Part shown: positions 1 through 64,000 of the stretch, one piece after another
How positions within the stretch are numbered: position 1 is the first letter of the stretch
Layout of the letters: every line of letters begins with the position of its first letter
Assembly (NCBI RefSeq): GCF_003427025.1
Contig: NZ_QVAI01000001.1
Location: 62,001-126,000 of the forward strand
DNA from: Jiangella endophytica
GTDB lineage: Bacteria > Actinomycetota > Actinomycetes > Jiangellales > Jiangellaceae
DNA: 64,000 nt
Direction of reading: 5' to 3'
The notes under the pieces: generated by a model
Told to the model about the DNA's origin: nothing
Database searches by the model: none
Seen by the model: the letters and a program-made list of their open reading frames with translations, nothing else
Translations under genes and position numbers: made by a program

Positions 1-48
1 GTGCGGACGCTGCTCGCCCATGGCCGCCGCCAGGGCGCGTCGCTCTAG
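1..48 (+). CDS. C-terminal end of an upstream gene (partial)
   Basis: An open frame runs from the first base of the window to a TAG at 46-48, giving the last 15 codons of a protein whose body lies outside. Nothing in these residues identifies a family. The stop overlaps by 4 nt the stop of the converging phosphotransferase gene, an arrangement seen at several other gene pairs in this window. It could also be an accidental open frame. Confidence 0.3.
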   Translation: MRTLLAHGRRQGASL

Positions 49-788
49 TCCCGCATCCGCGCTCGCAGCACGTCGATCTCGCAGCCCGGCGCCGACGGGT
101 CGAACCCGTGCTCGACCAGCCAGCGGATGGCCTGCAGGCTTCGCAGGGACCACCACGCGCGGATCACGTCGAGGTCGACGTCGGCCCCATAGCCGGCGAC
201 GACGTCGCCGAGGCGTTCCTCGTGCCCGAGCGTCAGGATCGCGAGATCGAACAGGGCGTCGCCCCGGCCGGCCTCGGACCAGTCGATGACGCCGGTGACG
301 TCGTCGCCGTCGACGAACACGTGGGAGAGCTGCAGGTCGCCATGCGTGAACACCGGCGTCCACGACCGGAGCGCGGCCTCGGCGATGCGGCGGTTGCGCG
401 CGACCAGGTCGGCAGGGAGGACGCCGGTGGAGACGAGCCATTCGCATTCACGGTCGAGCTCGGCCGCGAACTCGTCGAGGCTCTTCCCGGGCCACGGCGG
501 CAGTGGCGCGTCGTGCAGTCTCCGCACGGCGGCGCCGGCCGCGGCCCAGGCCGCCGCCGACGCGACGGACGGCTCCCCGAGGCGGCCGAGGGCCGACCCA
601 GGCAGGGCGGCGAGCGCGAGCACGGGCGGATTCCGCCACAGGACCTCGGGAGTCGGGATCGGCGCGACGGCCATCGCCCGAACCTCGACCTCGGTACGCG
701 CCTGATCGGCGTCGATCTTCAGGAAGACATCGCCGACCCGTAGGGTCGCCCGCTCGGAATGGGCGACGACGACCTCGATCTCCTCCAT
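45..788 (-). CDS. aminoglycoside phosphotransferase (APH/choline kinase) family protein
   Basis: 247-residue kinase-fold protein. The catalytic loop HGDLQLSHVFVDG (residues 149-161) and the metal-binding segment VIDWSEAGRGD (167-177) are the hallmarks of the APH family, which transfers phosphate from ATP to small hydroxylated molecules. The substrate cannot be read from sequence; antibiotic resistance is only one possibility for this broad family. The ATG at 788 is chosen because it lies 13 nt downstream of the methyltransferase stop and leaves a complete APH domain. It is the last gene of a three-gene operon with a methyltransferase and an XRE-type regulator, so it may modify a compound sensed by that regulator (inference). 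Confidence 0.8.
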   Translation of the reverse strand: MEEIEVVVAHSERATLRVGDVFLKIDADQARTEVEVRAMAVAPIPTPEVLWRNPPVLALAALPGSALGRLGEPSVASAAAWAAAGAAVRRLHDAPLPPWPGKSLDEFAAELDRECEWLVSTGVLPADLVARNRRIAEAALRSWTPVFTHGDLQLSHVFVDGDDVTGVIDWSEAGRGDALFDLAILTLGHEERLGDVVAGYGADVDLDVIRAWWSLRSLQAIRWLVEHGFDPSAPGCEIDVLRARMRD

Positions 789-801
789 GCCACGGCCGTC
801 G

Positions 802-1491
802 CTAGCGCTTGACGCAGGTGTAGGCGCCGAACAGTCCGGCGTCGTCGTACTCGACGTCGGCGATGTCGAAGCCGGCGTGGTGGAGCATGGGCTCGAGCAG
901 CCAGCGGAACGTGCTGTGCTCGGTGCGGACGTGCTCCGCATAGTCGGCGCCGGTGTAGCCCACCGAGGGGTCGTCGACGCCGCCGGACACCCAGCCGTCC
1001 ATGACCTGCTCGGTCGTGGCCGACGGGAAGTCGTAGACGAGGTCGCGAAGCCGCAGGACGCCGCCCGGGCGCAGGACGCCGGCGATGCGGTGCAGTGCGA
1101 CGACCTTCCAGAAGTCGGGCAGCTGGTGCAGCGCGTGCCGTGTGTACACGGCGTCGGCCGGCTCGCCCGAGTGCTCGTAGCTGAGGAAGCCGGCCCGCAC
1201 CGGCTCGACCTCGACGCCGGCCGCGGCCGCCCGCTCGCCGAGGTGGGCCAGCATCGCCGGCGACACGTCGACGGCCACGACGCGGTCGAACCGGGAGGCC
1301 GCCGGGACGGCGAACTGGCCCGTGCCGGCACCGAGGTCGACCACGGAACGGACCCCGCGCTCGGCCAGCAGTGCGATGTCCGAGGCGGGGTCCGGGTAGC
1401 CCTGTTTGCGGTCGAACCCGGCGACGAAGCCGGGATCGAGGTGTTCCGGGCCGGCGTAGGCGGTCTCGTCGAGCATCCAGGTCGGGCGCAT
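802..1491 (-). CDS. class I SAM-dependent methyltransferase
   Basis: 229 residues with a Rossmann-type SAM-binding fold. Motif I is VDLGAGTGQF (residues 51-60), the acidic loop VAVD follows about 18 residues later, and the post-motif region LRPGGVLRLRDLVYD is typical of methyltransferase type 11/12 proteins. It should methylate a small molecule; the target is unknown. The ATG at 1491 lies 11 nt after the stop of the upstream XRE regulator, so the genes are probably co-transcribed. A GTG at 1506 is an alternative, slightly overlapping start. The downstream partner is an APH-like kinase. Confidence 0.8.
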   Translation of the reverse strand: MRPTWMLDETAYAGPEHLDPGFVAGFDRKQGYPDPASDIALLAERGVRSVVDLGAGTGQFAVPAASRFDRVVAVDVSPAMLAHLGERAAAAGVEVEPVRAGFLSYEHSGEPADAVYTRHALHQLPDFWKVVALHRIAGVLRPGGVLRLRDLVYDFPSATTEQVMDGWVSGGVDDPSVGYTGADYAEHVRTEHSTFRWLLEPMLHHAGFDIADVEYDDAGLFGAYTCVKR

Positions 1492-1502
1492 GCGCCCGAT
1501 CG

Positions 1503-2366
1503 TCACATGCGAGCGCGGTCCTCCGCAGCCGGATTTTCCGCGGCTGTCGGCGTGACTGCGCTGCTGAGCAGCGCGATGGCCTCCTCGGACGGACTGCCCG
1601 GCTCGGCGTGGTAGGCGACGATCACCTGGCCGGGCGCGCCATTCACCGCCAGCGACTCGAATCGCAGCGTCAGCTCTCCGACCAGGGGATGCCGGAACCG
1701 TTTGCTGCCCGACGTCTTCGGCCGGACGTCGTGCCGCGCCCACAGCCGGCGGAACTCGTCGCTCTTCAGCGACAGCTCGCCGACGAGGTCGGTGAGCGCG
1801 GGGTCGTCGAGGTCGGAGCCGGCGGCGGCCCGCAGGCTGGCCACCGTCTCGGCCGCCACGGTGTCCCAGTCGGGGTACAGGTCGCGCGCGTCGGGATTCA
1901 GGAACACCGCGCGCACCTGGTTGACGCCGGGCGCAGAGCATGAGGCGATGCTGCCGCCCAGCGCGTTGACCGCCAGCACGTCGAGGTGCCGGCCGAGCAC
2001 CAGCGCCGGTGTGCGGGTCCAGCCGTCCAGCAGCAGCTGGACGCCGTCGCTCACCCGCTCCGCCCGGCTGGGCGGACGGCGCCGGCGGCGGGCCGGGCGG
2101 GCCAGCTCGCGCACGTGCGCGACTGCGGCGTCGTCGAGGCCGAGAACGCCGGCCAGGGCCTCGATGACCTGCTCGGACGGATGTCTGTCGCGACCCTGCT
2201 CGAGCCGCACGTAGTAGTCGGCGCTGACGCCGGCCAACATCGCGACCTCTTCGCGGCGCAGCCCGGGCACCCGCCGGCGGCCGAACCCGTCGGGCAGCCC
2301 GACGTCGGCCGGGCGGGCCAGCTCTCGCCGCGCGCGCAGGTACTCGCCGAGCCGGTTGTCGCTCAC
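1503..2366 (-). CDS. XRE-family helix-turn-helix regulator with MmyB-like ligand domain
   Basis: 287-residue transcription factor. The N-terminus (about 5-90) is a helix-turn-helix with the LRREEVAMLAGVSADYYVRLEQGR core typical of this actinobacterial subgroup (split here: LRREEVAMLAG, then VSADYYVRLEQGR). The C-terminal half (about 110-275) resembles the MmyB PAS-like ligand-binding domain. The GTG at 2366 is preferred because TACCCT on the minus strand (2373-2378) sits 6 nt before it, a leaderless arrangement common here. It is divergent from a short-chain dehydrogenase, a classic layout in which the regulator controls the neighbouring oxidoreductase and itself. No operator was identified with certainty in the 116-bp gap. 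Confidence 0.85.
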   Translation of the reverse strand: MSDNRLGEYLRARRELARPADVGLPDGFGRRRVPGLRREEVAMLAGVSADYYVRLEQGRDRHPSEQVIEALAGVLGLDDAAVAHVRELARPARRRRRPPSRAERVSDGVQLLLDGWTRTPALVLGRHLDVLAVNALGGSIASCSAPGVNQVRAVFLNPDARDLYPDWDTVAAETVASLRAAAGSDLDDPALTDLVGELSLKSDEFRRLWARHDVRPKTSGSKRFRHPLVGELTLRFESLAVNGAPGQVIVAYHAEPGSPSEEAIALLSSAVTPTAAENPAAEDRARM

Positions 2367-2482
2367 CCTTCGAGGGTAGGTGGCGCGGCGCCGGCCTGGG
2401 TGGCCGTGCGACCCCCAGGGTCCGGGACTCCTGGTCGTCGCGCGGTCTGGCCGGGCTCCGGCGGTGGCCGCAGCCTGGTCGC

Positions 2483-3238
2483 ATGACCACTTCTTCCGAA
2501 GCATCCCTGACCGGCCGCGTCGCGGTCGTCACCGGCGCCACCAGTGGGCTCGGCGAGGCCACGGCCCGCGCGTTCGCCGCGGCCGGCGCCACCGTCGCCG
2601 TTCTCGGCCGCCGCAAGGACCGCCTCGACGCGGTCGCGGCCGAGCTCGGCGGGCTCGCCGTGCCGGTCGACGTCACCGACCGGGCCGCGGTCGACGCCGC
2701 CGCCGGCGCGGTACGGGCCGAGCTCGGCCCGGCCGACCTGGTCGTCGCGAACGCCGGCGTCATGCTCGCCGCGCCGTTCGAGTCCGCCGATCCCGCCGAG
2801 TGGGAACGGATGATCGCCACCAACCTCAACGGACTGCTGCACACCGGCCGGGCGTTCGCCGCCGACCTGCTCGCCGCCGCGGCCGCCGGGAACCGGGCCG
2901 ACCTCGTGCACGTCGGGTCGATCGGCGGGCACCAGGTGTTCCCGCACTATGCCGTCTACGTCGCGACCAAGGCCGCCGTCGCGCACCTCACCCGCAACCT
3001 GCGGGCCGAGCTGGGCCCGCGCGGCGTCCGGGTCAAGACGATCGAGCCCGGCGTCGTCCCGACCGAGCTGGGCGACGGCATGCTCGACCAGACGAGAAAG
3101 GAGGCGTTGTCGCAATGGCGGGCATCGATGCGCACGCCCACGCCGGCCGACATCGCCGACGCGATCGCCTATGCCGTCGCCGTCCCGCCGCGGCTCAACG
3201 TGGCCGAGTTGATCCTCGTCCCCACCCAGCAGGGCTGA
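2483..3238 (+). CDS. short-chain dehydrogenase/reductase (SDR)
   Basis: 251-residue classical SDR. The cofactor motif TGATSGLG is at 17-24, the NAG motif at 90-92, the catalytic Ser at 146 and the Tyr159-x3-Lys163 pair is intact, so the protein should be an active NAD(P)-dependent oxidoreductase. The arginines after the second beta strand (LGRRKDR) favour NADPH. The substrate is unknown. The gene is divergent from the XRE-type regulator, which probably controls it; SDRs next to MmyB-type regulators are a recurring actinobacterial pair. No clear ribosome-binding site precedes the ATG, so it may be leaderless. Confidence 0.88.
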   Translation: MTTSSEASLTGRVAVVTGATSGLGEATARAFAAAGATVAVLGRRKDRLDAVAAELGGLAVPVDVTDRAAVDAAAGAVRAELGPADLVVANAGVMLAAPFESADPAEWERMIATNLNGLLHTGRAFAADLLAAAAAGNRADLVHVGSIGGHQVFPHYAVYVATKAAVAHLTRNLRAELGPRGVRVKTIEPGVVPTELGDGMLDQTRKEALSQWRASMRTPTPADIADAIAYAVAVPPRLNVAELILVPTQQG

Positions 3239-3287
3239 CGATCACGCGGTTGATCGGGCGCGGCCGCACTCGCTCGTCCAGCCCTGC

Positions 3288-3449
3288 TCAGTCCATGCCT
3301 TCACAGAGCCGGCACGGCCGGTTGCCGGTCCCCGCGCCGGAGACCTTGTTGCGCCCCGGGATCTGCGCTCCGGCCGGGCAGTCGCTGTGCCAGTGGTAGA
3401 CGTCCGGGTCGGTCGGCTTCCGGGAGTGATACGGCCGCACCGTCGTCAT
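3288..3449 (-). CDS. 53-residue Cys/His-rich hypothetical protein
   Basis: A short gene read directly from the minus strand: ATG at 3449, TGA at 3288-3290, preceded by a good AAGGGGG ribosome-binding site about 6 nt upstream. The protein begins MTTVRPYHSRKP and carries a YHWHSDC element (residues 18-24) and a CRLC pair near the end, so four to six Cys/His ligands could hold one metal ion in a zinc-ribbon-like fold. Short proteins of this style are scattered through actinobacteria without known function, as far as I recall. It diverges from the nicotianamine-synthase-like operon across a 181-bp gap, so a shared regulatory region is possible but unproven. Confidence 0.7.
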   Translation of the reverse strand: MTTVRPYHSRKPTDPDVYHWHSDCPAGAQIPGRNKVSGAGTGNRPCRLCEGMD

Positions 3450-3630
3450 GATGGTGCCCCCTTGCCGAGTTCGAAGCCGGTGGTGTGGCGGAGGCTACGC
3501 CGGTGCACGGACAGAACGCCGGCCGGGCGCTCGCGGTCAGGGCACCAGGCCGTCCCAGGTCAGCGGGTGGACCGGCCTCTTCGCGCGTTCGCCAGCGCTG
3601 CCGCCACCGGCTGTGTCATGATCAGCCGCG

Positions 3631-4494
3631 ATGAACATGAGTCTCACTAGCAACATATTCGGTCAAACCGACCTGACCGATCGCCGGCCGCTCACGGCGC
3701 AGGACATTACTGCGTCGGTGGGTGACGTGTACCGCGATCTGGCGGCGCGCGACGATCTCCGGCCGGGGCCGGAGGTCGACGGGTTGTTCGGCCGGCTCGT
3801 CCGGCTCGTCCTCACCGCTCCCGCCGAGACGGTGCCGGCCGTGCTGAACGACGTCGGTGTCCAGCAGCTCGCGCCCCGCCTGCGGGCCCTCTGCGCGCAA
3901 GGGGAGGGCGAGCTGGAGCACGCCTGGGCGAAGCGGATCGTGGCCGGGTGCCCGCCGCGCGAGGAGCTGGCCCGGTTCCCGTACTTCGGCAACTACCGCC
4001 AGCTCAGTCGCATGGAGATCGGCATCCTCGCGTCCGCGCTGCCGCGCCGCGTGCGGTCGGTGGCGTTCGTCGGCTCGGGGCCGCTGCCGTTGAGCTCGCT
4101 GTACCTGGCCGGTGAGCTGGACGCGTCGCTGGACAACTACGACCGGGACCCGGTGGCGCTGACGGCCGGCGCGCGGGTGGCGGGCGCCCTCGGGTACGGC
4201 GAGCTCGGCTTCCACGAGGCCGACGTGCTGGACGCGGACCTCTCCGGCTACGACGTGGTCGTGCTGGCCGCGCTGGTCGGCGACACCCTCGAGGCCAAGC
4301 GGCGGATCCTGGGCCACCTGGCCGGCACGATGCGCCCGGGCGCCGTCCTGCTCGCCCGCAGCGCCCGCGGCCTGCGCACGCTGCTCTACCCGCCGATCGA
4401 CCGGACCGCGCTCGACGGGTTCGAGCCGCTGACGGAGGTGCACCCGGTGAACGACGTCATCAACTCCGCCATCCTGGCCCGGGCGGGAGGCTGA
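3631..4494 (+). CDS. nicotianamine synthase-family protein
   Basis: 287 residues matching the nicotianamine synthase fold in order: a helical N-terminus with the GEGELE acidic stretch (91-96, where the family's catalytic Glu lies), the FPYFGNYRQL motif (116-125), the SAM-binding loop FVGSGPLPLSSL (146-157) and DNYDRDP (168-174). Family enzymes condense aminobutyrate units taken from SAM, alone or onto another amino acid (plant nicotianamine, archaeal thermonicotianamine, the staphylopine enzyme CntL). Length fits the bacterial single-domain type. Bacterial members normally sit beside an opine dehydrogenase; here the partner is an ATP-grasp ligase that starts 2 nt after this stop. A weak CATGAT box 8 nt before the ATG hints at leaderless transcription. 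Product identity is inference. Confidence 0.85.
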   Translation: MNMSLTSNIFGQTDLTDRRPLTAQDITASVGDVYRDLAARDDLRPGPEVDGLFGRLVRLVLTAPAETVPAVLNDVGVQQLAPRLRALCAQGEGELEHAWAKRIVAGCPPREELARFPYFGNYRQLSRMEIGILASALPRRVRSVAFVGSGPLPLSSLYLAGELDASLDNYDRDPVALTAGARVAGALGYGELGFHEADVLDADLSGYDVVVLAALVGDTLEAKRRILGHLAGTMRPGAVLLARSARGLRTLLYPPIDRTALDGFEPLTEVHPVNDVINSAILARAGG

Positions 4495-4496
4495 CC

Positions 4497-5765
4497 GTGG
4501 CGACGCTGCTCATGGTGGAGAGCTGGGTGCAGTCGACGGGGCTCGCGCTGCCGCCGCTGCTGCGCGAACTGGGCCACGACTACATCCTGTTCACCAAGGA
4601 TCCCGCGCTGTACCCGGACGTCGACGGCGAGCGGCACCCGGTGGTGCGCGGCGCCGACGAGGTGATCGTCGTCGACACCAACGACCGGGCCGCGATGACC
4701 GGTGCCGTCATCGGCATCGTCTGCCGGCGCCGCATCGACGGCGTGCTGACGACGTGCGACTACTACCTCGACGCGGTCGCCGAGCTGGGGCGGATGCTCG
4801 GGCTCGCCGGCGCGTCGCCGGACATCATGCGGCGGGCGGTGCGCAAGGACGCGGTACGGACGGTGCTGAAGCGGGCCGGGCTGCCCGGCCCTCGGTTCGC
4901 CGTCGCCGCGACGTGGGACGACGCCCTGGCCGGCGCCGCGGACCTCGGGTTCCCGCTGGTCGCGAAGCCGGTCGACCTCAACTCCGGCACCTCCGTGCAC
5001 CTCGTCGACGGCGAGGCCGCACTGAAGGACGCGTTCTACGAGGTCACGGGCGTCGAGCGGAACACCCGCGACCAGCCGCTGGCCCGCCGGCTGCTGCTGG
5101 AGGAGGTTCTGCGGGGTCCCGAGGTCAGCGTCGAGGCGGTCACCATCGCCGGGCGCACGACGGTCCTCGGCATCACCGGCAAGAGCGTGACGCCGTCGTT
5201 CGTCGAGGCCGGGCACGTGTTCCCCGCGCCGCTGCCGGCGGCCGTCGCCGCCGACGTGACCGAGCACGTCCGGGCGGCGCTGTCGGCGATCGGCTACACG
5301 CACGGGCTGAGCCACACCGAGCTGCGCCTGACGCCGGCGGGCCCGCGGATCGTCGAGATCAACCCGCGGCAGGGAGGCGGCTACGTGTTCGACCTGGTCC
5401 GCACCGTCACCGGGGTCGACCCGCTGGCGCTGCTGGTCGACCTCGCGCTCGGCCGTGCCCCTGAGCTCGACCTGCGGCCGGCCGGGACCGCGGCGGTCGC
5501 GTTCGTACTGGCGCCGGTCGACGGCATCGTCACCGGCGTCGACGGCCGCGACGAGCTGGACTCGAACCCGGCGGTCGCCCGCTGGCAGCTCGACGTGCCG
5601 GGGCCGGTGCGCCGGCCGCGCGACAACAACGACCGCGTCGGCCACGTGCTCGCGGTCGACCCGGACGGCGACCGCGCCGGCGAGTTGGCCGCCACCGCCG
5701 TCGGCTCGCTGACGTTGCGCCTCGCCGGCGGCGACGTCGTCACCCCGCTCCCGATCGGCGTCTAG
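4497..5765 (+). CDS. ATP-grasp domain ligase
   Basis: 422-residue ATP-grasp enzyme of the carbamoyl-phosphate-synthase/BL00235-like class. Residues 1-100 form the pre-ATP-grasp domain, FPLVAKPVDLNSG (about 150-162) carries the ATP-binding Lys, EVSVEA (about 208) is the lid strand, and EINPRQGGG (about 286) holds the Mg-binding Glu and Asn. Such enzymes join a carboxylate, as acyl phosphate, to an amine. The GTG start is fixed by the GGGAGG ribosome-binding site at 4484-4490 and a 2-nt spacing from the nicotianamine-synthase-like gene, implying translational coupling. The natural inference is that it amidates or conjugates the aminobutyrate product of its neighbour. No transporter gene lies beside it. 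Confidence 0.85.
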   Translation: MATLLMVESWVQSTGLALPPLLRELGHDYILFTKDPALYPDVDGERHPVVRGADEVIVVDTNDRAAMTGAVIGIVCRRRIDGVLTTCDYYLDAVAELGRMLGLAGASPDIMRRAVRKDAVRTVLKRAGLPGPRFAVAATWDDALAGAADLGFPLVAKPVDLNSGTSVHLVDGEAALKDAFYEVTGVERNTRDQPLARRLLLEEVLRGPEVSVEAVTIAGRTTVLGITGKSVTPSFVEAGHVFPAPLPAAVAADVTEHVRAALSAIGYTHGLSHTELRLTPAGPRIVEINPRQGGGYVFDLVRTVTGVDPLALLVDLALGRAPELDLRPAGTAAVAFVLAPVDGIVTGVDGRDELDSNPAVARWQLDVPGPVRRPRDNNDRVGHVLAVDPDGDRAGELAATAVGSLTLRLAGGDVVTPLPIGV

Positions 5766-5786
5766 ATCACGTCGCGCCAGGGTGGG

Positions 5787-5830
5787 CATGGCGCTGAATG
5801 TGCTGCTCTGACAACACCAAGAGCGCCATG
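5787..5830. repeat. inverted repeat between converging genes
   Basis: CATGGCGCT at 5787-5795 is matched by its exact complement at 5822-5830, with a 26-nt spacer. It lies between the ATP-grasp gene and the converging fucosidase gene and could serve as a weak bidirectional terminator. The loop is long and no T-run follows, so function is uncertain. Confidence 0.3.
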
Positions 5831-5871
5831 GCCCGCACCACCACCGGCGCCCCGGCATCGGACGCACCCAG

Positions 5872-7179
5872 CTAGAGGAACAGCTCCACGACCGGCACCT
5901 CGACGTCCGGCCGCACCGTCGGCAGCCGTAGCGTCAGCGTGCCCGGCGGTTGCCCGCCCGGCGTCGTGTTCCATGCCTGCTGGCCGGACGCCAGTCGAAT
6001 GGTCGCCAGCTCCGACCCGTCGTTCAGCAACTGGGCGTAGCGCACCCGGCCGGCCATGCCCCGCAGGTGGACGTGCTCGAACGGCCACGCGAACAGGTGG
6101 ACGTAGAGGCGGTCGCCGCGCTGGGTGAGGACGGCGCCGGGCGGCAGCCCGGGCGTCACCGCGGCCGCGATGTCCGGGTCGGCCGGCCCGGCGCCCACGA
6201 CGCAGCGCTGGTGCGGCCGCATCCACCGGGCCAGCGCGGCCAGCGTCGTGGCGTCGCGCGCCGGGATCGCGCCGCGCCCGTCCGGCCCGATGTTGAGCAG
6301 CAGGTTGCCGCCCTTCGCGACGGTGTCGGCGAGCATGCGCACCAGCAGGTCCGGCGTCTTGACCCGGGTGTTGTCGCGGTCGTAGCCCCAGCTCCCGTTG
6401 AGCGTCTGGCAGGCCTCCCACACGATCGGCGCGCCGTCGGGCCCGCGCATCGGTTCGGCCGGTTGGTACTGCTCCGGCGTGACGAGGTCGCCCGGGACGC
6501 CCAGCCGGTCGTTGACGACGATGTCCGGCTGCAGCTCGCGGACCAACGCCAGCAGCTCGTCGGCGCCCCAGTCGTCGGGGTACTTGCCGCGCCATCCGTC
6601 GCGGTCCTCGGCGTAGGTGTAGTCGAAGAACAGGTAGTCGATGCGGCCGTAGCCGGTGAGCAGCTCGCGCACCTGGTCGCGCAGGTAGGCGCGGTACCGC
6701 CCCATGTCCTTGGTCTCGTTCGACGACCGTGCTCCGGGGTCGTCGCGGCGCGGGTGCAGGTAGTCGACGGTGAAGTCGGGGTGGTGCCAGTCGATCAGCG
6801 AGTGGTACAGCCCGACCCGCAGCCCTTCGGCGCGCACGGCGTCGGCGAACTCGGCGACGAGGTCGCGCCCGCACGCGGCGGCCGACGTGTAGTCGCTGAC
6901 GGCGGAGTCCCACAGCGCGAAGCCCTCGTGGTGCTTGCTGGTCAGCACGACGTAGCCCATGCCGGCCTCCTTGGCGGCGCGGGCGATCGCGCGGGCGTCG
7001 AACAGATCGGGATCGAACACCTCCGCGTAGCGCTCGTACTGCTCGACCGGCGTGCGTTCGCGGCTCATGACCCACTCGTGCCGGGCGGCCAGCGAATACA
7101 GCCCGAAGTGCACGAACATCCCGAACCGGGCCTGGGTGAACCAGTCCTGGCCGGGGATCGCGGGTGCCGTCGTCGCCAT
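5872..7179 (-). CDS. alpha-L-fucosidase, glycoside hydrolase family 29
   Basis: 435-residue GH29 enzyme that hydrolyses terminal alpha-L-fucosyl linkages with retention. The (beta/alpha)8 barrel starts with FGMFVHFGLYS (19-29), followed by the sugar-binding SKHHEGFALW (81-90) and the strand ending FFDYTY, whose Asp186 fits the family's nucleophile. A small beta-sandwich ends the protein. No signal peptide is visible, so it is probably cytoplasmic and acts on imported oligosaccharides. The ATG at 7179 has GAGGAA 5 nt upstream; the longer ATG/GTG frame to 7215 lacks a ribosome-binding site. It is divergent from the RraA-like gene and ABC importer genes and shares their control region with a TATC/GATA dyad. 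Confidence 0.92.
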   Translation of the reverse strand: MATTAPAIPGQDWFTQARFGMFVHFGLYSLAARHEWVMSRERTPVEQYERYAEVFDPDLFDARAIARAAKEAGMGYVVLTSKHHEGFALWDSAVSDYTSAAACGRDLVAEFADAVRAEGLRVGLYHSLIDWHHPDFTVDYLHPRRDDPGARSSNETKDMGRYRAYLRDQVRELLTGYGRIDYLFFDYTYAEDRDGWRGKYPDDWGADELLALVRELQPDIVVNDRLGVPGDLVTPEQYQPAEPMRGPDGAPIVWEACQTLNGSWGYDRDNTRVKTPDLLVRMLADTVAKGGNLLLNIGPDGRGAIPARDATTLAALARWMRPHQRCVVGAGPADPDIAAAVTPGLPPGAVLTQRGDRLYVHLFAWPFEHVHLRGMAGRVRYAQLLNDGSELATIRLASGQQAWNTTPGGQPPGTLTLRLPTVRPDVEVPVVELFL

Positions 7180-7260
7180 GCGTTCCTCACTTCCATCCAG
7201 CTGCCGGCCGTCCATCGTCGCGCATCCAGGTGTTGACAGGTCGGCGGTGACTTCGCTTTC

Positions 7261-7276
7261 CTATCCCAATCGATAG
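7261..7276. promoter_or_regulatory. candidate operator dyad (CTATC-N6-GATAG)
   Basis: In the divergent control region between the fucosidase and the RraA-like gene, CTATC (7261-7265) is mirrored by GATAG (7272-7276). A second imperfect dyad, TGATC-CGC-GATCA, follows at 7287-7299. A comparable TTATC-N7-GATAA dyad lies at 18461-18477 before the fuconolactonase gene. The shared TATC/GATA halves suggest a common regulator, most simply the GntR/FCD protein encoded at 16765-17520 (inference). Confidence 0.45.
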
Positions 7277-7316
7277 ACGATAAGTGATCCGCGATCATAC
7301 TCCGAGAGGACGCCGG

Positions 7317-8102
7317 ATGAACCCCACGCAGGACGGTTATCCGACCGGCCACACCCCCCTGTTGGCCGACCTGCCAGGGCGGCCGCCGCACGAGCTGGTC
7401 GAGACGCTGTCCGGGGTGAGCGCGGCCACCGCCTGCGCGAAGCTGCACCACCAGGGCATCACCCGCACGTTCATCGACGGGCCGGCGCCGCTGCATCGCG
7501 ACGCCGAGATCCGCGTCACCGGCGCCGCCGTCACACTGCAGTTCATGCCGCAGCGTGAGGACGTGTTCTCCGGCCAGGGGCAGGAGGACGCGGAACGGCG
7601 CTCGGCGCTGTGGGCGGTGCTGGAGTCGATCCGGCCCGGCGACGTGCTGGTCGTGTCGGCGCAGGCGGCCCAGCGCACCGGCTGCCTCGGTGACATGCTC
7701 GTGCGCTACTTCAAGCTGCGCGGCGGCGCCGGCATCGTCGTCGACGGGCGGATCCGCGACGCCGGCCGGATCCGCGCGCTGGGGGTGCCGGTCTGGTGCA
7801 CGGGCGTCACCCCGCATTATGCGTCGCAGACCGAGTTGTTCCCGTACGCCTACAACGTGCCGGTCGCGGTCGGCGGGGCCCTGGTGCGGCCCGGCGACCT
7901 GGTGATCGCCGACGACGACGGCGCCGTCGTGGTGCCGCCGTCGCACGCCCAGGCCATCGCCGACGACGCGCTGGCGCACCAGGACAAGGAGGAGTTCGCC
8001 CGCCGGCGGCTCGACGCGGGCGGCCGGCTGTCCGACTACTACCCGCTGTCGGGACGCGGCCTGGAGGAGTACGTCGCCCACCACGGCAGCAACGGCCGGT
8101 AG
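7317..8102 (+). CDS. RraA / HMG-aldolase-like family protein
   Basis: 261-residue member of the RraA-like fold. The diagnostic run GDMLVRYFKLRGGAG (125-139) followed by VVDGRIRD (141-148) holds the pyruvate/metal-binding residues of 4-hydroxy-4-methyl-2-oxoglutarate aldolases, which cleave 2-keto acids to pyruvate plus a second carbonyl. Start ATG 7317 has GAGAGGA 6 nt upstream. It opens the operon with the sugar-importer genes and faces the fucosidase. In the non-phosphorylative fucose route the last step cleaves 2-keto-3-deoxy-L-fuconate to pyruvate and lactaldehyde; a pyruvate aldolase of this fold would fit that gap (inference). The RNase E regulator role of E. coli RraA is unlikely. Confidence 0.8.
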   Translation: MNPTQDGYPTGHTPLLADLPGRPPHELVETLSGVSAATACAKLHHQGITRTFIDGPAPLHRDAEIRVTGAAVTLQFMPQREDVFSGQGQEDAERRSALWAVLESIRPGDVLVVSAQAAQRTGCLGDMLVRYFKLRGGAGIVVDGRIRDAGRIRALGVPVWCTGVTPHYASQTELFPYAYNVPVAVGGALVRPGDLVIADDDGAVVVPPSHAQAIADDALAHQDKEEFARRRLDAGGRLSDYYPLSGRGLEEYVAHHGSNGR

Positions 8103-8161
8103 CCCAGCACGACTCTTTTCATCCATCGGACCAACGCAACGGAGCGAGCGGAGAGATGACC

Positions 8162-9415
8162 ATGAACAGCAGGCGGCGATTCCTGACGGCCGGGGTGCTG
8201 GCCTCGGCGGTGCTGACGGCGTCGGCGTGCGGTGGCGGTGACGACGACGTCGCGGGCGGCGAGGGTGGCGACACCACGCTGCGCATGATCGTCAACATCA
8301 CCCCCAACCTCACCGAGCAGTTCTGGAACGAGCTGTTCGACCTCTACGAGGCCGAGAACCCCGGCATCACGGTCGAGCTGGAGCTCACCGGCACCATCGA
8401 GGCGGAGGCCAAGCTGCAGCAGGACCTCGCCGCGGGCGACCCGCCCGACATCGCGCAGCACGTCATCCCGAATCCGGAGACGGCGGAGCTGTTCGTCGAC
8501 CTGTCCGGCGAGGACTGGGCCGCCGACACCCCGCTCTTCGAGGACTACGCGATCGACGGCGGTCACTACGTCGTCGGTGTCGGCGAGCAGATCCAGTCGC
8601 TGGTGTTCTACAACAAGGCCGCCTTCGACGAGGCCGGCGTCGACGCCACCCAGTTGCAGACCATCGCGCAGTTCGAGGACGCGATGCGCAAGCTCCAGGC
8701 GGCCGGCTACCAGCCGCTGCAGTCGGCCGGCCAGTGGGTCACCGGCGCGCAGTTCACCATGCTGGCCGATGCCGGTGTCCTCACCGACGAGCCGGACTGG
8801 GTGATCGAGCGCAAGAACGGCGAGACGTCCTTCGCCGACAGCGGCTACCTGCGCTACTTCGAGCTGTACGAGTCGTGGTTGAGGGAGGGCTTCCTCACCC
8901 AGAGCGCGCTCGGCCTGGAGTACCCGGCCGGCCAGGCCGCGTTCCTCGCGGGCGACTCGGCCATGTACATCATGGGCTCGTACTTCGTGCCCGCCGCCGA
9001 CGAGGCCGGGCTGAGCGACCAGATCGGCGTCTTCCCCGTCCCGGCCGACGGCACCTACCCGCCTGGCCAGTTCGGCAACATGGCCCAGCCGTACACCGTC
9101 GTCGAGGCCTCCGACGCGAAGGAGGAGGCGATCGACCTCGTCGAGTGGCTGGTCACCGACGACGAGGCGATCGAGATCCAGCTCGCCGCCGACGGCAACC
9201 TGCGCAAGGGCTTCAGCTACGACGTCTCCAGCCTCGGCGAGGGCGTCCAGTCCGTCCTCGACGCGAGCCCGATGGTGATCGTCAAGCAGGGCGAGCGGCA
9301 GCCGGTGCACGGCTACGCCGAGGAACTGAACACGCAGGTCCAGTCCCTGTTCACCGGCTCCTCCGCCGGCGACGTCGCGGCGAACCTGGACGCGTGGTGG
9401 GACTCGCAGCGCTGA
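8162..9415 (+). CDS. ABC sugar transporter substrate-binding lipoprotein
   Basis: 417-residue family 1 (UgpB/MalE-like) solute-binding protein. The N-terminus MNSRRRFLTAG is a Tat-type signal, followed by a hydrophobic stretch and the lipobox TASAC, so the mature protein should be anchored outside the membrane by a lipidated Cys. The body has the periplasmic-binding fold (YNKAAFDEAG, GNMAQPY). ATG 8162 is preferred over ATG 8156 because GGAGAG lies at a proper 6-nt spacing. It is followed by two permease genes, making a carbohydrate importer; its setting among fucosidase and fucose-oxidation genes suggests fucosyl sugars as ligand. No ATPase is encoded nearby, so a shared MsiK-type ATPase elsewhere is likely. 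Confidence 0.9.
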   Translation: MNSRRRFLTAGVLASAVLTASACGGGDDDVAGGEGGDTTLRMIVNITPNLTEQFWNELFDLYEAENPGITVELELTGTIEAEAKLQQDLAAGDPPDIAQHVIPNPETAELFVDLSGEDWAADTPLFEDYAIDGGHYVVGVGEQIQSLVFYNKAAFDEAGVDATQLQTIAQFEDAMRKLQAAGYQPLQSAGQWVTGAQFTMLADAGVLTDEPDWVIERKNGETSFADSGYLRYFELYESWLREGFLTQSALGLEYPAGQAAFLAGDSAMYIMGSYFVPAADEAGLSDQIGVFPVPADGTYPPGQFGNMAQPYTVVEASDAKEEAIDLVEWLVTDDEAIEIQLAADGNLRKGFSYDVSSLGEGVQSVLDASPMVIVKQGERQPVHGYAEELNTQVQSLFTGSSAGDVAANLDAWWDSQR

Positions 9416-9417
9416 AG

Positions 9418-10368
9418 GTGAGCCCGGCGCGGGCGGACGGCGACCCGCCCGCGCCGGCTCCCGGCCACATCGGCACGGCCGCCGCCGGCCGCCGTCGCCG
9501 GATGCGCGACGGCGTCGTGAGCCTGGGCATGCTGGCCCCGGCCGTGCTCGTGTACACCGTGATGACGGTCGTCCCGGTCGTCGTGGCGCTGTACCTGAGC
9601 CTGACGGATTGGAACGGCTTCTCCGACGCCACCTTCATCGGCATCGAGAACTACACGCGGCTGTTCGAGGACCCGGGCATCAGCCGGGCCTGGGTCGTCA
9701 CGTTCGTCGTGGCGGCGTTCGGGTCGGTGGGCATGCTCGGCCTCGGCCTGGCGTACGCGCTGCAACTGAAGGACCGGTCGCGGACGAACTCGTTCTTCCG
9801 TGCGCTGGCCTACTACCCGCACGTCATCAGCGCGCTGATCCTCGGCTTCCTGTGGAGCGCGATCCTCGGCACCAACGGTGCGATCAACACCACGCTGGAG
9901 CGCTTCGGCGTCGGGCCGGTCGGGTTCCTGTTCGACGAGACGCTGGCGGTCGTCACGCTGGTCGGCGTCATCGTCTGGGCCGGGTTCGGGTTCAACGTCG
10001 TGCTGTTCGTCGCGGCGCTGCAGACGGTGCCGTACGACCTCATCGAGGCCGCGCAGATCGACGGCGCGTCGCGGCGGCAGATCAACCGCCGCATCGTCAT
10101 CCCGATGATCTCGCCGGTCGTGACGGTCGCGATGGTGCTCAACCTGGTCGGCCTGATCAAGGTCTACGACATCGTCGTCAGCCTCACCGACGGCGGGCCG
10201 GCCGGGTCCACCGAGACCATCGCGTACGTGATCCTCAGCCGGTCGTTCGCCAGTACCGACGTCGGCTTCGCGACCGCGCAGGCGGTGGCCCTGATGGTGG
10301 TGTCCGCGGTTCTGTCCGTGCTGGTGGCCGCACTGCGCAACCGGCAGGACCAGGCAGCGGCGAACTAG
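9418..10368 (+). CDS. ABC sugar transporter permease, first subunit (MalF/UgpA type)
   Basis: About 316 residues with six predicted membrane helices. The cytoplasmic EAA loop (EAAQIDGASRRQ) that docks the ATPase is clear in the last third. The arrangement TLVGVIVWAGFG and LVGLIKVYDIV is typical of CUT1 permeases. The GTG at 9418 begins 2 nt after the binding-protein stop; an in-frame GTG inside the preceding gene (about 9394) is possible. A proline/alanine-rich 30-residue cytoplasmic N-terminus precedes the first helix. It should pair with the second permease downstream. Confidence 0.9.
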   Translation: MSPARADGDPPAPAPGHIGTAAAGRRRRMRDGVVSLGMLAPAVLVYTVMTVVPVVVALYLSLTDWNGFSDATFIGIENYTRLFEDPGISRAWVVTFVVAAFGSVGMLGLGLAYALQLKDRSRTNSFFRALAYYPHVISALILGFLWSAILGTNGAINTTLERFGVGPVGFLFDETLAVVTLVGVIVWAGFGFNVVLFVAALQTVPYDLIEAAQIDGASRRQINRRIVIPMISPVVTVAMVLNLVGLIKVYDIVVSLTDGGPAGSTETIAYVILSRSFASTDVGFATAQAVALMVVSAVLSVLVAALRNRQDQAAAN

Positions 10369-10379
10369 GAGCAGCATCC

Positions 10380-11249
10380 ATGGCACTCGACGTCTCCTCG
10401 AACCTCGCGCCTGAGGCGCGCCGGCGGCCGCCGGTCACCCGGGTGGTGCTGCTGGCGGTGCTGTTCGTCGTCATGACGATCCCGGCGTACCTGCTGCTGG
10501 TGAACAGCTTCAAGTCGCAGCACGACATCCAGAGCAACCCGTTCGCGATCCCGTTCGGCGGGCTGACGCTGGAGTATCTGGAAGCGGCGATCACCAGCCC
10601 GCAGTACAACGTGCTGCGCAGCTACGGGTTCACCTTCTTCCTGGTCGTCTCCGTCGACATCCTGTGCATCCTGTTCGCCGGACCGGCCGCCTACGTCATC
10701 GCCCGCAGCCTGAAGCGGCGGACGCAGATGTTGCTGCTGTACTTCCTGGCCGGGACGTTCATCCCGTCGGCGGCGCTGATCGTGCCGCTGATCTACGTGT
10801 TGCGCTCCATCGGCCTCGGCAACACCGTGACCGGCCTGATCCTGCACGACGTGGCGATGACGCTGCCGGTGAGCATCTTCCTGTTCGTCGGCTTCATCCG
10901 CACGATCCCGCGCGACATCGACCACGCCGCCGCCATCGACGGCGCGGGCCGGATGCGCACGTACTGGCAGATCATCTTCCCGCTCACCCGTCCCGCGGTC
11001 GTCACCGTGCTGATCCTCAACTCGATCGGCATCTGGAACGACTTCATCAGCCCGCAGGTGCTGCTCACCCCCGGCTCCGGCAACTACACGGTCACCACCG
11101 CGATCTACGCCGGCGTCAGCCAGTACTCGACCGACCTCACCAAGGTCTTCCCGAACCTGCTGCTGGCCATCGCGCCGGTGATCATCTTCTTCGTCTACAT
11201 GCAACGGCACATCATCAGCGGCCTCACGGTCGGCGCGCTCAAGGGGTGA
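10380..11249 (+). CDS. ABC sugar transporter permease, second subunit (MalG/UgpE type)
   Basis: 289-residue CUT1 inner-membrane subunit with six predicted helices and the ATPase-docking loop HAAAIDGAGRMRTYW. NSFKSQHDIQSNPF after the first helix is characteristic of MalG-like proteins. The AGGAG at 10367-10371, which overlaps the stop of the previous gene, sits 8 nt before the ATG, so the subunits are translationally linked. With the lipoprotein and first permease it completes the importer apart from the ATPase. Confidence 0.92.
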   Translation: MALDVSSNLAPEARRRPPVTRVVLLAVLFVVMTIPAYLLLVNSFKSQHDIQSNPFAIPFGGLTLEYLEAAITSPQYNVLRSYGFTFFLVVSVDILCILFAGPAAYVIARSLKRRTQMLLLYFLAGTFIPSAALIVPLIYVLRSIGLGNTVTGLILHDVAMTLPVSIFLFVGFIRTIPRDIDHAAAIDGAGRMRTYWQIIFPLTRPAVVTVLILNSIGIWNDFISPQVLLTPGSGNYTVTTAIYAGVSQYSTDLTKVFPNLLLAIAPVIIFFVYMQRHIISGLTVGALKG

Positions 11250-11295
11250 CCCCGGTCGCCCGTTCCCTGCACCGAACCCAGAAAGGAACCGCACC

Positions 11296-14200
11296 ATGAA
11301 ACGCCTCATGCCCATCGTCGTGCTGGCGTGCCTGCTGGTCGCCGGTCTCCATCCGGCGGCCCAGGCAGAACCCGCGGCGGCCGAGCCGGGCGCCGTCCTC
11401 CATGTCGCGCCAGGCGGCGACGACGCCCAGGACGGCTCCGAGACCGCGCCGCTGGCCACTCTCGAAGGTGCCCGCGACGCGATCCGCGCGCTCAAGGCCG
11501 ACGGCGGCCTGCCAGCCGGCGGCGTCACCGTCTACCTGCGCGAAGGGACCTACGAGCGGACCTCGTCGTTCCGCCTGGAGGAGCAGGACTCCGGCACCGC
11601 CGAGGCGCCGATCGTCTACCGCTCGTTCCCCGGCGAGACGGTCCGGCTCAGCGGTGGCCGGCAGCTCGACCACGACGGCTTCACTGCGGTCACCGACGAC
11701 GCCGTGCTCGGCCGCATCATCGACGAGTCCGCCCGCGACGACGTCCTCCAGGTCGACCTCGCCGCGCTCGGCATCACCGACTACGGCGAGACCAGCCGGC
11801 ACGGGTACTGGAAGGCGAACGACGTCTCCGAGGTGCCGCCGATGGAGCTGTACGTCGGCGGCCAGGGCATGACGCTGGCCCGCTGGCCCAACGAGGGCAC
11901 CGTCCAGATGAACGAGATCGTCGACCCGGGCCCGACCGTCGACGACCCCGACCTGCAGGAGCGCGGCGGCACGTTCAGCTACAGCTACGACCGGCCGCAG
12001 TACTGGACGCAGGCCGAGGACGTCTGGCTGGACGGCATCTTCGGCTACAGCTGGGAGTGGTCGTACAACAAGATCGCCGCGATCGACACCGAGGCGAAGA
12101 CCATCACGCTGCGCTACGGCGAGATGTCCGGGCTGATGAAGACGTGGTACCCGGACTTCCACTTCGCCGAGAACCTGCTGGAGGAGCTGGACGCGCCGGG
12201 CGAGTACTACATCGACCGCGCGACCGGCGTGCTGTACCTGATGCCGAACGCCGCGTTCCGCACCCGCAGCGGCGACGTGACGGTGACGATGCTGGACGAG
12301 CCGATGGTCCGGACCGAGAACGCGTCCTACATCACCTTCGACGAGCTGGTCATGGAGTACGGCCGGGCCACGGCGGCCACCGTGCTCGGCGGCAGCAACG
12401 TCACGTTCGCCCGCAGCGACATCCAGAACTTCACCGACGGCGGCGTCTACATCAACTCGCCCGGCCGCTACGTCTACGACGGCATCCCGAGCGGCTGGGA
12501 CGGCCGCGACCACGCCGTCGTCTCGTCGGAGCTGCGCCACGTCGGCGGCGTCGGCGTGGTGCTCAACGGCGGCGACGAGGACACGCTGGAGCCCGGCAAC
12601 AACCGGGTGGAGAACTCACACATCCACGACTTCGCCTACTACCACAAGGCGTACAACCCGGGCGTCATGTTCGACGGCGTCGGGAACGTGGCCCGCAACA
12701 ACGAGATCAACGACGCCCCGCATCCGGGCATCATCGTGCACGGCAACGACCACCTGATCGAGTACAACGACATCTACGACATCTGCAAGGAGTTCCAGGA
12801 CCTCGGCGCCATCTACATGAACGCCGGCGCGACGCCGCACGAGCGCGGCACCGTCATCCGGCGCAACTACTTCCACGACACCGGCATCGGCCGGCACGGC
12901 GTGGAGGGCGTCTATCCGGACAACCTCACCATGGGCCTCACCATCAGTGAGAACGTCTTCTACCGGATGGGCAACGACGCCATCAAGAGCGGGTCCGGCG
13001 ACCACATCACCGCCGAGAACAACATCTTCGTCGACACCTTCGTCCCGTACGACAACTACGAGATGTGGATGGGCGACCAGCCGGGCAACAAGGTCGACAC
13101 CGACTACCGTCCGGCGTGGGAGAAGCTGTTCGCCGAGAACGGCGACTTCGTCGGCACGCCGTACGGCGAGAAGTACCCCGAACTGCTGAGCTTCTGGGAC
13201 GAGAACCACTACTACCCGGAGCACAACTTCTTCGCGAAGAACCTGGTCTGGAACCCGACGATGGAGCGCTCGCCGGACGTCAACCAGCACGGGGCCCGCG
13301 ACGTCGAGAACCTGATGAACTACGCCGACAACTGGGTCGCCGACCAGAACCCCGGCTTCGTCGACTGGGAGAGCGAGGACTTCCGGCTGACCGAGGACGC
13401 CGTCGCGTACGACCGCATCCCGGGCTTCGCGCCGGTGGCGTTCGAGGACATCGGCCCGCAGGGCGTCGTCGGCCTTCCGCACGGCCCGCAGACGATCCCG
13501 CTGACCGGGCTGTTCCTGCCGGGCGACACCTTCACCGTCGAGCTGGGCGCTACCGTGCCGTTCCGGGCCGAGCCGGTGCCGTGGAACGCGACCGAGCAGG
13601 AGGTGGCGTACGCGAGCAGTGACCCGGCGGTCGCGACGGTCTCCGCTGCCGGCGAGATCACGGCGCTGGCACCGGGCGAGACCGTGGTGTCCGTGGCGTC
13701 GGTGGCCGACCCGGCGATCCGCGACGAGGCGGTCGTCACCGTGGCCGACGGCGACGGCGTGCTGCACGCGACCGATTTCGAGTCCGGCGGCAACGGCTGG
13801 CCGGTCGACGGCAACCGCCCCATCGTCGCCGACGACACCGGCAACCACTGGTACCGGATCCTGAACGGCGCGAACGGCCAGCTGGACCGCGCGTTCTCCG
13901 ACTACGTGCTCGACTACCGGCTCAGGACGCCGGCCGAGCTGCCGGAGGGCACCGAGCTGATCACGTACGAGCGCAACGGCGCGAACGGCAGCGGCTTCAT
14001 CCGCTACCGGCACGCCGCCGCCGGCGCGACCTGGACGCTGTACAACGCGCAGTGGCAGACGCTGGCCGAAACCGTCCTGCCGGCGGGCGGCGGCCTCCAG
14101 CCGGGCACCGTCTACGCCGTGCGGGTGGTGGCCCGCGGGCCGTCCGTCGCCGTCCTCGTCGACGGTCAGCAGGTCGTCGCAGGCGAGAACCCGGGGCACA

Positions 14201-15549
14201 GCCCGTCGGGCACGCTCGGGTTCTACGTCGCGGGCGCGTCACACATCGACGTCGACGACGTCACCGTCTCGCTGGTGCCGACCGACGTCACCGGCATCGA
14301 CGTGAACCCGGCGCAGCTGACGCTGGAGCCCGGCGAGAGCCGGACCGTCACCGCGTCCGTCAGCCCGCCCGACGCCACCAACCGGCGGGTCGACTGGACG
14401 TCGTCCGCGCCGGAGGTGGCGACCGTGGACGCCGACGGCACCGTGCGCGGCGTGGCGGCCGGCACGGCGACGATCACCGCGACCTCGCGCGCCAACCCGG
14501 AGCTGACCGCGACGGTCGCCGTCACGGTCGGCGCGGCCGAGCACCCGGTCATCGGCCTCGGCGGGCAGCTGTCCGACGCCGCGAACTGGACGCCGTCCGA
14601 TGCCGTCGACTTCGACGAGGGCACCGTCCGGGTCTCGGCGAACGGCGTGTACGGCTACCAGGGCGAGCGGTTCGGCAGCGGCCTGCTCCGCTTCACCGCG
14701 TCGATCGGCGAGTTCGCCGGCGGCTGGTACGGCTTCGCCGTCCGCTCCGACCGGCCCGGCGACCCGACCTGGGTCAACGCCAACAAGGGCTACCTGGTCG
14801 TCGTCAAGGAGGACCAGATCGAGTTCCAGAGCTGGAAGCCCGGCCAGACGATGATCGACGTCATCCCCAACACCGCGATCGAAGCGGGTCAGGAACACGA
14901 CATCGAGTTCGGCGCGGTGAGCGTCGACGGCGGCACCCGGCTGGTCCTGCGGGTCGACGGCGCGACGGTGTGGAGCGGCCTCGACCGCGACGCGGCCAAC
15001 CCGATCGCCGCCGACGGGTACCTCAACGTGTACCACTACGCGGGCGGCGACAACGCGATCCGGCTGCGGCCGTCGGAGGGGTCCGCCGTCGTCACCGGCA
15101 TCGCGCCGATCGAGGGGACCGGCTACCAGACCCAGTACCGGGTCGGCGAGGCCCTGAACGTCGACGGCCTGGCGATCGAGGCGACGTGGAGCGACGGCGG
15201 CACGACGGTCGTGCCGGTGACGGCGGACATGGTGAGCGGGTTCGACAGCGGCGCCGTGGCACCTGCGCTGCCGCTGACCATCGCCTACGCGGGCGCGACC
15301 ACGACCGTCGAGGTGTCCGTCCAACACCGGACCGACCCGGTGCACCAGGTGACGTTCGACCCGGCGGGCGGCAGCCCGGTCGGCGTGCGCACCGTCAAGG
15401 CCGGGACGGCGCTGCGGGTCCTGCCGTTGCCGAAACGCGACGGGTACCGGTTCGACGGCTGGTTCACCGCGGCCGGGGTCCTGGTGACCGTGGAGACCCG
15501 GGTGTACGGCCCGCTCGCGGCCGTCGCGCACTGGACGCCCCTGAAGTGA
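11296..15549 (+). CDS. large secreted beta-helix enzyme with Ig-like and InlB-type repeats
   Basis: 1417 residues. A Sec signal peptide ends near AQA (about 24). Residues about 34-730 form a right-handed parallel beta-helix whose entry (VLHVAPGGDDAQDGS, then VYLREGTYERTSSF) resembles the GH141 family, which includes alpha-L-fucosidase and xylanase activities. Next come a BIG2 domain (about 735-814), a laminin/concanavalin-like region, a second BIG2 domain (about 998-1080), another sandwich domain, a BIG4-like domain (about 1264-1345) and an InlB-type repeat (about 1351-1415, DGYRFDGWF). AAAGGA lies 8 nt before the ATG. It is the last gene of the importer operon and probably releases the sugar outside the cell. 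Family assignment is from pattern memory and needs a profile search. Confidence 0.8.
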   Translation: MKRLMPIVVLACLLVAGLHPAAQAEPAAAEPGAVLHVAPGGDDAQDGSETAPLATLEGARDAIRALKADGGLPAGGVTVYLREGTYERTSSFRLEEQDSGTAEAPIVYRSFPGETVRLSGGRQLDHDGFTAVTDDAVLGRIIDESARDDVLQVDLAALGITDYGETSRHGYWKANDVSEVPPMELYVGGQGMTLARWPNEGTVQMNEIVDPGPTVDDPDLQERGGTFSYSYDRPQYWTQAEDVWLDGIFGYSWEWSYNKIAAIDTEAKTITLRYGEMSGLMKTWYPDFHFAENLLEELDAPGEYYIDRATGVLYLMPNAAFRTRSGDVTVTMLDEPMVRTENASYITFDELVMEYGRATAATVLGGSNVTFARSDIQNFTDGGVYINSPGRYVYDGIPSGWDGRDHAVVSSELRHVGGVGVVLNGGDEDTLEPGNNRVENSHIHDFAYYHKAYNPGVMFDGVGNVARNNEINDAPHPGIIVHGNDHLIEYNDIYDICKEFQDLGAIYMNAGATPHERGTVIRRNYFHDTGIGRHGVEGVYPDNLTMGLTISENVFYRMGNDAIKSGSGDHITAENNIFVDTFVPYDNYEMWMGDQPGNKVDTDYRPAWEKLFAENGDFVGTPYGEKYPELLSFWDENHYYPEHNFFAKNLVWNPTMERSPDVNQHGARDVENLMNYADNWVADQNPGFVDWESEDFRLTEDAVAYDRIPGFAPVAFEDIGPQGVVGLPHGPQTIPLTGLFLPGDTFTVELGATVPFRAEPVPWNATEQEVAYASSDPAVATVSAAGEITALAPGETVVSVASVADPAIRDEAVVTVADGDGVLHATDFESGGNGWPVDGNRPIVADDTGNHWYRILNGANGQLDRAFSDYVLDYRLRTPAELPEGTELITYERNGANGSGFIRYRHAAAGATWTLYNAQWQTLAETVLPAGGGLQPGTVYAVRVVARGPSVAVLVDGQQVVAGENPGHSPSGTLGFYVAGASHIDVDDVTVSLVPTDVTGIDVNPAQLTLEPGESRTVTASVSPPDATNRRVDWTSSAPEVATVDADGTVRGVAAGTATITATSRANPELTATVAVTVGAAEHPVIGLGGQLSDAANWTPSDAVDFDEGTVRVSANGVYGYQGERFGSGLLRFTASIGEFAGGWYGFAVRSDRPGDPTWVNANKGYLVVVKEDQIEFQSWKPGQTMIDVIPNTAIEAGQEHDIEFGAVSVDGGTRLVLRVDGATVWSGLDRDAANPIAADGYLNVYHYAGGDNAIRLRPSEGSAVVTGIAPIEGTGYQTQYRVGEALNVDGLAIEATWSDGGTTVVPVTADMVSGFDSGAVAPALPLTIAYAGATTTVEVSVQHRTDPVHQVTFDPAGGSPVGVRTVKAGTALRVLPLPKRDGYRFDGWFTAAGVLVTVETRVYGPLAAVAHWTPLK

Positions 15550-15559
15550 GGCTCCGCAG

Positions 15560-15589
15560 CCGGGGCCGGGCGTTCGCGCCCGGCCCCGG
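15560..15589 (+). terminator. terminator hairpin with UUCG loop
   Basis: CCGGGGCCGGGCG at 15560-15572 is followed by the stable tetraloop TTCG and a perfect complement at 15577-15589: a 13-bp GC stem 11 nt after the stop of the giant secreted enzyme. No T-run follows, as is usual in actinobacterial terminators. The -10 box of the next gene begins immediately after it. Confidence 0.75.
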
Positions 15590-15595
15590 TAGCTT
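15590..15595 (+). promoter_or_regulatory. -10 box TAGCTT of a leaderless gene
   Basis: TAGCTT fits TANNNT and lies 7 nt before the GTG at 15603, so transcription should begin at or next to the start codon of the LLM oxidoreductase. Confidence 0.55.
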
Positions 15596-15602
15596 GTGCG
15601 CC

Positions 15603-16430
15603 GTGGACATGGGGATCACGACCTTCGCCGGCTCCTACGGCCTGGAGCCGCCCGAGCTCGGCCGGGCCGTCGAGGAGCGCGGCTTCGAGTCGTTGTTCTT
15701 CCCCGAGCACACGCACATCCCGGTGCACAGCCGTCGGGCGGACGGACGCTCGACGCGCGCCTATGCCGAGACCTACGACCCGTTCGTGGCGCTGTCCGCC
15801 GTCGCGGCGGTCACCCGGACGCTCATGCTCGGCACCGGCGTCTGCCTGGTGACCCAGCGTGACCCGATCGTCACGGCCAAGGAGGTCGCGTCGCTCGACC
15901 GCCTCTCGGGCGGCCGGTTCCTCTTCGGGGTGGGTGCCGGCTGGAACCGCATGGAACTGGCCAACCACGGCACCGACGCGCGCACCCGCATGGCGCTGCT
16001 GTCTGAGCGGGTGCGGGCGATGCGCCGCATCTGGACCGACGACGAGGCGGAGTTCCATGGCGAGTACGTCGACTTCGATCCCGTGTGGTCGTGGCCGAAA
16101 CCGTCGCAGCGGCCGCACCCGCCCGTCCTCGTCGGCGGCAACGGCCCGGGCGTCGAAGACCGCGTGCTCGCCTACGGCGACGGCTGGTTCCCGCAGTGCG
16201 GTCCGTTGGCCGACGTCGACGAGCTGCGCGAGCGCGCCGCAGCACTGCGCCGTCGGGCCGCCGACTCCGGGCGTGGACCCGTCCCCATCACGGTGTTCGG
16301 CACGCCATCTGACAAGTCGCTGCTCGACGCGCTCGCCGAGGCGGGTGCCGACCGGTGCCTCCTGCTGCTACCGCCCGGTCCCGAGTCGCAGCTCCTGGCG
16401 ACACTCGACGAGTGGGCGCGGCACGCATGA
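15603..16430 (+). CDS. LLM-class (luciferase-like, F420-type) oxidoreductase
   Basis: 275-residue TIM-barrel flavin/F420-dependent oxidoreductase. The N-terminal strand, FFPEHTHIPV, the block LGTGVCLVTQRDPIVTAKE, and RFLFGVGAGWNRMEL match the actinobacterial LLM F420 group, which performs hydride transfers on ketones, alcohols and xenobiotics. The C-terminal part is shorter than in bacterial luciferase. GTG 15603 is chosen over ATG 15609 because of the leaderless TAGCTT box. It has its own promoter, so it may not belong to the fucose operon. It ends in ATGA, coupled to the small gene that follows. Confidence 0.87.
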   Translation: MDMGITTFAGSYGLEPPELGRAVEERGFESLFFPEHTHIPVHSRRADGRSTRAYAETYDPFVALSAVAAVTRTLMLGTGVCLVTQRDPIVTAKEVASLDRLSGGRFLFGVGAGWNRMELANHGTDARTRMALLSERVRAMRRIWTDDEAEFHGEYVDFDPVWSWPKPSQRPHPPVLVGGNGPGVEDRVLAYGDGWFPQCGPLADVDELRERAAALRRRAADSGRGPVPITVFGTPSDKSLLDALAEAGADRCLLLLPPGPESQLLATLDEWARHA

Positions 16431-16612
16431 CGGCCGCGAAGCGGTTCGAGCGGGCGATGCGGCTGATGCGCCGGCACGACCCTCAGGCTCGGGAGGACGG
16501 CTACCAGGTGCTACGGGGCCGTGCGGCCGACCACGTCGGCCAGCTCATGGAGGACACCCAGCCGGCCCGGGAACACCTCTGGCGAGCGCGCGCCGACGGC
16601 CTGATCGGCTAG
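16427..16612 (+). CDS. 61-residue protein, possible internally deleted HEAT-type protein
   Basis: The ATG at 16427 overlaps the stop of the LLM gene (ATGA), so the frame is probably translated. The protein starts FERAMRLMRRHDPQAREDGY, with helices like the first part of short HEAT-repeat proteins found in actinobacteria, and ends in AREHLWRARADGLIG, which resembles the last helix of the same kind of protein. The roughly 50 to 60 residues expected between are absent. It may thus be an in-frame deletion derivative or simply a small unrelated protein. I cannot assign a function. Confidence 0.5.
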   Translation: MTAAKRFERAMRLMRRHDPQAREDGYQVLRGRAADHVGQLMEDTQPAREHLWRARADGLIG

Positions 16613-16764
16613 CCGGCGCGCTCGTCACGGGTCGCGTCCTGCTGGTCGGCTTGGCAGGGCTGGCCGCCCCGGACACCTGGACGAACCGGACGGCCGAACG
16701 ACAACGAGCCTGGCCGAGCACGTCGCCGGCCTTGCCGAAGCGGCCTGTCGGCGGCGTGCGCCCG

Positions 16765-17520
16765 TCAGTCGGCGGCGGGGGTGCGCTTCGCGCGGGTGGC
16801 GCGGCGGTCGGGGACCGGGCCGCGGCCGGCGGCGTGCTCGGCGAATGCCTGGCCGGCGGCCGTCGGGTCGCCCTCGCGCAGCAGCGCGACCAGCCGGCCG
16901 TGCTCGTCGGCCATGGCCTGCCAGTCGCCGTCGAACAGCGGGTCGGCGATGGCGCGCAGCGTCCGCAGGCTGGGCTCGAGCACGCCCCACATGCGGGCGA
17001 GGAACGGGTTGCCGGCCGCCTCGCCGACGGTGGCGTGGAAGGTGATGTCGGCGTCGCGGAACCGGCTGAGGTCGCCGCGTGCGACGGCGTCGTGCATCTC
17101 GCCCACGAGAACGTCGAGCCGCGACAGCTGGGCGGCGGTGATGGTGGTGGCCGCCAGCTCGCCGGCCAGCCGCTCCAGTGGCTCGCGCACCTGGCGCGCG
17201 TGCTCGACGTCGCGCTCGGACACCTCGGCGACGAAGTTGCCGCGTCGCGGGATGTGCTCGAGGACGCCCTCGCGGGCCAGCCGTTTGACCGCCTCGCGCA
17301 CCGGCGCCTGGCTCACGCCGAGCCGGCGGGCGATCTCGGACTCGACGACGCGTTCGCCCGGCTGGAGGTCGCCGTCGATGAGCGCGGTGCGCAGCAGGTC
17401 GTACACCTGGTCGGACAGCAGCGCCGGACGCAGGCGGTCCTTGCCGGCGAGGGACGACGCGAATCCGCCCTCGGGCTGGGTGGTGCCACGCACTGCCATG
17501 CCATCCCCATCAATCATCAC
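16765..17520 (-). CDS. GntR-family transcriptional regulator (FCD/FadR subgroup)
   Basis: 251 residues. A winged helix occupies about 33-97 (ARRLGVSQAPVREAVKRL is the recognition region) and an all-helical FCD ligand domain follows (DADITFHATVGEAAGN; later MADEHGRLVALL), with the Asp and His residues that bind a metal and carboxylate ligands. Such proteins usually sense sugar acids or 2-keto acids. The GTG at 17520 overlaps the fuconolactonase stop by 11 nt and has ACGGAG upstream; ATG 17517 and ATG 17499 are alternatives. Its coupling to fuconolactonase suggests an inducer from the fucose oxidation route and operators at the TATC/GATA dyads (inference). Confidence 0.88.
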   Translation of the reverse strand: MMIDGDGMAVRGTTQPEGGFASSLAGKDRLRPALLSDQVYDLLRTALIDGDLQPGERVVESEIARRLGVSQAPVREAVKRLAREGVLEHIPRRGNFVAEVSERDVEHARQVREPLERLAGELAATTITAAQLSRLDVLVGEMHDAVARGDLSRFRDADITFHATVGEAAGNPFLARMWGVLEPSLRTLRAIADPLFDGDWQAMADEHGRLVALLREGDPTAAGQAFAEHAAGRGPVPDRRATRAKRTPAAD

Positions 17521-18436
17521 GAGTGAGCTCCGTCCATCGTGCCACTTCAGCGGTCGGTAGTCCGTACACCCGCAGCGCCGTGCCGCGCCGCACCATCGCC
17601 CTGTCCTCGGCGCAGAGGTCGTCGAGCGTCCGCGCCGACGCGGTGAGCGACGACGCGCGGGAGCCGGCCGGCAGGCAGATCGGCCAGTCCGAACCGATCA
17701 TGCACCGTTGCGCGCCGACGGCGGTCAGCGCCGCGGCGACCAGCCGGTCGACGTCGGCCGGCGCCGCGCCGCGCTGCTGCGTCAGCAGCCCCGACACCTT
17801 GATGACGACGTTCGGCCGGCCGGCGGCCGCGTCGAGGTCGTTCAGCCAGTCACCCGGGTCCGCGTGCGCGACGTTCGGCGGGTTGCCCAGGTGGTCGAGG
17901 ACGACGACCAGCCCGGGGTGCCGCTCGGTCAGTTCGGCGCCGACGCGGACGGCGCCGGCACCCATGTTCAGCTCCAGCACGACGCCGTGGTCGGCGAGGA
18001 CCGGCAGCAGCGCGGCGACGCCGGGCGGCACGTCCGCCCACGTGCCGCCGCCGGCCCGCATGCCGACGGGGCGGGCGTCGCCCCAGCGACGCAGCAGAGC
18101 GGCGAACTGGCGTGGTGTGCGGCCGGCGTAGCAGTGCAGGTTGCCGACGTAGCCGCCGATCAGGTCGGGACGGCGGCGGGCGGCCGCGCGCAGGGCGGCG
18201 GTCTCACCGGCGTCGCCGCGCGACGCCTCGACCAGCACGGACGTGACGACGCCGGTGCCGCCGGCCGACGCCGCGAGGTCGTCGAGGGCGAACGGGCGGT
18301 GGTGCGGGGAGCCGGGGCGGATCCAGCCGAAGCCCAGCGCCGGGTCCCAGAGGTGCACGTGGCAGTCGACGACGGGCTCACCGCCTGCCGCGGCGGTCTC
18401 GTCGGCCGGTCGCCGCGTCTTGACAGTGGTGCGCAC
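17510..18436 (-). CDS. amidohydrolase, L-fuconolactonase-like
   Basis: 308-residue metal-dependent TIM-barrel hydrolase of the amidohydrolase-2 group (COG3618). VDCHVHLWDP (23-32) carries the HxH metal site, LDHLGNP and the late GSDWP (about 247) supply further ligands. Fuconolactonases of this group open L-fucono-1,5-lactone to L-fuconate, step two of oxidative fucose breakdown; step one could be done by the aldo/keto reductase at 20353. The GTG start at 18436 is preceded by CATAGT at 8 nt (minus strand), a leaderless pattern, and the -35 area overlaps the TTATC-N7-GATAA dyad. It is co-transcribed with the GntR regulator. Confidence 0.82.
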   Translation of the reverse strand: MRTTVKTRRPADETAAAGGEPVVDCHVHLWDPALGFGWIRPGSPHHRPFALDDLAASAGGTGVVTSVLVEASRGDAGETAALRAAARRRPDLIGGYVGNLHCYAGRTPRQFAALLRRWGDARPVGMRAGGGTWADVPPGVAALLPVLADHGVVLELNMGAGAVRVGAELTERHPGLVVVLDHLGNPPNVAHADPGDWLNDLDAAAGRPNVVIKVSGLLTQQRGAAPADVDRLVAAALTAVGAQRCMIGSDWPICLPAGSRASSLTASARTLDDLCAEDRAMVRRGTALRVYGLPTAEVARWTELTRDD

Positions 18437-18444
18437 CGGACCAC

Positions 18445-18450
18445 ACTATG
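18445..18450 (-). promoter_or_regulatory. -10 box CATAGT of the fuconolactonase gene
   Basis: On the minus strand CATAGT lies 8 nt before the GTG at 18436; a CTTTGA 17 nt further upstream could be the -35 element. That element overlaps the inverted repeat at 18461-18477, so a protein bound there would block this promoter. Confidence 0.45.
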
Positions 18451-18460
18451 ACGCAATCGG

Positions 18461-18477
18461 TTATCGATCAAAGATAA
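18461..18477. promoter_or_regulatory. operator-like dyad TTATC-N7-GATAA
   Basis: TTATC (18461-18465) and GATAA (18473-18477) form a perfect 5-bp dyad with 7-nt centre in the 69-bp gap between the fuconolactonase gene and the divergent 616-residue protein gene. Its halves match those of the dyad at 7261-7276. It covers the expected -35 region of the leftward promoter and is placed to control both directions. Confidence 0.5.
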
Positions 18478-18505
18478 TCGCCACGAATCGGTTGTGAGGT
18501 GTGCA

Positions 18506-20356
18506 GTGCTCGTGTCGTCCCGGCGGCCGGCCGAGGTCCCGGAGTGGGCCCGGCTCCAGCGGCAGCTGTTCACCCAGCAGGACCACGCCTGGCGGGTGTT
18601 CGCCGACCGCTACACCGCGGACGACGGACGGCTGGTCTTCCACGACAAGCTCGGGCAGGGGTCCGACGACCGCGACGGTGTCGACGACTTCTACGAGGCG
18701 TTCTTCAACTGGCCGATGCTGTACCTGCTCGGCGGCAGCGACGACCTGCTCGCGGCCACCGAGCGGCACTGGGCCGGCGTCACCGCGCAGCTGACCGAGA
18801 TGGGCATGCTGGTCGACGGGTACGAGCGCGGCTACGACTGGTTCCACCAGGGCGAGAGCCTGCTGTTCTTCTATGCCCGCTGCATGGCGGGGCCCGGCGG
18901 CCCGCGGGTGGAACAGGCCCGCCGATTCGCCGATCTCTACCTGCCGGGCGGGCCGAACTACGACCCCGAGCACCGGATCATCCGCGCGCCGCACAACGGC
19001 GCGGCCGGACCACGCTGGGGGTTCGGCGACCACGAGGTCGCGTTCCCGTGGAGCCTGCCGCTGCGGCCGTACGGGCTGCCCCTGGACTGGCTCGGCTACG
19101 ACTCGTTCGACGAGCTGGTGGCCGACCCGGCGAAGGCGCGCGCCTACGGCCGCGAGATGTGGGACCGCATGGGTCGCGGCGACACCTTCGCCAACGTGCT
19201 CTCGACCAGCCTCGCCGTGCACGCCTGGCTGCTCACCGGCGAGCAGCGCTACGCCGACTGGGTGGTCGAGTACGTCGGCGCGTGGCGGGACCGCTGGGCC
19301 GGCGGGCCGGTCGTCCCGGACAACGCGGGGCTGAGCGGCCAGGTGGGCGAGTACCTCGGCGGACGGTGGTACGGCGGCCACTACGGCTGGTCCTGGCCGC
19401 ACGGACTGCAGTCGATGGCCTGCGCCGCCGTCGTCGCCGGCACCAACGCGGCATTCGTCACCGGCGACGACGCCTTCCTCGACCTCGCCCGCAACCCGTT
19501 CGACGTCGCGCTCGAGCAGGCCGAGCGGCGCCGCCCGGACGACGTCGGCTCCGTCACTTCGCGCTGGACGCGCCACCTCGACGGGCTGGGCGACCGGCCG
19601 ACGCTGATGGTGCCGCACCGCCGCGGCGACGCCGGCTGGTTCGACTGGAACGTCCCGCCGACGCAGTACCTGATCTGGCTGTGGCATTTCGGCCGCGCCG
19701 ACGAGGACCTGCGCCGCGTCGACGCGTTGCGGGCCGGCGCCTCGTGGGACTGGCGCGCCGTCCACGACCAGCGGACGAAGGAGGAGAACGGCCACGAGGA
19801 GCCGTGGTTCGAGTACCTCGCCGGCCGCAACCCGGACTATCCCGAGCGGGCCTTGCGCAGCGCGCTCGCCACCAGCGCGCAACGCCTCGACGAGATCGCC
19901 CGCGACGACACCGACCCGGTCGCCGGGCCGTCGGCGCTCGACATCCACCTCTGGCAGAACCGCAACCCCGTCGTCACCGAGATCCTGCTGCAGCTGACCA
20001 CGGGCACGCCGCAGGTGCTCTACAACGGCTCTCCGGCGCACCTGCAGCTGCGCTGGTTCCACGGCGACGGCGTGCGACCCGGCCTGCCCGACGACGTCGC
20101 CGCGCTGGTGACGTCGATCGACCCGGAACGGACCGTCGTCGAGCTGGTCAACACCGGTGACCGGCCGCGGACGCTGGTCGTGCAGGGCGGCTCGTTCGCC
20201 GAGCACCGCATCCGCACCGTCGCCCTCGACGACGCGCCGCCGGAGCCCGTCGGCGGGCCGCGGGTCACGGTCCGGCTGGAGCCGCGGGCGCAGGCCCGGC
20301 TCACGCTCGAGCTGGCGCTGCGCGCCGTCACGCCGACGCTGGTCGCGGGCGCATGA
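18506..20356 (+). CDS. hypothetical protein, possible carbohydrate-active helical-barrel enzyme
   Basis: About 616 residues, family not recognised. The first 500 residues are rich in Trp, Tyr, Asp and Gly in helical context (DDFYEAFFNWPMLYLL, GYDWFHQGESLLFFYARC, GWSWPHGLQSMACAA), the look of an (alpha/alpha)6-barrel sugar-active protein; the last 120 residues look like beta strands of a sandwich. No signal peptide is seen, so it is probably cytoplasmic. Start GTG 18506 has GAGG 6 nt upstream; GTG 18494 and 18512 are also possible. It is coupled by ATGA to the L-fucose-dehydrogenase-like gene and faces fuconolactonase across a shared operator, so it probably acts in deoxysugar metabolism. A function cannot be named. 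Confidence 0.8.
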   Translation: MLVSSRRPAEVPEWARLQRQLFTQQDHAWRVFADRYTADDGRLVFHDKLGQGSDDRDGVDDFYEAFFNWPMLYLLGGSDDLLAATERHWAGVTAQLTEMGMLVDGYERGYDWFHQGESLLFFYARCMAGPGGPRVEQARRFADLYLPGGPNYDPEHRIIRAPHNGAAGPRWGFGDHEVAFPWSLPLRPYGLPLDWLGYDSFDELVADPAKARAYGREMWDRMGRGDTFANVLSTSLAVHAWLLTGEQRYADWVVEYVGAWRDRWAGGPVVPDNAGLSGQVGEYLGGRWYGGHYGWSWPHGLQSMACAAVVAGTNAAFVTGDDAFLDLARNPFDVALEQAERRRPDDVGSVTSRWTRHLDGLGDRPTLMVPHRRGDAGWFDWNVPPTQYLIWLWHFGRADEDLRRVDALRAGASWDWRAVHDQRTKEENGHEEPWFEYLAGRNPDYPERALRSALATSAQRLDEIARDDTDPVAGPSALDIHLWQNRNPVVTEILLQLTTGTPQVLYNGSPAHLQLRWFHGDGVRPGLPDDVAALVTSIDPERTVVELVNTGDRPRTLVVQGGSFAEHRIRTVALDDAPPEPVGGPRVTVRLEPRAQARLTLELALRAVTPTLVAGA

Positions 20357-21258
20357 CGGTCGTGCTGCCGCGCCTGGGCATCGGGACCGCGGCGTTCGGC
20401 GGGCTGTTCACGCCGGTCGCGGACTCGGACGCGCTCGACGCGGTGCGCGTCGCGGCCGAGCTGGGCGTCGGCTACTTCGACACCGCGCCGCGCTACGGGC
20501 ACGGACTGGCCGAGGAACGGCTGGCCCGCGGGCTGCGCGAGACCGGCGCCGACGCGGTCGTGTCGACGAAGGTGGGCTGGCTGCTGGGCGCCGGCGACGC
20601 CGTGGCGCCCGACTGGACCGAGCGCGGCATCCGCGCGTCGCTGGAGTCCAGCCTGGACCGGCTCGGCCGCGACCACGTCGACATCGCGTTCCTGCACGAT
20701 CCGGACGACGCGGCCGACGCGGTTCGGCGCTCGGCCTACCCGGCGCTGCGCCGGCTGCGCGACGAGGGCGTGGTGCGGGCCATCGGCTTCGGGATGAACC
20801 ACGCCGACCCGCTGGCCGCGCTGGTCCGCGAGTTCGACGTCGACGTCGTCCTGATCGCCGGGCGATTCACGCTGCTCGACCACCGTGCGCTCACCACGCT
20901 GCTGCCGACCTGCGCGGCCACCGCGACACGGGTGGTCGTCGGCGGGGTCTTCAACACCGGGCTGCTGGCCGAGCCGTCGGCCGCGGCGAGGTACGACTAC
21001 CGGCCGGTCGACGCCGCGGTCCTGGACCGGGCGCTGCGCTGCCAGGAGATCTGCGCCGCCTACGACGTCCCGCTGGCCGCGGCGGCCGTGCAGTTCCCGC
21101 TGCTGCACCCGGCGGTCGGCACCGTGCTCGTGGGCTGCCGGTCCGGCGCCGAGGTCGCCGCGAACGTCGAGGCGGCCGGTCGGGAGATCCCGGCGCCGCT
21201 GTGGGCGGAGCTGGCCGCGGCCGGCTACGTCCCGGCCGGGCTGCTGACCGCCGTGTAG
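20353..21258 (+). CDS. aldo/keto reductase, L-fucose (D-threo-aldose) dehydrogenase-like
   Basis: 301-residue AKR with the full tetrad: Asp43 and Tyr48 in FDTAPRYG, Lys73 in STKVGW and His115 in FLHDPD. Its length, short loops and the LGIGTAAFGGLF start fit the D-threo-aldose 1-dehydrogenase group that oxidises L-fucose to the lactone with NAD(P). The lactone is the substrate expected for the amidohydrolase encoded just upstream on the other strand. It overlaps the previous gene by ATGA and its 3' end overlaps the converging Nif3-like gene by 34 nt. Confidence 0.88.
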   Translation: MTVVLPRLGIGTAAFGGLFTPVADSDALDAVRVAAELGVGYFDTAPRYGHGLAEERLARGLRETGADAVVSTKVGWLLGAGDAVAPDWTERGIRASLESSLDRLGRDHVDIAFLHDPDDAADAVRRSAYPALRRLRDEGVVRAIGFGMNHADPLAALVREFDVDVVLIAGRFTLLDHRALTTLLPTCAATATRVVVGGVFNTGLLAEPSAAARYDYRPVDAAVLDRALRCQEICAAYDVPLAAAAVQFPLLHPAVGTVLVGCRSGAEVAANVEAAGREIPAPLWAELAAAGYVPAGLLTAV

Positions 21259-22064
21259 GCGTCGGGCGTCGCGACGAATCGCACGGCGACGTCCGGGACC
21301 AGCGCGGCCAGCCACTCGGCGAAGAACCGCATGCCGGCCTGCTCGGACGGCACGTGCCCGGCGACGACCAGTCCTGCGGGCGACCCGCCGCGGCCGGCCA
21401 GCCAGGCCGCGTCGGTGGCGTACGAGCCGGTCTCCCACTCGTGCGCCTCGCCGATGACGACGGCGTCGACGTCGTCGCGGCGCAGCAGGGTGCGGTTGCG
21501 CGCGAAACCGCGGTTGCCGAGGTCGAGCCCGACCCGGGTCACCGGCAGCGCGGGATCGCCGACGAACCGTGGCGCCCGCGCCCCCAGCGCCGTCGCGACG
21601 TGGGCCGCGAGCAGGCCGAGCGTGGTGGGTGCGACGGTGCACAGCGCGACGCCCGCGGCGGCCGGCTCCGGGTCGAGCGTCCAGCCCAAGGCCCGCGCGA
21701 CGCCCTCGTCGACGCCGTCGGGGCGGCGCCGGTGCCAGCCGTCGTGGTAGTGGCACACCACCAGCCCGCGCTCGGCGATGAACGCTTGTTTGGCGAGGTA
21801 GACGGGGTCCTGTTCGGCCTCGAGGTCGGGGCCCGCGGCGCCCAGGTGGTCGTAGAACGGCGCCTCGTGGGTGATGACGACGTTGGCGCCGGCGGCCGCC
21901 GCCCGGTCGAGCACGTCGAGCGTGGCGAGGGTCGTGACGGCGACCCCCGCGGCGACGGTGTCCGGGTCGCCCGCCACGACGCCGTCGACGGTGGTCGGAC
22001 GGGGCGGCGCGCCGTCGGCCGCGGCGATGCGGGCCATCAGGGCGGCTGCGGTCAGCGTCGTCAC
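21225..22064 (-). CDS. Nif3-like dinuclear metal centre protein
   Basis: 279-residue member of the Nif3/GTP-cyclohydrolase-I-type-2 fold. ITHEAPFYDHLG carries the first metal-binding His, and later VVAGHVPSEQAGM supplies the last His/Glu pair. The biochemical role of the family is poorly defined. GTG 22064 is chosen because the longer frame begins with a TTG at 22073 with no ribosome-binding site. The last 34 nt lie antisense to the end of the aldo/keto reductase gene. The DUF998 gene ends 10 nt upstream, so it may close the exporter operon. Confidence 0.78.
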   Translation of the reverse strand: MTTLTAAALMARIAAADGAPPRPTTVDGVVAGDPDTVAAGVAVTTLATLDVLDRAAAAGANVVITHEAPFYDHLGAAGPDLEAEQDPVYLAKQAFIAERGLVVCHYHDGWHRRRPDGVDEGVARALGWTLDPEPAAAGVALCTVAPTTLGLLAAHVATALGARAPRFVGDPALPVTRVGLDLGNRGFARNRTLLRRDDVDAVVIGEAHEWETGSYATDAAWLAGRGGSPAGLVVAGHVPSEQAGMRFFAEWLAALVPDVAVRFVATPDAYTAVSSPAGT

Positions 22065-22074
22065 GGCACTCAAC

Positions 22075-22659
22075 CTAGGCCGCCGCGAACAGCACCGCCA
22101 GCCACGTCCATCCGACGACGATGGTCAGCCGCTGCCAGAGCCCGGTTCGCGCGTCGTCGGCCTCCCAGCCGATCCCGAACCGGGCGAACAGCAGCCCGCT
22201 GGCCAGCGCCGTCGCGACGGAGCACCAGCGCAGCCAGCCGTCCGGCCCGGTGACCGCGGTCAGCACGGCGGTCACCGGCAGCCCGAGGAACAGCAGCGCG
22301 CCGACGTTGTCGTGCCAGCGGTGCGCCCGGGTGAACTGCTCCGGCGTCGACGACGGGGTGCCGGGCGGGTAGCCGCGCATCGGGTCCATCCGCCAGACGC
22401 CGGACGCGGCGAGCGCCAGCCCGAGCACGGCCACCGCGGCAGCGACCCATGGCAGGCCGGCGTCGACCCACAGCCCGGCGGCGCCGACGAGCAACCCGGC
22501 GCCGCCCACCAGGAAGTTCGTCGTCTGGATCCAGCCGCGCCGGCCCAGCGCCAGCGCGCTGACCGGGTGGTAGAGCGGCCGGTAGCCCGGGCGCAGCCAC
22601 CCGTCGACGGTGAACACGACGACGAACAGGGCCGCCGCGGCCGACCCGGTCAGTCCCAC
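22075..22659 (-). CDS. DUF998-type integral membrane protein
   Basis: 194 residues with about five to six hydrophobic helices. YHPVSALALGRRGWIQTTNF after the first helix and FTRAHRWHDNVGALLF in the middle are typical of DUF998 proteins, whose function is unknown. The GTG start overlaps the stop of the ABC-2 permease gene by 10 nt, so the three genes ATPase, permease and this protein form one operon. It may assist the exporter, which is inference from position only. Confidence 0.8.
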   Translation of the reverse strand: MGLTGSAAAALFVVVFTVDGWLRPGYRPLYHPVSALALGRRGWIQTTNFLVGGAGLLVGAAGLWVDAGLPWVAAAVAVLGLALAASGVWRMDPMRGYPPGTPSSTPEQFTRAHRWHDNVGALLFLGLPVTAVLTAVTGPDGWLRWCSVATALASGLLFARFGIGWEADDARTGLWQRLTIVVGWTWLAVLFAAA

Positions 22660-23420
22660 CGGAACGCCACCGCGGCCACGACGGCGCCGACCACCGTCGC
22701 GACGGCCAGCGCGATGAGGTGCGCCCCGTCCACCGGCGTGCCCGCCCAGGCGTCGGAGAGCGCCTCGACGGACGCACCGAACGGCAGCCACTCGCCGACC
22801 CGGGCCACCGCGGACGGCAGCGCGTCGGTGCCGCCGAACAGCCCGCCGAGTGCGCCGAGCGCGAAGAAGCCGACCAGGCCGATCGCGACCGCCGAGTTCG
22901 GCGTCGGCGCCACCGCCGCGACGATCATCCCGGCGGCGTACATCGCCGCGATCGCCAGCGCCACCACGCCGAGCGCGGCCCAGCCGTTCACCGGCGGCCG
23001 CGCCCCGAACGCGAGCAGCGCCACCCCGAACGCGATGCCGATGCCGATCACCGCCTGCACGAGGCTCACCACCAGCTGCGCGACCAGCACCATCGCCGGC
23101 GACGCCGGGGTGACGGCGAGCCGGCGCAGGATGCCGGAGCGGCGGTAGTAGGCGAGGAAACTGGGCATGTTCACGATGCCGATGGTGGCCAGCACGATCG
23201 TGAACACCAGCGGCAGCACGTACACGTCGAGCGCGGACCGGCCGTGCGCGATCTCCTCGTCCGACGCCGCCGACGCGTTCATGACCATGATCAGCAGCGG
23301 CAGCCCGATGGGCACCACCAGCCCGGCGGTGTCGCGGATCACCATCTTGGCCTCGCACACCATCAGGGCGACCCAGGCCGCCGGTCCCGGCCGGTGGGCG
23401 GTGATCGTCGCGGTGCTCAT
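22650..23420 (-). CDS. ABC-2 type exporter permease
   Basis: 256 residues with six membrane helices. The YYRRSGILRRLAVTPASPAM element after the second helix is a signature of ABC-2 exporter permeases such as YhfI/DrrB-like and LnrMN proteins. It overlaps the ATPase stop by 4 nt (ATGA), making a stoichiometric pair. The exporter is divergent from a sensor kinase and response regulator, an arrangement typical of antibiotic- or lipid-stress-responsive exporters. The substrate is unknown. Confidence 0.88.
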   Translation of the reverse strand: MSTATITAHRPGPAAWVALMVCEAKMVIRDTAGLVVPIGLPLLIMVMNASAASDEEIAHGRSALDVYVLPLVFTIVLATIGIVNMPSFLAYYRRSGILRRLAVTPASPAMVLVAQLVVSLVQAVIGIGIAFGVALLAFGARPPVNGWAALGVVALAIAAMYAAGMIVAAVAPTPNSAVAIGLVGFFALGALGGLFGGTDALPSAVARVGEWLPFGASVEALSDAWAGTPVDGAHLIALAVATVVGAVVAAVAFRWD

Positions 23421-24151
23421 GCCGCCTCCTCCTCGTACTCCGGCTCCCGGCCGGTCAGGGCGACGAAGGCGTCCTCGAGAGTCGTGGTGCCGGCCCGATC
23501 GACGATCCCGGCCGGGGTGTCCAGCGCGATCACCCGACCGGCGTCCAGCAGCGCGACCCGGTCGCAGAGCCGCTCGACCTCGTCCATCGCGTGGCTGACC
23601 AGCACGACGGTCTCGTCGCGCAGGCTCTCGACGGCCGACCACATGCGCCGCCGTGCGCGGGGGTCCAACCCGGTCGTCAGCTCGTCCAGGATCACCACGC
23701 GCGGCCGGCCGGTCAGCGCCAGCGCGATCGACAGCCGCTGCTGCTGGCCGCCGGAGAGCGACTCGAACCGGGTCCGGCGCTGCCCGTGCAGGTCGACGAG
23801 GTCCAGCAGCTCGTCCGCGGGCCGCGGATCGGGGTAGAAGGTGCGGTACAGGCCGATCAGCTCGGCGACGGTGAGCGCGCCGTGCAGGTACGACTGCTGC
23901 AGCTGCACGCCGAGCACCTGGCTCAGGGCGGCGCGGTCACGGCGCGGGTTGAGGCCCAGCACGCTGACGCTGCCGCGGTCCGGCGCCCGCAGCCCGGCGA
24001 TCATCTCGACGGTCGTGGTCTTGCCGGCGCCGTTGACGCCGAGGACACCCAGCACCTCGCCGGGTGCCACCCGCAGGCTGATGTCGTCGACCGCGACGGT
24101 GTCGCCGTACCGCTTGTGCACGTGGTCGACGACGATGGTGGATTCGCTCAT
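23417..24151 (-). CDS. ABC exporter ATP-binding protein
   Basis: 244-residue ABC ATPase with Walker A GVNGAGKTTT (38-47), signature ESLSGGQQQRL, Walker B VVILDEL and the switch His in LVSHAMDE. The Walker B/D-loop reads DELTTGLDP, the Thr-containing form common in actinobacterial exporters. The ATG at 24151 follows a minus-strand TAGCGT by 6 nt, so the gene appears leaderless. It energises the ABC-2 permease encoded just downstream. Confidence 0.92.
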   Translation of the reverse strand: MSESTIVVDHVHKRYGDTVAVDDISLRVAPGEVLGVLGVNGAGKTTTVEMIAGLRAPDRGSVSVLGLNPRRDRAALSQVLGVQLQQSYLHGALTVAELIGLYRTFYPDPRPADELLDLVDLHGQRRTRFESLSGGQQQRLSIALALTGRPRVVILDELTTGLDPRARRRMWSAVESLRDETVVLVSHAMDEVERLCDRVALLDAGRVIALDTPAGIVDRAGTTTLEDAFVALTGREPEYEEEAA

Positions 24152-24157
24152 GCCTCG

Positions 24158-24163
24158 ACGCTA
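24158..24163 (-). promoter_or_regulatory. -10 box TAGCGT of the exporter operon
   Basis: On the minus strand TAGCGT precedes the ATPase ATG by 6 nt, matching the leaderless pattern. The 13-bp inverted repeat at 24188-24226 starts about 25 bp upstream, where an activator or repressor could act. Confidence 0.5.
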
Positions 24164-24187
24164 GGGACCGGCCGTAGGCGCCCGCGC

Positions 24188-24226
24188 GTGCCGGAAGTCA
24201 GGAATCGCCGGCATGACTTCCGGCAC
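24188..24226. promoter_or_regulatory. 13-bp inverted repeat in a divergent promoter region
   Basis: GTGCCGGAAGTCA (24188-24200) is repeated exactly in inverted form at 24214-24226 with a 13-nt spacer. It lies between the divergent leaderless promoters of the exporter operon and the sensor-kinase operon, ending just where the kinase -35 region is expected. The spacing of half-sites, one per two helical turns or so, suits a dimeric NarL/LuxR-type regulator, most likely the one encoded at 25366. Confidence 0.6.
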
Positions 24227-24249
24227 CCCCGGCGCGGTGGCGCGGCCCC

Positions 24250-24255
24250 TATGGT
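24250..24255 (+). promoter_or_regulatory. -10 box TATGGT of the sensor-kinase gene
   Basis: TATGGT lies 7 nt before the ATG at 24263 and fits the leaderless TANNNT pattern. It supports ATG 24263 over ATG 24251. Confidence 0.5.
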
Positions 24256-24262
24256 GGATGAC

Positions 24263-25369
24263 ATGCGTCGACTCGGTCCGGAGGAGTGGTCGGGTCTGGC
24301 GATGCTCGTGGTCTGCGCCGGCATCGGCATCCCGGTCGTGCTCGGCGCCGCCGACCCGGACATCCCGGCGGCCCTGTGGGTCGCGGTGTACACAGCCTGG
24401 TTCGTCGCGATCGTGGCGGCCGCCGCGCTGGAGGAGCGGCGCGGCACCCAGCGCGCCGTCTACGCCGTGTCCGTCGTGTTGTCCTGGGTGGTCGTCGTGA
24501 CGGTGCCGGGCGGCGGCCTGCTGCCGGTGCTGCTGGTGGTCGTCGCGGCCGTCGGCACCGAGGTGGTGCGGCTGCCGGCCAGCCTCGTGGTGGTCGCGCT
24601 GAACACGGTCGTCATCGGCATCACCCTGGCCCGCGGCGGCAACGACGCCACCGGCCTGCTCGTCGGGGTGGGGTTCTACGCCCTGATCCAGGTCGCCTCC
24701 GTGTTCAGCGTCGCCGCGATCCGGCGCGAGCAGCAGCTGCGCCGTGACCTGGCCGAGGCGCACGTCGAGCAGCAGACCGCGAGTGTGCTGCTCGCCGACG
24801 CCGCCCGAACGGCCGAGCGGCTGCGCATCTCCCGCGAGCTGCACGACCTCATCGGGCACCAGCTCACGGTGCTGACGCTGGAGCTGGAGGCCGCGCGGCA
24901 CCGGCCGGGCGAGGCCGCGCGCGAGCACGTCGAGCGGGCCGGCCGGGTCGCGCGCGAGCTGCTCGGCGACGTCCGGGCCACCGTCGGCGAGCTGCGCACC
25001 GCCCCGGCCACCGACCTGCGCGAGGCGCTGCGCAGCGTCGGGCGCGACGTGCCCGGCCTGGACGTCGCGGTCGAGGTGGACGACGCGGTCCAGGTCGACG
25101 AGGAGCAGACCGCCGCGCTGGTGCGGGCCATGCAGGAGATCGTCACGAACACGCTGCGGCATGCCGGCGCGCGCGAGCTCTGGGTCGAGGTCGCCCGCGA
25201 CGGCGAGGCGGTCACGCTCACGGCGGTCGACGACGGCCGGGGCGCCGCCACGCCGATCGCCGGCAACGGCCTGCGCGGGCTGGCCGAGCGGTTCGCGGCC
25301 CTCGGCGGCGCGGTCGACTACGACGGCCGCGACGGCTTCCGCGTCCTCGCCCGGGTGCCGGCCCGATGA
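24263..25369 (+). CDS. NarL-type sensor histidine kinase
   Basis: 368 residues: four to six N-terminal membrane helices (about 8-150), a short coiled linker, a HisKA_3 dimerisation domain with the phospho-acceptor His194 in SRELHDLIGHQL, and a HATPase domain (MQEIVTNTLRHAG is the N box; VDDGRGA and GNGLRGLAER the G boxes). With so little extracytoplasmic sequence it belongs to the intramembrane-sensing group such as DesK/LiaS, which watch membrane state or cell-envelope drugs. ATG 24263 is chosen by the TATGGT leaderless box. The response regulator gene overlaps by ATGA. Confidence 0.9.
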   Translation: MRRLGPEEWSGLAMLVVCAGIGIPVVLGAADPDIPAALWVAVYTAWFVAIVAAAALEERRGTQRAVYAVSVVLSWVVVVTVPGGGLLPVLLVVVAAVGTEVVRLPASLVVVALNTVVIGITLARGGNDATGLLVGVGFYALIQVASVFSVAAIRREQQLRRDLAEAHVEQQTASVLLADAARTAERLRISRELHDLIGHQLTVLTLELEAARHRPGEAAREHVERAGRVARELLGDVRATVGELRTAPATDLREALRSVGRDVPGLDVAVEVDDAVQVDEEQTAALVRAMQEIVTNTLRHAGARELWVEVARDGEAVTLTAVDDGRGAATPIAGNGLRGLAERFAALGGAVDYDGRDGFRVLARVPAR

Positions 25370-26010
25370 CCCGCGTCGTGGTGGTCGACGACCAGACGCT
25401 GGTGCGGCAGGGCATCCGCACGCTGCTCGACGTCGCCGGCATCGAGGTGGTCGGCGAGGCCGACGACGGCGGCGCCGCGCTGGACGTCGTCGCGGCCACC
25501 CGGCCCGACGTCGTGCTGCTCGACCTGCGCATGCCCCGCCACGACGGCATCTGGACGCTGGAGCGGCTGGGCGAGCGCGGCGACGACGTCCCCGTCCTGG
25601 TGCTCACCACCTTCGACGACGACACCCTGGTCCTCGACGCGCTGCGCGCGGGAGCCCGCGGCTACCTGCTCAAGGACGTCACGCTGGAGCAGCTGACCCG
25701 CGCGGTCGAGGCACTGGCGGCCGGCGGCACGCTGATCGCGCCGTCCGTCACCGACCGGCTGCTGCGGGCGATCCGCTCCGGCCCGTCGCCGGTGGGCGCC
25801 GACGCCCCGCCCATGGAGGCGCTGACCGAACGCGAACTGGAGGTGCTTCGGCTGGTCGCCGAGGGCTACAGCAACCGCGAGATCGCCGGGGCGCTGTTCC
25901 TCGCCGAGGGCACGGTGAAGAACCACGTGTCGACGATCCTGCTCAAGCTGGGTGCCCGCGACCGCACCAACGCCGTCCTGCGGGCGCTGCACGAGGGCGT
26001 CCTCCGGTAG
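25366..26010 (+). CDS. NarL/LuxR-type response regulator
   Basis: 214 residues. The receiver domain has the acidic pocket DDQ at 9-10, phospho-acceptor Asp53 in VVLLDLRMP, a Thr in LVLTTFDDD and Lys in LLKDV. The C-terminal LuxR helix-turn-helix reads LTERELEVLRLVAEGYSN. It is coupled to the sensor-kinase gene by ATGA and should bind the 13-bp inverted repeat upstream, adjusting the divergent ABC exporter (inference). Its stop is only 3 nt from the stop of the converging FN3 gene. Confidence 0.93.
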   Translation: MTRVVVVDDQTLVRQGIRTLLDVAGIEVVGEADDGGAALDVVAATRPDVVLLDLRMPRHDGIWTLERLGERGDDVPVLVLTTFDDDTLVLDALRAGARGYLLKDVTLEQLTRAVEALAAGGTLIAPSVTDRLLRAIRSGPSPVGADAPPMEALTERELEVLRLVAEGYSNREIAGALFLAEGTVKNHVSTILLKLGARDRTNAVLRALHEGVLR

Positions 26011-26013
26011 CGC

Positions 26014-26856
26014 TCAGACCGCGAACAGCCCGATCGCGTCCCAGGCGATCCACGACCCCTCGTCCTTGACCATCGTCAGGACGTTCTCGCCGGTCCGGAG
26101 CAACCCGGGCGGCAGCGGACGCTCCAGGTAGGACGGACGCAGCCGGGTGCCGGGCACCGTGGTGTCGCCCTCGAGCGAGCCGCGGGTCGCGCCTCCCTCG
26201 AACCGCAGCCGGTCCACCGCCGTCCCGTTGACGTCCAGCGCCACCGAGCCGGGGATCGTCGCGTGGCTGTCGATCAGCCAGATCGCCAGCCAGACCGCCC
26301 CGGCCGGCACCGACGCGAGGTCGAAGCGGAGCCGGAAGGTGTGCGTCCTGCGCCCGGCCCACGCGTCCGACGGGCCCGGGTGCAGGTAGCTCCAGCCGGT
26401 GCCCGGCACGTCCGCGCCCACGCGGAAGTCGACGCCGTCCGGGAACGTCGCGGGGTAGCGGCTGTAGCCGTTCGGCGACAGCGCGAACTCCAGCCCCTTG
26501 CCGTCGAAGTCGCCGACCACCGCGAGCGGCGTGCCGGTCGTCGTCACCGACACCTGGCTGCTGGCCGCGAGCGGGGCGGACGGCTTGCTGCGGGCGCCGG
26601 CCGCGTCGACGGTGACGACACGGTAGGCGAACCCGCGGGCCCGGCCGCCGAGGCCGCTGTGCACGACGTGCGGGTAGACGGTCTTCGTGAGCAACGTCCG
26701 CGGCCCCGGCTCGACGTCGCCGGCATCGGGTGCGGCGTACACCGCGTAGTGGTCGACGACGGTGTCCCACGGCACCGGCGTCCAGTCCAGCACGATGCGG
26801 CCGAGGTGCCCCTCGGCGTGCAGGCCGGTGACGGTGCGGACGTGGCGGCCGCTCAT
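26014..26856 (-). CDS. FN3 protein with rhamnogalacturonan-lyase-like accessory domain
   Basis: 280 residues. About 12-100 is a fibronectin type III domain (GRIVLDWTPVPWDTVVDHYAVY is in two parts: GRIVLDWTPVPW, then DTVVDHYAVY). About 110-280 resembles the C-terminal beta-sandwich of PL4-type rhamnogalacturonan lyases (WSYLHPGPSDAW, HTFRLRFDL). The catalytic lyase part is missing, so this is an accessory-only protein. No signal peptide is visible, odd for such domains. It overlaps the phoD stop by ATGA and should be made with PhoD. The role is unclear; carbohydrate binding is the simplest guess. Confidence 0.7.
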   Translation of the reverse strand: MSGRHVRTVTGLHAEGHLGRIVLDWTPVPWDTVVDHYAVYAAPDAGDVEPGPRTLLTKTVYPHVVHSGLGGRARGFAYRVVTVDAAGARSKPSAPLAASSQVSVTTTGTPLAVVGDFDGKGLEFALSPNGYSRYPATFPDGVDFRVGADVPGTGWSYLHPGPSDAWAGRRTHTFRLRFDLASVPAGAVWLAIWLIDSHATIPGSVALDVNGTAVDRLRFEGGATRGSLEGDTTVPGTRLRPSYLERPLPPGLLRTGENVLTMVKDEGSWIAWDAIGLFAV

Positions 26857-28400
26857 GCGAGACGCTCCAGACCCGGCGCGCCGGCCGGCGTGACGAACCG
26901 GGCGACGGTCGCCAGCGGCGCGTCGGCGTCCGCTTCGACCCAGGGCACGATCTTGAACTCCGACGTCATGGCGTCGCGGGTGAGCGTGACGTGGACGTAG
27001 CCGCGGCGGCCGTCGTAGAGCCTGACGTACGGGTGCCGCACCCAGTCCGGCGTGTAGGCGTCGGTGGGTGCGCCGTCGCCGTCGGAGGCGATGGAGGTGC
27101 AGATCAGCTCGACGCCGACCGTCGCCGAGGCGGGGTCGGTGAAGTCGGCCTTCAGTTCCGCGGCGACGTGCTTGTGGATGTCGCCGGTGAGCACGACCGG
27201 GTTGCTGGTCGTCCGCATGGCGTCGAGGAGGCGGCGGCGGTTCGCCGGGTAGCCGTCCCACTGGTCGGTGCGGTTCGTCGTGATGGCCGCGACCGTCACG
27301 CCGTTGGCGATGACGTTCCACGCGGCCGTCGAGCCGGCGAGGCCGTCGTACAGCCAGGTCTCCTGCTCCGCGCCGAGGATGCTGCGGTCCTCCCGGTTCT
27401 GGTCGGCCGTGTCGACCGGCAGCGGGTCGCGGTACTGCCGGGTGTCGAGGACGTGGAAGCGGACCAGCTCGCCGTCGCCGCTGCGCCGGTAGACCGTGCT
27501 GTCCGGGCCTTCCGGCAGTGTCGACAGTGACACCGGCAGGTTCTCGTAGAACGCCCGGTACCCGACGGCGCGCAGGTGCACGAAGTGCTCGGGCAGGACG
27601 CCGTACCGCGACCCGTCGGCGCCGTAGTTGTTCTGCACCTCGTGGTCGTCCCAGGTGACGAACCACGGCGCGGCGGCGTGCGCGGCCTGCAGGTGCGGGT
27701 CGGTCTTGAACAGCGAGTAACGCAGCCGGAACTGCTCCAGCGTCTGGATCTCGACCCCGTGCTCCGGCGTGACGGCGGCGCCCGCACGCCAGAGGTTCGC
27801 CGCCGTGATGCCGTACTCGTAGATGTAGTCACCGAGGAACACCACCGCGTCCAGCTCCTCCTGGACCAGGTGCCGGTAGGCCGTGAAGTGGCCGTGGTAC
27901 CACGCCTGGCAGGAGGCGGTCGCGAACCGGAACGTCGCGTCGGGGCCGGCCGGGAGCGTCTTCGTCCGCCCGGTCGGGCTGACCTGACGCCCGGCGTGGA
28001 AGCGGTAGAAGTACTCCCGCCCCGGGTCGAGCCCGTCGACCTGCGGGTGTACGGAATGGGCGAGTTCCGGCGAGGCGACTGCGGCGCCCCGCCGGACGAC
28101 CTGGCGGAAGCTCTCGTCGGTGGCCACCTCGTAGCGCACCGGCACCGGGCGCGGCGGCATCCCGCCGTGGCCGTCGGGCGCCAGCGGCTCGGGCGCCAGC
28201 CGGGTCCACAGGACCACGCTGCCGGTGCCGGGGTCGCCCGAGGCGACACCCAGGCCGAACACGCCGTCCGGCAGTTGCGCGCCGTCGGCCTCGGCGGACG
28301 CCAGCGCGCCGATGGGTGCGGCGACACCCAACGCGAGGGCGGCCGAACTGACGCCGCTGAGCTGCAGGAAGGTACGTCTGTTCAGCCGGGGATCGGTCAC
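26853..28400 (-). CDS. phoD: PhoD-like alkaline phosphatase/phosphodiesterase, Tat-exported
   Basis: About 515 residues. The N-terminus has the twin-arginine motif NRRTFLQLS and a hydrophobic core ending near ASA, so it is exported folded. A short N-terminal Ig-like domain (ASGDPGTGSVVLWTRLAP) precedes the PhoD catalytic domain: VFLGDYIYEYG, TWDDHEVQNNYG and LTGDIHKH hold the metal ligands. PhoD enzymes use Ca/Fe and release phosphate from mono- or diesters. GTG 28400 gives a compact Tat signal; ATG 28463 is an alternative that would place the dyad at 28426-28439 inside the gene. No PhoB box was recognised. Confidence 0.88.
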   Translation of the reverse strand: MTDPRLNRRTFLQLSGVSSAALALGVAAPIGALASAEADGAQLPDGVFGLGVASGDPGTGSVVLWTRLAPEPLAPDGHGGMPPRPVPVRYEVATDESFRQVVRRGAAVASPELAHSVHPQVDGLDPGREYFYRFHAGRQVSPTGRTKTLPAGPDATFRFATASCQAWYHGHFTAYRHLVQEELDAVVFLGDYIYEYGITAANLWRAGAAVTPEHGVEIQTLEQFRLRYSLFKTDPHLQAAHAAAPWFVTWDDHEVQNNYGADGSRYGVLPEHFVHLRAVGYRAFYENLPVSLSTLPEGPDSTVYRRSGDGELVRFHVLDTRQYRDPLPVDTADQNREDRSILGAEQETWLYDGLAGSTAAWNVIANGVTVAAITTNRTDQWDGYPANRRRLLDAMRTTSNPVVLTGDIHKHVAAELKADFTDPASATVGVELICTSIASDGDGAPTDAYTPDWVRHPYVRLYDGRRGYVHVTLTRDAMTSEFKIVPWVEADADAPLATVARFVTPAGAPGLERLA

Positions 28401-28425
28401 GCCGTCGACCCAATCGAACCGAGGT

Positions 28426-28439
28426 GACAGAAATCTGTC
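28426..28439. promoter_or_regulatory. short palindrome upstream of phoD
   Basis: GACAGA (28426-28431) and TCTGTC (28434-28439) form a dyad with a 2-nt centre, 26 nt upstream of the GTG chosen for phoD. It may be an operator if that start is right. Confidence 0.35.
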
Positions 28440-28515
28440 CGCCGGGTGTCGAATCGGGGCCATCGTGTTCGTAGCAGGGGTGAGTGGCCGCCCGGCCGCA
28501 CCTGAGGAGAGCACC

Positions 28516-29100
28516 ATGACCGCGACCTACACCTTCGACGTCTTCGCCAGCCTCGACGGCTTCGGCTCCGTCGGCCCCGGCGGCGACTGGGGCGGCTACT
28601 GGGGCAAGCAGGGCCCCGAGCTGCTCGAACACCGCCTCGCTCTTTACGGCGACGAGCAGCGGATGGTCTTCGGCGCCACCACCTATCGCGTCTTCGCTCA
28701 GATGCTGGCCGAGAGCACCGAGGGGTCCGAGGTCCGCGACCCGTGGGTCACCCGCATGCGTGAACTGCCGGCCACCATCGTGTCCGGCAGCCTGCGGGGA
28801 CCGCTCGACTGGCCCGACGCGACCGTCGCCGCCGGCGACGCCGTCGACCTCGTCGCCCGGCTCAAGGAGGAGTCCGCGGTACCGCTGCGCTCGCACGGCA
28901 GCCTGTCGTTGAACCGGGCCCTGCTGGCGGCCGGCCTCGTCGACCGCGTCCAGGTGACCGTCTTCCCGGTGATCACCGGGAAGACCGGTGCGGAACCGGT
29001 CTTCGGTGGCGCCGAGGACTTCGACCTCGAGCTGCTCGAGACCCGGACGCTCGACGGCCGCATCCAGGAGCTGATCTACCGGCCCACCCTGCACGGGTGA
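28516..29100 (+). CDS. dihydrofolate reductase-like (RibD C-terminal) family protein
   Basis: 194 residues with the RibD_C fold: TFDVFASLDGF at the start, MVFGATTYRVFAQM (about 54-67) in the cofactor region and VFPVITGKTG near the end. These small actinobacterial proteins are NADPH-dependent reductases of uncertain substrate. ATG 28516 has GAGGAGAG 5 nt upstream. It is divergent from phoD and converges on the histidine kinase gene, leaving 16 nt between stops, so it is probably monocistronic. Confidence 0.87.
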   Translation: MTATYTFDVFASLDGFGSVGPGGDWGGYWGKQGPELLEHRLALYGDEQRMVFGATTYRVFAQMLAESTEGSEVRDPWVTRMRELPATIVSGSLRGPLDWPDATVAAGDAVDLVARLKEESAVPLRSHGSLSLNRALLAAGLVDRVQVTVFPVITGKTGAEPVFGGAEDFDLELLETRTLDGRIQELIYRPTLHG

Positions 29101-29116
29101 GCGGCCGGGCCGCCCG

Positions 29117-30535
29117 TCAGCCCGGTGACAGGGGGAGACGGGCGGTGAAGGTCGTCCCGCCGGGGCCGGTGGTGTAGGACAGCGTGCCGCGGTGCCGCTT
29201 CTCGATGATGCGCTTGGCGTTGTCGAGCCCGAGGCCGCTGCCCTCGCCCATCGGCTTGGTGGTCACGAACGGCTCGAACAGCCGCCCCTGGACCTCCTCG
29301 GGCACTCCGTGGCCGGTGTCGGCGACGTCGACGACGGCGTGGTCGCCGTCGCGGTGGGTGCGCAGCGTCAGGGCGCCGTGGCCCTTCATCGCGTCGACGG
29401 CGTTGTCGATGAGGTTGGTCCACACCTGGTTCAGCTCGGCGGCGAACGCGGGCACCGGGGGCAGCGTGGTGTCGTAGTCGCGGTGCACCTCGATCTCGCC
29501 GAGCTTGTGGCCCAGCATGACCAGCGTGCTGTCGAGGCCGGGGTGGAGGTCGACCTCCTGATGGGCGGCCTGGTCGAGGTGGGTGTACTGCTTGACCGAG
29601 GCGACCAGCGTGGAGATGCGGTTCGAGGCGTCCTCGATCTCGTCCATGAGCGCCTCGGTCTCGAGCGTGTAGCCGAGCCAGGCCAGCGCGGCGGGAAGGG
29701 CGTCGCCCACCTCCTGGGCGACGTCGTCGAAGAAGGTGGTGTCGAGGCCGGCCGCGACGAAGACCGGAGCGACGTCGACGGCGTGGTCGAAGCCGAGGTC
29801 CTCGAGGTGGTCGACCATCTCGTCCTCGAGGTCGCTCTCCTGCAGCGGGCTGAGTGGGTCGCGCTTCTTCGCGGCGATCTCGACGGCACGCTCCTGGATG
29901 GCCATCAGCCCGGCGATCATCTCGGGGTCGACCGGGCCGGACGCGATCATGCCGAGCTTCCGCCGCATGTGCGCCACGCGGTCGCGCAGCTGCCCGGCGG
30001 CCCGGACGGTGGCGGCGGCGGGGTTGTTCAGCTCGTGCGCGAGGTTGGCCGACAACGTGCCCAGCTGGGCGAGGTGCTCGCGCTGCCGCACCGTCGCCTC
30101 GGTGGTGCGGATGCCCAGGTACAGCCCGTCGAACAGGTGCACCGCCATGGGGAACCACTTGCGCACGAACGCGGCGAAGTCGTCGGCGGGATAGCGCAGG
30201 AACCGGGCGTCGGTGACGGCGTGCAGCGACGTCGGGTAGGCGGCGGCCCCGGCCGACGTGGCGAAGGCGCGGACGGCGCCGGCGTAGGCGCCGCGGTAGT
30301 CGGTCTCGTTGACGACGACCTCTTCGCCGTCGGCGTGCCGGACCAGCCGCAGCGTGCCGTCGAGCAGAACCCACAGGGCGACGGACGGCTCACCGGCGCG
30401 GTAGACCGTGCTGCCCGCGGGATAGGCGCGGACCTCGCAGCTCGCGGACACCTCGGCCAGCTGCTCGGGGGTCATGCCTTCGAAGAGGAAGAGCGTGCGC
30501 AGCTCCTCGGTGTCGATGGGCGTACCCATGGTCAC
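29117..30535 (-). CDS. sensor histidine kinase with cyclic-nucleotide-binding-like domain
   Basis: 472 residues, soluble. Residues about 10-130 are a CRP/cNMP-binding beta-roll (LFLFEGMTPEQLAEVSASC, AGEPSVALWVLLDGTLRLV). A HisKA segment has His167 in LAHELNNP, and the HATPase part has NLIDNAVDAM, DTGHGVP and GSGLGL. The consensus phosphate-binding residues of true cAMP receptors are not evident, so the ligand may differ. A long helical insert (about 190-300) lies between HisKA and HATPase. It overlaps the receiver-flavoprotein gene by GTGA, so phosphate should pass to that receiver. Starts GTG 30535 and ATG 30529 are both possible. Confidence 0.87.
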   Translation of the reverse strand: MTMGTPIDTEELRTLFLFEGMTPEQLAEVSASCEVRAYPAGSTVYRAGEPSVALWVLLDGTLRLVRHADGEEVVVNETDYRGAYAGAVRAFATSAGAAAYPTSLHAVTDARFLRYPADDFAAFVRKWFPMAVHLFDGLYLGIRTTEATVRQREHLAQLGTLSANLAHELNNPAAATVRAAGQLRDRVAHMRRKLGMIASGPVDPEMIAGLMAIQERAVEIAAKKRDPLSPLQESDLEDEMVDHLEDLGFDHAVDVAPVFVAAGLDTTFFDDVAQEVGDALPAALAWLGYTLETEALMDEIEDASNRISTLVASVKQYTHLDQAAHQEVDLHPGLDSTLVMLGHKLGEIEVHRDYDTTLPPVPAFAAELNQVWTNLIDNAVDAMKGHGALTLRTHRDGDHAVVDVADTGHGVPEEVQGRLFEPFVTTKPMGEGSGLGLDNAKRIIEKRHRGTLSYTTGPGGTTFTARLPLSPG

Positions 30536-32193
30536 GTCGCCTCCAGATAGCGGTGCACCAGCGTGATCGCCATGGCGCCTTCGCCGACGGCCGACGCCAC
30601 GCGCTTGACGGACTCGGCGCGGACGTCACCGGCGACGAACACACCCGGCACACTGGACTCCAGGTGATACGGGGTGCGGGCCAGCGGCCAGTTGCGCGGC
30701 GGCCGCCCGTCGGCGTCGAGGAGCGCTGGTCCCGTCAAGAGAAAACCGCGTTCGTTGCGGGCGAATTCCGCACCGAGCCAGGAGGTCGGCGGCTCGGCCC
30801 CGATGAAGACGAACAGCCGCGTGGCGGGCACCGTCTGCGTGCCGCCGTCGCGGGTGTCGGTGAGGACGATGCGCTCGAGCCGGCCGTTGCCCTCGGCGGC
30901 GGTGACCTCGGTGCAGGTGCGCACCTCGATGCGGGGGTCTGCCTCGATGCGCCCGACCAGGTACTCGGACATCCGCAGCCGCAGGTCGGGGCTGCGGACC
31001 AGCATGACGACGCGGTTGGCGTACTGGGCGAAGTGCAGTGCGGCCTGCCCGGCGGAGTTCGCCGCGCCGACGATGTAGACGTCCTCGCCCTTGCAACCCG
31101 GCGCCTCGTGGGCCGACGCGCCGTAGTAGATGCCGCGGCCGGCGTATCGGTCGGCGCCCTCGGCCGGCAGCTGCGACCACCACACGCCGGTGGCGATGAC
31201 GACGGCGTGGGCGGTGACCTCGTGGCCGTCGTCGAAGCGCACCACCCGGCCCTCACCCTGGGCGACGACGTCGACCGCGGCGGCCGCGGTGAGCATCTCG
31301 ACGTCGAAGCGGACGGCTTGGTCGCGGGCGCGCTGGGCCAGTTCGGCGCCCGAGACGCCCTGCGGGAAGCCCAGGTAGTTCTCGATGAGGCTGCTGCGCG
31401 CCGCCTGGCCGCCGACGCCGGCGCGGTCGACCAGCAGCGTGCGCAGGCCCTCGCTGGCGCCGTAGACCGCCGCGCCGAGACCGGCCGGCCCGCTGCCGAT
31501 GACCACGAGGTCGTACAGCGGGCTGCCGGCCGTGGTGGCCAGGCCCAGCCGCTCGGCGACGTCGCGCAGCGGCGGGCAGGTCAGCACGACGCCGTCGGGC
31601 ATGATGACCGCCGGCAGCGCCTCCTCGGGGATGTTCGCGGTCTCCTGCAGCGCGGTGCCGTCGGGCCCGCGCAGGTGGCGGTACGGCACCTGGTTGCTGG
31701 TCAGGAACTCCTTGAGGTCCTGGGTCTCGGACGCCCACTGGTGCCCGAGCAACGTGACGCCCTCGAAGCCGGGCCGGCTGTCGCGCGCCCACGCCTCCAG
31801 CAACTCGTCGAGGACGGGGTAGAGGTGCTCCTCGGGCGGATCCCACGGCTTGACCAGGTAGTGGTCGAGGTCGATGTCGTTGACGGCACGGATGGCCGCC
31901 TGGGTGTCGGCGTACGCCGTCAGCAGGACCCGCTTGGCCTGCGGCACGACGTCCATGGCCTGCTCGAGGAAGTCGATGCCGTTCATGCCGGGCATGCGGT
32001 AGTCGGCCAGCAGCAGCGCGGTCGCCTCGCCGCGCAGCGTCAGCTCGCGCAGCACCTCGAGCGCGCCGGGCCCGGTCTCGGACCGTACGACCCGGTGGTC
32101 GGCGCCGTAACGGCGTCGCAGGTCGCGGGCGATCGCGCGGCTCACTGCCGGATCGTCCTCGACGGTCAGCAGCACAGGTCCCTGTCGTGGCAC
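30532..32193 (-). CDS. response-regulator receiver fused to thioredoxin-reductase-like flavoprotein
   Basis: 553 residues in three parts. Receiver domain 1-125 has DD at 13-14, phospho-acceptor Asp64, Thr92 and Lys115. About 140-215 resembles a thioredoxin/glutaredoxin-like domain without redox Cys. About 225-553 is a class-II flavoprotein with FAD motif GSGPAG (233-238), NADPH motif GAANSAG (376-382) and the C-terminal FAD-binding GDV. The position of the CxxC of thioredoxin reductase reads YYGASA (356-361): both redox cysteines are gone. It is therefore an NADPH oxidoreductase of another kind, perhaps controlled by phosphorylation from the kinase encoded next to it. Thioredoxin-reductase activity should not be assumed. 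Confidence 0.9.
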   Translation of the reverse strand: MPRQGPVLLTVEDDPAVSRAIARDLRRRYGADHRVVRSETGPGALEVLRELTLRGEATALLLADYRMPGMNGIDFLEQAMDVVPQAKRVLLTAYADTQAAIRAVNDIDLDHYLVKPWDPPEEHLYPVLDELLEAWARDSRPGFEGVTLLGHQWASETQDLKEFLTSNQVPYRHLRGPDGTALQETANIPEEALPAVIMPDGVVLTCPPLRDVAERLGLATTAGSPLYDLVVIGSGPAGLGAAVYGASEGLRTLLVDRAGVGGQAARSSLIENYLGFPQGVSGAELAQRARDQAVRFDVEMLTAAAAVDVVAQGEGRVVRFDDGHEVTAHAVVIATGVWWSQLPAEGADRYAGRGIYYGASAHEAPGCKGEDVYIVGAANSAGQAALHFAQYANRVVMLVRSPDLRLRMSEYLVGRIEADPRIEVRTCTEVTAAEGNGRLERIVLTDTRDGGTQTVPATRLFVFIGAEPPTSWLGAEFARNERGFLLTGPALLDADGRPPRNWPLARTPYHLESSVPGVFVAGDVRAESVKRVASAVGEGAMAITLVHRYLEAT

Positions 32194-32240
32194 GTGCCCT
32201 CCATGATGCGCCGAGCGGTCGGTGTCCCCAGGGTACGGCG

Positions 32241-33041
32241 TCAGAAGCCCCGCGATTTCAGCCAGGCGAGAACGTCGTCGGCGATGGTCCGCCAGCCGCT
32301 GTCGATGCCGAGACTGTGGCCGCGGTCGGGGTACTCCTTGAGGTCGGTCACGGCCGGTGAGCGCCGGTACAGCTTCGCCGTGGTGCGGACGACCGCCGGC
32401 CCGACGGTGTGGTCCTGACCGCCGAGCGTCAGCAGCAGCGGGCCGCGTCCGGCGTTGCCGGTGGCGACCTTGGCCGGCGACGACCGGACGAGGTTCGCGA
32501 CCGCGGCCTCGAACAGCGGCCGGCCGGGCGAGGGCATCGCCCAGCGCTCGTACAGCTCGTCGGACTCCCGCTCGGGGAGGGCGTTGCCGAAGCCGTACCG
32601 GAACTGGTCGCGGCTCAGCGCGACGGCGCGGGACCGGTTGGCCGGATTGCGCAGCGCGACCGAGGCGACCCGCAGCGACGACGGCGGCAGGTAGATCACC
32701 CCCTTGATCGGCGCCGGGTCGAGCGCCACCGCCGCGGCGGCCAGGTTCTCGCCGAGCAGCCGCTGCGCGATCAGCCCGCCGAACGAGTGGCCGACGACGA
32801 CCGGCGGCGTGTCCAGCCCGCGGATCAGCTCCGCGTAGTGGCTGACGACGGCGTCGATGCCGATGCCGGCGATCCGCTCGGGGTGGGCGCGGGTCTCCTC
32901 GACGGTCGCGGAGTCACCCGGCCAGCCGGGCGCCTGGGCGTCGTACCCGGCGTCGCGGAAGAGCTCCACCCACGGGCTCCACGAGTCCGCATGCAGCCAG
33001 AGACCGTGGACGAAGACGACGGGAAGACGATCAGTGGTCAC
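32241..33041 (-). CDS. alpha/beta hydrolase
   Basis: 266-residue serine hydrolase. The oxyanion region is VFVHGLWLHADSW, the nucleophile elbow GHSFGG (about 103-108) and the acid/His pair lies in TLGGQDHTVG and DRGHSLGID. Subgroup members include non-haem peroxidase-like and lysophospholipase-like hydrolases; the substrate is unknown. It stands alone between the receiver-flavoprotein gene (same strand, 47 nt downstream) and the NhaA-fusion gene (33 nt upstream), so co-transcription with either is possible. Confidence 0.87.
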   Translation of the reverse strand: MTTDRLPVVFVHGLWLHADSWSPWVELFRDAGYDAQAPGWPGDSATVEETRAHPERIAGIGIDAVVSHYAELIRGLDTPPVVVGHSFGGLIAQRLLGENLAAAAVALDPAPIKGVIYLPPSSLRVASVALRNPANRSRAVALSRDQFRYGFGNALPERESDELYERWAMPSPGRPLFEAAVANLVRSSPAKVATGNAGRGPLLLTLGGQDHTVGPAVVRTTAKLYRRSPAVTDLKEYPDRGHSLGIDSGWRTIADDVLAWLKSRGF

Positions 33042-33074
33042 GGTTGCCCCCTCGGATAGGCGGTGATGAACCGA

Positions 33075-34964
33075 TCATGGGCCCGGATCGCGTCGTCGCG
33101 ACCGAGTCACAGCGGTGGTGTTCGCGCCGAGTTCACGGGTGATCGCGGCGCGCAGCGACTCCAGGTCGTAGGGACCGTGGTGCCGCTGCCCGTTGAGGAA
33201 GAACGTGGGGGTGCCGGCGACACCGCTCTGCTCGGCACTCTCGACGTCGCGCGTGACACGCAGGGCGAAGTGCCGCGACGACAGGTCGCGGGCGAACCGG
33301 TCGACGTCCAGGCCCAGGTCCTCGGCGTAACGCAGCAGGTCTGGGTAGGCGAGCGCGTCCTGGTGGGTGAGCAGCAGGTCGTGCAGCTCCCAGAACCGGC
33401 CCTGCTTGCCCGCCGCCTCGGCCGCCTCGGCGGCCAGCTGGGCGTGCTCGTGCACGTCGGTGAGCGGGAGGTGCCGGAAGACGAACGTCAGGTCGTCGCC
33501 GAAGGCGTGGGTCAGTTCCCGCAGCGCCGGCTCGGCCCGGCCGCAGTACGGGCATTCGAAATCGCCGTACTCGACCAGCGTGACGCGGCCGTCCTCCGGG
33601 CCGCGGATGTGGTCGACCTCCGGGTCCACCGGGTCGGCGAGGTCGACGATCGGCGCGGCCAGCCGGTCCTGGCCGGCCGTCCGGGCCCGCTGCGGCAGCC
33701 GGCCGATCAGCCGGAACACCAGCAGCGAGAGCAGCGTCGCGATGACGGACGCGGCGAGGATGCCGAGCTTGGCGTCGTCGAGCTGGTGGCCCTCGAACGC
33801 GATGCCGGCGATCAGCAGGGAGACGGTGAACCCGACGCCGCCGATCGTCCCCGCGCCGATCAGCTGCGGCCACGGCACCGTCAGCGGGAACCCGAACCGG
33901 CTGGCCAGCCAGGTCACGCCGATGATGCCGACCGGCTTGCCCACCACCAGCCCGAGCACGATGCCCAGCGTGATCGGCGACGTGGCCGCCTCGCGCAGCA
34001 CGTCGCCGTTGATCACCATGCCGGCGTTGGCCAGCGCGAACAGCGGCACGATCAGGTAGTTGGCCCACGGGTGGAACAGGTGCTGCAGCCGCTCGTTCGG
34101 CGAGATCGCGGTCGCGAGGGTGCGGCTGGCCGTCCGGGCGTACTCCGGCACCGGCTGCTCACGGAACAGCCGCCACACCGCGCCGACGCGCTCCAGGTCC
34201 TCGCGCGACGGCGGGAAGGCGGACGCGATCAGGCCGAGCGCGATGCCGGCCAGCGTCGCGTGCACGCCGGAGATCAGCGTGGCCAGCCAGATGCCGGTGC
34301 CGACGATGAAGTACGGGACGCCGTGCCGGACCCCGCTGTGCTTGAGCAGCAGCACGACGCCGAACAACGTGAGGGCGACGCCGAGCGCCGCGAGCGAGAC
34401 GTCGTCCGAGTACGCGATCGCGATGATGGTCAGCGCCACGACGTCGTCGACGATCACCGCCGTCAGCACGAACGTCCGGGTCCGCGGCGACGCCCGCCGG
34501 CCGGCCAGTGCCAGCACGCCCAGCGCGAACGCGGTGTCCGTGCCCATCGCGATCGCCCAGCCGTGGACGGCGGAGTCGCCGGTGTTGACCGCCAGGTACA
34601 GCAGCGCCGGGACGGCCATCCCGCCCAGCGTGGCCAGGACCGGCGTCGCGACCCGGCTGCGCTCGCGCAGCTCGCCCATGTCGAACTCGCGGCGGATCTC
34701 CAGCCCGACGACGAAGAAGAACAGCGCCATCAGACCGTCGTTCACCCAGTGCCGGATGTCCAGCGACAGCTCCGCGTCGCCGAGCCGGATGGCCAGCTCG
34801 GTGTGCCAGAACTCCTCGTAGCTGTCGGGCCACGGCGAGTTCGCCCACACCAGCGCCACGACGGTGGCCGCGAGCAACACGACCGCGCCGGAGCTCTGCG
34901 TCGCGATGAACTCGCGGATCGGCGAGGCCAGCCGACGCGACCGCGGGGTCTGCCCGGTCGCCAT
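33075..34964 (-). CDS. nhaA: NhaA-type Na+/H+ antiporter fused to DsbA-like thioredoxin domain
   Basis: 629 residues. About 15-435 is an NhaA antiporter with twelve predicted helices, the MGTDTAFALGVLAL segment and the transport-site pair Asp-Asp in VIVDDVVAL (about 170). About 440-625 is a DsbA/thioredoxin fold with active site CPYC (471-474) and cis-Pro in GVAGTPTFFLNG. The fusion would regulate pH/Na+ with a disulphide-active domain; because both ends of NhaA are cytoplasmic in E. coli, the location of the thioredoxin domain deserves attention. Such fusions occur in other actinobacteria and proteobacteria, from memory. The ATG has no strong ribosome-binding site. Confidence 0.92.
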   Translation of the reverse strand: MATGQTPRSRRLASPIREFIATQSSGAVVLLAATVVALVWANSPWPDSYEEFWHTELAIRLGDAELSLDIRHWVNDGLMALFFFVVGLEIRREFDMGELRERSRVATPVLATLGGMAVPALLYLAVNTGDSAVHGWAIAMGTDTAFALGVLALAGRRASPRTRTFVLTAVIVDDVVALTIIAIAYSDDVSLAALGVALTLFGVVLLLKHSGVRHGVPYFIVGTGIWLATLISGVHATLAGIALGLIASAFPPSREDLERVGAVWRLFREQPVPEYARTASRTLATAISPNERLQHLFHPWANYLIVPLFALANAGMVINGDVLREAATSPITLGIVLGLVVGKPVGIIGVTWLASRFGFPLTVPWPQLIGAGTIGGVGFTVSLLIAGIAFEGHQLDDAKLGILAASVIATLLSLLVFRLIGRLPQRARTAGQDRLAAPIVDLADPVDPEVDHIRGPEDGRVTLVEYGDFECPYCGRAEPALRELTHAFGDDLTFVFRHLPLTDVHEHAQLAAEAAEAAGKQGRFWELHDLLLTHQDALAYPDLLRYAEDLGLDVDRFARDLSSRHFALRVTRDVESAEQSGVAGTPTFFLNGQRHHGPYDLESLRAAITRELGANTTAVTRSRRRDPGP

Positions 34965-35360
<396 letters not shown>

Positions 35361-36311
35361 TCACGACAGCCGGCTCAGCTGCTGCTTCGCCTCGCGGCGC
35401 CGGCGGCGGGCCGCCTCGGACGCCTTGCGGGCGGCCTCGACGTCGTCCTCGGCGGTGCCGACGTCGTCGCGAGCCTGCTCCAGCTCGCGGCGGGCGGCGG
35501 CCAGCTCCTCGGTCAGCCGCTCGACCGCCTCCTGAGCCCGCTCCAGCCGCTGCCGCTGGTCGTCCAGCGCGGCCTCGGCGTCGTCGACCTGTTCCTCGGC
35601 GGTGTCGACGGCGCTCTCGGCCTGCGACAGCTCGCGCTCCGCCTGGGCGAGGTCGTCGCCGCCCTCGCCGACGGGCTCCTCGGCCGCTTCGGCGGCGTCG
35701 GTGGGTGCGCCCTCAGCGGCCTCGGCGGCCTCGGCGGACGGCGTCGTGCGTGGCCGCCGCGTCGTCTCCAGCCGCTGGCCACGGGCGACCCGGGCCTCGG
35801 ACAGCGAGATGACCTCGGCCGGCTCGCCGTCGTCCTCGATCGTGCCGAACCCGACGTGCTCGAGCCCGTGCGACAGCTGCGCGGTGCGCAGCACCTCGGC
35901 GGCACGGGGGTCGGCGACGGCGGCGTCGAGGGAGGCGGCGACGGCCTCGAGGAGGTCGGCGCCGGCCTTCTGCCCGGCGTCCTGGGCCACCTTCCGGGCC
36001 GCCTTGACCAGGCCGCCGACCTGCTTCTTCCGCTCGGTGGTCAGCTCACGCAGCGCCGCGCCGTCCATGGCGGACATCGCCTTGCGCATGCGCTCGCCGA
36101 GCTCCGCGAGCGCGCCGATGTCGTCGCCGTGCTGCCGGACCAGCTGGTTGGTGAGCCAGGCCGCCACCGTCGGCTTGCGCAGCGCCTTGACCCGGGCGGC
36201 GACGTCGCCGGCGCCCTCGCCCTTGAGCCGCTTCGCCAGCGCGTTGCGGGCGTCGACGAACTCCTCGGGCGGGAGGGAGTACAGCTCGTCCGCCGCGTCG
36301 TCGAGGTTCAT
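35361..36311 (-). CDS. coiled-coil hypothetical protein
   Basis: 316 residues, a type common in actinobacteria but without known function. Residues 1-150 are helical with conserved-looking blocks (LPPEEFVDARNALAKRL, KPTVAAWLTNQLVRQ). About 165-200 is a linker, about 195-225 is Glu/Ala rich, and about 228-316 is a long heptad coiled coil (ERELSQAESAVDTAEEQVDD and onwards). No membrane segment or signal is present, so it is likely a cytoplasmic scaffold or nucleoid-associated protein. It lies 12 nt downstream of the DUF2630 stop... the latter ends on the same strand at 36324, so it is read first from its own upstream ATG. Confidence 0.75.
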   Translation of the reverse strand: MNLDDAADELYSLPPEEFVDARNALAKRLKGEGAGDVAARVKALRKPTVAAWLTNQLVRQHGDDIGALAELGERMRKAMSAMDGAALRELTTERKKQVGGLVKAARKVAQDAGQKAGADLLEAVAASLDAAVADPRAAEVLRTAQLSHGLEHVGFGTIEDDGEPAEVISLSEARVARGQRLETTRRPRTTPSAEAAEAAEGAPTDAAEAAEEPVGEGGDDLAQAERELSQAESAVDTAEEQVDDAEAALDDQRQRLERAQEAVERLTEELAAARRELEQARDDVGTAEDDVEAARKASEAARRRRREAKQQLSRLS

Positions 36312-36323
36312 GTGTCCAGTGTC

Positions 36324-36569
36324 CTACTGGAGGTACTTCTCCACCTCGTCGACGGGCCGGGTGGCCGCCTCGTCGGGGTTCTGCCCGGCGTCGACCCGGG
36401 CGCGGCGCTGGCGCAGCAGGTCCCAGCACTGGTCCAGCTGTTCCTCGACCTGACGCAGGCGGGCGTGCTCCTCCTCGGTCGAGATCTCGCCGGCCTGCAG
36501 CCGCTGCCGCAGGTCGTGCTCGTCGTCGACCAGCGCGCTGATCCTGGTCCTGATGTCGTCGTCCTGCAT
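36324..36569 (-). CDS. DUF2630 family small protein
   Basis: 81 residues, all helical: MQDDDIRTRISALVDDEHDL begins the protein and the block LDQCWDLLRQRRARVDAGQ with its single Cys and Trp is the family hallmark. Function unknown. It probably starts a two-gene unit with the coiled-coil gene 12 nt downstream, whose ATG at 36311 follows this stop. ATG 36569 is the natural start; the much longer open frame to 37649 only shadows the LysR gene. Confidence 0.82.
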   Translation of the reverse strand: MQDDDIRTRISALVDDEHDLRQRLQAGEISTEEEHARLRQVEEQLDQCWDLLRQRRARVDAGQNPDEAATRPVDEVEKYLQ

Positions 36570-36622
36570 CGCTGCTCCCACGGCTCGGTCCGGGAACTGA
36601 CCCTGCTGAGCATAGGCGGCCC

Positions 36623-37486
36623 TCAGCGGATGAAGCCGAGCATCGCGCGAGCCGCCGCGGACAGCAGCTCGCGTGGCGGGTGGGCGACGGAGACCCGCCA
36701 ACTCGGCGCGGGGTCGACGGTGACGTACTCGAGCCGGGCTCGGGCGGCGGCCACGCCTGGCGGGACGAAGCCGATGCCGAGCCCCTGCCCGACGAGGTCG
36801 GTGAACAACGGGATGTCGTTGACCTCGAACGCCGTGAGCCGCTGCAGTCCCGCCGCGCGGAACAGCTCGTCGGTCGCTGTGCGGGCGCCCCAGCCGGGGC
36901 CGAAGTCGACGAACGGCTCGTCGGCCACCTCGGCCAGCGGCACCGGGCCGCCGGCCGCGAACCGGTGCCCGGGTGGGCAGGCCAGCGGCATCGGCCCGGC
37001 GCTGAGCGTGCGGAGCTCGACGCCGGCGGGCGCGCCGCCGCTGAGCGCGACGAACGCGAGGTCGAGCCGGGCGGTGCGGACGCCCTCGACCAGGTCGCTG
37101 CTGGGCGCCTGGCGCAGCCGCAGCTGCACCCTCGGGTGCGCGGTGTGGAAGCGGCGCAGCAGATCGGGGAGGTCGTAGCCGTACGAGGCCTGCATGAACC
37201 CCACCACCAGCCGCCCGGTCGTGAGGCCCTGTACCGCGGCGACGGTCTCGCGGGCGACGGCGGCCGAGCGCAGCGTCCGGTGCGCCTCGGGCACCAGCGC
37301 GCGGCCGGCCTCGGTGAGCTGCACCTGCTTGGTGCTGCGGTGGAACAGCGGCGTGCCGAGGTCGGACTCGAGCGCGCGGATGGACGCCGACAGCGCCGAC
37401 TGGACGATGTGCAGCCGGCCGGCGGCGCGGGTGAAGTGCAGTTCGTCGGCGAGGACGACGAAGTGTTCGAGCTGGCGGAGTTCCAT
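36623..37486 (-). CDS. LysR-family transcriptional regulator
   Basis: 287 residues. The N-terminal winged helix (3-62) contains FTRAAGRLHIVQSALSASIR, and the C-terminal periplasmic-binding-like domain (about 90-285) binds the effector. The divergent neighbour is an MFS exporter, and the 95-bp gap contains the dyad AAGATC-N13-GATCTT, so the regulator should control itself and the transporter. The effector is unknown; it resembles in style the second LysR protein at 58568. Confidence 0.92.
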   Translation of the reverse strand: MELRQLEHFVVLADELHFTRAAGRLHIVQSALSASIRALESDLGTPLFHRSTKQVQLTEAGRALVPEAHRTLRSAAVARETVAAVQGLTTGRLVVGFMQASYGYDLPDLLRRFHTAHPRVQLRLRQAPSSDLVEGVRTARLDLAFVALSGGAPAGVELRTLSAGPMPLACPPGHRFAAGGPVPLAEVADEPFVDFGPGWGARTATDELFRAAGLQRLTAFEVNDIPLFTDLVGQGLGIGFVPPGVAAARARLEYVTVDPAPSWRVSVAHPPRELLSAAARAMLGFIR

Positions 37487-37512
37487 CGGTGATCTCGATG
37501 AGTGGAATCGAA

Positions 37513-37537
37513 AAGATCTGTTGGCAAGATGGATCTT
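37513..37537. promoter_or_regulatory. LysR-type dyad AAGATC-N13-GATCTT
   Basis: AAGATC (37513-37518) is mirrored by GATCTT (37532-37537) in the gap between the divergent LysR and MFS genes. The 19-bp repeat of half-sites suits a LysR tetramer site; functional status is inferred from position. Confidence 0.45.
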
Positions 37538-37581
37538 CTCGCGCGCACGCTGGGACCGTCAACCGCACGAGAAGAGTGAAG

Positions 37582-38799
37582 ATGACCATCGAGGTCCTGG
37601 CGCGGCCCGAGCGGGGAACCGTCCCGTACGGCACCGGGTTCTGGCTCACCGCCTACGCGTTCGCCGTCACGATGGCGTTCTCCGCCGTTCCGACGCCGCT
37701 GTACGTCGACTACCAGCACCGCGACCACTTCTCCGCTGCCACCGTCACCGTGGTGTTCGCCGTCTACGCACTCGGCGTCGCGGCCAGCCTGCTGCTGGTC
37801 GGGCACGTCTCGGACCGGTTCGGCCGCCGCCGGGTGCTGGTGCCGGCCGTGCTGGTGTCGGTGCTGGCCGGGTTCGTGTTCCTGTTCTGGTCGACGCTGC
37901 CCGGCCTGCTGGTGGCCCGGGTGCTGACCGGGCTCGCCGTCGGCGCGATCACCGCCACCGCGACCGTCCACCTCGCGGAGCTGCACCGGGCCGCCCACCC
38001 TGAGGCCGGCCGTCGCCGGGCCGAGATCGTCGCCGTCGCCGCGAACCTCGGCGGCATCGGGCTCGGCCCGCTGGTGTCCGGGCTGCTGGCCGACGTCGCC
38101 ACCGATCCGCTCCGGCTGCCGTACCTGGTGGTCACCGTGCTGCTGGTGCTCGCGGCGATCGGGCTGTCGCTGGTGCCGGAGACCGCGCCGGTGCTGGACG
38201 ATCCCGGCCCGTACCGGCCGCAACGGGTCCGGGTGCCGGAGGCGGAACGCGGGCTGTACTACGCGGCGGCGCTCACGGCGTTCACCGCGCTGGCGGTGTT
38301 CGGTCTCTTCACGTCGATCACGCCGACGCTGCTGACCCAGATGCTGGACGCGCCGTCGCACACGCTGACCGGAGCGGTCGCCTTCGCGACGTTCGCCGCC
38401 GGCGCGAGCGGGCAGGTGCTGCTGGGCCGTCGTCCGCCGCGGCGGAACCTGACGACGGGCGCGGCGGCCGTGACGGCGGGACTCGGTGTGCTCGTGGTGT
38501 CGGTGTACGCGTCGTCGCTGGCCGGGTTCCTGCTGGGCGGCGTCGTGGCGGGCGCCGGCGCCGGGCTGCTGTTCGCCGCCGGCGTCGCCGTCGTCTCGGG
38601 GCTGGCCGGGGTGTCCGGGCCGGCCGAGGCGCTGGCCGGGTTGTTCCTCGCGGGCTACGTCGGGCTGGCGGTGCCGGTGCTCGGGCTGGGCCTGGTGAGC
38701 AGGGTGACGGGGCTCTCCGGTGCGCTGGTCGCGTTCGTGGTGGTCGTCGTCGCACTCGGCGTGGGCTCGGCCCTGGCCGCGGCCCGGCGGCTCCGCTAG
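37582..38799 (+). CDS. major facilitator superfamily transporter
   Basis: 405 residues with twelve predicted helices. The loop after helix 2 is GHVSDRFGRRRVL, the conserved MFS signature; helix 5 has the GIGLGPLVSGLLAD proline/glycine pattern of drug/H+ antiporters. ATG 37582 follows GAAGAGTGAA; the earlier in-frame GTG at 37489 lies in the promoter region. It is divergent from the LysR regulator and likely induced by its effector. Export of a small organic compound is the best guess. Confidence 0.9.
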   Translation: MTIEVLARPERGTVPYGTGFWLTAYAFAVTMAFSAVPTPLYVDYQHRDHFSAATVTVVFAVYALGVAASLLLVGHVSDRFGRRRVLVPAVLVSVLAGFVFLFWSTLPGLLVARVLTGLAVGAITATATVHLAELHRAAHPEAGRRRAEIVAVAANLGGIGLGPLVSGLLADVATDPLRLPYLVVTVLLVLAAIGLSLVPETAPVLDDPGPYRPQRVRVPEAERGLYYAAALTAFTALAVFGLFTSITPTLLTQMLDAPSHTLTGAVAFATFAAGASGQVLLGRRPPRRNLTTGAAAVTAGLGVLVVSVYASSLAGFLLGGVVAGAGAGLLFAAGVAVVSGLAGVSGPAEALAGLFLAGYVGLAVPVLGLGLVSRVTGLSGALVAFVVVVVALGVGSALAAARRLR

Positions 38800-38802
38800 C
38801 GT
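38797..38802 (+). promoter_or_regulatory. -10 box TAGCGT built on the preceding stop codon
   Basis: The TAG stop of the MFS gene forms the first half of TAGCGT, which lies 7 nt before GTG 38810. It is another leaderless arrangement and would let the nuclease gene be transcribed apart from the transporter. Confidence 0.45.
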
Positions 38803-38809
38803 TCGAGGC

Positions 38810-39760
38810 GTGACCGTCATCGGCACGTGGAATCTGGAGAACCTGTTCCGGCCCGGCGACGCCGATGGCCGGCCACCGGACCAGGCGACGTACGAGGCGA
38901 AGCTCGACGCGCTGGCCGGAACCGTCGGCCGCATGGCGCCTGACGTCCTCGCGGTGCAGGAGGTCGGCGAGCCGGCCGCGCTGGACGACCTCGTCGAACG
39001 GCTCGACGGTGACTGGACGACGCACGTGTCCGCCCATCCCGACAGCCGCGGCATCCGCGTCGCCGTGCTCTCGACGCTGCCGGTCGACGACACCGAGGAC
39101 CTGGTCGCCTTCGCCGACGGCGTCGGCCCGGTGCGGGCCACCGACGGCGGCGCGCTCTCGACGGAGATGGGCCGGGGCGCGCTGCGGGTCCGGGTCCGCA
39201 CGGCCGCCGGCGACACCATCGACGTCGTCACCTGCCACCTCAAGTCCAAGCTGCTCAGCTACCCCGGCGGCCGGTTCGGCCCGCGCGACGAGGGCGAGCG
39301 GGCCCGCTACGGCGCGTTCGCGCTGTACCGCCGCGCGGCCGAGGCGTCCACCGTCCGCGAGTGGGCGAACACCGTCCTCGACGGCGAAGGTCAGGAGCGC
39401 GCGCTGGTCGTCTGCGGCGACCTCAACGACGAGCCGGGCGCGGCGACGACGCAGATCCTGCTCGGCCCCGGCGGTTCGGAGATCGGCACGCCGGGCGAGA
39501 CGCAGCCGGACCAGGGCGACGCCTGGCGGTTGTGGAACACCGCGCCGCTGATCCCGGAGGCGCGCCGGTACAGCCGCGTCTACCGCGGCCGGGGCGAGCT
39601 GATCGACCACGTGCTCGTCTCGCACCAGTTGCTGCGGCGCATCGAGACGGCCGACAGCCTGGTCGACCGCGGGCTGCCGTCGGTCACCGACGACCCGCGG
39701 CGGCGCGCGGCGGCCGAGGACTCCGACCACGCGCCGGTCGTCGCGACCTTCAGGGACTGA
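38810..39760 (+). CDS. endonuclease/exonuclease/phosphatase family protein
   Basis: 316 residues with the EEP four-layer fold: TWNLENLF (8-15) with the catalytic Asn, DVLAVQEVG with the metal-binding Glu, VVTCHLKSKLL, VVCGDLNDEPGA and the terminal DSDHAPVV catalytic His. It may act on nucleic acid or on phospho-compounds; no signal peptide is present. It ends 11 nt inside the converging FAD-oxidoreductase gene. Confidence 0.88.
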   Translation: MTVIGTWNLENLFRPGDADGRPPDQATYEAKLDALAGTVGRMAPDVLAVQEVGEPAALDDLVERLDGDWTTHVSAHPDSRGIRVAVLSTLPVDDTEDLVAFADGVGPVRATDGGALSTEMGRGALRVRVRTAAGDTIDVVTCHLKSKLLSYPGGRFGPRDEGERARYGAFALYRRAAEASTVREWANTVLDGEGQERALVVCGDLNDEPGAATTQILLGPGGSEIGTPGETQPDQGDAWRLWNTAPLIPEARRYSRVYRGRGELIDHVLVSHQLLRRIETADSLVDRGLPSVTDDPRRRAAAEDSDHAPVVATFRD

Positions 39761-42341
39761 CCACGAGGTCCTCGAAGACCGCCAGTCCGAGCCCGTCCTG
39801 GATGTGCGCGCAGGACAGCACGCCGACGTCCTGCGTGGCGGCGGCCGTCGGCAGGTCGATCGTGCCGATCGTCTGCCAGGTCGTCCCGTCGACGCTGTAC
39901 GACCCGTGGAACCGCTGCCCCTCGCGGGCCAGCCGCAGCTGGACGGGGTACGGCGACGGCGTCAGCTGGGCGCGCAGCACCGACTCGACCGTCCCGCTGC
40001 CGTCGGCGTCCCAGAGCAGCAGCAGGCCGTTCTCCGGCTTGATCACCAGCGCGACGTAGCCGGGGGACGTCCCGGCGGCACGCAGGTCGTTGCGGAACAC
40101 CAGCCCGGCCCGCGCGTTGGGGTCGGTGGCCTCCTGCGACACGACGGTGACGCTCGCCGTCGTCGCCGGGCCGGCCGCGCCGTCGTGGAAGATCGCGCCG
40201 TACTGGTCGATGCCGGTCCACAGGTCGGCGCCGTTGCCGAGGATCGCCAGCCGAGAGCCGCGCTGCCCGAAGTGCGCCCGCGTCGACGCGGCGGTCTGCA
40301 ACGGCGCCTGAACCGGCTCGGCGACGGCGACCGCGTGCTGCGCGCGGTGGCTGACGTCGCCGGAGTAGGTGACGCCGGCCTCCAGCATGGCCTGGGCGAC
40401 CGGCTCGGCCGAAGCCGTGGCCGTCACCCGCCAGGTCGCGGCGAACTCCTCGCCCGGCTCCACCGCGCCGGTCTCGACCGGCGTCGACGGCGTCAGCGTC
40501 CAGCCGGCCGGGGCGGCGAGTGCGATCAGCACACCGGTCACCGTCGCCACCTCCTCGTTGACGAACGTGACGGTGACGTCGCCGGCGGTGCCCGGGCGTA
40601 GCTCTTCCGGGGCGTCGAACGCGAGCACGCCGGCGTTCGGCGGCCAGGTGATCACCATCCCGTCCGCGCGCAGCCGCTGCCGCAGCGTCGGGTAGTGCAC
40701 GTCCTGCACCGCGACGCCCGTGCTCAGCGCGAGGTCGGCGGCGACGGCCGCCGCGTGCCCCGTCGCCATGAACACCGGCTCCATCCGCGCCGAGCCGAAC
40801 GCGATGTGCGACGCCGAGATCGCGCAGGCGACCAGGAGGTTCGCGCACTCGCCGCGGGCCGGGACGATGGCGCGGTAGGAGATGCCGTACGGGCCGGCCG
40901 GCGGCACCTGAACGTCGCCCTCGTTGCGGGCGAAGCCGCCCACGACCACGCGGGCGCAGTTGTGCGAGTCCATCGTGTACGACGCCAGCGCGATCGGGTC
41001 CGGCGCGGCCACCGTCCACCGGCAGTCGTGCTCGGTGATGACGTACTCGGCGACCATCCGGCGCGCCTCGCGGATGTACAGCTCGTGCGACCAGCCGCCG
41101 GTGCCGGCGAACTCGTCGTTCGTCAGGCCCCAGCCGTTGACCTCGGCCCGGATCGCCTCCGGCACGCGCGGGTCGTTGGCCAGGAACCAGAGCAGGCCCT
41201 GCTGGTAGGTGACGTGGTCCTGGAAGATCGCCTCGCGGGTCGGGTGGTCGGCGTCCGGCCAGGCGTAGTTGCGGCCGATGTTGTCCGTGCTGACCGCGCC
41301 GTTGTTGTTCATGTCGGTCTTGCCGTTCGGCATCGGCGTGTTCAGCCGCATCGCGTCCCAGACGCCCGCCCGCAGGTAGCGCAGCAGCAGCTCGTACCGC
41401 GTCGGGTCGTAGCCCGGCGGCCGGGGGAACGGGCGCCGGTTCGCCGCGCGAGTCAGGCAGACGCGGAAGTTGAACGCCTGGATGCGGTCGTCGCCCTCGC
41501 CCGTCGTGCCGGGCGGGTCGGCCGAGATGCCCTGGAGCAGGCCGCTGGCCTGGTCGCCGGGGACCACGTACGGGTCGATCTGCCGCTGGAACTGGTGACC
41601 GGAGCGGAACTGGACGCCGTTGAGAGTCTCGCCGTACGTCGCGTTCGACTCCCGGCCGACGGTGTAGCTCACGCCGGCCGCCGCCAGCAGGTCGCCCTCA
41701 TAGCTCGCGTCGATGAACGCGCGGGCGATGAAGGTCTTCCCGTTCTCGGTGCGCAGCGAGTGCAGCCGGCCGCCGGCCAGCCGGACGTCCTCGAGCCGGT
41801 GGTCGCGGTAGACGTCGACGCCTGCCTCCTCGACCCAGTCGTCGAAGGTCCGCTCGGCGACGTGCGGCTCGAACGTGAACGCCTCAGGGCGGCCGTAGTG
41901 CGCGCCGAGGCGCCGGTAGAACTCGCGGCTCAGCCCGCCGATCGACTCGATCCGCCCGGTGTCCGTGGCGCCCAGCCCGGCGGAGCTGAGGCCGCCCAGG
42001 TGCCGGCCGAACACCACCAGCGCGACGCTGCGGCCCGCCTGCGCGGCCCGCACCGCCGCCGTCACGCCGGCCGACGTGCCGCCGTACACGCACACGTCGG
42101 TGCGCACGACGCCAGCGTCGCGTGGGACGGGGTACCAGTAGCGCAGTCCGGGGTGCTGCCCGGGCCCGACGACGGCGTCCGCCGCCGCCGTGCCGGCCGG
42201 GCCTGGGGCCGCGTCGGCCGGGCCTGCGGCGGCGTCGGCCGGGCCTGCGGCGGCGTCGGCCGGTGCCCCGGCGGCGAGCCAGACGGCACCGGCCCCGGCG
42301 GCGCCCAGAATGGTCCGGCGGGTGGGTTCGGGTGCGGGCAT
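39750..42341 (-). CDS. Tat-exported FAD-dependent oxidoreductase with C-terminal beta domains
   Basis: 863 residues. PTRRTILGAAGAGAVWLAAG is a Tat signal. An Ala/Gly/Pro/Asp-rich linker (about 29-57) is encoded by 21-bp tandem repeats. About 78-600 is an FAD-dependent oxidoreductase of the xanthan-lyase-associated (PF12831) type with VCVYGGTSAGVTAA (83-96) and DASYEGDLLAAAG. About 620-700 is an Ig/NEW3-like domain (PAGWTLTPSTPVETG) and about 710-863 a laminin-like sandwich. It is probably a secreted carbohydrate- or polyol-modifying enzyme. GAAGG precedes the ATG at 42341. Its promoter region carries a TGGAAAGCGGTTGCCC element like LacI-family sites. The last 11 nt overlap the converging EEP gene. 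Confidence 0.85.
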   Translation of the reverse strand: MPAPEPTRRTILGAAGAGAVWLAAGAPADAAAGPADAAAGPADAAPGPAGTAAADAVVGPGQHPGLRYWYPVPRDAGVVRTDVCVYGGTSAGVTAAVRAAQAGRSVALVVFGRHLGGLSSAGLGATDTGRIESIGGLSREFYRRLGAHYGRPEAFTFEPHVAERTFDDWVEEAGVDVYRDHRLEDVRLAGGRLHSLRTENGKTFIARAFIDASYEGDLLAAAGVSYTVGRESNATYGETLNGVQFRSGHQFQRQIDPYVVPGDQASGLLQGISADPPGTTGEGDDRIQAFNFRVCLTRAANRRPFPRPPGYDPTRYELLLRYLRAGVWDAMRLNTPMPNGKTDMNNNGAVSTDNIGRNYAWPDADHPTREAIFQDHVTYQQGLLWFLANDPRVPEAIRAEVNGWGLTNDEFAGTGGWSHELYIREARRMVAEYVITEHDCRWTVAAPDPIALASYTMDSHNCARVVVGGFARNEGDVQVPPAGPYGISYRAIVPARGECANLLVACAISASHIAFGSARMEPVFMATGHAAAVAADLALSTGVAVQDVHYPTLRQRLRADGMVITWPPNAGVLAFDAPEELRPGTAGDVTVTFVNEEVATVTGVLIALAAPAGWTLTPSTPVETGAVEPGEEFAATWRVTATASAEPVAQAMLEAGVTYSGDVSHRAQHAVAVAEPVQAPLQTAASTRAHFGQRGSRLAILGNGADLWTGIDQYGAIFHDGAAGPATTASVTVVSQEATDPNARAGLVFRNDLRAAGTSPGYVALVIKPENGLLLLWDADGSGTVESVLRAQLTPSPYPVQLRLAREGQRFHGSYSVDGTTWQTIGTIDLPTAAATQDVGVLSCAHIQDGLGLAVFEDLVVSP
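42192..42263. repeat. 21-bp tandem repeat inside the FAD-oxidoreductase gene
   Basis: A 21-bp unit recurs about 3.4 times (starting at 42192, 42213, 42234 and a partial at 42255; the second and third units are identical). It encodes a seven-residue AGPADAA-like repeat in the linker after the Tat signal, so copy-number change would alter linker length without breaking the frame. Confidence 0.75.
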
Positions 42342-42360
42342 GCGCTTCACCTTCCGACGC

Positions 42361-42376
42361 TGGAAAGCGGTTGCCC
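42361..42376. promoter_or_regulatory. LacI-family-like operator
   Basis: TGGAAAGCGGTTGCCC resembles the GAAAnCGnTTnC core of LacI-family operators and lies 20 nt upstream of the FAD-oxidoreductase start. Symmetry is imperfect and no LacI gene is in the window. Confidence 0.3.
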
Positions 42377-42435
42377 GGATCGTACTGATCATCACACCGC
42401 GAACGGAAGACTTCGCCAGAAAATCGGCGAAACTG

Positions 42436-42491
42436 ACCCACCTCACGGCGAAAGGTGGGGCTCGCGACCCCGGCATCAACGTGAGGTGGGT
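42436..42491. promoter_or_regulatory. 11-bp inverted repeat with alternative pairing
   Basis: ACCCACCTCAC (42436-42446) pairs perfectly with 42481-42491 over a 34-nt spacer. The left arm CCCACCT can instead pair with AGGTGGG at 42453-42459, and GGGG (42457-42460) can pair with CCCC (42468-42471). Mutually exclusive stems upstream of the methyltransferase gene at 42538 are the layout of an attenuator or riboswitch, or simply protein-binding repeats. Confidence 0.4.
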
Positions 42492-42537
42492 GGAAACCGG
42501 GTGGCGGCGCGGGCCGCCGAGACGGTGTGCTGGTGCC

Positions 42538-43272
42538 ATGGAGACGATGGAGGGCGACGCGTTCGGCCGGGTGCTCGAACGGTGCCACGCGGCCGGCGGG
42601 CGGCCCGGAGTGGCGTTCGCGGTGGTCGAGCGCGACGACGGGCACATCGGCGTGCACGACGCCGCCGCGTACTTCGCGGGTCGCGACGACTGGCCGGAGC
42701 AGGAACGGCGGATCTGCGCCGGCATCGACGGCCGGGTGCTCGACGTCGGCTGCGGCGCCGGCCGGCACGCCGCGGCCCTGGCGGCCGACGGGCTGGACGT
42801 GGTCGGGGTCGACACCTCGCCGGGCGCGGTGGCGGTGGCCCGCGAACGCGGCGTCGACGCGCGGCTGGGGTCGGCGACGGCGCTGCCCGGCGGCCTCGGT
42901 GGGTTCGACGCCGTCCTGCTGCTCGGCAACAACGTCGGTCTGCTCGGCTCGGCCGAGACCGCGCCGGTGGTGCTGGCCGAGCTGGCCCGGGTGACGGTGC
43001 CGGGCGGGCGGCTGCTGCTGTCGGGCCTCGACCCGTTCGACACCGACGACGCCGAGCACGTCGACTACCACCGGTGGAACCGCGAGCGGGGGCGGTTGCC
43101 CGGCCAGTGCCGCATCCGGCTGCGCGACGGCCGGCTGGCGACCGACTGGTTCGACTACCTGTTCGTGTCCGAGCCCGAGCTGCGCGCCCTGGTCGACGGC
43201 TCGCCGTGGCGGGTCGGCCGCCGGGAGCGCGACGGCCACGGCTACGCCGTCGAGCTCATTCGCGCGCCGTAG
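42538..43272 (+). CDS. class I SAM-dependent methyltransferase
   Basis: 244 residues. Motif I VLDVGCGAGRHAA (about 67-79) and the acidic VVGVDTSPGAV (about 91-101) bind SAM; motif VLLLGNNVGLLG is typical of small-molecule methyltransferases in this group. The long divergent leader (196 bp to the FAD-oxidoreductase gene) contains the paired repeats described above. The start ATG 42538 has no good ribosome-binding site; a later ATG at 42547 (METMEGD) is possible. The final 17 nt overlap the converging surE. Confidence 0.85.
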   Translation: METMEGDAFGRVLERCHAAGGRPGVAFAVVERDDGHIGVHDAAAYFAGRDDWPEQERRICAGIDGRVLDVGCGAGRHAAALAADGLDVVGVDTSPGAVAVARERGVDARLGSATALPGGLGGFDAVLLLGNNVGLLGSAETAPVVLAELARVTVPGGRLLLSGLDPFDTDDAEHVDYHRWNRERGRLPGQCRIRLRDGRLATDWFDYLFVSEPELRALVDGSPWRVGRRERDGHGYAVELIRAP

Positions 43273-44074
43273 CGGCAGCGTCCACCAGCGCGGCGAGCGC
43301 CGGCGAGTCCGTCGCGGACACCGACCTCAGAGCGGTGACGACGGCGTGACCGTCGGCCAGCAGCGCGGCGTCGGTGCCGGGCGCGGGCGGGTCGGACAGG
43401 TCGGTGACGGAGAGCCGGATGTGCTCGTCGCTGTGCTCGGTCATCGTCGTCTGGACGATGCCGAACTCGGCGAGTGGCGCCGAGCGCAACACACCCAGCT
43501 CGTCTGGCTCGCGGTCGGGGACGTTGAGGTTGAGCACCGTCCCCGGCCGCTGGTCCAGCAGCACCGGCAGCACCCGGGCGGTCACCTCGGCGGCCGTCGC
43601 CCAGTGCGGCTCGGCCTCCGGCGCCTCCAGGTGGAACTCCGCTGCCAGCCCGACATCGAGGGAGACGGCCAGGCCGCGGACGTCGTTGATGCCGGCGGTG
43701 AGGGCGGCTCCGACGGTGCCCGAGTGCAGGATCGCCCGGCCGACGTTGGCGCCGTGGTTGATCCCGGACAGCACGACGTCGGGCGGCTCGCCGAACGCGC
43801 CGTACGCCGCGATCAGCGCGATCAGACCGGGCGCGGCGCCGACGGCGAACACGGGCAGGCCGTCGAGGCCGTCCAGGCTCCGCCGGGTCAGTGCGATGCG
43901 GTCGCCACCCTCCAGCCCGGCGACGATCGACGCGCCGCTGCCGCTGAACTGGACCGCCGGGGCGGCGACGACGACGTCCAGGCCGAGGTGGCGGGCCACG
44001 CCGGCCAGCGCGCGCAGGCCGGGAGCGTCGATGCCGTCGTCGTTGGTGACGAGCGCGCGCTTGCGGCCGGTCAC
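43256..44074 (-). CDS. surE: 5'/3'-nucleotidase SurE
   Basis: 272 residues, slightly longer than the E. coli enzyme. NDDG (11-14) holds the metal-binding Asp pair, SGSGASI the Ser ligand and VLSGINHGANVG the Asn/His ligands, so the survival-protein phosphatase acting on nucleoside monophosphates should be active. It is co-transcribed with a PfkB kinase through a 4-nt ATGA overlap, so the kinase and phosphatase could work on related sugar/nucleoside phosphates. Confidence 0.92.
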   Translation of the reverse strand: MTGRKRALVTNDDGIDAPGLRALAGVARHLGLDVVVAAPAVQFSGSGASIVAGLEGGDRIALTRRSLDGLDGLPVFAVGAAPGLIALIAAYGAFGEPPDVVLSGINHGANVGRAILHSGTVGAALTAGINDVRGLAVSLDVGLAAEFHLEAPEAEPHWATAAEVTARVLPVLLDQRPGTVLNLNVPDREPDELGVLRSAPLAEFGIVQTTMTEHSDEHIRLSVTDLSDPPAPGTDAALLADGHAVVTALRSVSATDSPALAALVDAAATARE

Positions 44075-45081
44075 GAGCCGCGGGTCCGTTCGGCCAGGTC
44101 GCGCGGGGTGACCTTCGCCTGCGGAGCGGTCGCCGAGCGGCTGCCCGGCTCCAGCCGGTCCACCTCGACCAGCTCGCGCAGCTTCAGCACCGCCTCGACG
44201 TCGCCGGTGCCGAGCCCGTGCCGGGTGACGTTGAGCATGCCGGCCGCCGCGCCCAGCCGGACCGCGTCCTCGATGTCCCCGCCGCGCGCGAGCGTCGCCG
44301 TGACGCCCGCGGTGAGCGAGTCGCCGGCGCCGTGTGTGTCGGCGGACTGCAGCCGCGGCATCCGCACGACCCGGACGACGTCGTCGGCGAGCACCAGCAG
44401 CGGGTCGTGCGCCCGCGTGACGATCACGTGCTGTGCGCCCTGGTCCTGCAGCTCGTGCATGGCCCGGAGCAGCGCGTCCTGGTCGTCCGAGGCGGCGCGG
44501 CCGTCGGCGAGCAGCTCCTCGTGGCTGACCTTGACCACCGTCAGCCCGCTGTCCAGGACCGCGGCGAGGCGGTCGCCGGCGAGGTCGGCGACCACCGGTT
44601 TCCCGACGGCGCGCAGGTCGGCGGCCAGTCGCCGGTACGCGTCGGCCGGGAGCGCCTCCCCGGCCTCCGGGTGGTCCGACGGCCCGCTGAGCAGCACCGC
44701 TCCGGCGTCCAGCGCGGCGCTCAGCGTGAGGCCGTAGAGCTCGTCCAGTTCGTGCCGGGTCAACGGATCCGACGGCGCCTCGGCCACCTCGACTCGCTCG
44801 CCGTCGCGGCGGTCGTGGACGTAGGCGCCGTTGCGGCCGGTGCCCTCGACCGCCTTGACGACGACGCCCTCGTCCTCGATCAGATGCCGCAGCACCGTCC
44901 CGGTCTCACCGGCCAGCACGCAGCACATGGTCACCGACGCGCCGAGGGTGACGAGCATCCGCGCCTGCCAGACGCCCTGACCGCCGGCGTGGACGTGGAT
45001 GTCCGGTCGGCCGGCCTGGTCCTCGACCGTCAGCGTGAGCACGGGCGACGGGGCGAACAACGCGACGTCGCACTGCGCCAT
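44071..45081 (-). CDS. PfkB-family carbohydrate kinase
   Basis: 336 residues of the ribokinase/PfkB fold. HAGGQGVWQARMLVTLGASV is close to the start and the anion hole/catalytic base motif THGAGDSLTAG (about 247-257) is intact. The pattern resembles 1-phosphofructokinase/tagatose-6-phosphate kinases. ATG 45081 has GGGAGGGAG 6 nt upstream; the frame to 45180 is too long for the family. It overlaps surE by ATGA. Confidence 0.88.
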   Translation of the reverse strand: MAQCDVALFAPSPVLTLTVEDQAGRPDIHVHAGGQGVWQARMLVTLGASVTMCCVLAGETGTVLRHLIEDEGVVVKAVEGTGRNGAYVHDRRDGERVEVAEAPSDPLTRHELDELYGLTLSAALDAGAVLLSGPSDHPEAGEALPADAYRRLAADLRAVGKPVVADLAGDRLAAVLDSGLTVVKVSHEELLADGRAASDDQDALLRAMHELQDQGAQHVIVTRAHDPLLVLADDVVRVVRMPRLQSADTHGAGDSLTAGVTATLARGGDIEDAVRLGAAAGMLNVTRHGLGTGDVEAVLKLRELVEVDRLEPGSRSATAPQAKVTPRDLAERTRGS

Positions 45082-45198
45082 GGGGCTCCCTCCCGATTCG
45101 TTCACCGCGACGTACCCAGGCGGCGGTGAAACCACTCCGGCGGGGTACGCCATCGGGCAGGATCGTGAGGAACAGACCATCCAGCTCGGGGAGGGACC

Positions 45199-45465
45199 GT
45201 GGAGGTCAGCGGCATCATCTCGGCCGTCATCATCGGAGCGATCATCGGCGCGCTCGGCCGGCTCATCGTGCCTGGGAAGCAGGCCATCCCGATCTGGCTG
45301 ACCGTGCTCATCGGCATCGTGGCCGCGCTCATCGGCACCGCCATCGTCGGCCCGCTGCGCGACACCAGCGGCGTCGACTGGATCGAGATCATCGTCCAGG
45401 TGGGCCTCGCCGCCGTCGGCGTCCTGCTGGCGACCAGCATGCGGTCAAGAGGCGGCAACACCTGA
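45199..45465 (+). CDS. GlsB/YeaQ/YmgE-family small membrane protein
   Basis: 88 residues, three predicted helices. GAIIGALGRLIVPGKQAIP is the family signature and the protein is of standard length (about 80-90). Such transglycosylase-associated-like proteins are induced by general stress. GTG 45199 has GGGAGG 7 nt upstream. It diverges from the pfkB-surE operon. Confidence 0.92.
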   Translation: MEVSGIISAVIIGAIIGALGRLIVPGKQAIPIWLTVLIGIVAALIGTAIVGPLRDTSGVDWIEIIVQVGLAAVGVLLATSMRSRGGNT

Positions 45466-45556
45466 CGGTCAGGTCAGCGCACGCGCGGCGGGCCGCAGGC
45501 CAGCGACATCAGCGACGAAGCCGGCGTACGACCAGGTCCGCGGGACGACGGCGCCG

Positions 45557-46528
45557 TCAGGCATTCCGGACCCGGGCGCGGCGGAACCACGTCAGGGTGG
45601 CCGTCAGCCCGTCGTGCACCGACGTCCGCGGCTGCCAGTCGAGCAGTTGCGTGGCGAGCGTGATGTCGGGCCGGCGGGCCTGGCTCTCGGTGGCCGGCGG
45701 CTCGACGAAGACGATCTCGGCGTCCGGTCCGGTGATCTGCGCGACCTCCTGGGCGAGGGTGAACACCGGCACCGCCTCCGGACTGCCGATGTTCACCGGC
45801 CCCGGGTAGCCGCCGCCGGCCAACGCCAGCAGTCCGGCCACCGCGTCATCGACGTAGCACAGCGAACGGGTCTGGGTTCCAGGACCGGGCACCGTCAGCG
45901 GCGCCCCGGTCAGTGCCTGCCGGATGAACCGCGACAGCACCCGGCCGTCGTCCAGGCGCATCCGCGGGCCGTACGTGTTGAAGATCCGCGCGATCGCCGT
46001 CCGCAGGGCGTACGTCGTGCGGTACGCCGTCGTCAGCGCCTCGGCGAAACGCCGCGACTCGTAGTAGGCGCCGTAGCCGTCCGCCGGGTCGACCTGCCCG
46101 ACGCGGTCCTCGCGGCTGGGTCCGTCGCTGCCCGGGCCGTACACCTCCGACGTCGACGCCAGCACGAACCGGGCCGACCGGGAGCGGGCCAGATCCAGCG
46201 CGTTCAGGGTCCCCGCGCTGGCGATGCGCATCGTCGCGACCGGATCGAGCAGGTAGTCGCTGGGCGCGGCCGGCGCCGCCAGGTGGAAGACGACGTCGAT
46301 CGGCCCGGCGAGATCGCCGTCGTCGTAGTCGTTGAGGTCGCGGCGCAGCAGCTGGAAGGCCGACTCCTTCTCCAGGTGCCGGACGTTCGCCGGCCGGCCG
46401 GTCTCGAAGTTGTCGACACAGGTGACCCGGTACCCGGACGCGATGAGCGCGTCGCACAGATGCGAGCCGAGGAATCCGGCCCCACCCGTGACCACCGCGT
46501 GTGGCTGCACGACACCGTCGTCCACCAT
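45557..46528 (-). CDS. NAD-dependent epimerase/dehydratase, UDP-glucuronate-decarboxylase-like
   Basis: 323-residue extended SDR. NAD motif TGGAGFLG (14-21), ASTSEVYG (124-131) and NTYGPRM (184-190) are as in UDP-glucuronate decarboxylases. The catalytic Tyr155 is kept but the Lys four residues later reads Arg159 (GAYYESRRFAE), which in classical members strongly lowers activity. It may still be active, or be a binding protein. ATG 46528 is chosen because the upstream frame shadows the GAF-ANTAR gene. It is divergent from GAF-ANTAR by 94 bp. Confidence 0.87.
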   Translation of the reverse strand: MVDDGVVQPHAVVTGGAGFLGSHLCDALIASGYRVTCVDNFETGRPANVRHLEKESAFQLLRRDLNDYDDGDLAGPIDVVFHLAAPAAPSDYLLDPVATMRIASAGTLNALDLARSRSARFVLASTSEVYGPGSDGPSREDRVGQVDPADGYGAYYESRRFAEALTTAYRTTYALRTAIARIFNTYGPRMRLDDGRVLSRFIRQALTGAPLTVPGPGTQTRSLCYVDDAVAGLLALAGGGYPGPVNIGSPEAVPVFTLAQEVAQITGPDAEIVFVEPPATESQARRPDITLATQLLDWQPRTSVHDGLTATLTWFRRARVRNA

Positions 46529-46622
46529 GTTCAGGTGCGTACCCGATGGGGGACTATCGACACCGCCGACCCGGTCGGGGAGGATGATGGCCCCGTGGGG
46601 CTCGACTTGGCGGAGGACGGGC

Positions 46623-47306
46623 GTGACCGAACCTGATGCGGGCGATTTCGCCGAGATGGCGCTCGCGCTGCACGAGGAACCCGACGTCGAGCAGACGCTC
46701 GAGCGGGTCGTCGAGTATGCGCAGCAGGCCACCGTGTGCGACGACGCCGGGCTGATGCTGCTGCACGGCGGTGGCCGCATCGAGACCACCGTGGCCACCG
46801 ACCCGCGCGTGGGCAAGGCCGACGAGTTGCAGACGACGCTCGAGGAGGGCCCGAGCCGCGCGGCGGTCGAGGTCCGGTCGTCCGTCCTGGTCGAGGACAC
46901 CGCCACCGATCCGCGCTGGCCGGCATGGGGGCCGCAGGCGGCCGAGCTGGGCCTGCGCAGCGTGCTGTCGGTGCGGCTGCACACCGGCAACACCACGCTC
47001 GGCACGCTGAACCTCTACGGCCACCGGCCCGGCATGTTCGACGACGACGACACCGACGTCGCGGAGATCTTCGGCCGGCACGCGTCCATCGCCCTCGCGT
47101 CCGCGCGTGAGGAGGACGGGCTGCGGCAGGCCATCGGCGCGCGGCACCTCATCGGGCTGGCCCAGGGCATCCTCATGGAACGCTACGGTCTCGACGCCGA
47201 CCGCGCCTTCGCCGTCCTGCGCCGCTACTCCCGTAATTCCAACGTCAAACTGCGTGTCGTCGCCGAGCGGATCATCGCCACCGGACGGCTGCCCGACGAG
47301 CCCTGA
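46623..47306 (+). CDS. GAF and ANTAR domain regulator
   Basis: 227 residues. A GAF domain (about 20-155) with the core LRSVLSVRLHTGNTTLGTLN-type strand pair (two pieces of it) precedes an ANTAR RNA-binding helix bundle (about 165-225), with LIGLAQGILMERYGLDADRA and LRVVAERII typical of antiterminators. It would respond to a small ligand or signal and prevent termination of target RNAs. GTG 46623 has GGAGG 6 nt upstream. Targets are unknown; no ANTAR stem-loop pair was identified nearby. Confidence 0.9.
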   Translation: MTEPDAGDFAEMALALHEEPDVEQTLERVVEYAQQATVCDDAGLMLLHGGGRIETTVATDPRVGKADELQTTLEEGPSRAAVEVRSSVLVEDTATDPRWPAWGPQAAELGLRSVLSVRLHTGNTTLGTLNLYGHRPGMFDDDDTDVAEIFGRHASIALASAREEDGLRQAIGARHLIGLAQGILMERYGLDADRAFAVLRRYSRNSNVKLRVVAERIIATGRLPDEP

Positions 47307-47354
47307 TCCGGGCCGTTCGGCCGGTTTGCCCCCGGAACGCGTGGGTAACCGGGG

Positions 47355-47714
47355 GTGATGACTGTCGGGGTGATGCGGATCGTCCGGCGGACCGAGGCCG
47401 GTCGACGCAGCGATGTGATGGTGCCGAGTCCGGACGAACCCGGTGCGCGGGTGGACTCCGCGTCGTGGTGGGAGTACGGGTCGTGCCGGGCGTGGGACGC
47501 GGATCTGTTCTGCGTCCCCGAGGGGGTGTCGCCGAGCCGCAAACGCGCTCAGGAGACCCGGGCCAAGCGGATCTGCGGGACCTGTCCGGTGCGGGAACGC
47601 TGCCTCGCCGAGGCGATGGACCGGGGCGAGCAGTACGGCGTGTGGGGTGGGCTGGACACCGAGGAGCGGCGGCAGCTGGAGCGGCGACGACGGGGGATGC
47701 GCCGCTCCAGCTGA
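47355..47714 (+). CDS. WhiB-family iron-sulphur transcription regulator
   Basis: 119 residues from GTG 47355; ATG 47358 is equally likely. Four family cysteines (44, 74, 77, 83) in SCRAWD, ICGTCPVRERC can hold a [4Fe-4S] cluster, and the turn GVWGG (95-99) precedes a basic tail RRQLERRRRGMRR that contacts DNA. A fifth Cys at 53 replaces the usual aromatic residue in the DLFxP loop. WhiB proteins bind the principal sigma factor; a sigma gene of that class lies 2.2 kb downstream. Forty N-terminal residues precede the domain. Confidence 0.93.
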   Translation: MMTVGVMRIVRRTEAGRRSDVMVPSPDEPGARVDSASWWEYGSCRAWDADLFCVPEGVSPSRKRAQETRAKRICGTCPVRERCLAEAMDRGEQYGVWGGLDTEERRQLERRRRGMRRSS

Positions 47715-47719
47715 CCGCG

Positions 47720-48133
47720 TCACCAGCCCTGACGGCGGGTGCGGTCGTCCTCCATGACGTCGTCGCTGCCGGCGTCCGGCCGGTCGGGATCGGTCCTGAC
47801 CGGATCCGGTGTGTCGGGGTGCAGCGCGTCGGCCGCACGGCGCCGTTCGGCGGCCGCCGCGGCCTCCTCTCCGGCCGTGGCCTTCAGCCGCTCCGCCTCG
47901 GCCTCCTGCTCGGCTGCCACGGCCCGCGCTCGCCGGGCCCGGGCGGCCTGCTCCTCGGCCTCGGCATCGTGCCGCTCGGCGGCCCGGTCGACGGCTGCGG
48001 CCCGCTGCCGCTCCTGGACGGCCGCCTCCCGGCGGGCCGCGGCATCGTGACCGCGCCGGCGCGCGAGTAGCCAGGCGGCGACGGCGATCAGCACCACGAC
48101 GACGATCAACACGACGATGAGCTCGGTACTCAT
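47720..48133 (-). CDS. single-pass membrane protein with Ala/Glu coiled coil
   Basis: 137 residues. MSTELIVVLIVVVVLIAVAA (1-20) is one membrane anchor; the rest is a highly charged Ala/Arg/Glu coiled coil (about 30-105) and a Asp/Pro-rich tail. GGAGGGAGG precedes the ATG at 48133. Proteins of this kind accompany stress genes in actinobacteria, but no function is known. It converges on whiB with 5 nt between stops. Confidence 0.8.
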   Translation of the reverse strand: MSTELIVVLIVVVVLIAVAAWLLARRRGHDAAARREAAVQERQRAAAVDRAAERHDAEAEEQAARARRARAVAAEQEAEAERLKATAGEEAAAAAERRRAADALHPDTPDPVRTDPDRPDAGSDDVMEDDRTRRQGW

Positions 48134-48230
48134 CGGGTACCTCCCTCCGCCGCGGCCGGGGTGGCCGCGGCATCCGCGACCCGTACCCGAGGGTCCGGCG
48201 AGCATTCGGCCCGGTCCAGACCGCGCGGCA

Positions 48231-49616
48231 TCAGCCCGGCGGCGGCACCGGCTCCTCCCGGACCACGTCGCGGGCCGGTTTGTCCTCACGCAGCCCTTCG
48301 AACGACGGGTGCCGCAGCGTGCCGGCGCCGGTCCACTCGGCGAACGCGACCTCGGCGACCAGTTCGGGCCGGACGAAGACGGCGTCGCGCTGCGGCTGGC
48401 GGCCGGTGAACGGGCTGTCGTCGGTGCGCAGCTCCTCCAGCCGCCGGAGCAGGCGGGCACGGGTGGCGTCGTCGAAGCCGGTGCCGACCTTGCCGGCGAA
48501 CCGCAGCGCGCCCTCGTCGTCGTAGTAGCCGGTCAGCAGCGCGCCGAGCGACCCGGCCAGCCGGCCCTGGCCCGTGACCCAGCCGCCGACCACGACCTCC
48601 TGCCGGCGCACGTTCTTGATCTTCAGCCAGTCGCGGCTGCGCCGGCCCGGCTGGTACCGGCTGCCCAGCCGCTTGGCGACGACGCCCTCCAGCGCCTGCC
48701 GCCGGGTCGCGTCGAGCAGGACGTCGCCGTCGCCGCGCTGGTAGTCGGGCGCCTGCCAATGCGGCCCGGCCAGCTCGAGCGCCGCCAGCTCGCGGCGGCG
48801 CTCCTCGTACGGCGCGTCGAGCAGCGACCGGCCGTCCAGGTAGAGCAGGTCGAAGATCACGTAGACGACCGGCGTGACCTCTGCCTGGCGGCGGATGTCC
48901 GCGTCGGAGCTCAGGTGGATGCGCGGCTGGATCCGCTGGAAGCTGGGCCGGCCGTCGTCGCCGAACGCGACGATCTCGCCGTCGAGCACCAGCCGGTGCG
49001 CGCCGACGGCGTTCGACAGCGGCCGCAGCTCGGGGTACTGCCGGGTGAACTCGCGCCCGTTGCGGCCGACCAGCCGGAGCCGGCCGGGCTCGCCGTACGC
49101 GAGCGCGCGGACACCGTCCCACTTGATCTCGAAGCCCCAGTCGTCCTGGTCCGGCGGCAGCGTCGACAGCGTCGCGGCCATCGGCGCCAGCGCCTCCGGC
49201 ATCGGCTCGCCGTCGTCGTCCGGCGGGCCGTCCATGCGGTGGATCATCCAGTCGTCGCCACGGGTGCGGAACAGCGCGAACCGGCCCCGGACCCGCTCAC
49301 CGTGCAGCCGCGCCACGACCTTGTCGTCCTGGAACTTCTCCGCCTCGTAGGTGCCGCTGTCCCAGATGGTCAGGGCGCCGCCGCCGTACTGGCCGGCCGG
49401 GATCTCGCCGTCGAAGGTGAGGAACTCCAGCGGGTGGTCGTCGGTGCGGACGGCGAGCCGGTTCTCGTCCGGCGTGCGCGGGAACCCGCGGGGCAGTGCC
49501 CACGACGCCAGCACGCCCTCGTGCTCGAGCCGCAGGTCCCAGTGCAGCCGGCGGGCATGGTGCTCCTGGACGACGAAGCGCCCGCCGGAACCAACGTCCT
49601 CGCTCATCCGTTCCAT
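48231..49616 (-). CDS. ATP-dependent DNA ligase with N-terminal phosphoesterase domain (LigD-like)
   Basis: 461 residues. The N-terminal 3'-phosphoesterase domain has HHARRLHWDLRLE (19-31) and DGEIPAGQYGGG (69-80). The adenylation domain has motif I EIKWDG with Lys165, and motif V VAKRLGSRY followed by DWLKIKN; an OB fold ends the protein. This is the PE-LIG order without the polymerase domain of full mycobacterial LigD. It should seal nicks or ends in non-homologous end joining. No ku or polymerase gene is in the window. ATG 49607 is an alternative start. Confidence 0.9.
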   Translation of the reverse strand: MERMSEDVGSGGRFVVQEHHARRLHWDLRLEHEGVLASWALPRGFPRTPDENRLAVRTDDHPLEFLTFDGEIPAGQYGGGALTIWDSGTYEAEKFQDDKVVARLHGERVRGRFALFRTRGDDWMIHRMDGPPDDDGEPMPEALAPMAATLSTLPPDQDDWGFEIKWDGVRALAYGEPGRLRLVGRNGREFTRQYPELRPLSNAVGAHRLVLDGEIVAFGDDGRPSFQRIQPRIHLSSDADIRRQAEVTPVVYVIFDLLYLDGRSLLDAPYEERRRELAALELAGPHWQAPDYQRGDGDVLLDATRRQALEGVVAKRLGSRYQPGRRSRDWLKIKNVRRQEVVVGGWVTGQGRLAGSLGALLTGYYDDEGALRFAGKVGTGFDDATRARLLRRLEELRTDDSPFTGRQPQRDAVFVRPELVAEVAFAEWTGAGTLRHPSFEGLREDKPARDVVREEPVPPPG

Positions 49617-49862
49617 GGTCGCCGGGCAGTACCCCGCCGACAAGGACGACGCCGGAATAGCCCGAGCTGCCGAGACGTTCCTCTTGCTGGAAGTTCTCGG
49701 TAGGCCGCCACCGGCCCGGGGCTTCGGGAGCCGGATCGAGAGATCCGCGAGCTCCCGCAGGGCAACCCACCTACGCACACCACCGACGGTCAGCGCGCCT
49801 GCGCGCGACCTGGGCGTGCCATGGCGCCGAGACGACGTTGAGACGAGTGAGGAGACGAACGA

Positions 49863-50816
49863 ATGACGATGGTGCAGGAGCAGGTCCGATCCCCGGCCAG
49901 AGTGCGGGACGAGGACTACGACCTGGTCGGCCAGTACCTCAAGCAGATCGGCAGCACGCCGCTGCTGTCCGCGGCCGAAGAGGTCGAACTGGCGCGCCGC
50001 ATCGAGGCCGGCGTCTACGCGGCGTCGCTGCTCGAGACCGAGGGTCCCGGCCGGCGCCGGGACGAGCTGGCGGCCCTGGTGCGCGACGGCGAGCAGGCCA
50101 GGGACCACATGATCCGCGCCAACCTGCGGCTGGTCGTGTCCGCCGCGCGCAAGTACTACCGCAACAGCGGGCTGCCGTTCCTGGACGTCGTGCAGGAGGG
50201 GAACCTGGGGCTGATCCGTGCGGTCGAGAAGTTCGACTACACGAAGGGGTTCAAGTTCTCGACCTACGCGATGTGGTGGATCCGGCAGGCTATCGAGCGC
50301 GGCAAGGCCGAGCGGGCGCGCACCATCCGGCTGCCCGTGCACGTCATCGAGACGCTGTCCAAGATCGGCAAGGCCGAGCGCAAGCTCACCGTCGACCTGG
50401 GCCGCGAGCCCACGGCGGAGGAGCTGGCCGCCGAGACCGATCTCGCCCCCGCCCGGGTGATCGAGCTGCGCCGCATCTCGCGCGACACCCTCAGCCTCGA
50501 CACCCCGGTCGGCGACGAGGGCAGCGCGAGCATCGGCGACCTCATCGAGGACACCGAGACGCCGCAGGCCACCGACGTCATCGAGTTCCAGGCGCTCGGT
50601 GAGCAGGTCCGCGGCCTCGTCAACACCCTGGCCCCGCGCGAGGCGCTGATCGTCTCGATGCGTTTCGGCCTCGAGGACGGCGAGCAGCACACCCTGCAGG
50701 AGGTCGCCGAGCGAGTCGGCCTGACCAAGGAGCGGGTGAGGCAGCTGGAGAAGCTGGCGCTGGCCGAGCTCCGCGACCCCGCGCGGCACCAGCCGCTGCT
50801 GGACTGGGCCGGCTGA
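49863..50816 (+). CDS. RNA polymerase sigma factor, SigA/HrdB-like group 2
   Basis: 317 residues: region 1.2 ([11 protein letters not shown]), region 2 with the core-binding and -10 recognition block [20 protein letters not shown] and [13 protein letters not shown], region 3 and region 4 ending [16 protein letters not shown]. Without the long acidic region 1.1 of the principal factor, it belongs to the HrdA/B/SigB group that recognises near-housekeeping promoters in stress or stationary phase. The start ATG 49863 is preceded by GAGGAG. It is likely a partner of the WhiB protein encoded upstream (inference). Confidence 0.93.
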
Positions 50817-50844
50817 GCCGGGCTCCGCTGGGTACTCGGCAGGG

Positions 50845-51033
50845 ATGACCGAGAACCCCGAGCATCCTGACGGCGTCCATCACACGACGCAGGAGGAGCG
50901 CGACCGCGCGATGGCCGTGCACTCCGTCGACGACGAGACCCGCGTGCACGGCGACGCCGACGAGACCGAGCAGGTCATGGGCGCCGACGGCGAGCTGCGC
51001 AGGCCTGAGCCCGAGCCCGGCGACGGCGACTGA
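50845..51033 (+). CDS. 62-residue acidic hypothetical protein
   Basis: A short, Asp/Glu/His-rich protein (MTENPEHPDGVHHTT start; ends RRPEPEPGDGD), probably disordered. ATG 50845 lies 29 nt after the sigma gene. It has no recognised family and could be a small stress-related protein. GC bias and composition suggest real coding. Confidence 0.6.
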   Translation: MTENPEHPDGVHHTTQEERDRAMAVHSVDDETRVHGDADETEQVMGADGELRRPEPEPGDGD

Positions 51034-51035
51034 CC

Positions 51036-51437
51036 TCAGCCGGCGAGGAACGACAACCGCAGCTTGCGCTCGCGGTTGTCGACGTTGGAGTCGACCACGA
51101 CCACGCTCTGCCAGGTGCCCAGCGCAGGTACGCCGCCCAGCACCGGCAGCGTCAGCGACGGCGCGATGAAGGCCGGCAGGACGTGGTCGCGGCCGTGGCC
51201 GAGACTGCCGTGGCGGTGACGGTAGACGTCCTCGCGCGGCAGCAGCCGGTCGACGGCGCCGGCGAGGTCGGGCTCGGTGCCGGAGCCGGTCTCGATCAGC
51301 GCCAGCCCGGCCGTGGCATGCGGCACGAACAGCTGACACAGGCCGTCGCCCTTGCCGCGGCAGTAGTCGAGCACGTCGCGGGTCACGTCGGTGACCAGGT
51401 CGGTGCCGGTGCGCAGGTCGATGATCAGGCTGTCCAC
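51036..51437 (-). CDS. YjbQ/UPF0047 family protein
   Basis: 133 residues of the secondary thiamine-phosphate synthase family. FVPHATAGLALIE carries the metal His, GHGRDHVLPAFI the second His group and LGTWQSVVVVDSN the conserved end. The true role is uncertain; some members have weak thiamine-phosphate synthase activity. GTG 51437 is chosen because the upstream frame shadows the sigma-factor promoter. It converges with the small acidic gene, 2 nt between stops. Confidence 0.9.
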   Translation of the reverse strand: MDSLIIDLRTGTDLVTDVTRDVLDYCRGKGDGLCQLFVPHATAGLALIETGSGTEPDLAGAVDRLLPREDVYRHRHGSLGHGRDHVLPAFIAPSLTLPVLGGVPALGTWQSVVVVDSNVDNRERKLRLSFLAG

Positions 51438-51576
51438 GGGTCCATTCTGGTGGCTGGGGTCCACGCGCGTTCCGGAAGGCCGACGTGTGCCCGTAACCTT
51501 CTGGCCAGCGAGGTGATCAGACTGTGAGGCAGGCGCCAATGGGAGGCGGGCGATCATCGGGGAAGACTTCGAGGTC

Positions 51577-52086
51577 GTGTTCGACGCGGCGCGCGCCGGC
51601 GCGCCGTGGGCCTTCGAGCGCCTGTACACCGATCTCGCGCCGGTGGTCACGGGCTACCTGCGACTCCAGGGAGCGGCCGAGCCCGACGATCTGACCAGCG
51701 AGGTCTTCCTCGGGGTTTTCGCCGGGCTGCCCTCGTTCGAGGGGACGGAACCGCAGTTCCGGTCGTGGGTCTTCACCATCGCGCACCGGCGGCTCGTCGA
51801 CGAGCGACGGCGGGCCGTGCGGCGACCCAGCGAACCCACCGACGACCCCGCGACGCTCGACGGCCCGGGCGGCGACGCCGAGGCCGAGGCGCTGGACGCG
51901 CTGGGGCTGCGGCGGGTGTACGAGCTGTGCGCCACGCTGTCGGCGGAGCAGCGCGAGGTCGTGCTGCTGCGCGTCGTCGGCGACCTCACGGTCGAGCAGG
52001 TCGCCCGCGCCGTCGGCCGGTCCGTGGGCGCGGTGAAGGCGCTGCAGCGGCGCGGTCTGACCGCGCTGCGAAAAAAAGTCGAGTGA
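51577..52086 (+). CDS. ECF-like RNA polymerase sigma factor
   Basis: 169 residues. Region 2 (FERLYTDLAPVVTGYLRLQG, then DDLTSEVFLGVFAGLPSF and FRSWVFTIAHRRLVDERRR) and region 4 (LSAEQREVVLLRVVGDLTV, then VARAVGRSVGAVKALQRRG) are typical. The next gene is a membrane-tethered repeat protein, as is common for an ECF sigma and its anti-sigma. Start GTG 51577 lacks a proper ribosome-binding site; GGGAGG at 51541-51546 would fit an AUC at 51553 or 51556, a rare start codon. Confidence 0.88.
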   Translation: MFDAARAGAPWAFERLYTDLAPVVTGYLRLQGAAEPDDLTSEVFLGVFAGLPSFEGTEPQFRSWVFTIAHRRLVDERRRAVRRPSEPTDDPATLDGPGGDAEAEALDALGLRRVYELCATLSAEQREVVLLRVVGDLTVEQVARAVGRSVGAVKALQRRGLTALRKKVE

Positions 52087-52128
52087 CCCCGTACCCCCTG
52101 GCGCACCCGCGGCGATTACAGGGACGAG

Positions 52129-52875
52129 ATGCTTCCGCTGCACCTGCTCGACGAGGACACCGTCGAGGCCCTGCTGACCGGCCGCCCGGTCCAGCCCGGA
52201 CTCGCGCCGTTGGCCGGCGCCGTCGGGCAGATCCGCGCTGCCTCGCGGCAGCCGGTGCGGCCGTCGGACGAGTTGGCGCGGCGCATGGCCAGCGGCGACT
52301 TCACCGGCATCACGCCCGCCCTGCCGGCCTCTGAGCCGGCTCGCCGCAGGCTGCGGTCGTGGCTGGCCGGCGCCAGCCCGCGTGCCCGTGTCGTCACCGG
52401 TGCCGTGGTCGTGTTCACCGGCCTGTCCGCCGCCACCGCCGCGGGCGCGCTGCCCGGTGGCGCCCAGGCCCGCGTCGAGTCGTTCATCGAGACGGTGACG
52501 CCGATCAGCTTCCAGCGCGACGAGCCCGCCCCCGATCTCGTCGAGGACGTCAGCGACACCCGCACCACCGAGCCCGGCACGAGCCGGCCCGATGACCCCG
52601 GCAAGCCGGTGACGCCACCCGGCAAGCCGGAGACCCCTCCCGGGAAGCCCGAGAAGCCGCCGGGCAAACCCGAGACTCCGCCGGGCAAGCCGCCCGAGAA
52701 GCCGGACAACCCGAACAAGCCCGAGTCGCCGCCCGGCAAGCCCGAGAAGACGGAGAAGCCCGGCAACCAGGGCAACGGAAACGGCAACTCCGGTAACGGC
52801 AATGGCAATTCCGGGAACTCCGGGAACGGCAATTCCGGTAACGGAAACGGCAACGGCAACGGAAACGGCCCCTAG
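52129..52875 (+). CDS. single-pass membrane protein with Pro-Gly-Lys and Asn-Gly repeats
   Basis: 248 residues. About 1-80 is cytoplasmic, about 85-112 (ARVVTGAVVVFTGLSAATAA) one membrane helix, and the rest extracytoplasmic: about 157-215 is a Pro/Gly/Lys/Glu repeat (PPGKPE), about 215-248 an Asn/Gly/Ser repeat (NGNGNSG). The layout fits an anti-sigma factor or cell-wall-spanning sensor for the sigma factor encoded 43 nt upstream, but no zinc-binding anti-sigma motif (HxxxCxxC) is visible, so this is inference. The tail may vary by repeat slippage. Confidence 0.8.
   Translation: MLPLHLLDEDTVEALLTGRPVQPGLAPLAGAVGQIRAASRQPVRPSDELARRMASGDFTGITPALPASEPARRRLRSWLAGASPRARVVTGAVVVFTGLSAATAAGALPGGAQARVESFIETVTPISFQRDEPAPDLVEDVSDTRTTEPGTSRPDDPGKPVTPPGKPETPPGKPEKPPGKPETPPGKPPEKPDNPNKPESPPGKPEKTEKPGNQGNGNGNSGNGNGNSGNSGNGNSGNGNGNGNGNGP
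52597..52872. repeat. coding tandem repeats (PPGKPE-type and NG-type)
   Basis: From about 52597 to 52760 the DNA repeats an 18- to 24-bp unit giving PPGKPE; from about 52768 to 52872 it repeats GGXAAC/AAT-type units giving Asn-Gly-Asn-Ser. The second part is noticeably poorer in GC than its surroundings. Confidence 0.75.
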
Positions 52876-52888
52876 GGCCCCGAGAACG

Positions 52889-52959
52889 CCCGACGTACCA
52901 CGACGACGTCGGGTGCAGGTTGCGGCCCCGGTTCGCTGCGGAGGCCGGGGTCGCAACCT
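52889..52959. terminator. tandem terminator-like hairpins after the repeat protein
   Basis: CCCGACGT (52889-52896) pairs with 52906-52913, and AGGTTGCGGCCCCGG (52917-52931) pairs with 52945-52959 through one G-U step, making an 8-bp and a 15-bp stem. They follow the membrane-protein stop by 13 nt. A further CATCACGG/CCGTGATG stem lies at 52968-52994 and might belong to the leader of the next gene. Confidence 0.6.
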
Positions 52960-53111
52960 TCAACTTCCATCACGGTTTCTTCGGAGCCGTGATGTTCCCC
53001 GCCTTTCTTTCCGGCAACGATCATGGCAATCGCTTTCCGGTGGCACGGCTCCGAATGTCTCCGAGCGGACCGGGTAAGCGGACGCGTGTCGCCCATTCGG
53101 GAGGAGGCGCG

Positions 53112-53636
53112 GTGTCCGAGACCGCAGCAGACCAGACCACCCGGCCGGAGCCACAGCTGCTCGGCATCTACCTCAACGACCACCTGGCGGGCGCGACGGC
53201 CTGCGTGCAGTTGGTGCGCCGGCTGGCGCGAAGTCTGCGCGGGACCCCGGTGGAGGATCCGCTCGCCGACCTGGCGGAGGACGTCGCGGCCGACCGCAAG
53301 GAACTGCTCGCGATCATGGACGAGCTGGGGGTGCCGGTCCGCCGCTACAAGCTCTACACGGCGGCGGCCGCCGAACTGGCCGGCCGGCTGAAGTTCAACG
53401 GCCACCTGCTCACCCGCTCGCCGCTGAGCGTCGTCGTCGAGCTGGAGATGCTGCGGCTGGGCATCGAGGGCACGGCCAGCGGCTGGCGGACGCTGCGCAC
53501 CGTGGGCGCGGCGCAGGGGCGGCCCGACGTCGGGCGGGTCGACCGTCTCCTCGAGCGGGCGGCCGAGCAGGTGGCACTGGTCGAGACGCTGCGCGTCCGG
53601 GCCGCGGCCCGGGTGTTCGTGGGCGGCTCGGCCTGA
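53112..53636 (+). CDS. hypothetical helical protein (ferritin-like?)
   Basis: 174 residues, essentially all helical; PQLLGIYLNDHLAGATACVQ and LAEDVAADRKELLAIMDELG give His and Glu spacing that might be metal-binding, and the lengths of the helices recall a four-helix bundle. I do not recognise a characterised family. GTG 53112 has GAGGAGG 4 to 5 nt upstream. It stands alone and ends 55 nt before the converging ABC genes. Confidence 0.75.
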   Translation: MSETAADQTTRPEPQLLGIYLNDHLAGATACVQLVRRLARSLRGTPVEDPLADLAEDVAADRKELLAIMDELGVPVRRYKLYTAAAAELAGRLKFNGHLLTRSPLSVVVELEMLRLGIEGTASGWRTLRTVGAAQGRPDVGRVDRLLERAAEQVALVETLRVRAAARVFVGGSA

Positions 53637-53691
53637 GCGCCGCCCCGCCCCGGCGGCCGGCGAGCGGCGGGCCGGGGCGCGGCGGCGGAGG

Positions 53692-54516
53692 TCAGACCGA
53701 ACGCTGGTAGGCGCGGAACGCCCGGGTCGCCAGCCAGGCCATGACGAGCGTCAGCGCGGCCAGCAGTGCGGCCCGGCCGAACACGGCCGACCAGTCCGGA
53801 TCGCCGAGCAGCGCGTCGCGGCTGGCTCGCGCCGCCCAGTCGACCGGGTTGTAGCGGGCGACGGTGCCGACCCAGCCGGGCAGCAGCGCCGGCGCCATCA
53901 TCACCGTCGACATGAACGCCAACGGCAGCGTCAGGAACTGCGAGACACCGATCAGGGACTCCTGCGACCGCAGCGTCAACGCCACCGCGCAGGACAGTGC
54001 CGCGAAGATCACCGCGAGCAGCGTGGCGCACAGCAGCACCACGAGCACGCCGGCCGGGCCGCCGTCGTACCGGGCGCCGGCCAGCAGGCCGACCCCGAAC
54101 ACGATCAGCGATTGCACGACCGTCACGACCGCCTGGTAGGCCAGCGCACCGGTGATCAGCGCGCCCCGGCTCACCGGCGACGTGAGATTGCGGTCCATGA
54201 CGCCGCGCTGCATGTCGTCGATGAACCCGGTGCCGGCCCAGCCGGCCGACATCATCGCCGTCATGACGACGACACCGGGGGTGAGGTACTCCAGGTAGGA
54301 GATGTCGCCGAAGCCGGGCAGGTCGGCGACCCGCTCGAACAGCGCGCCGAACAGCAGCAGCCACACCATCGGCTGGAGCAGGGTGAACGCCAGGTACACC
54401 GGCTCGCGGCGCAGGATCCGCAGCGAGCGCCCGATCAGGTACACCGACTGCCGCAGCGCGAGGCCGCGCCGCACGTCCGGCCGGGCCGGCGCCACCGGGG
54501 CGAGGGTCGCGCTCAT
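53692..54516 (-). CDS. ABC-2 type exporter permease (DrrB-like)
   Basis: 274 residues with six helices. SLRILRREPVYLAFTLLQPM begins the membrane part and DDMQRGVMDRNLTSPVSRGA is the ABC-2 signature of daunorubicin-resistance-type exporters. It overlaps the ATPase gene by ATGA. The pair is downstream of a PadR-type repressor, the usual control for drug exporters. Confidence 0.9.
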   Translation of the reverse strand: MSATLAPVAPARPDVRRGLALRQSVYLIGRSLRILRREPVYLAFTLLQPMVWLLLFGALFERVADLPGFGDISYLEYLTPGVVVMTAMMSAGWAGTGFIDDMQRGVMDRNLTSPVSRGALITGALAYQAVVTVVQSLIVFGVGLLAGARYDGGPAGVLVVLLCATLLAVIFAALSCAVALTLRSQESLIGVSQFLTLPLAFMSTVMMAPALLPGWVGTVARYNPVDWAARASRDALLGDPDWSAVFGRAALLAALTLVMAWLATRAFRAYQRSV

Positions 54517-55508
54517 GCCGCCACCTCCGTCCCGGTCAGACCGGCGCGGTCGGCACTGTGGAAGGACCGTCCGGCGTGGCGCAGGTAGACGTCGTCCAGC
54601 GAGGGCCGGGCGACGGTGACGGAGGCGAGCGGGACGCTCGCGCCCTCCAGCGCGGCGAGCAGCGCGGGCAGCGTCGCGGCGCCGTCGCCGACGCGGGCGT
54701 GCAGCCGGGCGCCGTCGACGCTGATCTCGCCGACGCCGCGGACCGTGGCGATGGCAGCGCTGGCCGCCGTCTGCTGGCCCGGGTCGGCCAGCTCGACCTG
54801 GACGGCGTCGCCGTCCAGGCCGCCCTTCAGCTCCTCCGGCGTGCCCTCGGCGACGACCTGGCCGCGGTCGATGATGACCAGCCGGTCGGCCAGGTGGTCG
54901 GCCTCCTCCAGGTAGTGGGTGGTGAGCAGGATGGTGACGCCGTCGGCCCGCGTGACGCCGGAGATCTCGGCCCACATGTCCGCGCGGGCTTCGGGGTCCA
55001 GCCCGGTGGTGGGCTCGTCGAGGAACAGCACCCGCGGCTGGTGCAGGAGCGCCAGCGCGACGTCGAGCTTGCGCTGCATGCCGCCGGACCACGTCTTGGT
55101 GACCCGGTTGGCGGCGTCGGCCAGCCCGAACCGCTCCAGCAGCTGGTCGCCGCGGGCGCGGATGTCCGAGCGGGACAGACCGTGGACGTGCCCCTGCAGC
55201 GTGAGGTTCTCGCGCCCGGTGGCGGTCGGGTCGAAGCACGGCTTCTGCGGCACGTAGCCGATCGCGCGCCGGACCCGGCCGGGCTCCCTCGCCACGTCCA
55301 GCCCGGCGACGGCGGCGGTGCCGTCGTCCGGCGTCGAGAGGGTGGTGAGGATCTTCGTGGTGGTGGACTTGCCGGCCCCGTTCGGCCCGAGCAGGCCGAA
55401 CACGGTGCCACGGGGGACGGCGAAGCCGACGCCGGACAGCGCCCGGACGGCCTTCGCCCCCTTGCCGTAGGTCTTCACCAGACCCTCGGCCTCGATGGCG
55501 TGCTGCAT
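54513..55508 (-). CDS. daunorubicin-resistance-type ABC ATPase (DrrA-like)
   Basis: 331 residues. Walker A is GPNGAGKSTT (about 38-47), signature WSGGMQRKLD, Walker B VLFLDEPTTGLDP; the C-terminal DrrA extension (about 220-331) is present. AAGGAG precedes the ATG by 9 nt. With the downstream permease it makes a lipophilic-drug exporter. A strong hairpin separates it from PadR, so it may have its own promoter between 55509 and 55630. Confidence 0.92.
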   Translation of the reverse strand: MQHAIEAEGLVKTYGKGAKAVRALSGVGFAVPRGTVFGLLGPNGAGKSTTTKILTTLSTPDDGTAAVAGLDVAREPGRVRRAIGYVPQKPCFDPTATGRENLTLQGHVHGLSRSDIRARGDQLLERFGLADAANRVTKTWSGGMQRKLDVALALLHQPRVLFLDEPTTGLDPEARADMWAEISGVTRADGVTILLTTHYLEEADHLADRLVIIDRGQVVAEGTPEELKGGLDGDAVQVELADPGQQTAASAAIATVRGVGEISVDGARLHARVGDGAATLPALLAALEGASVPLASVTVARPSLDDVYLRHAGRSFHSADRAGLTGTEVAA

Positions 55509-55630
55509 GATGCGGATCTCCTTCCGGCGGGAAGGAACCGGTGCCGCACGGTGTCGCCCGTATCCTTGGTGGTGCAGGACCTGGGATCGGGGCGATCCGC
55601 GTGGTGAGTCTCCGGCTCCTGGTTTCCGAT

Positions 55631-55672
55631 CGGCTCCCGGCCGTGGTGTTGCAGCACCGTGGCCGGGAGCCG
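55631..55672 (-). terminator. 18-bp hairpin between padR-like gene and the exporter
   Basis: CGGCTCCCGGCCGTGGTG (55631-55648) pairs with 55655-55672, two G-U steps, loop TTGCAG. Read on the minus strand it starts 5 nt after the PadR-family stop. It should terminate the regulator transcript or attenuate read-through into the exporter. Confidence 0.7.
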
Positions 55673-55676
55673 TGCT

Positions 55677-56384
55677 CTACGTGGCGCCCTCGTCGTCGGC
55701 GAGCGCGTGGTCGTCCTGGGCGAAGGCGAGGTCGTCGGCGAACTCCACGCCGAGCTTCGCCTCGATCTCCTCCGGCGGTACGCCGGCCCGCCGAAGCTCG
55801 TGCATGCGCTGCCACATGGCGAACCCGCTGAGGCTGCCGGCGCGCAACTCGGCCAGCAGCTGCTCGACGAACGCGAGCTCGGCCTTGAGCAGGGCCTGGC
55901 TGAACTCGGCCTCGATCATGAACAGGCGTGGCATGCGGACCGCTGCCGCCTCGGCGAGGATCGCGTCGGCGGCGGTCTGGTGGAAGTGCAGGTTGCGCAG
56001 CCGCTGGGCGAGCAGCTCGGTGACCTGCTCGGGCGGCAACGCACCGGCCAGCGACAGCGCGGCCTCGAACTGGGTGAACTCCTTCTTCGGTGTGCTCAGC
56101 AGCTCGACCATCCAGTCGACCATGATCTGCGCGCCGATCTCGGTGATGGCGTAGATGGTCCGCTCGGGTCGCCGGCCCTCACGCACGGTCTCGGCCGCCT
56201 CGATCAGCCCGCGCTTCTGCAGCGACTCGACGACGGAGTACAGAGACCCGTAGTTGAGCTTGATGCTGTCCTCCTTGCGCCGCTCGCGCAGGGTGCTGGA
56301 CATCTCGTACGGGTGCATGGGCCGCTCCCACAGCAGCACGAGCACGGCCAGCGCCAGCGGATTGGACGGGCGGGTGGCGGCCAC
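55677..56384 (-). CDS. PadR-family transcriptional regulator
   Basis: 235 residues. The winged helix (about 5-85) has LALAVLVLLWERPMHPYEMS, NYGSLYSVVESLQKRGLIEA and RTIYAITEIG; the C-terminal half (about 95-225) is the helical dimerisation domain of PadR subfamily 1 type. GTG 56384 with AGGAGG just upstream is preferred; the frame to 56465 would run through the operator. It should repress itself and the DrrAB-like exporter, released by a drug. Confidence 0.9.
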   Translation of the reverse strand: MAATRPSNPLALAVLVLLWERPMHPYEMSSTLRERRKEDSIKLNYGSLYSVVESLQKRGLIEAAETVREGRRPERTIYAITEIGAQIMVDWMVELLSTPKKEFTQFEAALSLAGALPPEQVTELLAQRLRNLHFHQTAADAILAEAAAVRMPRLFMIEAEFSQALLKAELAFVEQLLAELRAGSLSGFAMWQRMHELRRAGVPPEEIEAKLGVEFADDLAFAQDDHALADDEGAT

Positions 56385-56395
56385 GACGCCTCCTC

Positions 56396-56405
56396 GGAGA
56401 TCTCC
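56396..56405. promoter_or_regulatory. perfect palindrome GGAGATCTCC near the padR-like start
   Basis: A 10-bp perfect palindrome sits 12 nt from the GTG of the PadR-family gene, between its start and the larger operator. It could be a second binding site. Confidence 0.3.
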
Positions 56406-56410
56406 TGGTT

Positions 56411-56434
56411 CGAATACTCGACTTCGAGTATTCG
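56411..56434. promoter_or_regulatory. PadR-type operator palindrome
   Basis: CGAATACTCGA (56411-56421) and its exact complement TCGAGTATTCG (56424-56434) flank a CT centre: 22 of 24 positions symmetric. AT-rich ATACT/AGTAT halves are typical of PadR operators. It lies 27 nt upstream of the PadR-family GTG and 48 nt from cutA, so autoregulation is likely. Confidence 0.8.
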
Positions 56435-56469
56435 CCTCCGAGTGAGCGTTGTCAACGAGGCGCACGTCC

Positions 56470-56475
56470 TAGGCT
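56470..56475 (+). promoter_or_regulatory. -10 box TAGGCT of cutA
   Basis: TAGGCT lies 6 nt before the cutA ATG, the leaderless pattern. Confidence 0.5.
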
Positions 56476-56481
56476 TCGGGG

Positions 56482-56799
56482 ATGTCCAGCGGTCAGGTCA
56501 TCGTCACCACGACGGCCGGCGACGAGACGGCGGCGCGCGAGCTGGCCGCCGGCATCGTCGCGGCCCGGCTCGGCGCCTGCGCCCAGCTCCTCCCGATCAC
56601 CAGCGTCTACCGGTGGGAGGGTGAGGTGCGCACGGAACCCGAGTGGCGGGTCGAGATCAAGACCACGGTGGCGCGGGCCGAGGCGTTGACGGCGCACCTG
56701 CGCGACGTGCACCCGTACGACGTGCCGGAGATCGTGGTGACGCCGATCGTGGGCGGCAGTCGCGACTATCTCGCCTGGGTGGACGCCGAGACGAGCTGA
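56482..56799 (+). CDS. cutA: divalent-cation tolerance protein CutA
   Basis: 105 residues, the usual CutA length. It contains the family blocks LGACAQLLPITSVYRWEGEV (in one run of 20) and HPYDVPEIVVTPI. CutA forms a trimer resembling PII signal proteins; its metal-tolerance role is not fully understood. The ATG at 56482 is supported by the leaderless box. It is divergent from the PadR-family gene and followed by a strong terminator. Confidence 0.93.
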   Translation: MSSGQVIVTTTAGDETAARELAAGIVAARLGACAQLLPITSVYRWEGEVRTEPEWRVEIKTTVARAEALTAHLRDVHPYDVPEIVVTPIVGGSRDYLAWVDAETS

Positions 56800-56812
56800 C
56801 GGCCCGAGGAGT

Positions 56813-56841
56813 CCGGGCCCGCGTGCGCGACGCGGGCCCGG
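56813..56841 (+). terminator. terminator hairpin after cutA
   Basis: CCGGGCCCGCGT (56813-56824), loop GCGCG, then its exact complement at 56830-56841: a 12-bp GC stem 13 nt after the cutA stop. Confidence 0.75.
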
Positions 56842-57179
56842 CCACCCGTTTGCGCCGCAACGGCGCGGGCACCCCCGTGGCGAGCTCCCTGGCCCGCCGT
56901 ACTGGATGACGCGTGACCGCGGCCCCGGGTTGCATCGGGGCGCGGCGCGATCGTTTGCCGAGGCAAAGGATCTTGATTCCGGGCGGCCGGCGTGCCAGAG
57001 TGACGTCCTCGCGTTGATCCAGAGAGGTCTTGACAGTCAGCACGACGCTCAGTAAAGGTAGGCGTCGGATGATATCGGTGCCTGATGGGGCGTTCCCCTC
57101 GTCGGGTGCCGACCACTGGAGGCTTGGCAGGACTCGGGGTGGAGTCCAGGTCTCCCGAATCGATGGTGGTGAAGCGTCC
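56842..57179. other. 338-bp region between cutA terminator and STAS gene
   Basis: No gene is convincing here. It holds a TTTGCC-GA-GGCAAA palindrome (56954-56967) and a promoter-like TTGACA (57030-57035) with TAAAGG 17 nt downstream. A frame from ATG 57069, preceded by GGTAGG, is in phase with the STAS gene and might be its true start. Confidence 0.5.
57030..57058 (+). promoter_or_regulatory. candidate promoter TTGACA-N17-TAAAGG
   Basis: A perfect -35 hexamer with 17-nt spacing to a weak -10. Transcription would begin near 57065, giving either a short leader before ATG 57069 or a leader of about 115 nt before GTG 57180. Confidence 0.4.
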
Positions 57180-57551
57180 GTGAGCAACGACGTCGCCGTG
57201 CAGGCCCGCGACTTCGGTGGCTGCACGATCCTGACCGTTCCCGGCGATCTCGACGCGGCCCTGGCCGACGAGATCCGTGGGGCCGCCAACGCCGCTGACA
57301 GCCGTCATGTCGTGGTCGACCTGGGCCGAGCCGGCTCGGTCGACCCGTCGGCGGCGACGGCGTTGGTCGGACTGCACCAGCGCATCCGTGCCCGGGGCGG
57401 TGGTGTCTGTGTGGTCACCCGCGACCTCGGTGTACGAGCGCAGCTGGAGCGCGTGCCCGCCGGGTCGGCGCCGCGCTGCTACGCCGAGATCGGCGACGCC
57501 CTCGAGGCGTCCATGTCCGAGCGTCAGGCCGGACTCGCACAGCTCGCCTGA
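57180..57551 (+). CDS. STAS-domain anti-sigma-factor antagonist-like protein
   Basis: 123 residues from GTG 57180, fully covered by a STAS domain: GGCTILTVPGDLDAALADEI, VVVDLGRAGSVDPSAATALV. The Ser in the DPSAA loop is where such antagonists are phosphorylated by an anti-sigma kinase. The start could be ATG 57069, adding 37 residues. Being near a SigB/F-type factor (59443) makes partner switching plausible, but no anti-sigma kinase (HATPase) gene lies in between. Confidence 0.85.
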   Translation: MSNDVAVQARDFGGCTILTVPGDLDAALADEIRGAANAADSRHVVVDLGRAGSVDPSAATALVGLHQRIRARGGGVCVVTRDLGVRAQLERVPAGSAPRCYAEIGDALEASMSERQAGLAQLA

Positions 57552-57556
57552 GCGGG

Positions 57557-57588
57557 GAGGTGGGCGGCGCCAGCACGCCGCCCACCTC
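57557..57588. terminator. bidirectional terminator hairpin
   Basis: GAGGTGGGCGGCG (57557-57569), loop CCAGCA, exact complement at 57576-57588: a 13-bp stem located between the stops of the converging STAS and aldo/keto reductase genes, so it can serve both strands. Confidence 0.8.
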
Positions 57589-57602
57589 GTCCTGCGGGTC
57601 GC

Positions 57603-58457
57603 TCAGCCGAGCGCGGCCAGCTCCTCCGGCGTGAGCTCCAGGTCCACGGCTGCGGCCGAGTCGCGGATCGTCTCGGGCCGGCTCGAGCCCGGGATCGGGA
57701 TGACGTGTTCGCTCTTGGCCAGCATCCAGGCGAGGCACACCTGCTGCGGGCTGACGCCGTGAGCGGCGGCCACGCGGGCGAACGGCTCGTGGGCCGAGCC
57801 GAGGTCGCCGGCGCGGGAGATGCCGCCGAGCGGGCTCCACGGGAGGAACGCGATGCCGAGGCGGTCGCACAGCTCCAGTTCCGGCTCGCTGCTGCGGAAC
57901 CGCGGCGAGAACTGGTTCTGCACCGACACCAGGCGGCCGCCGAGAACCTCGTTGGCCAGCTCGATCTGTTTCGGGTCGGCGTTCGAGACGCCGGCCATCC
58001 GGATCTTGCCCTCGTCGAGCAGGTCGCGCAGGGCGCCGACGGACTCCGCGTACGGGACTGCGGGGTCGGGCCGGTGGAACTGGTAGAGGCCGATCGCCTC
58101 CACGCCGAGACGCTTCAGTGACGCCTCGCAGGCCCGCTTCAGGTAGTCGGGCGAGCCGTTCTTCGTCCAGGACCCGTCGCCGGGGCGCAGGTGGCCGCCC
58201 TTGGTGGCGACCAGCACGCCGGACGCGTCGCCGCCATAGCGGGCCAGTGCCGTGGCGATGAGCGTCTCGTTGTGGCCTACTTCGCCGGCATGGAGGTGGT
58301 AGGCGTCGGCGGTGTCGATGAATGTGACGCCCGCGTCGAGCGCCGCATGGATCGTGGCGATCGAGCGGGCTTCGTCCGGCCGTCCCTCGATGGACATGGG
58401 CATGCCGCCCAGCCCGATGGAGCTGACCTGGACGTCGCCGATGCGGCGGACCTGCAT
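57603..58457 (-). CDS. aldo/keto reductase
   Basis: 284 residues. The AKR tetrad is Asp and Tyr in FIDTADAYHLHAGEVGHNE, Lys in VATKGGH and His in YQFHRPDP. The C-terminal IPIPGSSRPETIRD binds NADP. It resembles the YajO/pyridoxal-reductase group. GGAGG stands 8 to 9 nt before ATG 58457. It is divergent from a LysR gene with 110 bp between, the classic regulator-target layout. Substrate unknown. Confidence 0.9.
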   Translation of the reverse strand: MQVRRIGDVQVSSIGLGGMPMSIEGRPDEARSIATIHAALDAGVTFIDTADAYHLHAGEVGHNETLIATALARYGGDASGVLVATKGGHLRPGDGSWTKNGSPDYLKRACEASLKRLGVEAIGLYQFHRPDPAVPYAESVGALRDLLDEGKIRMAGVSNADPKQIELANEVLGGRLVSVQNQFSPRFRSSEPELELCDRLGIAFLPWSPLGGISRAGDLGSAHEPFARVAAAHGVSPQQVCLAWMLAKSEHVIPIPGSSRPETIRDSAAAVDLELTPEELAALG

Positions 58458-58553
58458 GGGATGTGACCTCCGGGGATCGGGTGGTGTTCACTTCCAGTCT
58501 TGGCGCCCTGTCCACGGTGTGTCCAACAGGAGAACCCGAACGAATTCAGAAGC

Positions 58554-58559
58554 TACGAT
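58554..58559 (+). promoter_or_regulatory. -10 box TACGAT of the second LysR gene
   Basis: TACGAT lies 8 nt before GTG 58568 and fits the leaderless pattern, supporting GTG over the upstream frame. Confidence 0.5.
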
Positions 58560-58567
58560 TCTGGGTC

Positions 58568-59446
58568 GTGGAACTGCGGCACTTGGAGCATTTCGTCGCC
58601 GTCGCCGAAGAGGGTCACTTCACCCGGGCGGCGCAGCGGCTGATCATCAGCCAGTCAGGCTTGTCGGCCTCCATCCGGACGCTGGAGCGTGAGCTCGGCG
58701 CCGCGCTGTTCCACCGCAACACCCGGCAGGTCAGCCTCACCGAAGCCGGCCGGGCGCTGCTGGCGGAGTCGCGGCGGGCCCTGGCGTCGGTCGAGGCGGC
58801 CCGTGAGGCGGTGGCCGCGGTCAACGGGCTGCTGCGCGGGACGGTGCGCATCGGCGCCGAGCAGTGCCTGGGAGCCGTCGACGTGCCAGGGCTGCTGGCC
58901 AGGTTCCGGGCCGCCCACACAGGCGTCGAGGTACGGCTGGACCAGGCCGGCTCCGCCCGGCTGCTCGCCGACGTCCGGGCCGGCGTGCTCGACGTCGCGT
59001 TCGTGCCGGTCGTCGCGCCGCCTCCGGAGGGCGTCGACCTCATCCCCCTGACGGCCGAAGGCATGGTCGTCCTGTGCCGGCCCGACCACCAGCTGTCCGG
59101 GCGCGGCAGCATCGGGTTGAGCCAGCTGCACGGCACGGCGTTCGTCGACTTCCAGGAGGAGTGGGCCGCCCGGCAGCTGGCCGACGCCGCGTTCGCCGCG
59201 GCCGGCCTGGATCGCCGCGTCACCATGGAGGTCAACGACGTCCACACGCTGCTCGAGCTCGTCGGGCACGGCCTCGGCGTCGCGCTGGTGCCCGAGCACG
59301 TCAGCCGCAAACGGGCCGCCCAGGGGCTGGACGTCCTCACGATCGAGGACGCCCTGCCGCGCTGGGCGGTCTCCGTCGCACTGCCGGCCGCCCAGCGCCG
59401 TGGGGTGGCCGTCGAGCGGCTGCTCGAACTGCTCGACACGCCTTAG
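58568..59446 (+). CDS. LysR-family transcriptional regulator
   Basis: 292 residues. The winged helix is at 3-62 (FTRAAQRLIISQSGLSASIR), the effector domain at about 90-290. It should control the divergent aldo/keto reductase gene and itself. The sequence resembles the LysR protein at 36623 in the DNA-binding half, hinting at a common ancestor. The last 4 nt overlap the stop of the converging sigma gene. Confidence 0.92.
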   Translation: MELRHLEHFVAVAEEGHFTRAAQRLIISQSGLSASIRTLERELGAALFHRNTRQVSLTEAGRALLAESRRALASVEAAREAVAAVNGLLRGTVRIGAEQCLGAVDVPGLLARFRAAHTGVEVRLDQAGSARLLADVRAGVLDVAFVPVVAPPPEGVDLIPLTAEGMVVLCRPDHQLSGRGSIGLSQLHGTAFVDFQEEWAARQLADAAFAAAGLDRRVTMEVNDVHTLLELVGHGLGVALVPEHVSRKRAAQGLDVLTIEDALPRWAVSVALPAAQRRGVAVERLLELLDTP

Positions 59447-60249
59447 GCGGCCGCGGCGCCGACCCGGCTGCGGAGCTGGCCGAGAATGCGGGCCAGCAGC
59501 CGCGAGACCTGCATCTGGGTGACGCCCAGGTCCTTGGCGATCTCCTGCTGCGTCCAGCCCTTGAAGAAGCGCAGATAGAGGATGCGCCGGTCGCGCGGCT
59601 TGAGCTCGCGACAGGCCGGGGCGAGTGCCACCACGGCCTCGGCACGGGCGAAGCCGTCGTCGTCCTCGCCGAGCGTCTCCGCCAGCGGTGTCTCCTCGCC
59701 GCCGGTGCCGCGGTAGTCGATGGAGGCCACTGTGAAGCACTCGTGCGAGGCGCTGGCCTCGAGGACGTCGTCGAGCCCGACGCCGAGATGTTCGGCCAGC
59801 TCGGCCGGACTGGGCGCCGCACCCTTGGTCTGGGAGATCTCCGCCGTGGCGGCGGTGACCCGGGCGTGCAGTTCCTGGACCCGGCGCGGCGGCCGGACCG
59901 TCCAGCCGTGGTCGCGGAAGTACCGCTTGACCTCGCCGGTGATGGTGGGGACGGCGAAGGACACGAAGTCCTTGCCACGGTCGGGGTCGAACCGCCGGGC
60001 GGCGTTGACCAGCCCGAGGTTGGCGACCTGCAGCAGGTCGTCGCGCTCGATGCCACGCCCGGAGTAGCGCCGGGCGATCGACTCGGCGAGCCGCAGATGA
60101 AGGAGAACGACCTCGTCGATGAGGCGCTGGCGCTGCCTGCCGGTGCTGCGCGCCGCTCGGCGCAGCAGGTCGTTGGTGAGTTCGTGACGGTCGGTGTTCT
60201 GGTGCTGGTGCTGACGGTCGTCCGTCGTCGCGAGAACGTGGGTCTGCAC
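59443..60249 (-). CDS. SigB/SigF/SigG-family RNA polymerase sigma factor
   Basis: 268 residues. Region 2 LAESIARRYSGRGIERDDLL and VNAARRFDPDRGKDFVSFA, region 3 VQELHARVTAATAEISQ, and region 4 RILYLRFFKGWTQQEIAKDL identify the stress/sporulation group. GTG 60249 with GGAGAGG 8 nt upstream is the start; the N-terminus (1-30) is Gln/His rich. These sigma factors are normally held by anti-sigma kinases and released by STAS proteins; a STAS gene lies 1.9 kb away. Confidence 0.92.
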   Translation of the reverse strand: MQTHVLATTDDRQHQHQNTDRHELTNDLLRRAARSTGRQRQRLIDEVVLLHLRLAESIARRYSGRGIERDDLLQVANLGLVNAARRFDPDRGKDFVSFAVPTITGEVKRYFRDHGWTVRPPRRVQELHARVTAATAEISQTKGAAPSPAELAEHLGVGLDDVLEASASHECFTVASIDYRGTGGEETPLAETLGEDDDGFARAEAVVALAPACRELKPRDRRILYLRFFKGWTQQEIAKDLGVTQMQVSRLLARILGQLRSRVGAAAA

Positions 60250-60453
60250 GGCCTACACCTCTCCAGAATGAAGCGGAAGTGGCGATTGCTTGACCACGTG
60301 ACACCACCGAATCACAGTGACCCGTTCGTTATCAAGCCCCTTCCGAACAGAACGGTCCGTCTACCCCTCGGCCGGCCGCGTCCGCAGGGTTGCTGAACAG
60401 CGGCGACGGTGGGTGGCATGCGGTCCGGACCGCACGAGAACCCGCCCCGGACG

Positions 60454-60496
60454 CACCACTGCCCCCGAACCTACGAGAGGTTCGGGGGCAGTGGTG
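60454..60496 (-). terminator. 19-bp terminator hairpin after the cold-shock gene
   Basis: CACCACTGCCCCCGAACCT (60454-60472), loop ACGAG, exact complement at 60478-60496. It lies 12 nt beyond the cold-shock stop on the minus strand. It is the strongest stem in the window. Confidence 0.85.
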
Positions 60497-60507
60497 TGAC
60501 AGGTCGA

Positions 60508-60711
60508 TCAGACCGGACGGACCGCGTCAGCCTGCGGACCCTTCGGGCCCTGGGTGATCTCGAACTCCACCCGCTGGTTCTCGTCCAGCGTGCGGTAGCC
60601 GTCGGACTGAATCGCCGAGTAGTGCACGAAGACGTCCGGCTCGCCGTTGTCCTGTGCGATGAAGCCGAAGCCCTTCTCGGCGTTGAACCACTTGACGGTT
60701 CCCTGTGCCAT
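60508..60711 (-). CDS. cspA: cold-shock protein, CspA family
   Basis: 67 residues, standard length. RNP1 KGFGFIAQ and RNP2 VFVHYSAI are intact (about 14-34), so it should bind single-stranded nucleic acid as an RNA chaperone. GGAGGA precedes the ATG by 9 nt. The upstream 5' region (about 260 nt to ung) has no gene and includes a hairpin, consistent with a long regulated leader. Confidence 0.95.
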
Positions 60712-60814
60712 GTGCCGTGTCCTCCTACGGGACGGTGACGAAGGCCGCACCGTGCGACCTCCGGGTTGCTGCCGCCGTCTCCCGCTACCACAGTGCTGGA
60801 GGCACAGAGAAGCG

Positions 60815-60846
60815 AAAAACGCCCGCGATAACATCCCACGGGCGTT
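60815..60846 (-). terminator. hairpin with T-run between ung and the cold-shock gene
   Basis: On the minus strand AACGCCCG pairs with CGGGCGTT (60839-60846 and 60818-60825), followed directly by TTT (60817-60815). This is the window's clearest intrinsic-type terminator and probably ends the ung transcript; alternatively it is part of the cold-shock leader. Confidence 0.6.
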
Positions 60847-60972
60847 CAAGGACGTGCGAGGAACTGTTACTGCAACCGCGGAAACAGTACCACCTTGGGC
60901 CCGCGCCGGGAAGCATACGATGATCGAACGCTAGTTGCACAAGTGTGTGTCCCACTTTGTGAACGCGGCGTA

Positions 60973-61650
60973 TCAGGGCAACTTCCAGTCGACCGGGGGC
61001 GCGCCCAGACCCTGCAGGAGCTCGTTTGCCCTACTGAACGGGCGTGAGCCGAAGAAACCGTTGCGGGCCGACATGGGGCTCGGGTGGGCCGACTCAATGC
61101 ATGGAACGTTACCAAGTAGTGGCCGGAGATTTCTCGCATCGCGACCCCACAAGATGGCCACGAATGGTGTTCCGCGCCCGACGAGGGCCCGGATCGCTTG
61201 CTCGGTGACTTCTTCCCAGCCCTTTCCCCGGTGCGCGCCGGGATTTCTCGGCGCGACCGTGAGGGCCCGGTTGAGCAGCAGCACGCCGTGCTCGGCCCAC
61301 GGGGTGAGGTCGCCCGTGGCGGGCGCCGGATGGCCGAGGTCGGTGCCGTACTCCTGGAAGATGTTGACGAGGCTCGGCGGCAGCGGCCGCACCTCGGGCG
61401 CCACCGAGAAGCTCAGCCCGACCGCGTGGCCCGGCGTCGGGTACGGGTCCTGGCCCACGATGAGCACCCGGACCTCGTCGAACGGCTGGGTGAAGGCGCG
61501 CAGCACGTGCTGCCCGGCGGGCAGGTAGGTGCGTCCGGCGGCGAGCTCGGCGCGCAGGAACTCGCCCATGGCGGCGATGCTCGGGGCGACCGGTTCGAGG
61601 GCGCGCACCCAGCCGGGATCGACGAGTTCGGAGAGCGGCCGAGCGGTCAT
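60973..61650 (-). CDS. ung: uracil-DNA glycosylase, family 1
   Basis: 225 residues. The water-activating loop [17 protein letters not shown] contains the catalytic Asp, and [13 protein letters not shown] the Leu/His loop. It removes uracil from DNA. A minus-strand TACACT box lies 7 nt before ATG 61650, so the gene appears leaderless. It lies 54 nt downstream of prfC but with its own promoter. Confidence 0.96.
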
Positions 61651-61657
61651 GGCGGCC

Positions 61658-61663
61658 AGTGTA
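61658..61663 (-). promoter_or_regulatory. -10 box TACACT of ung
   Basis: TACACT on the minus strand stands 7 nt before the ung ATG, between the prfC stop and ung, giving ung its own leaderless promoter. Confidence 0.5.
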
Positions 61664-61704
61664 GAGAACGGTGCGCGGCGGCGTCGGGACCGGCGCGCGG
61701 CGGT

Positions 61705-63306
61705 TCAGTCCGTCCCGGCGACGAGCGGTTCGAGCGTGACGTCGGGGTGCCGGCGCTGCACCGACGCCAGCCGCCACTTGTCCGGGAACAGCGCCAGCAG
61801 CGCGCCGTCGCGCCGCTCGGCGACCTCGACGCCGGCCTCGGCGTTGAGGAGGGCGACGCCGTCGGCATCGGTGCGCCGGGCCAGGCCGTAGGGCAGGGAG
61901 TCGAGCACGATCGGCACGCTGAACTCCTGGCCGAGCCGGGCCGTGGCCACCTCGAACTGCAGCGGCCCGACGGCGGCCAGGATGGGCGCGCCGTCGCCAC
62001 GGCGGTTCGAGGTGAGGATCTGGACCACGCCCTCCTCGGCCAGCTGCTCGATGCCGCGGCGGAACTGCTTGGCCTTGCTGGTGTCGGTGGTGCGCGCGGT
62101 GACGAAGTGCTCCGGCGCGAACGACGGCATCGGGGGGAACGCGACCGGCGACCCCTCGGCGTACAGGGTGTCGCCGACGGTGAGCGCGTTCGCGTTGACC
62201 AGGCCCACGATGTCGCCTGGATAGGCGATGTCGATGGTCTCGCGCTCGCGGCCGAGCATGGTGCGGGCGTACTTGGTGGCGAACGGGCGGCCGGTGGCGG
62301 CATGCGTGACGACGGCGCCGCGCTCGAACCGTCCGGAGCAGACCCGGACGAAGGCCAGGCGGTCGCGGTGCGCCTTGTCCATGCCGGCCTGCACCTTGAA
62401 CACCAGCCCGGAGAACGGCGCGTCGACCGGCCGCGGCGTGCCCTCGGCGTCGGGCCGGGCGTTCGGCGTCGGGGCCAGCGCGACCAGCGCGTCGAGCAGC
62501 TGGCGCACGCCGACGTTCACCACCGCGGCGCCGAACAGCAGCGGCGTCGACGTGCCGGCCAGGAACGTCTCCATCTCCAGGGTGTCGAGTAGCGAGACCT
62601 CGTCGAGCGCCGTGCCCCAGGCGTCGGCGTGCCGCTCCTTCGCCTCGGCCGCGGTGAGCACCCGCTCCTCGGCGATGCGCGCGCCGCCCGGTGCCCGCTC
62701 GAACGTCGTCATGGTCTCGTCGTCGCGGTCCAGCAGCCCGTGGAACGTGCCGGCCTCGCCGACCGGCCAGTTCAGTGGCGTGGCCGTCAGCTCGATGCGC
62801 TGGTCGAGCTCGTCGACGAGCTCGAGGGCGTGCAGGCCCGGCCGGTCCCACTTGTTCACGAACGTGACGACCGGGACGCCGCGGTGCCGGCAGACGTCGA
62901 ACAGCTTCAGCGTCTGCGGCTCGAGACCCTTCGCGGCGTCGAGCAGCATGACCGCGCAGTCGACGGCGGCCAGCACGCGGTAGGTGTCCTCGGAGAAGTC
63001 GGCGTGCCCGGGGGTGTCGAGCAGGTTGATGACGTGACCCTGGTACTCGAACTGCAGCGCCGCCGACGTGACGGAGATGCCGCGGTCCTGCTCCATCTCC
63101 ATCCAGTCGGAGATGGTGCCGCGCCGCCCGGACTTCCCGTGCACGGCGCCCGCCTCGCCGATGACCCGCGCGTGCAGCGCGAGCGCTTCGGTGAGCGTGG
63201 ACTTGCCGGCGTCGGGGTGGCTGATGACGGCGAACGTCCGGCGCCGCGCCGCCTCGGCGGCGACGCCGGAGGCAGCAGCCGGCGACGCGGCGGAGGCAGG
63301 GGGCAT
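61705..63306 (-). CDS. prfC: peptide chain release factor 3
   Basis: 533 residues, full length for RF3. G1 is SHPDAGKST, G3 DTPGHADF, G4 NKWDR. Domain II and the C-terminal region (GLVFKVQAGMDKAHRDRLAF, then VGPLQFEV) are present. RF3 is a GTPase that recycles RF1/RF2. ATG 63306 is preceded on the minus strand by TAGACT at 7 nt. An Ala-rich segment (3-19) precedes the GTPase domain. Confidence 0.96.
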   Translation of the reverse strand: MPPASAASPAAASGVAAEAARRRTFAVISHPDAGKSTLTEALALHARVIGEAGAVHGKSGRRGTISDWMEMEQDRGISVTSAALQFEYQGHVINLLDTPGHADFSEDTYRVLAAVDCAVMLLDAAKGLEPQTLKLFDVCRHRGVPVVTFVNKWDRPGLHALELVDELDQRIELTATPLNWPVGEAGTFHGLLDRDDETMTTFERAPGGARIAEERVLTAAEAKERHADAWGTALDEVSLLDTLEMETFLAGTSTPLLFGAAVVNVGVRQLLDALVALAPTPNARPDAEGTPRPVDAPFSGLVFKVQAGMDKAHRDRLAFVRVCSGRFERGAVVTHAATGRPFATKYARTMLGRERETIDIAYPGDIVGLVNANALTVGDTLYAEGSPVAFPPMPSFAPEHFVTARTTDTSKAKQFRRGIEQLAEEGVVQILTSNRRGDGAPILAAVGPLQFEVATARLGQEFSVPIVLDSLPYGLARRTDADGVALLNAEAGVEVAERRDGALLALFPDKWRLASVQRRHPDVTLEPLVAGTD

Positions 63307-63313
63307 GTCGTCA

Positions 63314-63319
63314 AGTCTA
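63314..63319 (-). promoter_or_regulatory. -10 box TAGACT of prfC
   Basis: TAGACT on the minus strand ends 7 nt before the prfC ATG, one of the cleanest leaderless examples here. Confidence 0.55.
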
Positions 63320-63392
63320 CGGTGACCGGATGTGGCGGTAGATCGGCACGATCCCGCTGGCAGCCGGGGCGGTGGCGGCGCAGCATCGAACC

Positions 63393-63989
63393 ATGAGCAG
63401 AGCACTACTCGTCATCGACGTCCAGGAGTCGTTCCGGCAGCGGCCGAGCTGGGAGCTGATCTCCGATCCCGGCGTGGCCGCGAAGGCGGCACGGCTGGTC
63501 GAGCACGCCCGCGCCCAGGACGACCTCGTCGTCTGGGTGCTGCACACCGAGCCGGGCACCGGCACCGTCTTCGACCCGGAGCTCGGACACGTCCGGCTGC
63601 TGCCCGGCCTGGACCCGCGGCCGGGGGAGCCGGTGCTGACGAAGACCTCGCACAACGCGTTCACGACCACCGGTCTGCAGCAGCTGCTCACCGAGCGGGG
63701 CGTGCGCGAGGTGGTGGTCAGCGGCATCCGCACCGAGCAGTGCTGCGAGACGACGGCGCGGCTGGCGTCGGACCTCGGCTACCAGGTGACGTTCGTCCTC
63801 GACGCGACCGCGACGAACCCGATCGAGCACCCGGACGCGCCGGCCGGGCGGACCAACGCGGAGATCCTGGCCGACCCCCGCACCCTGGGTGTCGAGGAGA
63901 TCCTCACGCGGACGGAGTACGCGCTGGCCGGCCGGTTCGCGACCGTCACGCGAGTGGCCGACGTCGTGGGCGAGCCGGCCACCGTCTAG
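63393..63989 (+). CDS. isochorismatase-like cysteine hydrolase
   Basis: 198 residues with the isochorismatase fold. The catalytic triad is Asp10 in VIDVQ, Lys in LTKTSHNAF and Cys in RTEQCCET, where a second Cys is adjacent. Members hydrolyse amides or vinyl ethers, e.g. nicotinamidase or ureidoacrylate hydrolase types; the exact substrate is unknown. The start ATG 63393 lies 86 nt from the divergent prfC start. Confidence 0.88.
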   Translation: MSRALLVIDVQESFRQRPSWELISDPGVAAKAARLVEHARAQDDLVVWVLHTEPGTGTVFDPELGHVRLLPGLDPRPGEPVLTKTSHNAFTTTGLQQLLTERGVREVVVSGIRTEQCCETTARLASDLGYQVTFVLDATATNPIEHPDAPAGRTNAEILADPRTLGVEEILTRTEYALAGRFATVTRVADVVGEPATV

Positions 63990-64000
63990 CGTCCTCGTCT

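Follow-up and report, generated by a model that had tools for sequence, protein, structure and literature searches.

The question raised by this locus is which compound can be made by an enzyme of the nicotianamine synthase (NAS) family when its gene is followed by that of an ATP-grasp ligase instead of an opine dehydrogenase. To our knowledge, the bacterial metallophores of the NAS type all depend on an opine dehydrogenase, and a description of a NAS coupled to an ATP-grasp ligase was not found in the open PMC literature within the terms searched. Opine-type zincophores are described as the products of a NAS and an opine dehydrogenase; the survey that charted their clusters took the dehydrogenase as its starting point and states that it would miss zincophores made without it (PMC7438024). 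Actinobacterial NAS genes also receive mention in a study of gene transfer from other organisms into plants (PMC12454661). The locus considered here belongs to Jiangella endophytica and lies in the window, i.e., the whole stretch of 64,000 nucleotides that was analysed.

The two enzymes

The NAS gene (3631–4494, + strand) is an open reading frame for a protein of 287 aa that matches the PF03059 profile over positions 10–270 of 276 with 205.5 bits, against a curated cut-off of 27.1 (E 1.3e-60). The FPYFGNY, FVGSGPLPLSSL and DNYDRDP motifs reported in the preliminary description are present in the translation, and the assignment to the NAS family proposed there agrees with the profile score. The AlphaFold2 model of the protein, with a mean pLDDT of 89.1 and residues 1 to 17–22 without predicted structure, finds its top structure matches in the MtNAS entries 3fpg and 3fpe (TM 0.79–0.80 by query and 0.86 by target), followed by CntL as the next match. 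In the alignment to MtNAS, which is ungapped in that stretch, E96 and Y122 correspond to E81 and Y107 of MtNAS, which are presumably catalytic, with E81 as the catalytic base; Glu and Tyr occupy these two positions in all the 46 NAS sequences compared, so that the catalytic Glu, left to alignment in the preliminary description, is in place, and the PDB title of 3fpg names the E81Q mutant of MtNAS. By profile, fold, and residues the protein is a member of the NAS family, for which aminobutyrate transfer is predicted. The candidate explanation of a misannotated methyltransferase is rejected, the best methyltransferase model reaching 20.8 bits versus 205.5 for PF03059.

The kinship to the staphylopine-type enzymes that had been suggested for this protein is weak: the CntL equivalog model NF033601 scores 20.4 bits, below its cut-off of 350, and MtNAS is closer. 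With the plant, fungal, and archaeal NAS (PF03059; MtNAS) the protein shares the family, the fold, and the catalytic Glu and Tyr; it differs from them in being bacterial, in having a Zur-like element at its start, and in being coupled to a ligase.

The second gene (4497–5765, + strand) has a GTG start and begins 2 nt after the NAS stop, on the same strand; the GGGAGG at 4485–4490 (+ strand), 6 nt before the GTG, is its likely ribosome binding site, and both the spacing and this hexamer are as previously described. It encodes a protein of 422 aa that passes the cut-offs of ATP-grasp_4 (59.4 bits), LAL_C2 (52.3 bits), and ATPgrasp_N. The best fold match of its structure model (pLDDT 94.1) is the L-amino acid ligase BL00235 (3vot), with a Z score of 39.2 and 392 residues aligned at an rmsd of 3.0, and the dipeptide ligase BacD is also among the fold matches. 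Residues K117, K157, E287, N289, and R291, which we take to be the ATP/Mg-binding residues, are invariant in 25 aligned rows. Family profiles and modelled fold place the protein among the ATP-grasp enzymes of L-amino-acid-ligase type, with amino-acid ligation as its predicted activity. It shares with the L-amino acid ligases (BL00235, BacD/YwfE, and RizA) the ATP-grasp fold and the LAL_C2 domain, whereas the pairing with a NAS gene and an identity of only 24% to BL00235 set it apart. Argininosuccinate lyase was rejected as an alternative assignment, because the PRK02186 match gives 204 bits where 625 are needed and covers only positions 4–394 of 890.

Conservation of the gene pair

Of the 22 Jiangellaceae genomes searched, J. 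endophytica included, 20 gave a NAS, the two without a match being 81% and 75% complete, and none was found in the 18 genomes searched from other families; the genera with NAS include Jiangella, Haloactinopolyspora, and Phytoactinopolyspora. Across the 11 other genomes of the genus that were searched, the NAS identity is 70–92% and the ligase adjoins the NAS in each of them, which argues that the pair is not due to chance. In fact, the ligase adjoins the NAS on the same strand in 20/20 NAS-bearing Jiangellaceae genomes, across four genera, with a spacing of 1–2 nt in 19 and an overlap of 16 nt in the remaining one, which implies a single transcript. The flanking genes differ from locus to locus while the pair is constant, and the unit is therefore the two-gene pair. 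Adjacency and spacing were taken from tblastn, as the gene caller overlooked the NAS at 4 of the 20 loci and at 3 called an ORF antisense to the ligase.

The ligase, not CntM, is the gene directly after the NAS in all the 20 genomes, where it stands in the place of the opine dehydrogenase, as first described in the window. A genome-wide search for PF10100 was negative in the same 20 genomes, with a control search that was also silent, and in 396 genomes of the phylum it gave one sub-threshold match, again with a silent control. A staphylopine-type pathway was rejected, on the failure of the CntL model together with the missing CntM after the NAS. The absence of a dedicated exporter from the locus, likewise part of the preliminary description, is borne out in the relatives: no transporter cluster kept beside the pair was found in the 20 Jiangellaceae loci, with flanks of about 5–13 kb per side (3.6 kb upstream in the J. 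endophytica window), in which neighbours were sorted into similarity groups whose representatives were judged by eye, part of them being scanned with Pfam. An MFS-like gene, so judged by eye, occurs further upstream of the pair in 6 of the 20 loci.

A scan of named genomes gave at least 80 candidate stretches, and at least 45 of them were confirmed as loci that encode NAS relatives. Among the matches listed, the ligase is beside the NAS in 13/13 Jiangellaceae loci, one of which is a MAG placed by the tree, and near it in 0/32 loci outside the family, within fetched flanks of up to 10 kb per side (shorter in 8 of the 32; 171 bases downstream in L088). The recurrence of the ATP-grasp partner next to NAS genes, for which the preliminary description proposed a survey of actinobacteria, holds within the Jiangellaceae and was not seen at these outside loci. 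Neither of the outcomes that would have counted there as a refutation was met with inside the family, and the interpretation offered is supported in part. Across 396 genomes sampled evenly from the phylum, PF03059 was found in 5, J. endophytica included, two of the matches being short and partial, and in a tree of 46 NAS the paired sequences lie on one side of a branch, beside Promicromonosporaceae, with weak support (86/46). A viral origin was discarded, as 36 stretches matched a pattern and none encodes a relative. In Sorangium (L070), genes that by eye resemble those of MTA salvage follow the NAS, and this fits a SAM-consuming NAS in the wider group.

The element at the NAS start and its probable relation to zinc

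The Zur-box-like 15-mer TGAACATGAGTCTCA overlaps the start codon of the NAS gene (3632–3646, + strand) and is exact in 14 of the 20 Jiangellaceae genomes, with a variant having 1 change within the 15-mer in the other 6. The longer start sequence ATGAACATGAGTCTCACTA is likewise exact in 14 genomes, where it forms the in-frame NAS start, and has a 3-change variant in the other 6. This element, which the preliminary description does not mention, is under constraint at the DNA level, since the synonymous codon identity of the NAS is 0.97 in codons 2–13 versus 0.70 in codons 20–287 (14 genomes); the G+C content of the gene is 44% in its first 45 bases versus 75% after them. Upstream of the element, the Jiangellaceae loci have, with exceptions, a TGTGnCANNAT-like stretch, which suggests an extended -10 promoter and a leaderless transcript; in the window the predicted extended -10 is TGT CATGAT (3614–3622, + strand), from which transcription would start at about 3629–3631 and yield a leaderless mRNA.

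The motif tGaNNatSatNNtCa was derived from 172 Zur-binding regions of Streptomyces coelicolor (PMC5472717). At the NAS start, TGAACATGARTCTCA has 10 of the 11 fixed positions of this S. coelicolor motif, and the znuA site of J. endophytica also has 10; in this genome a Fur-family gene is divergent from znuA, with the Zur-type site TGACAATGGTTGTCA between them. At one mismatch the motif occurs at 3 sites in the window versus 0.07 expected from shuffles, one of them being the NAS-start site. Agreement at 10 or more of the 11 positions is reached in 0.9% of 2663 background windows of 300 nt and, at the NAS start or leader, in 13/13 named Jiangellaceae loci among the matches listed, which are related and not independent. 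Outside the family, 6/6 Pseudonocardiaceae NAS loci among the matches listed agree with the 21-bp Zur motif of actinobacteria at 13–14 of 15 positions, a score with a background of 0.04% or less, the 6 loci being related to each other, and the Antribacter NAS has 10 of the 11 positions near its start. Weak sites (9/11) are found at the NAS loci of Isoptericola and of one Kineosporiaceae MAG, and 23 of the 32 outside loci among the matches listed, namely 11 of Promicromonospora, 3 of Myceligenerans, 4 of Sorangium, 3 of Kineosporia, and 2 of MAGs, have no Zur-type site above background.

The start 19-mer has only one other near copy in the J. endophytica genome. Judged by its sequence, the element was therefore rejected as an operator used throughout the genome, and it is agreement with the published motif, rather than recurrence of the element, that connects it with Zur. 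The NAS-start site and the znuA site have only 10 of 15 bases in common, and no regulon can be defined from the znuA box, because its search in the J. endophytica genome gives too many matches (89 + 69 versus 14 + 13 in the control).

The same element could instead act in translation, or as an RNA element of the leaderless transcript, in which case it would not be a Zur site and the operon would not be regulated by zinc. This explanation is unlikely but deserves serious weight, as in 6 Phytoactinopolyspora loci the element opens a separate ORF of 25–52 aa that ends at the NAS start, the palindromic symmetry at the NAS start is weak (4 of 7 positions pair), and near copies of the 19-mer are almost lacking in the genome; however, it has to be set against the 10/11 agreement with the Zur motif, the strong Zur-type sites at the Pseudonocardiaceae NAS genes, and the related element in Antribacter. 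Moreover, no Rfam match was obtained in the window or in four relatives, and a known RNA element at the NAS start was therefore rejected. Overall, the NAS-ligase operon is likely to have a regulatory link to zinc, and Zur binding is predicted from the motif.

Ligase relatives and the proposed pathway

The ligase has relatives in a different genetic context. Ligases at E 1e-40 or better occur in 9 of the 396 sample genomes, J. endophytica included (best 4 candidates per genome among the matches listed), and the closest ones outside the family, among the matches listed, have 43–45% identity and belong to one genus, taken for Streptomyces. In five relatives examined (L092–L096), the cousin ligase is near or fused to a PLP-dependent enzyme of the PALP family. 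In the L161 cluster, this enzyme has its highest score, 245 bits, on the SbnA model, whose cut-off of 350 it does not reach. The SbnA-like enzyme and the ligase are accompanied there by DUF364, whose annotation is 'putative heavy-metal chelation', by a transporter of the MFS type, by a permease, and by a binding protein for which the best model is that of nickel NikA, with a score below its cut-off. At E 1e-100 the cousin ligase is present in 59 of 246 genomes of the presumed Streptomyces genus (best 7 candidates per genome among the matches listed), and the 30 of these loci that were fetched all have SbnA-like and DUF364 matches.

A Zur-type site is located 67–128 nt before the conserved ligase start in the same 30 loci, 3 of the sites being weak; the pattern used was a working Zur consensus, matched within 3 mismatches in 27/30 and at 4 mismatches in 3/30. 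When the upstream stretch of each locus was shuffled 200 times, an equally good match arose in at most 1% of the shuffles. The motif tGaNNatSatNNtCa is found at one mismatch in 7 of 10 cousin ligase loci examined and not in L093, L094, and L175; among larger regions, that of L094 (L163) contains a site that departs from the working consensus at 3 positions, and that of L093 (L162) contains none. The znuA genes of the presumed Streptomyces genus, 8 of which were sampled, have a Zur site with 10/11 positions in 7 cases and 9/11 in one.

Because of the SbnA-like, DUF364, and transporter genes and of the Zur-type sites, the ligase subfamily is apparently tied to a metallophore-like cluster under what looks like metal control, with an SbnA-like enzyme in the place of the NAS. 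We know of no name for this cluster. It resembles the Jiangellaceae pair in its ligase and in the Zur-type promoter site and differs from it in the PLP-dependent SbnA-like front-end enzyme that stands where the NAS is and in the MFS and NikA-type transporter genes, which the Jiangellaceae flanks do not have; in particular, the 20 Jiangellaceae loci gave no tblastn match at E 1e-3 to the SbnA-like, DUF364, or MFS protein of the cousin cluster or to its binding protein. These cousin surroundings and the Zur-motif-like element at the NAS start are the new observations of this analysis.

A pathway that would account for these features is the synthesis, from an operon that responds to zinc, of a metallophore of the nicotianamine type that carries an amide modification and needs no opine dehydrogenase, a reading to which we assign even chances. 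The NAS and ligase genes would form one leaderless operon, whose promoter would be blocked by zinc-loaded Zur on the start element when zinc is plentiful. In zinc shortage, the NAS would use S-adenosylmethionine to add 2-aminobutyrate, as a single unit or several, to a starter amine, with the consequent formation of a nicotianamine-type aminopolycarboxylate. Successively, the ligase could activate a carboxylate as acyl phosphate at the expense of ATP and join it to an amino acid or a similar amine or, alternatively, couple an amino acid to one of the amines that the chelator carries; in both cases a single amide bond would be made, and the amide-modified product may be secreted, with zinc as its probable metal. 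The amide bond is what we infer for the product, and the ligase fold and the cousin context fit it. Compared with the opine-type pathways of staphylopine, pseudopaline, and bacillopaline (CntL/CntM), the features in common would be aminobutyrate transfer from SAM by a NAS-family enzyme, as predicted here, the zinc-linked control of the known cases, and a short biosynthetic core; the Jiangellaceae pair differs in the ATP-grasp ligase that stands in the place of the CntM opine dehydrogenase, in a score of 20 bits of the 350 needed for the CntL model, and in having no exporter or importer kept beside it. This last feature speaks against a metallophore operon, as do the absence of the cousin-cluster partners from the flanks of the 20 loci, the poor palindrome, the limited agreement with the znuA site of the same genome, the 32 outside loci listed in which the ligase was not seen within the fetched flanks, and the 23 of these 32 that have no Zur-type site above background.

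The enzyme might instead make plain nicotianamine, or a similar compound, as an intracellular metal buffer, to which the ligase would add an amino acid only for storage or inactivation, with no secretion. The missing transporters next to the pair and the NAS genes kept without the ligase in Promicromonospora and others are in keeping with such a role; we nevertheless consider it improbable, though a genuine competitor, as the cousin ligases sit with a transport system of the metallophore type and the transporters of Jiangellaceae may lie elsewhere in the genome. Considerably less probable is the formation of azetidine-2-carboxylate, or of a short aminobutyrate unit, by the NAS-like enzyme, from which the ligase would build a dipeptide signal or antibiotic rather than a chelator: azetidine-2-carboxylate synthases, which cyclise SAM, have ATP-grasp enzymes in their gene neighbourhoods (PMC11794875), and the fold matches of the ligase include BacD, but the protein belongs to PF03059, with the fold and the residues of a NAS, and both the Zur-type element and the DUF364/SbnA-like surroundings of the cousins point to metals. 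A mere co-travel of the two genes, with the ligase serving an unrelated reaction, would agree with a NAS without ligase in 32/32 outside loci among the matches listed, within the reach of the flanks, and is very unlikely in view of an adjacency preserved in 20/20 genomes of four genera despite changing neighbours and of a spacing or overlap that implies one transcript in all of them.

If the metallophore reading is correct, the zinc-linked NAS-ligase operon of 20/22 Jiangellaceae genomes and the cousin cluster of 59/246 genomes of the presumed Streptomyces genus would together represent a further class of metal chelators, and the operon would offer a small, clonable pathway. A broader proposal, somewhat short of an even chance and advanced tentatively, is that of a third finish for NAS-derived metallophores, in which a plant-like NAS and an amino-acid ligase would give an amide-bonded nicotianamine-based zincophore; the ligase subfamily would serve two interchangeable front ends, the NAS in Jiangellaceae and the SbnA-like enzyme in Streptomyces-type genomes, both under Zur-type promoters, and actinobacteria would possess a modular, undescribed class of aminopolycarboxyl-amide zincophores. 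Zincophores made without an opine dehydrogenase would escape a dehydrogenase-based survey such as that of PMC7438024, and the finding is also relevant to the bacterial kin of the NAS genes carried by plants and fungi. A plant-like NAS fixed to an amino-acid-joining enzyme, behind an apparent zinc switch, suggests that these bacteria make a metal scavenger of a kind so far undescribed.

Short ORF and predicted Zur sites at NAS genes

In Phytoactinopolyspora (loci L034-L039), the nicotianamine synthase (NAS) gene is preceded by an ORF of 25–52 aa beginning with MNMNLI (for example, at positions 9839-9916 of L038), which starts at the conserved element, the Zur-box-like 15-bp stretch found at the NAS start codon of the window (3632-3646), and runs up to the NAS start. 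In Pseudonocardiaceae, the NAS genes of the loci L075, L077, L081, L083, L085, and L086 carry putative Zur sites that match the 21-bp Zur motif at 13–14 of 15 positions and are placed 42–117 nt upstream of the start of the NAS match, with the exception of L077, in which the site falls just inside it; the fetched flanks of these six loci are devoid of the ATP-grasp ligase.

The ligase cluster of Streptomyces-type genomes

In the loci L161-L163, L092, and L169-L197, whose genus is taken for Streptomyces, the ATP-grasp ligase belongs to one cluster together with a DUF364 protein, an SbnA-like enzyme, an MFS transporter, and a NikA-type ABC transporter, the two transporters being seen in L161-L163. 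A Zur-type site is predicted 5' of the ligase in most of these loci and, to our knowledge, the cluster has not been described.

NAS neighborhoods in other lineages

In Kineosporia rhizophila (L084, 7201-9099), the NAS gene is divergent from a gene for a transporter of the EamA type, the exporter type of pseudopaline, and similar genes lie close to NAS in two other Kineosporia. In Sorangium (L070, L072-L074), an asparagine-synthetase-like gene is located 5' of NAS in all four loci and a PhyH-type oxygenase gene in three; in L070, NAS is followed by genes that, judged by eye, resemble those of MTA salvage. NAS is also encoded on a 473 kb plasmid of the haloarchaeon Halocatena marina (L168, 7986-8750), where no adjoining ligase is annotated.

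Two short tandem ORFs precede ORFs resembling FeoA/FeoB by eye in L044 (703-1920) and L045 (701-1947); the second is matched by PF03059 and the first is alike by eye. This arrangement suggests that NAS-like proteins are linked to iron uptake.
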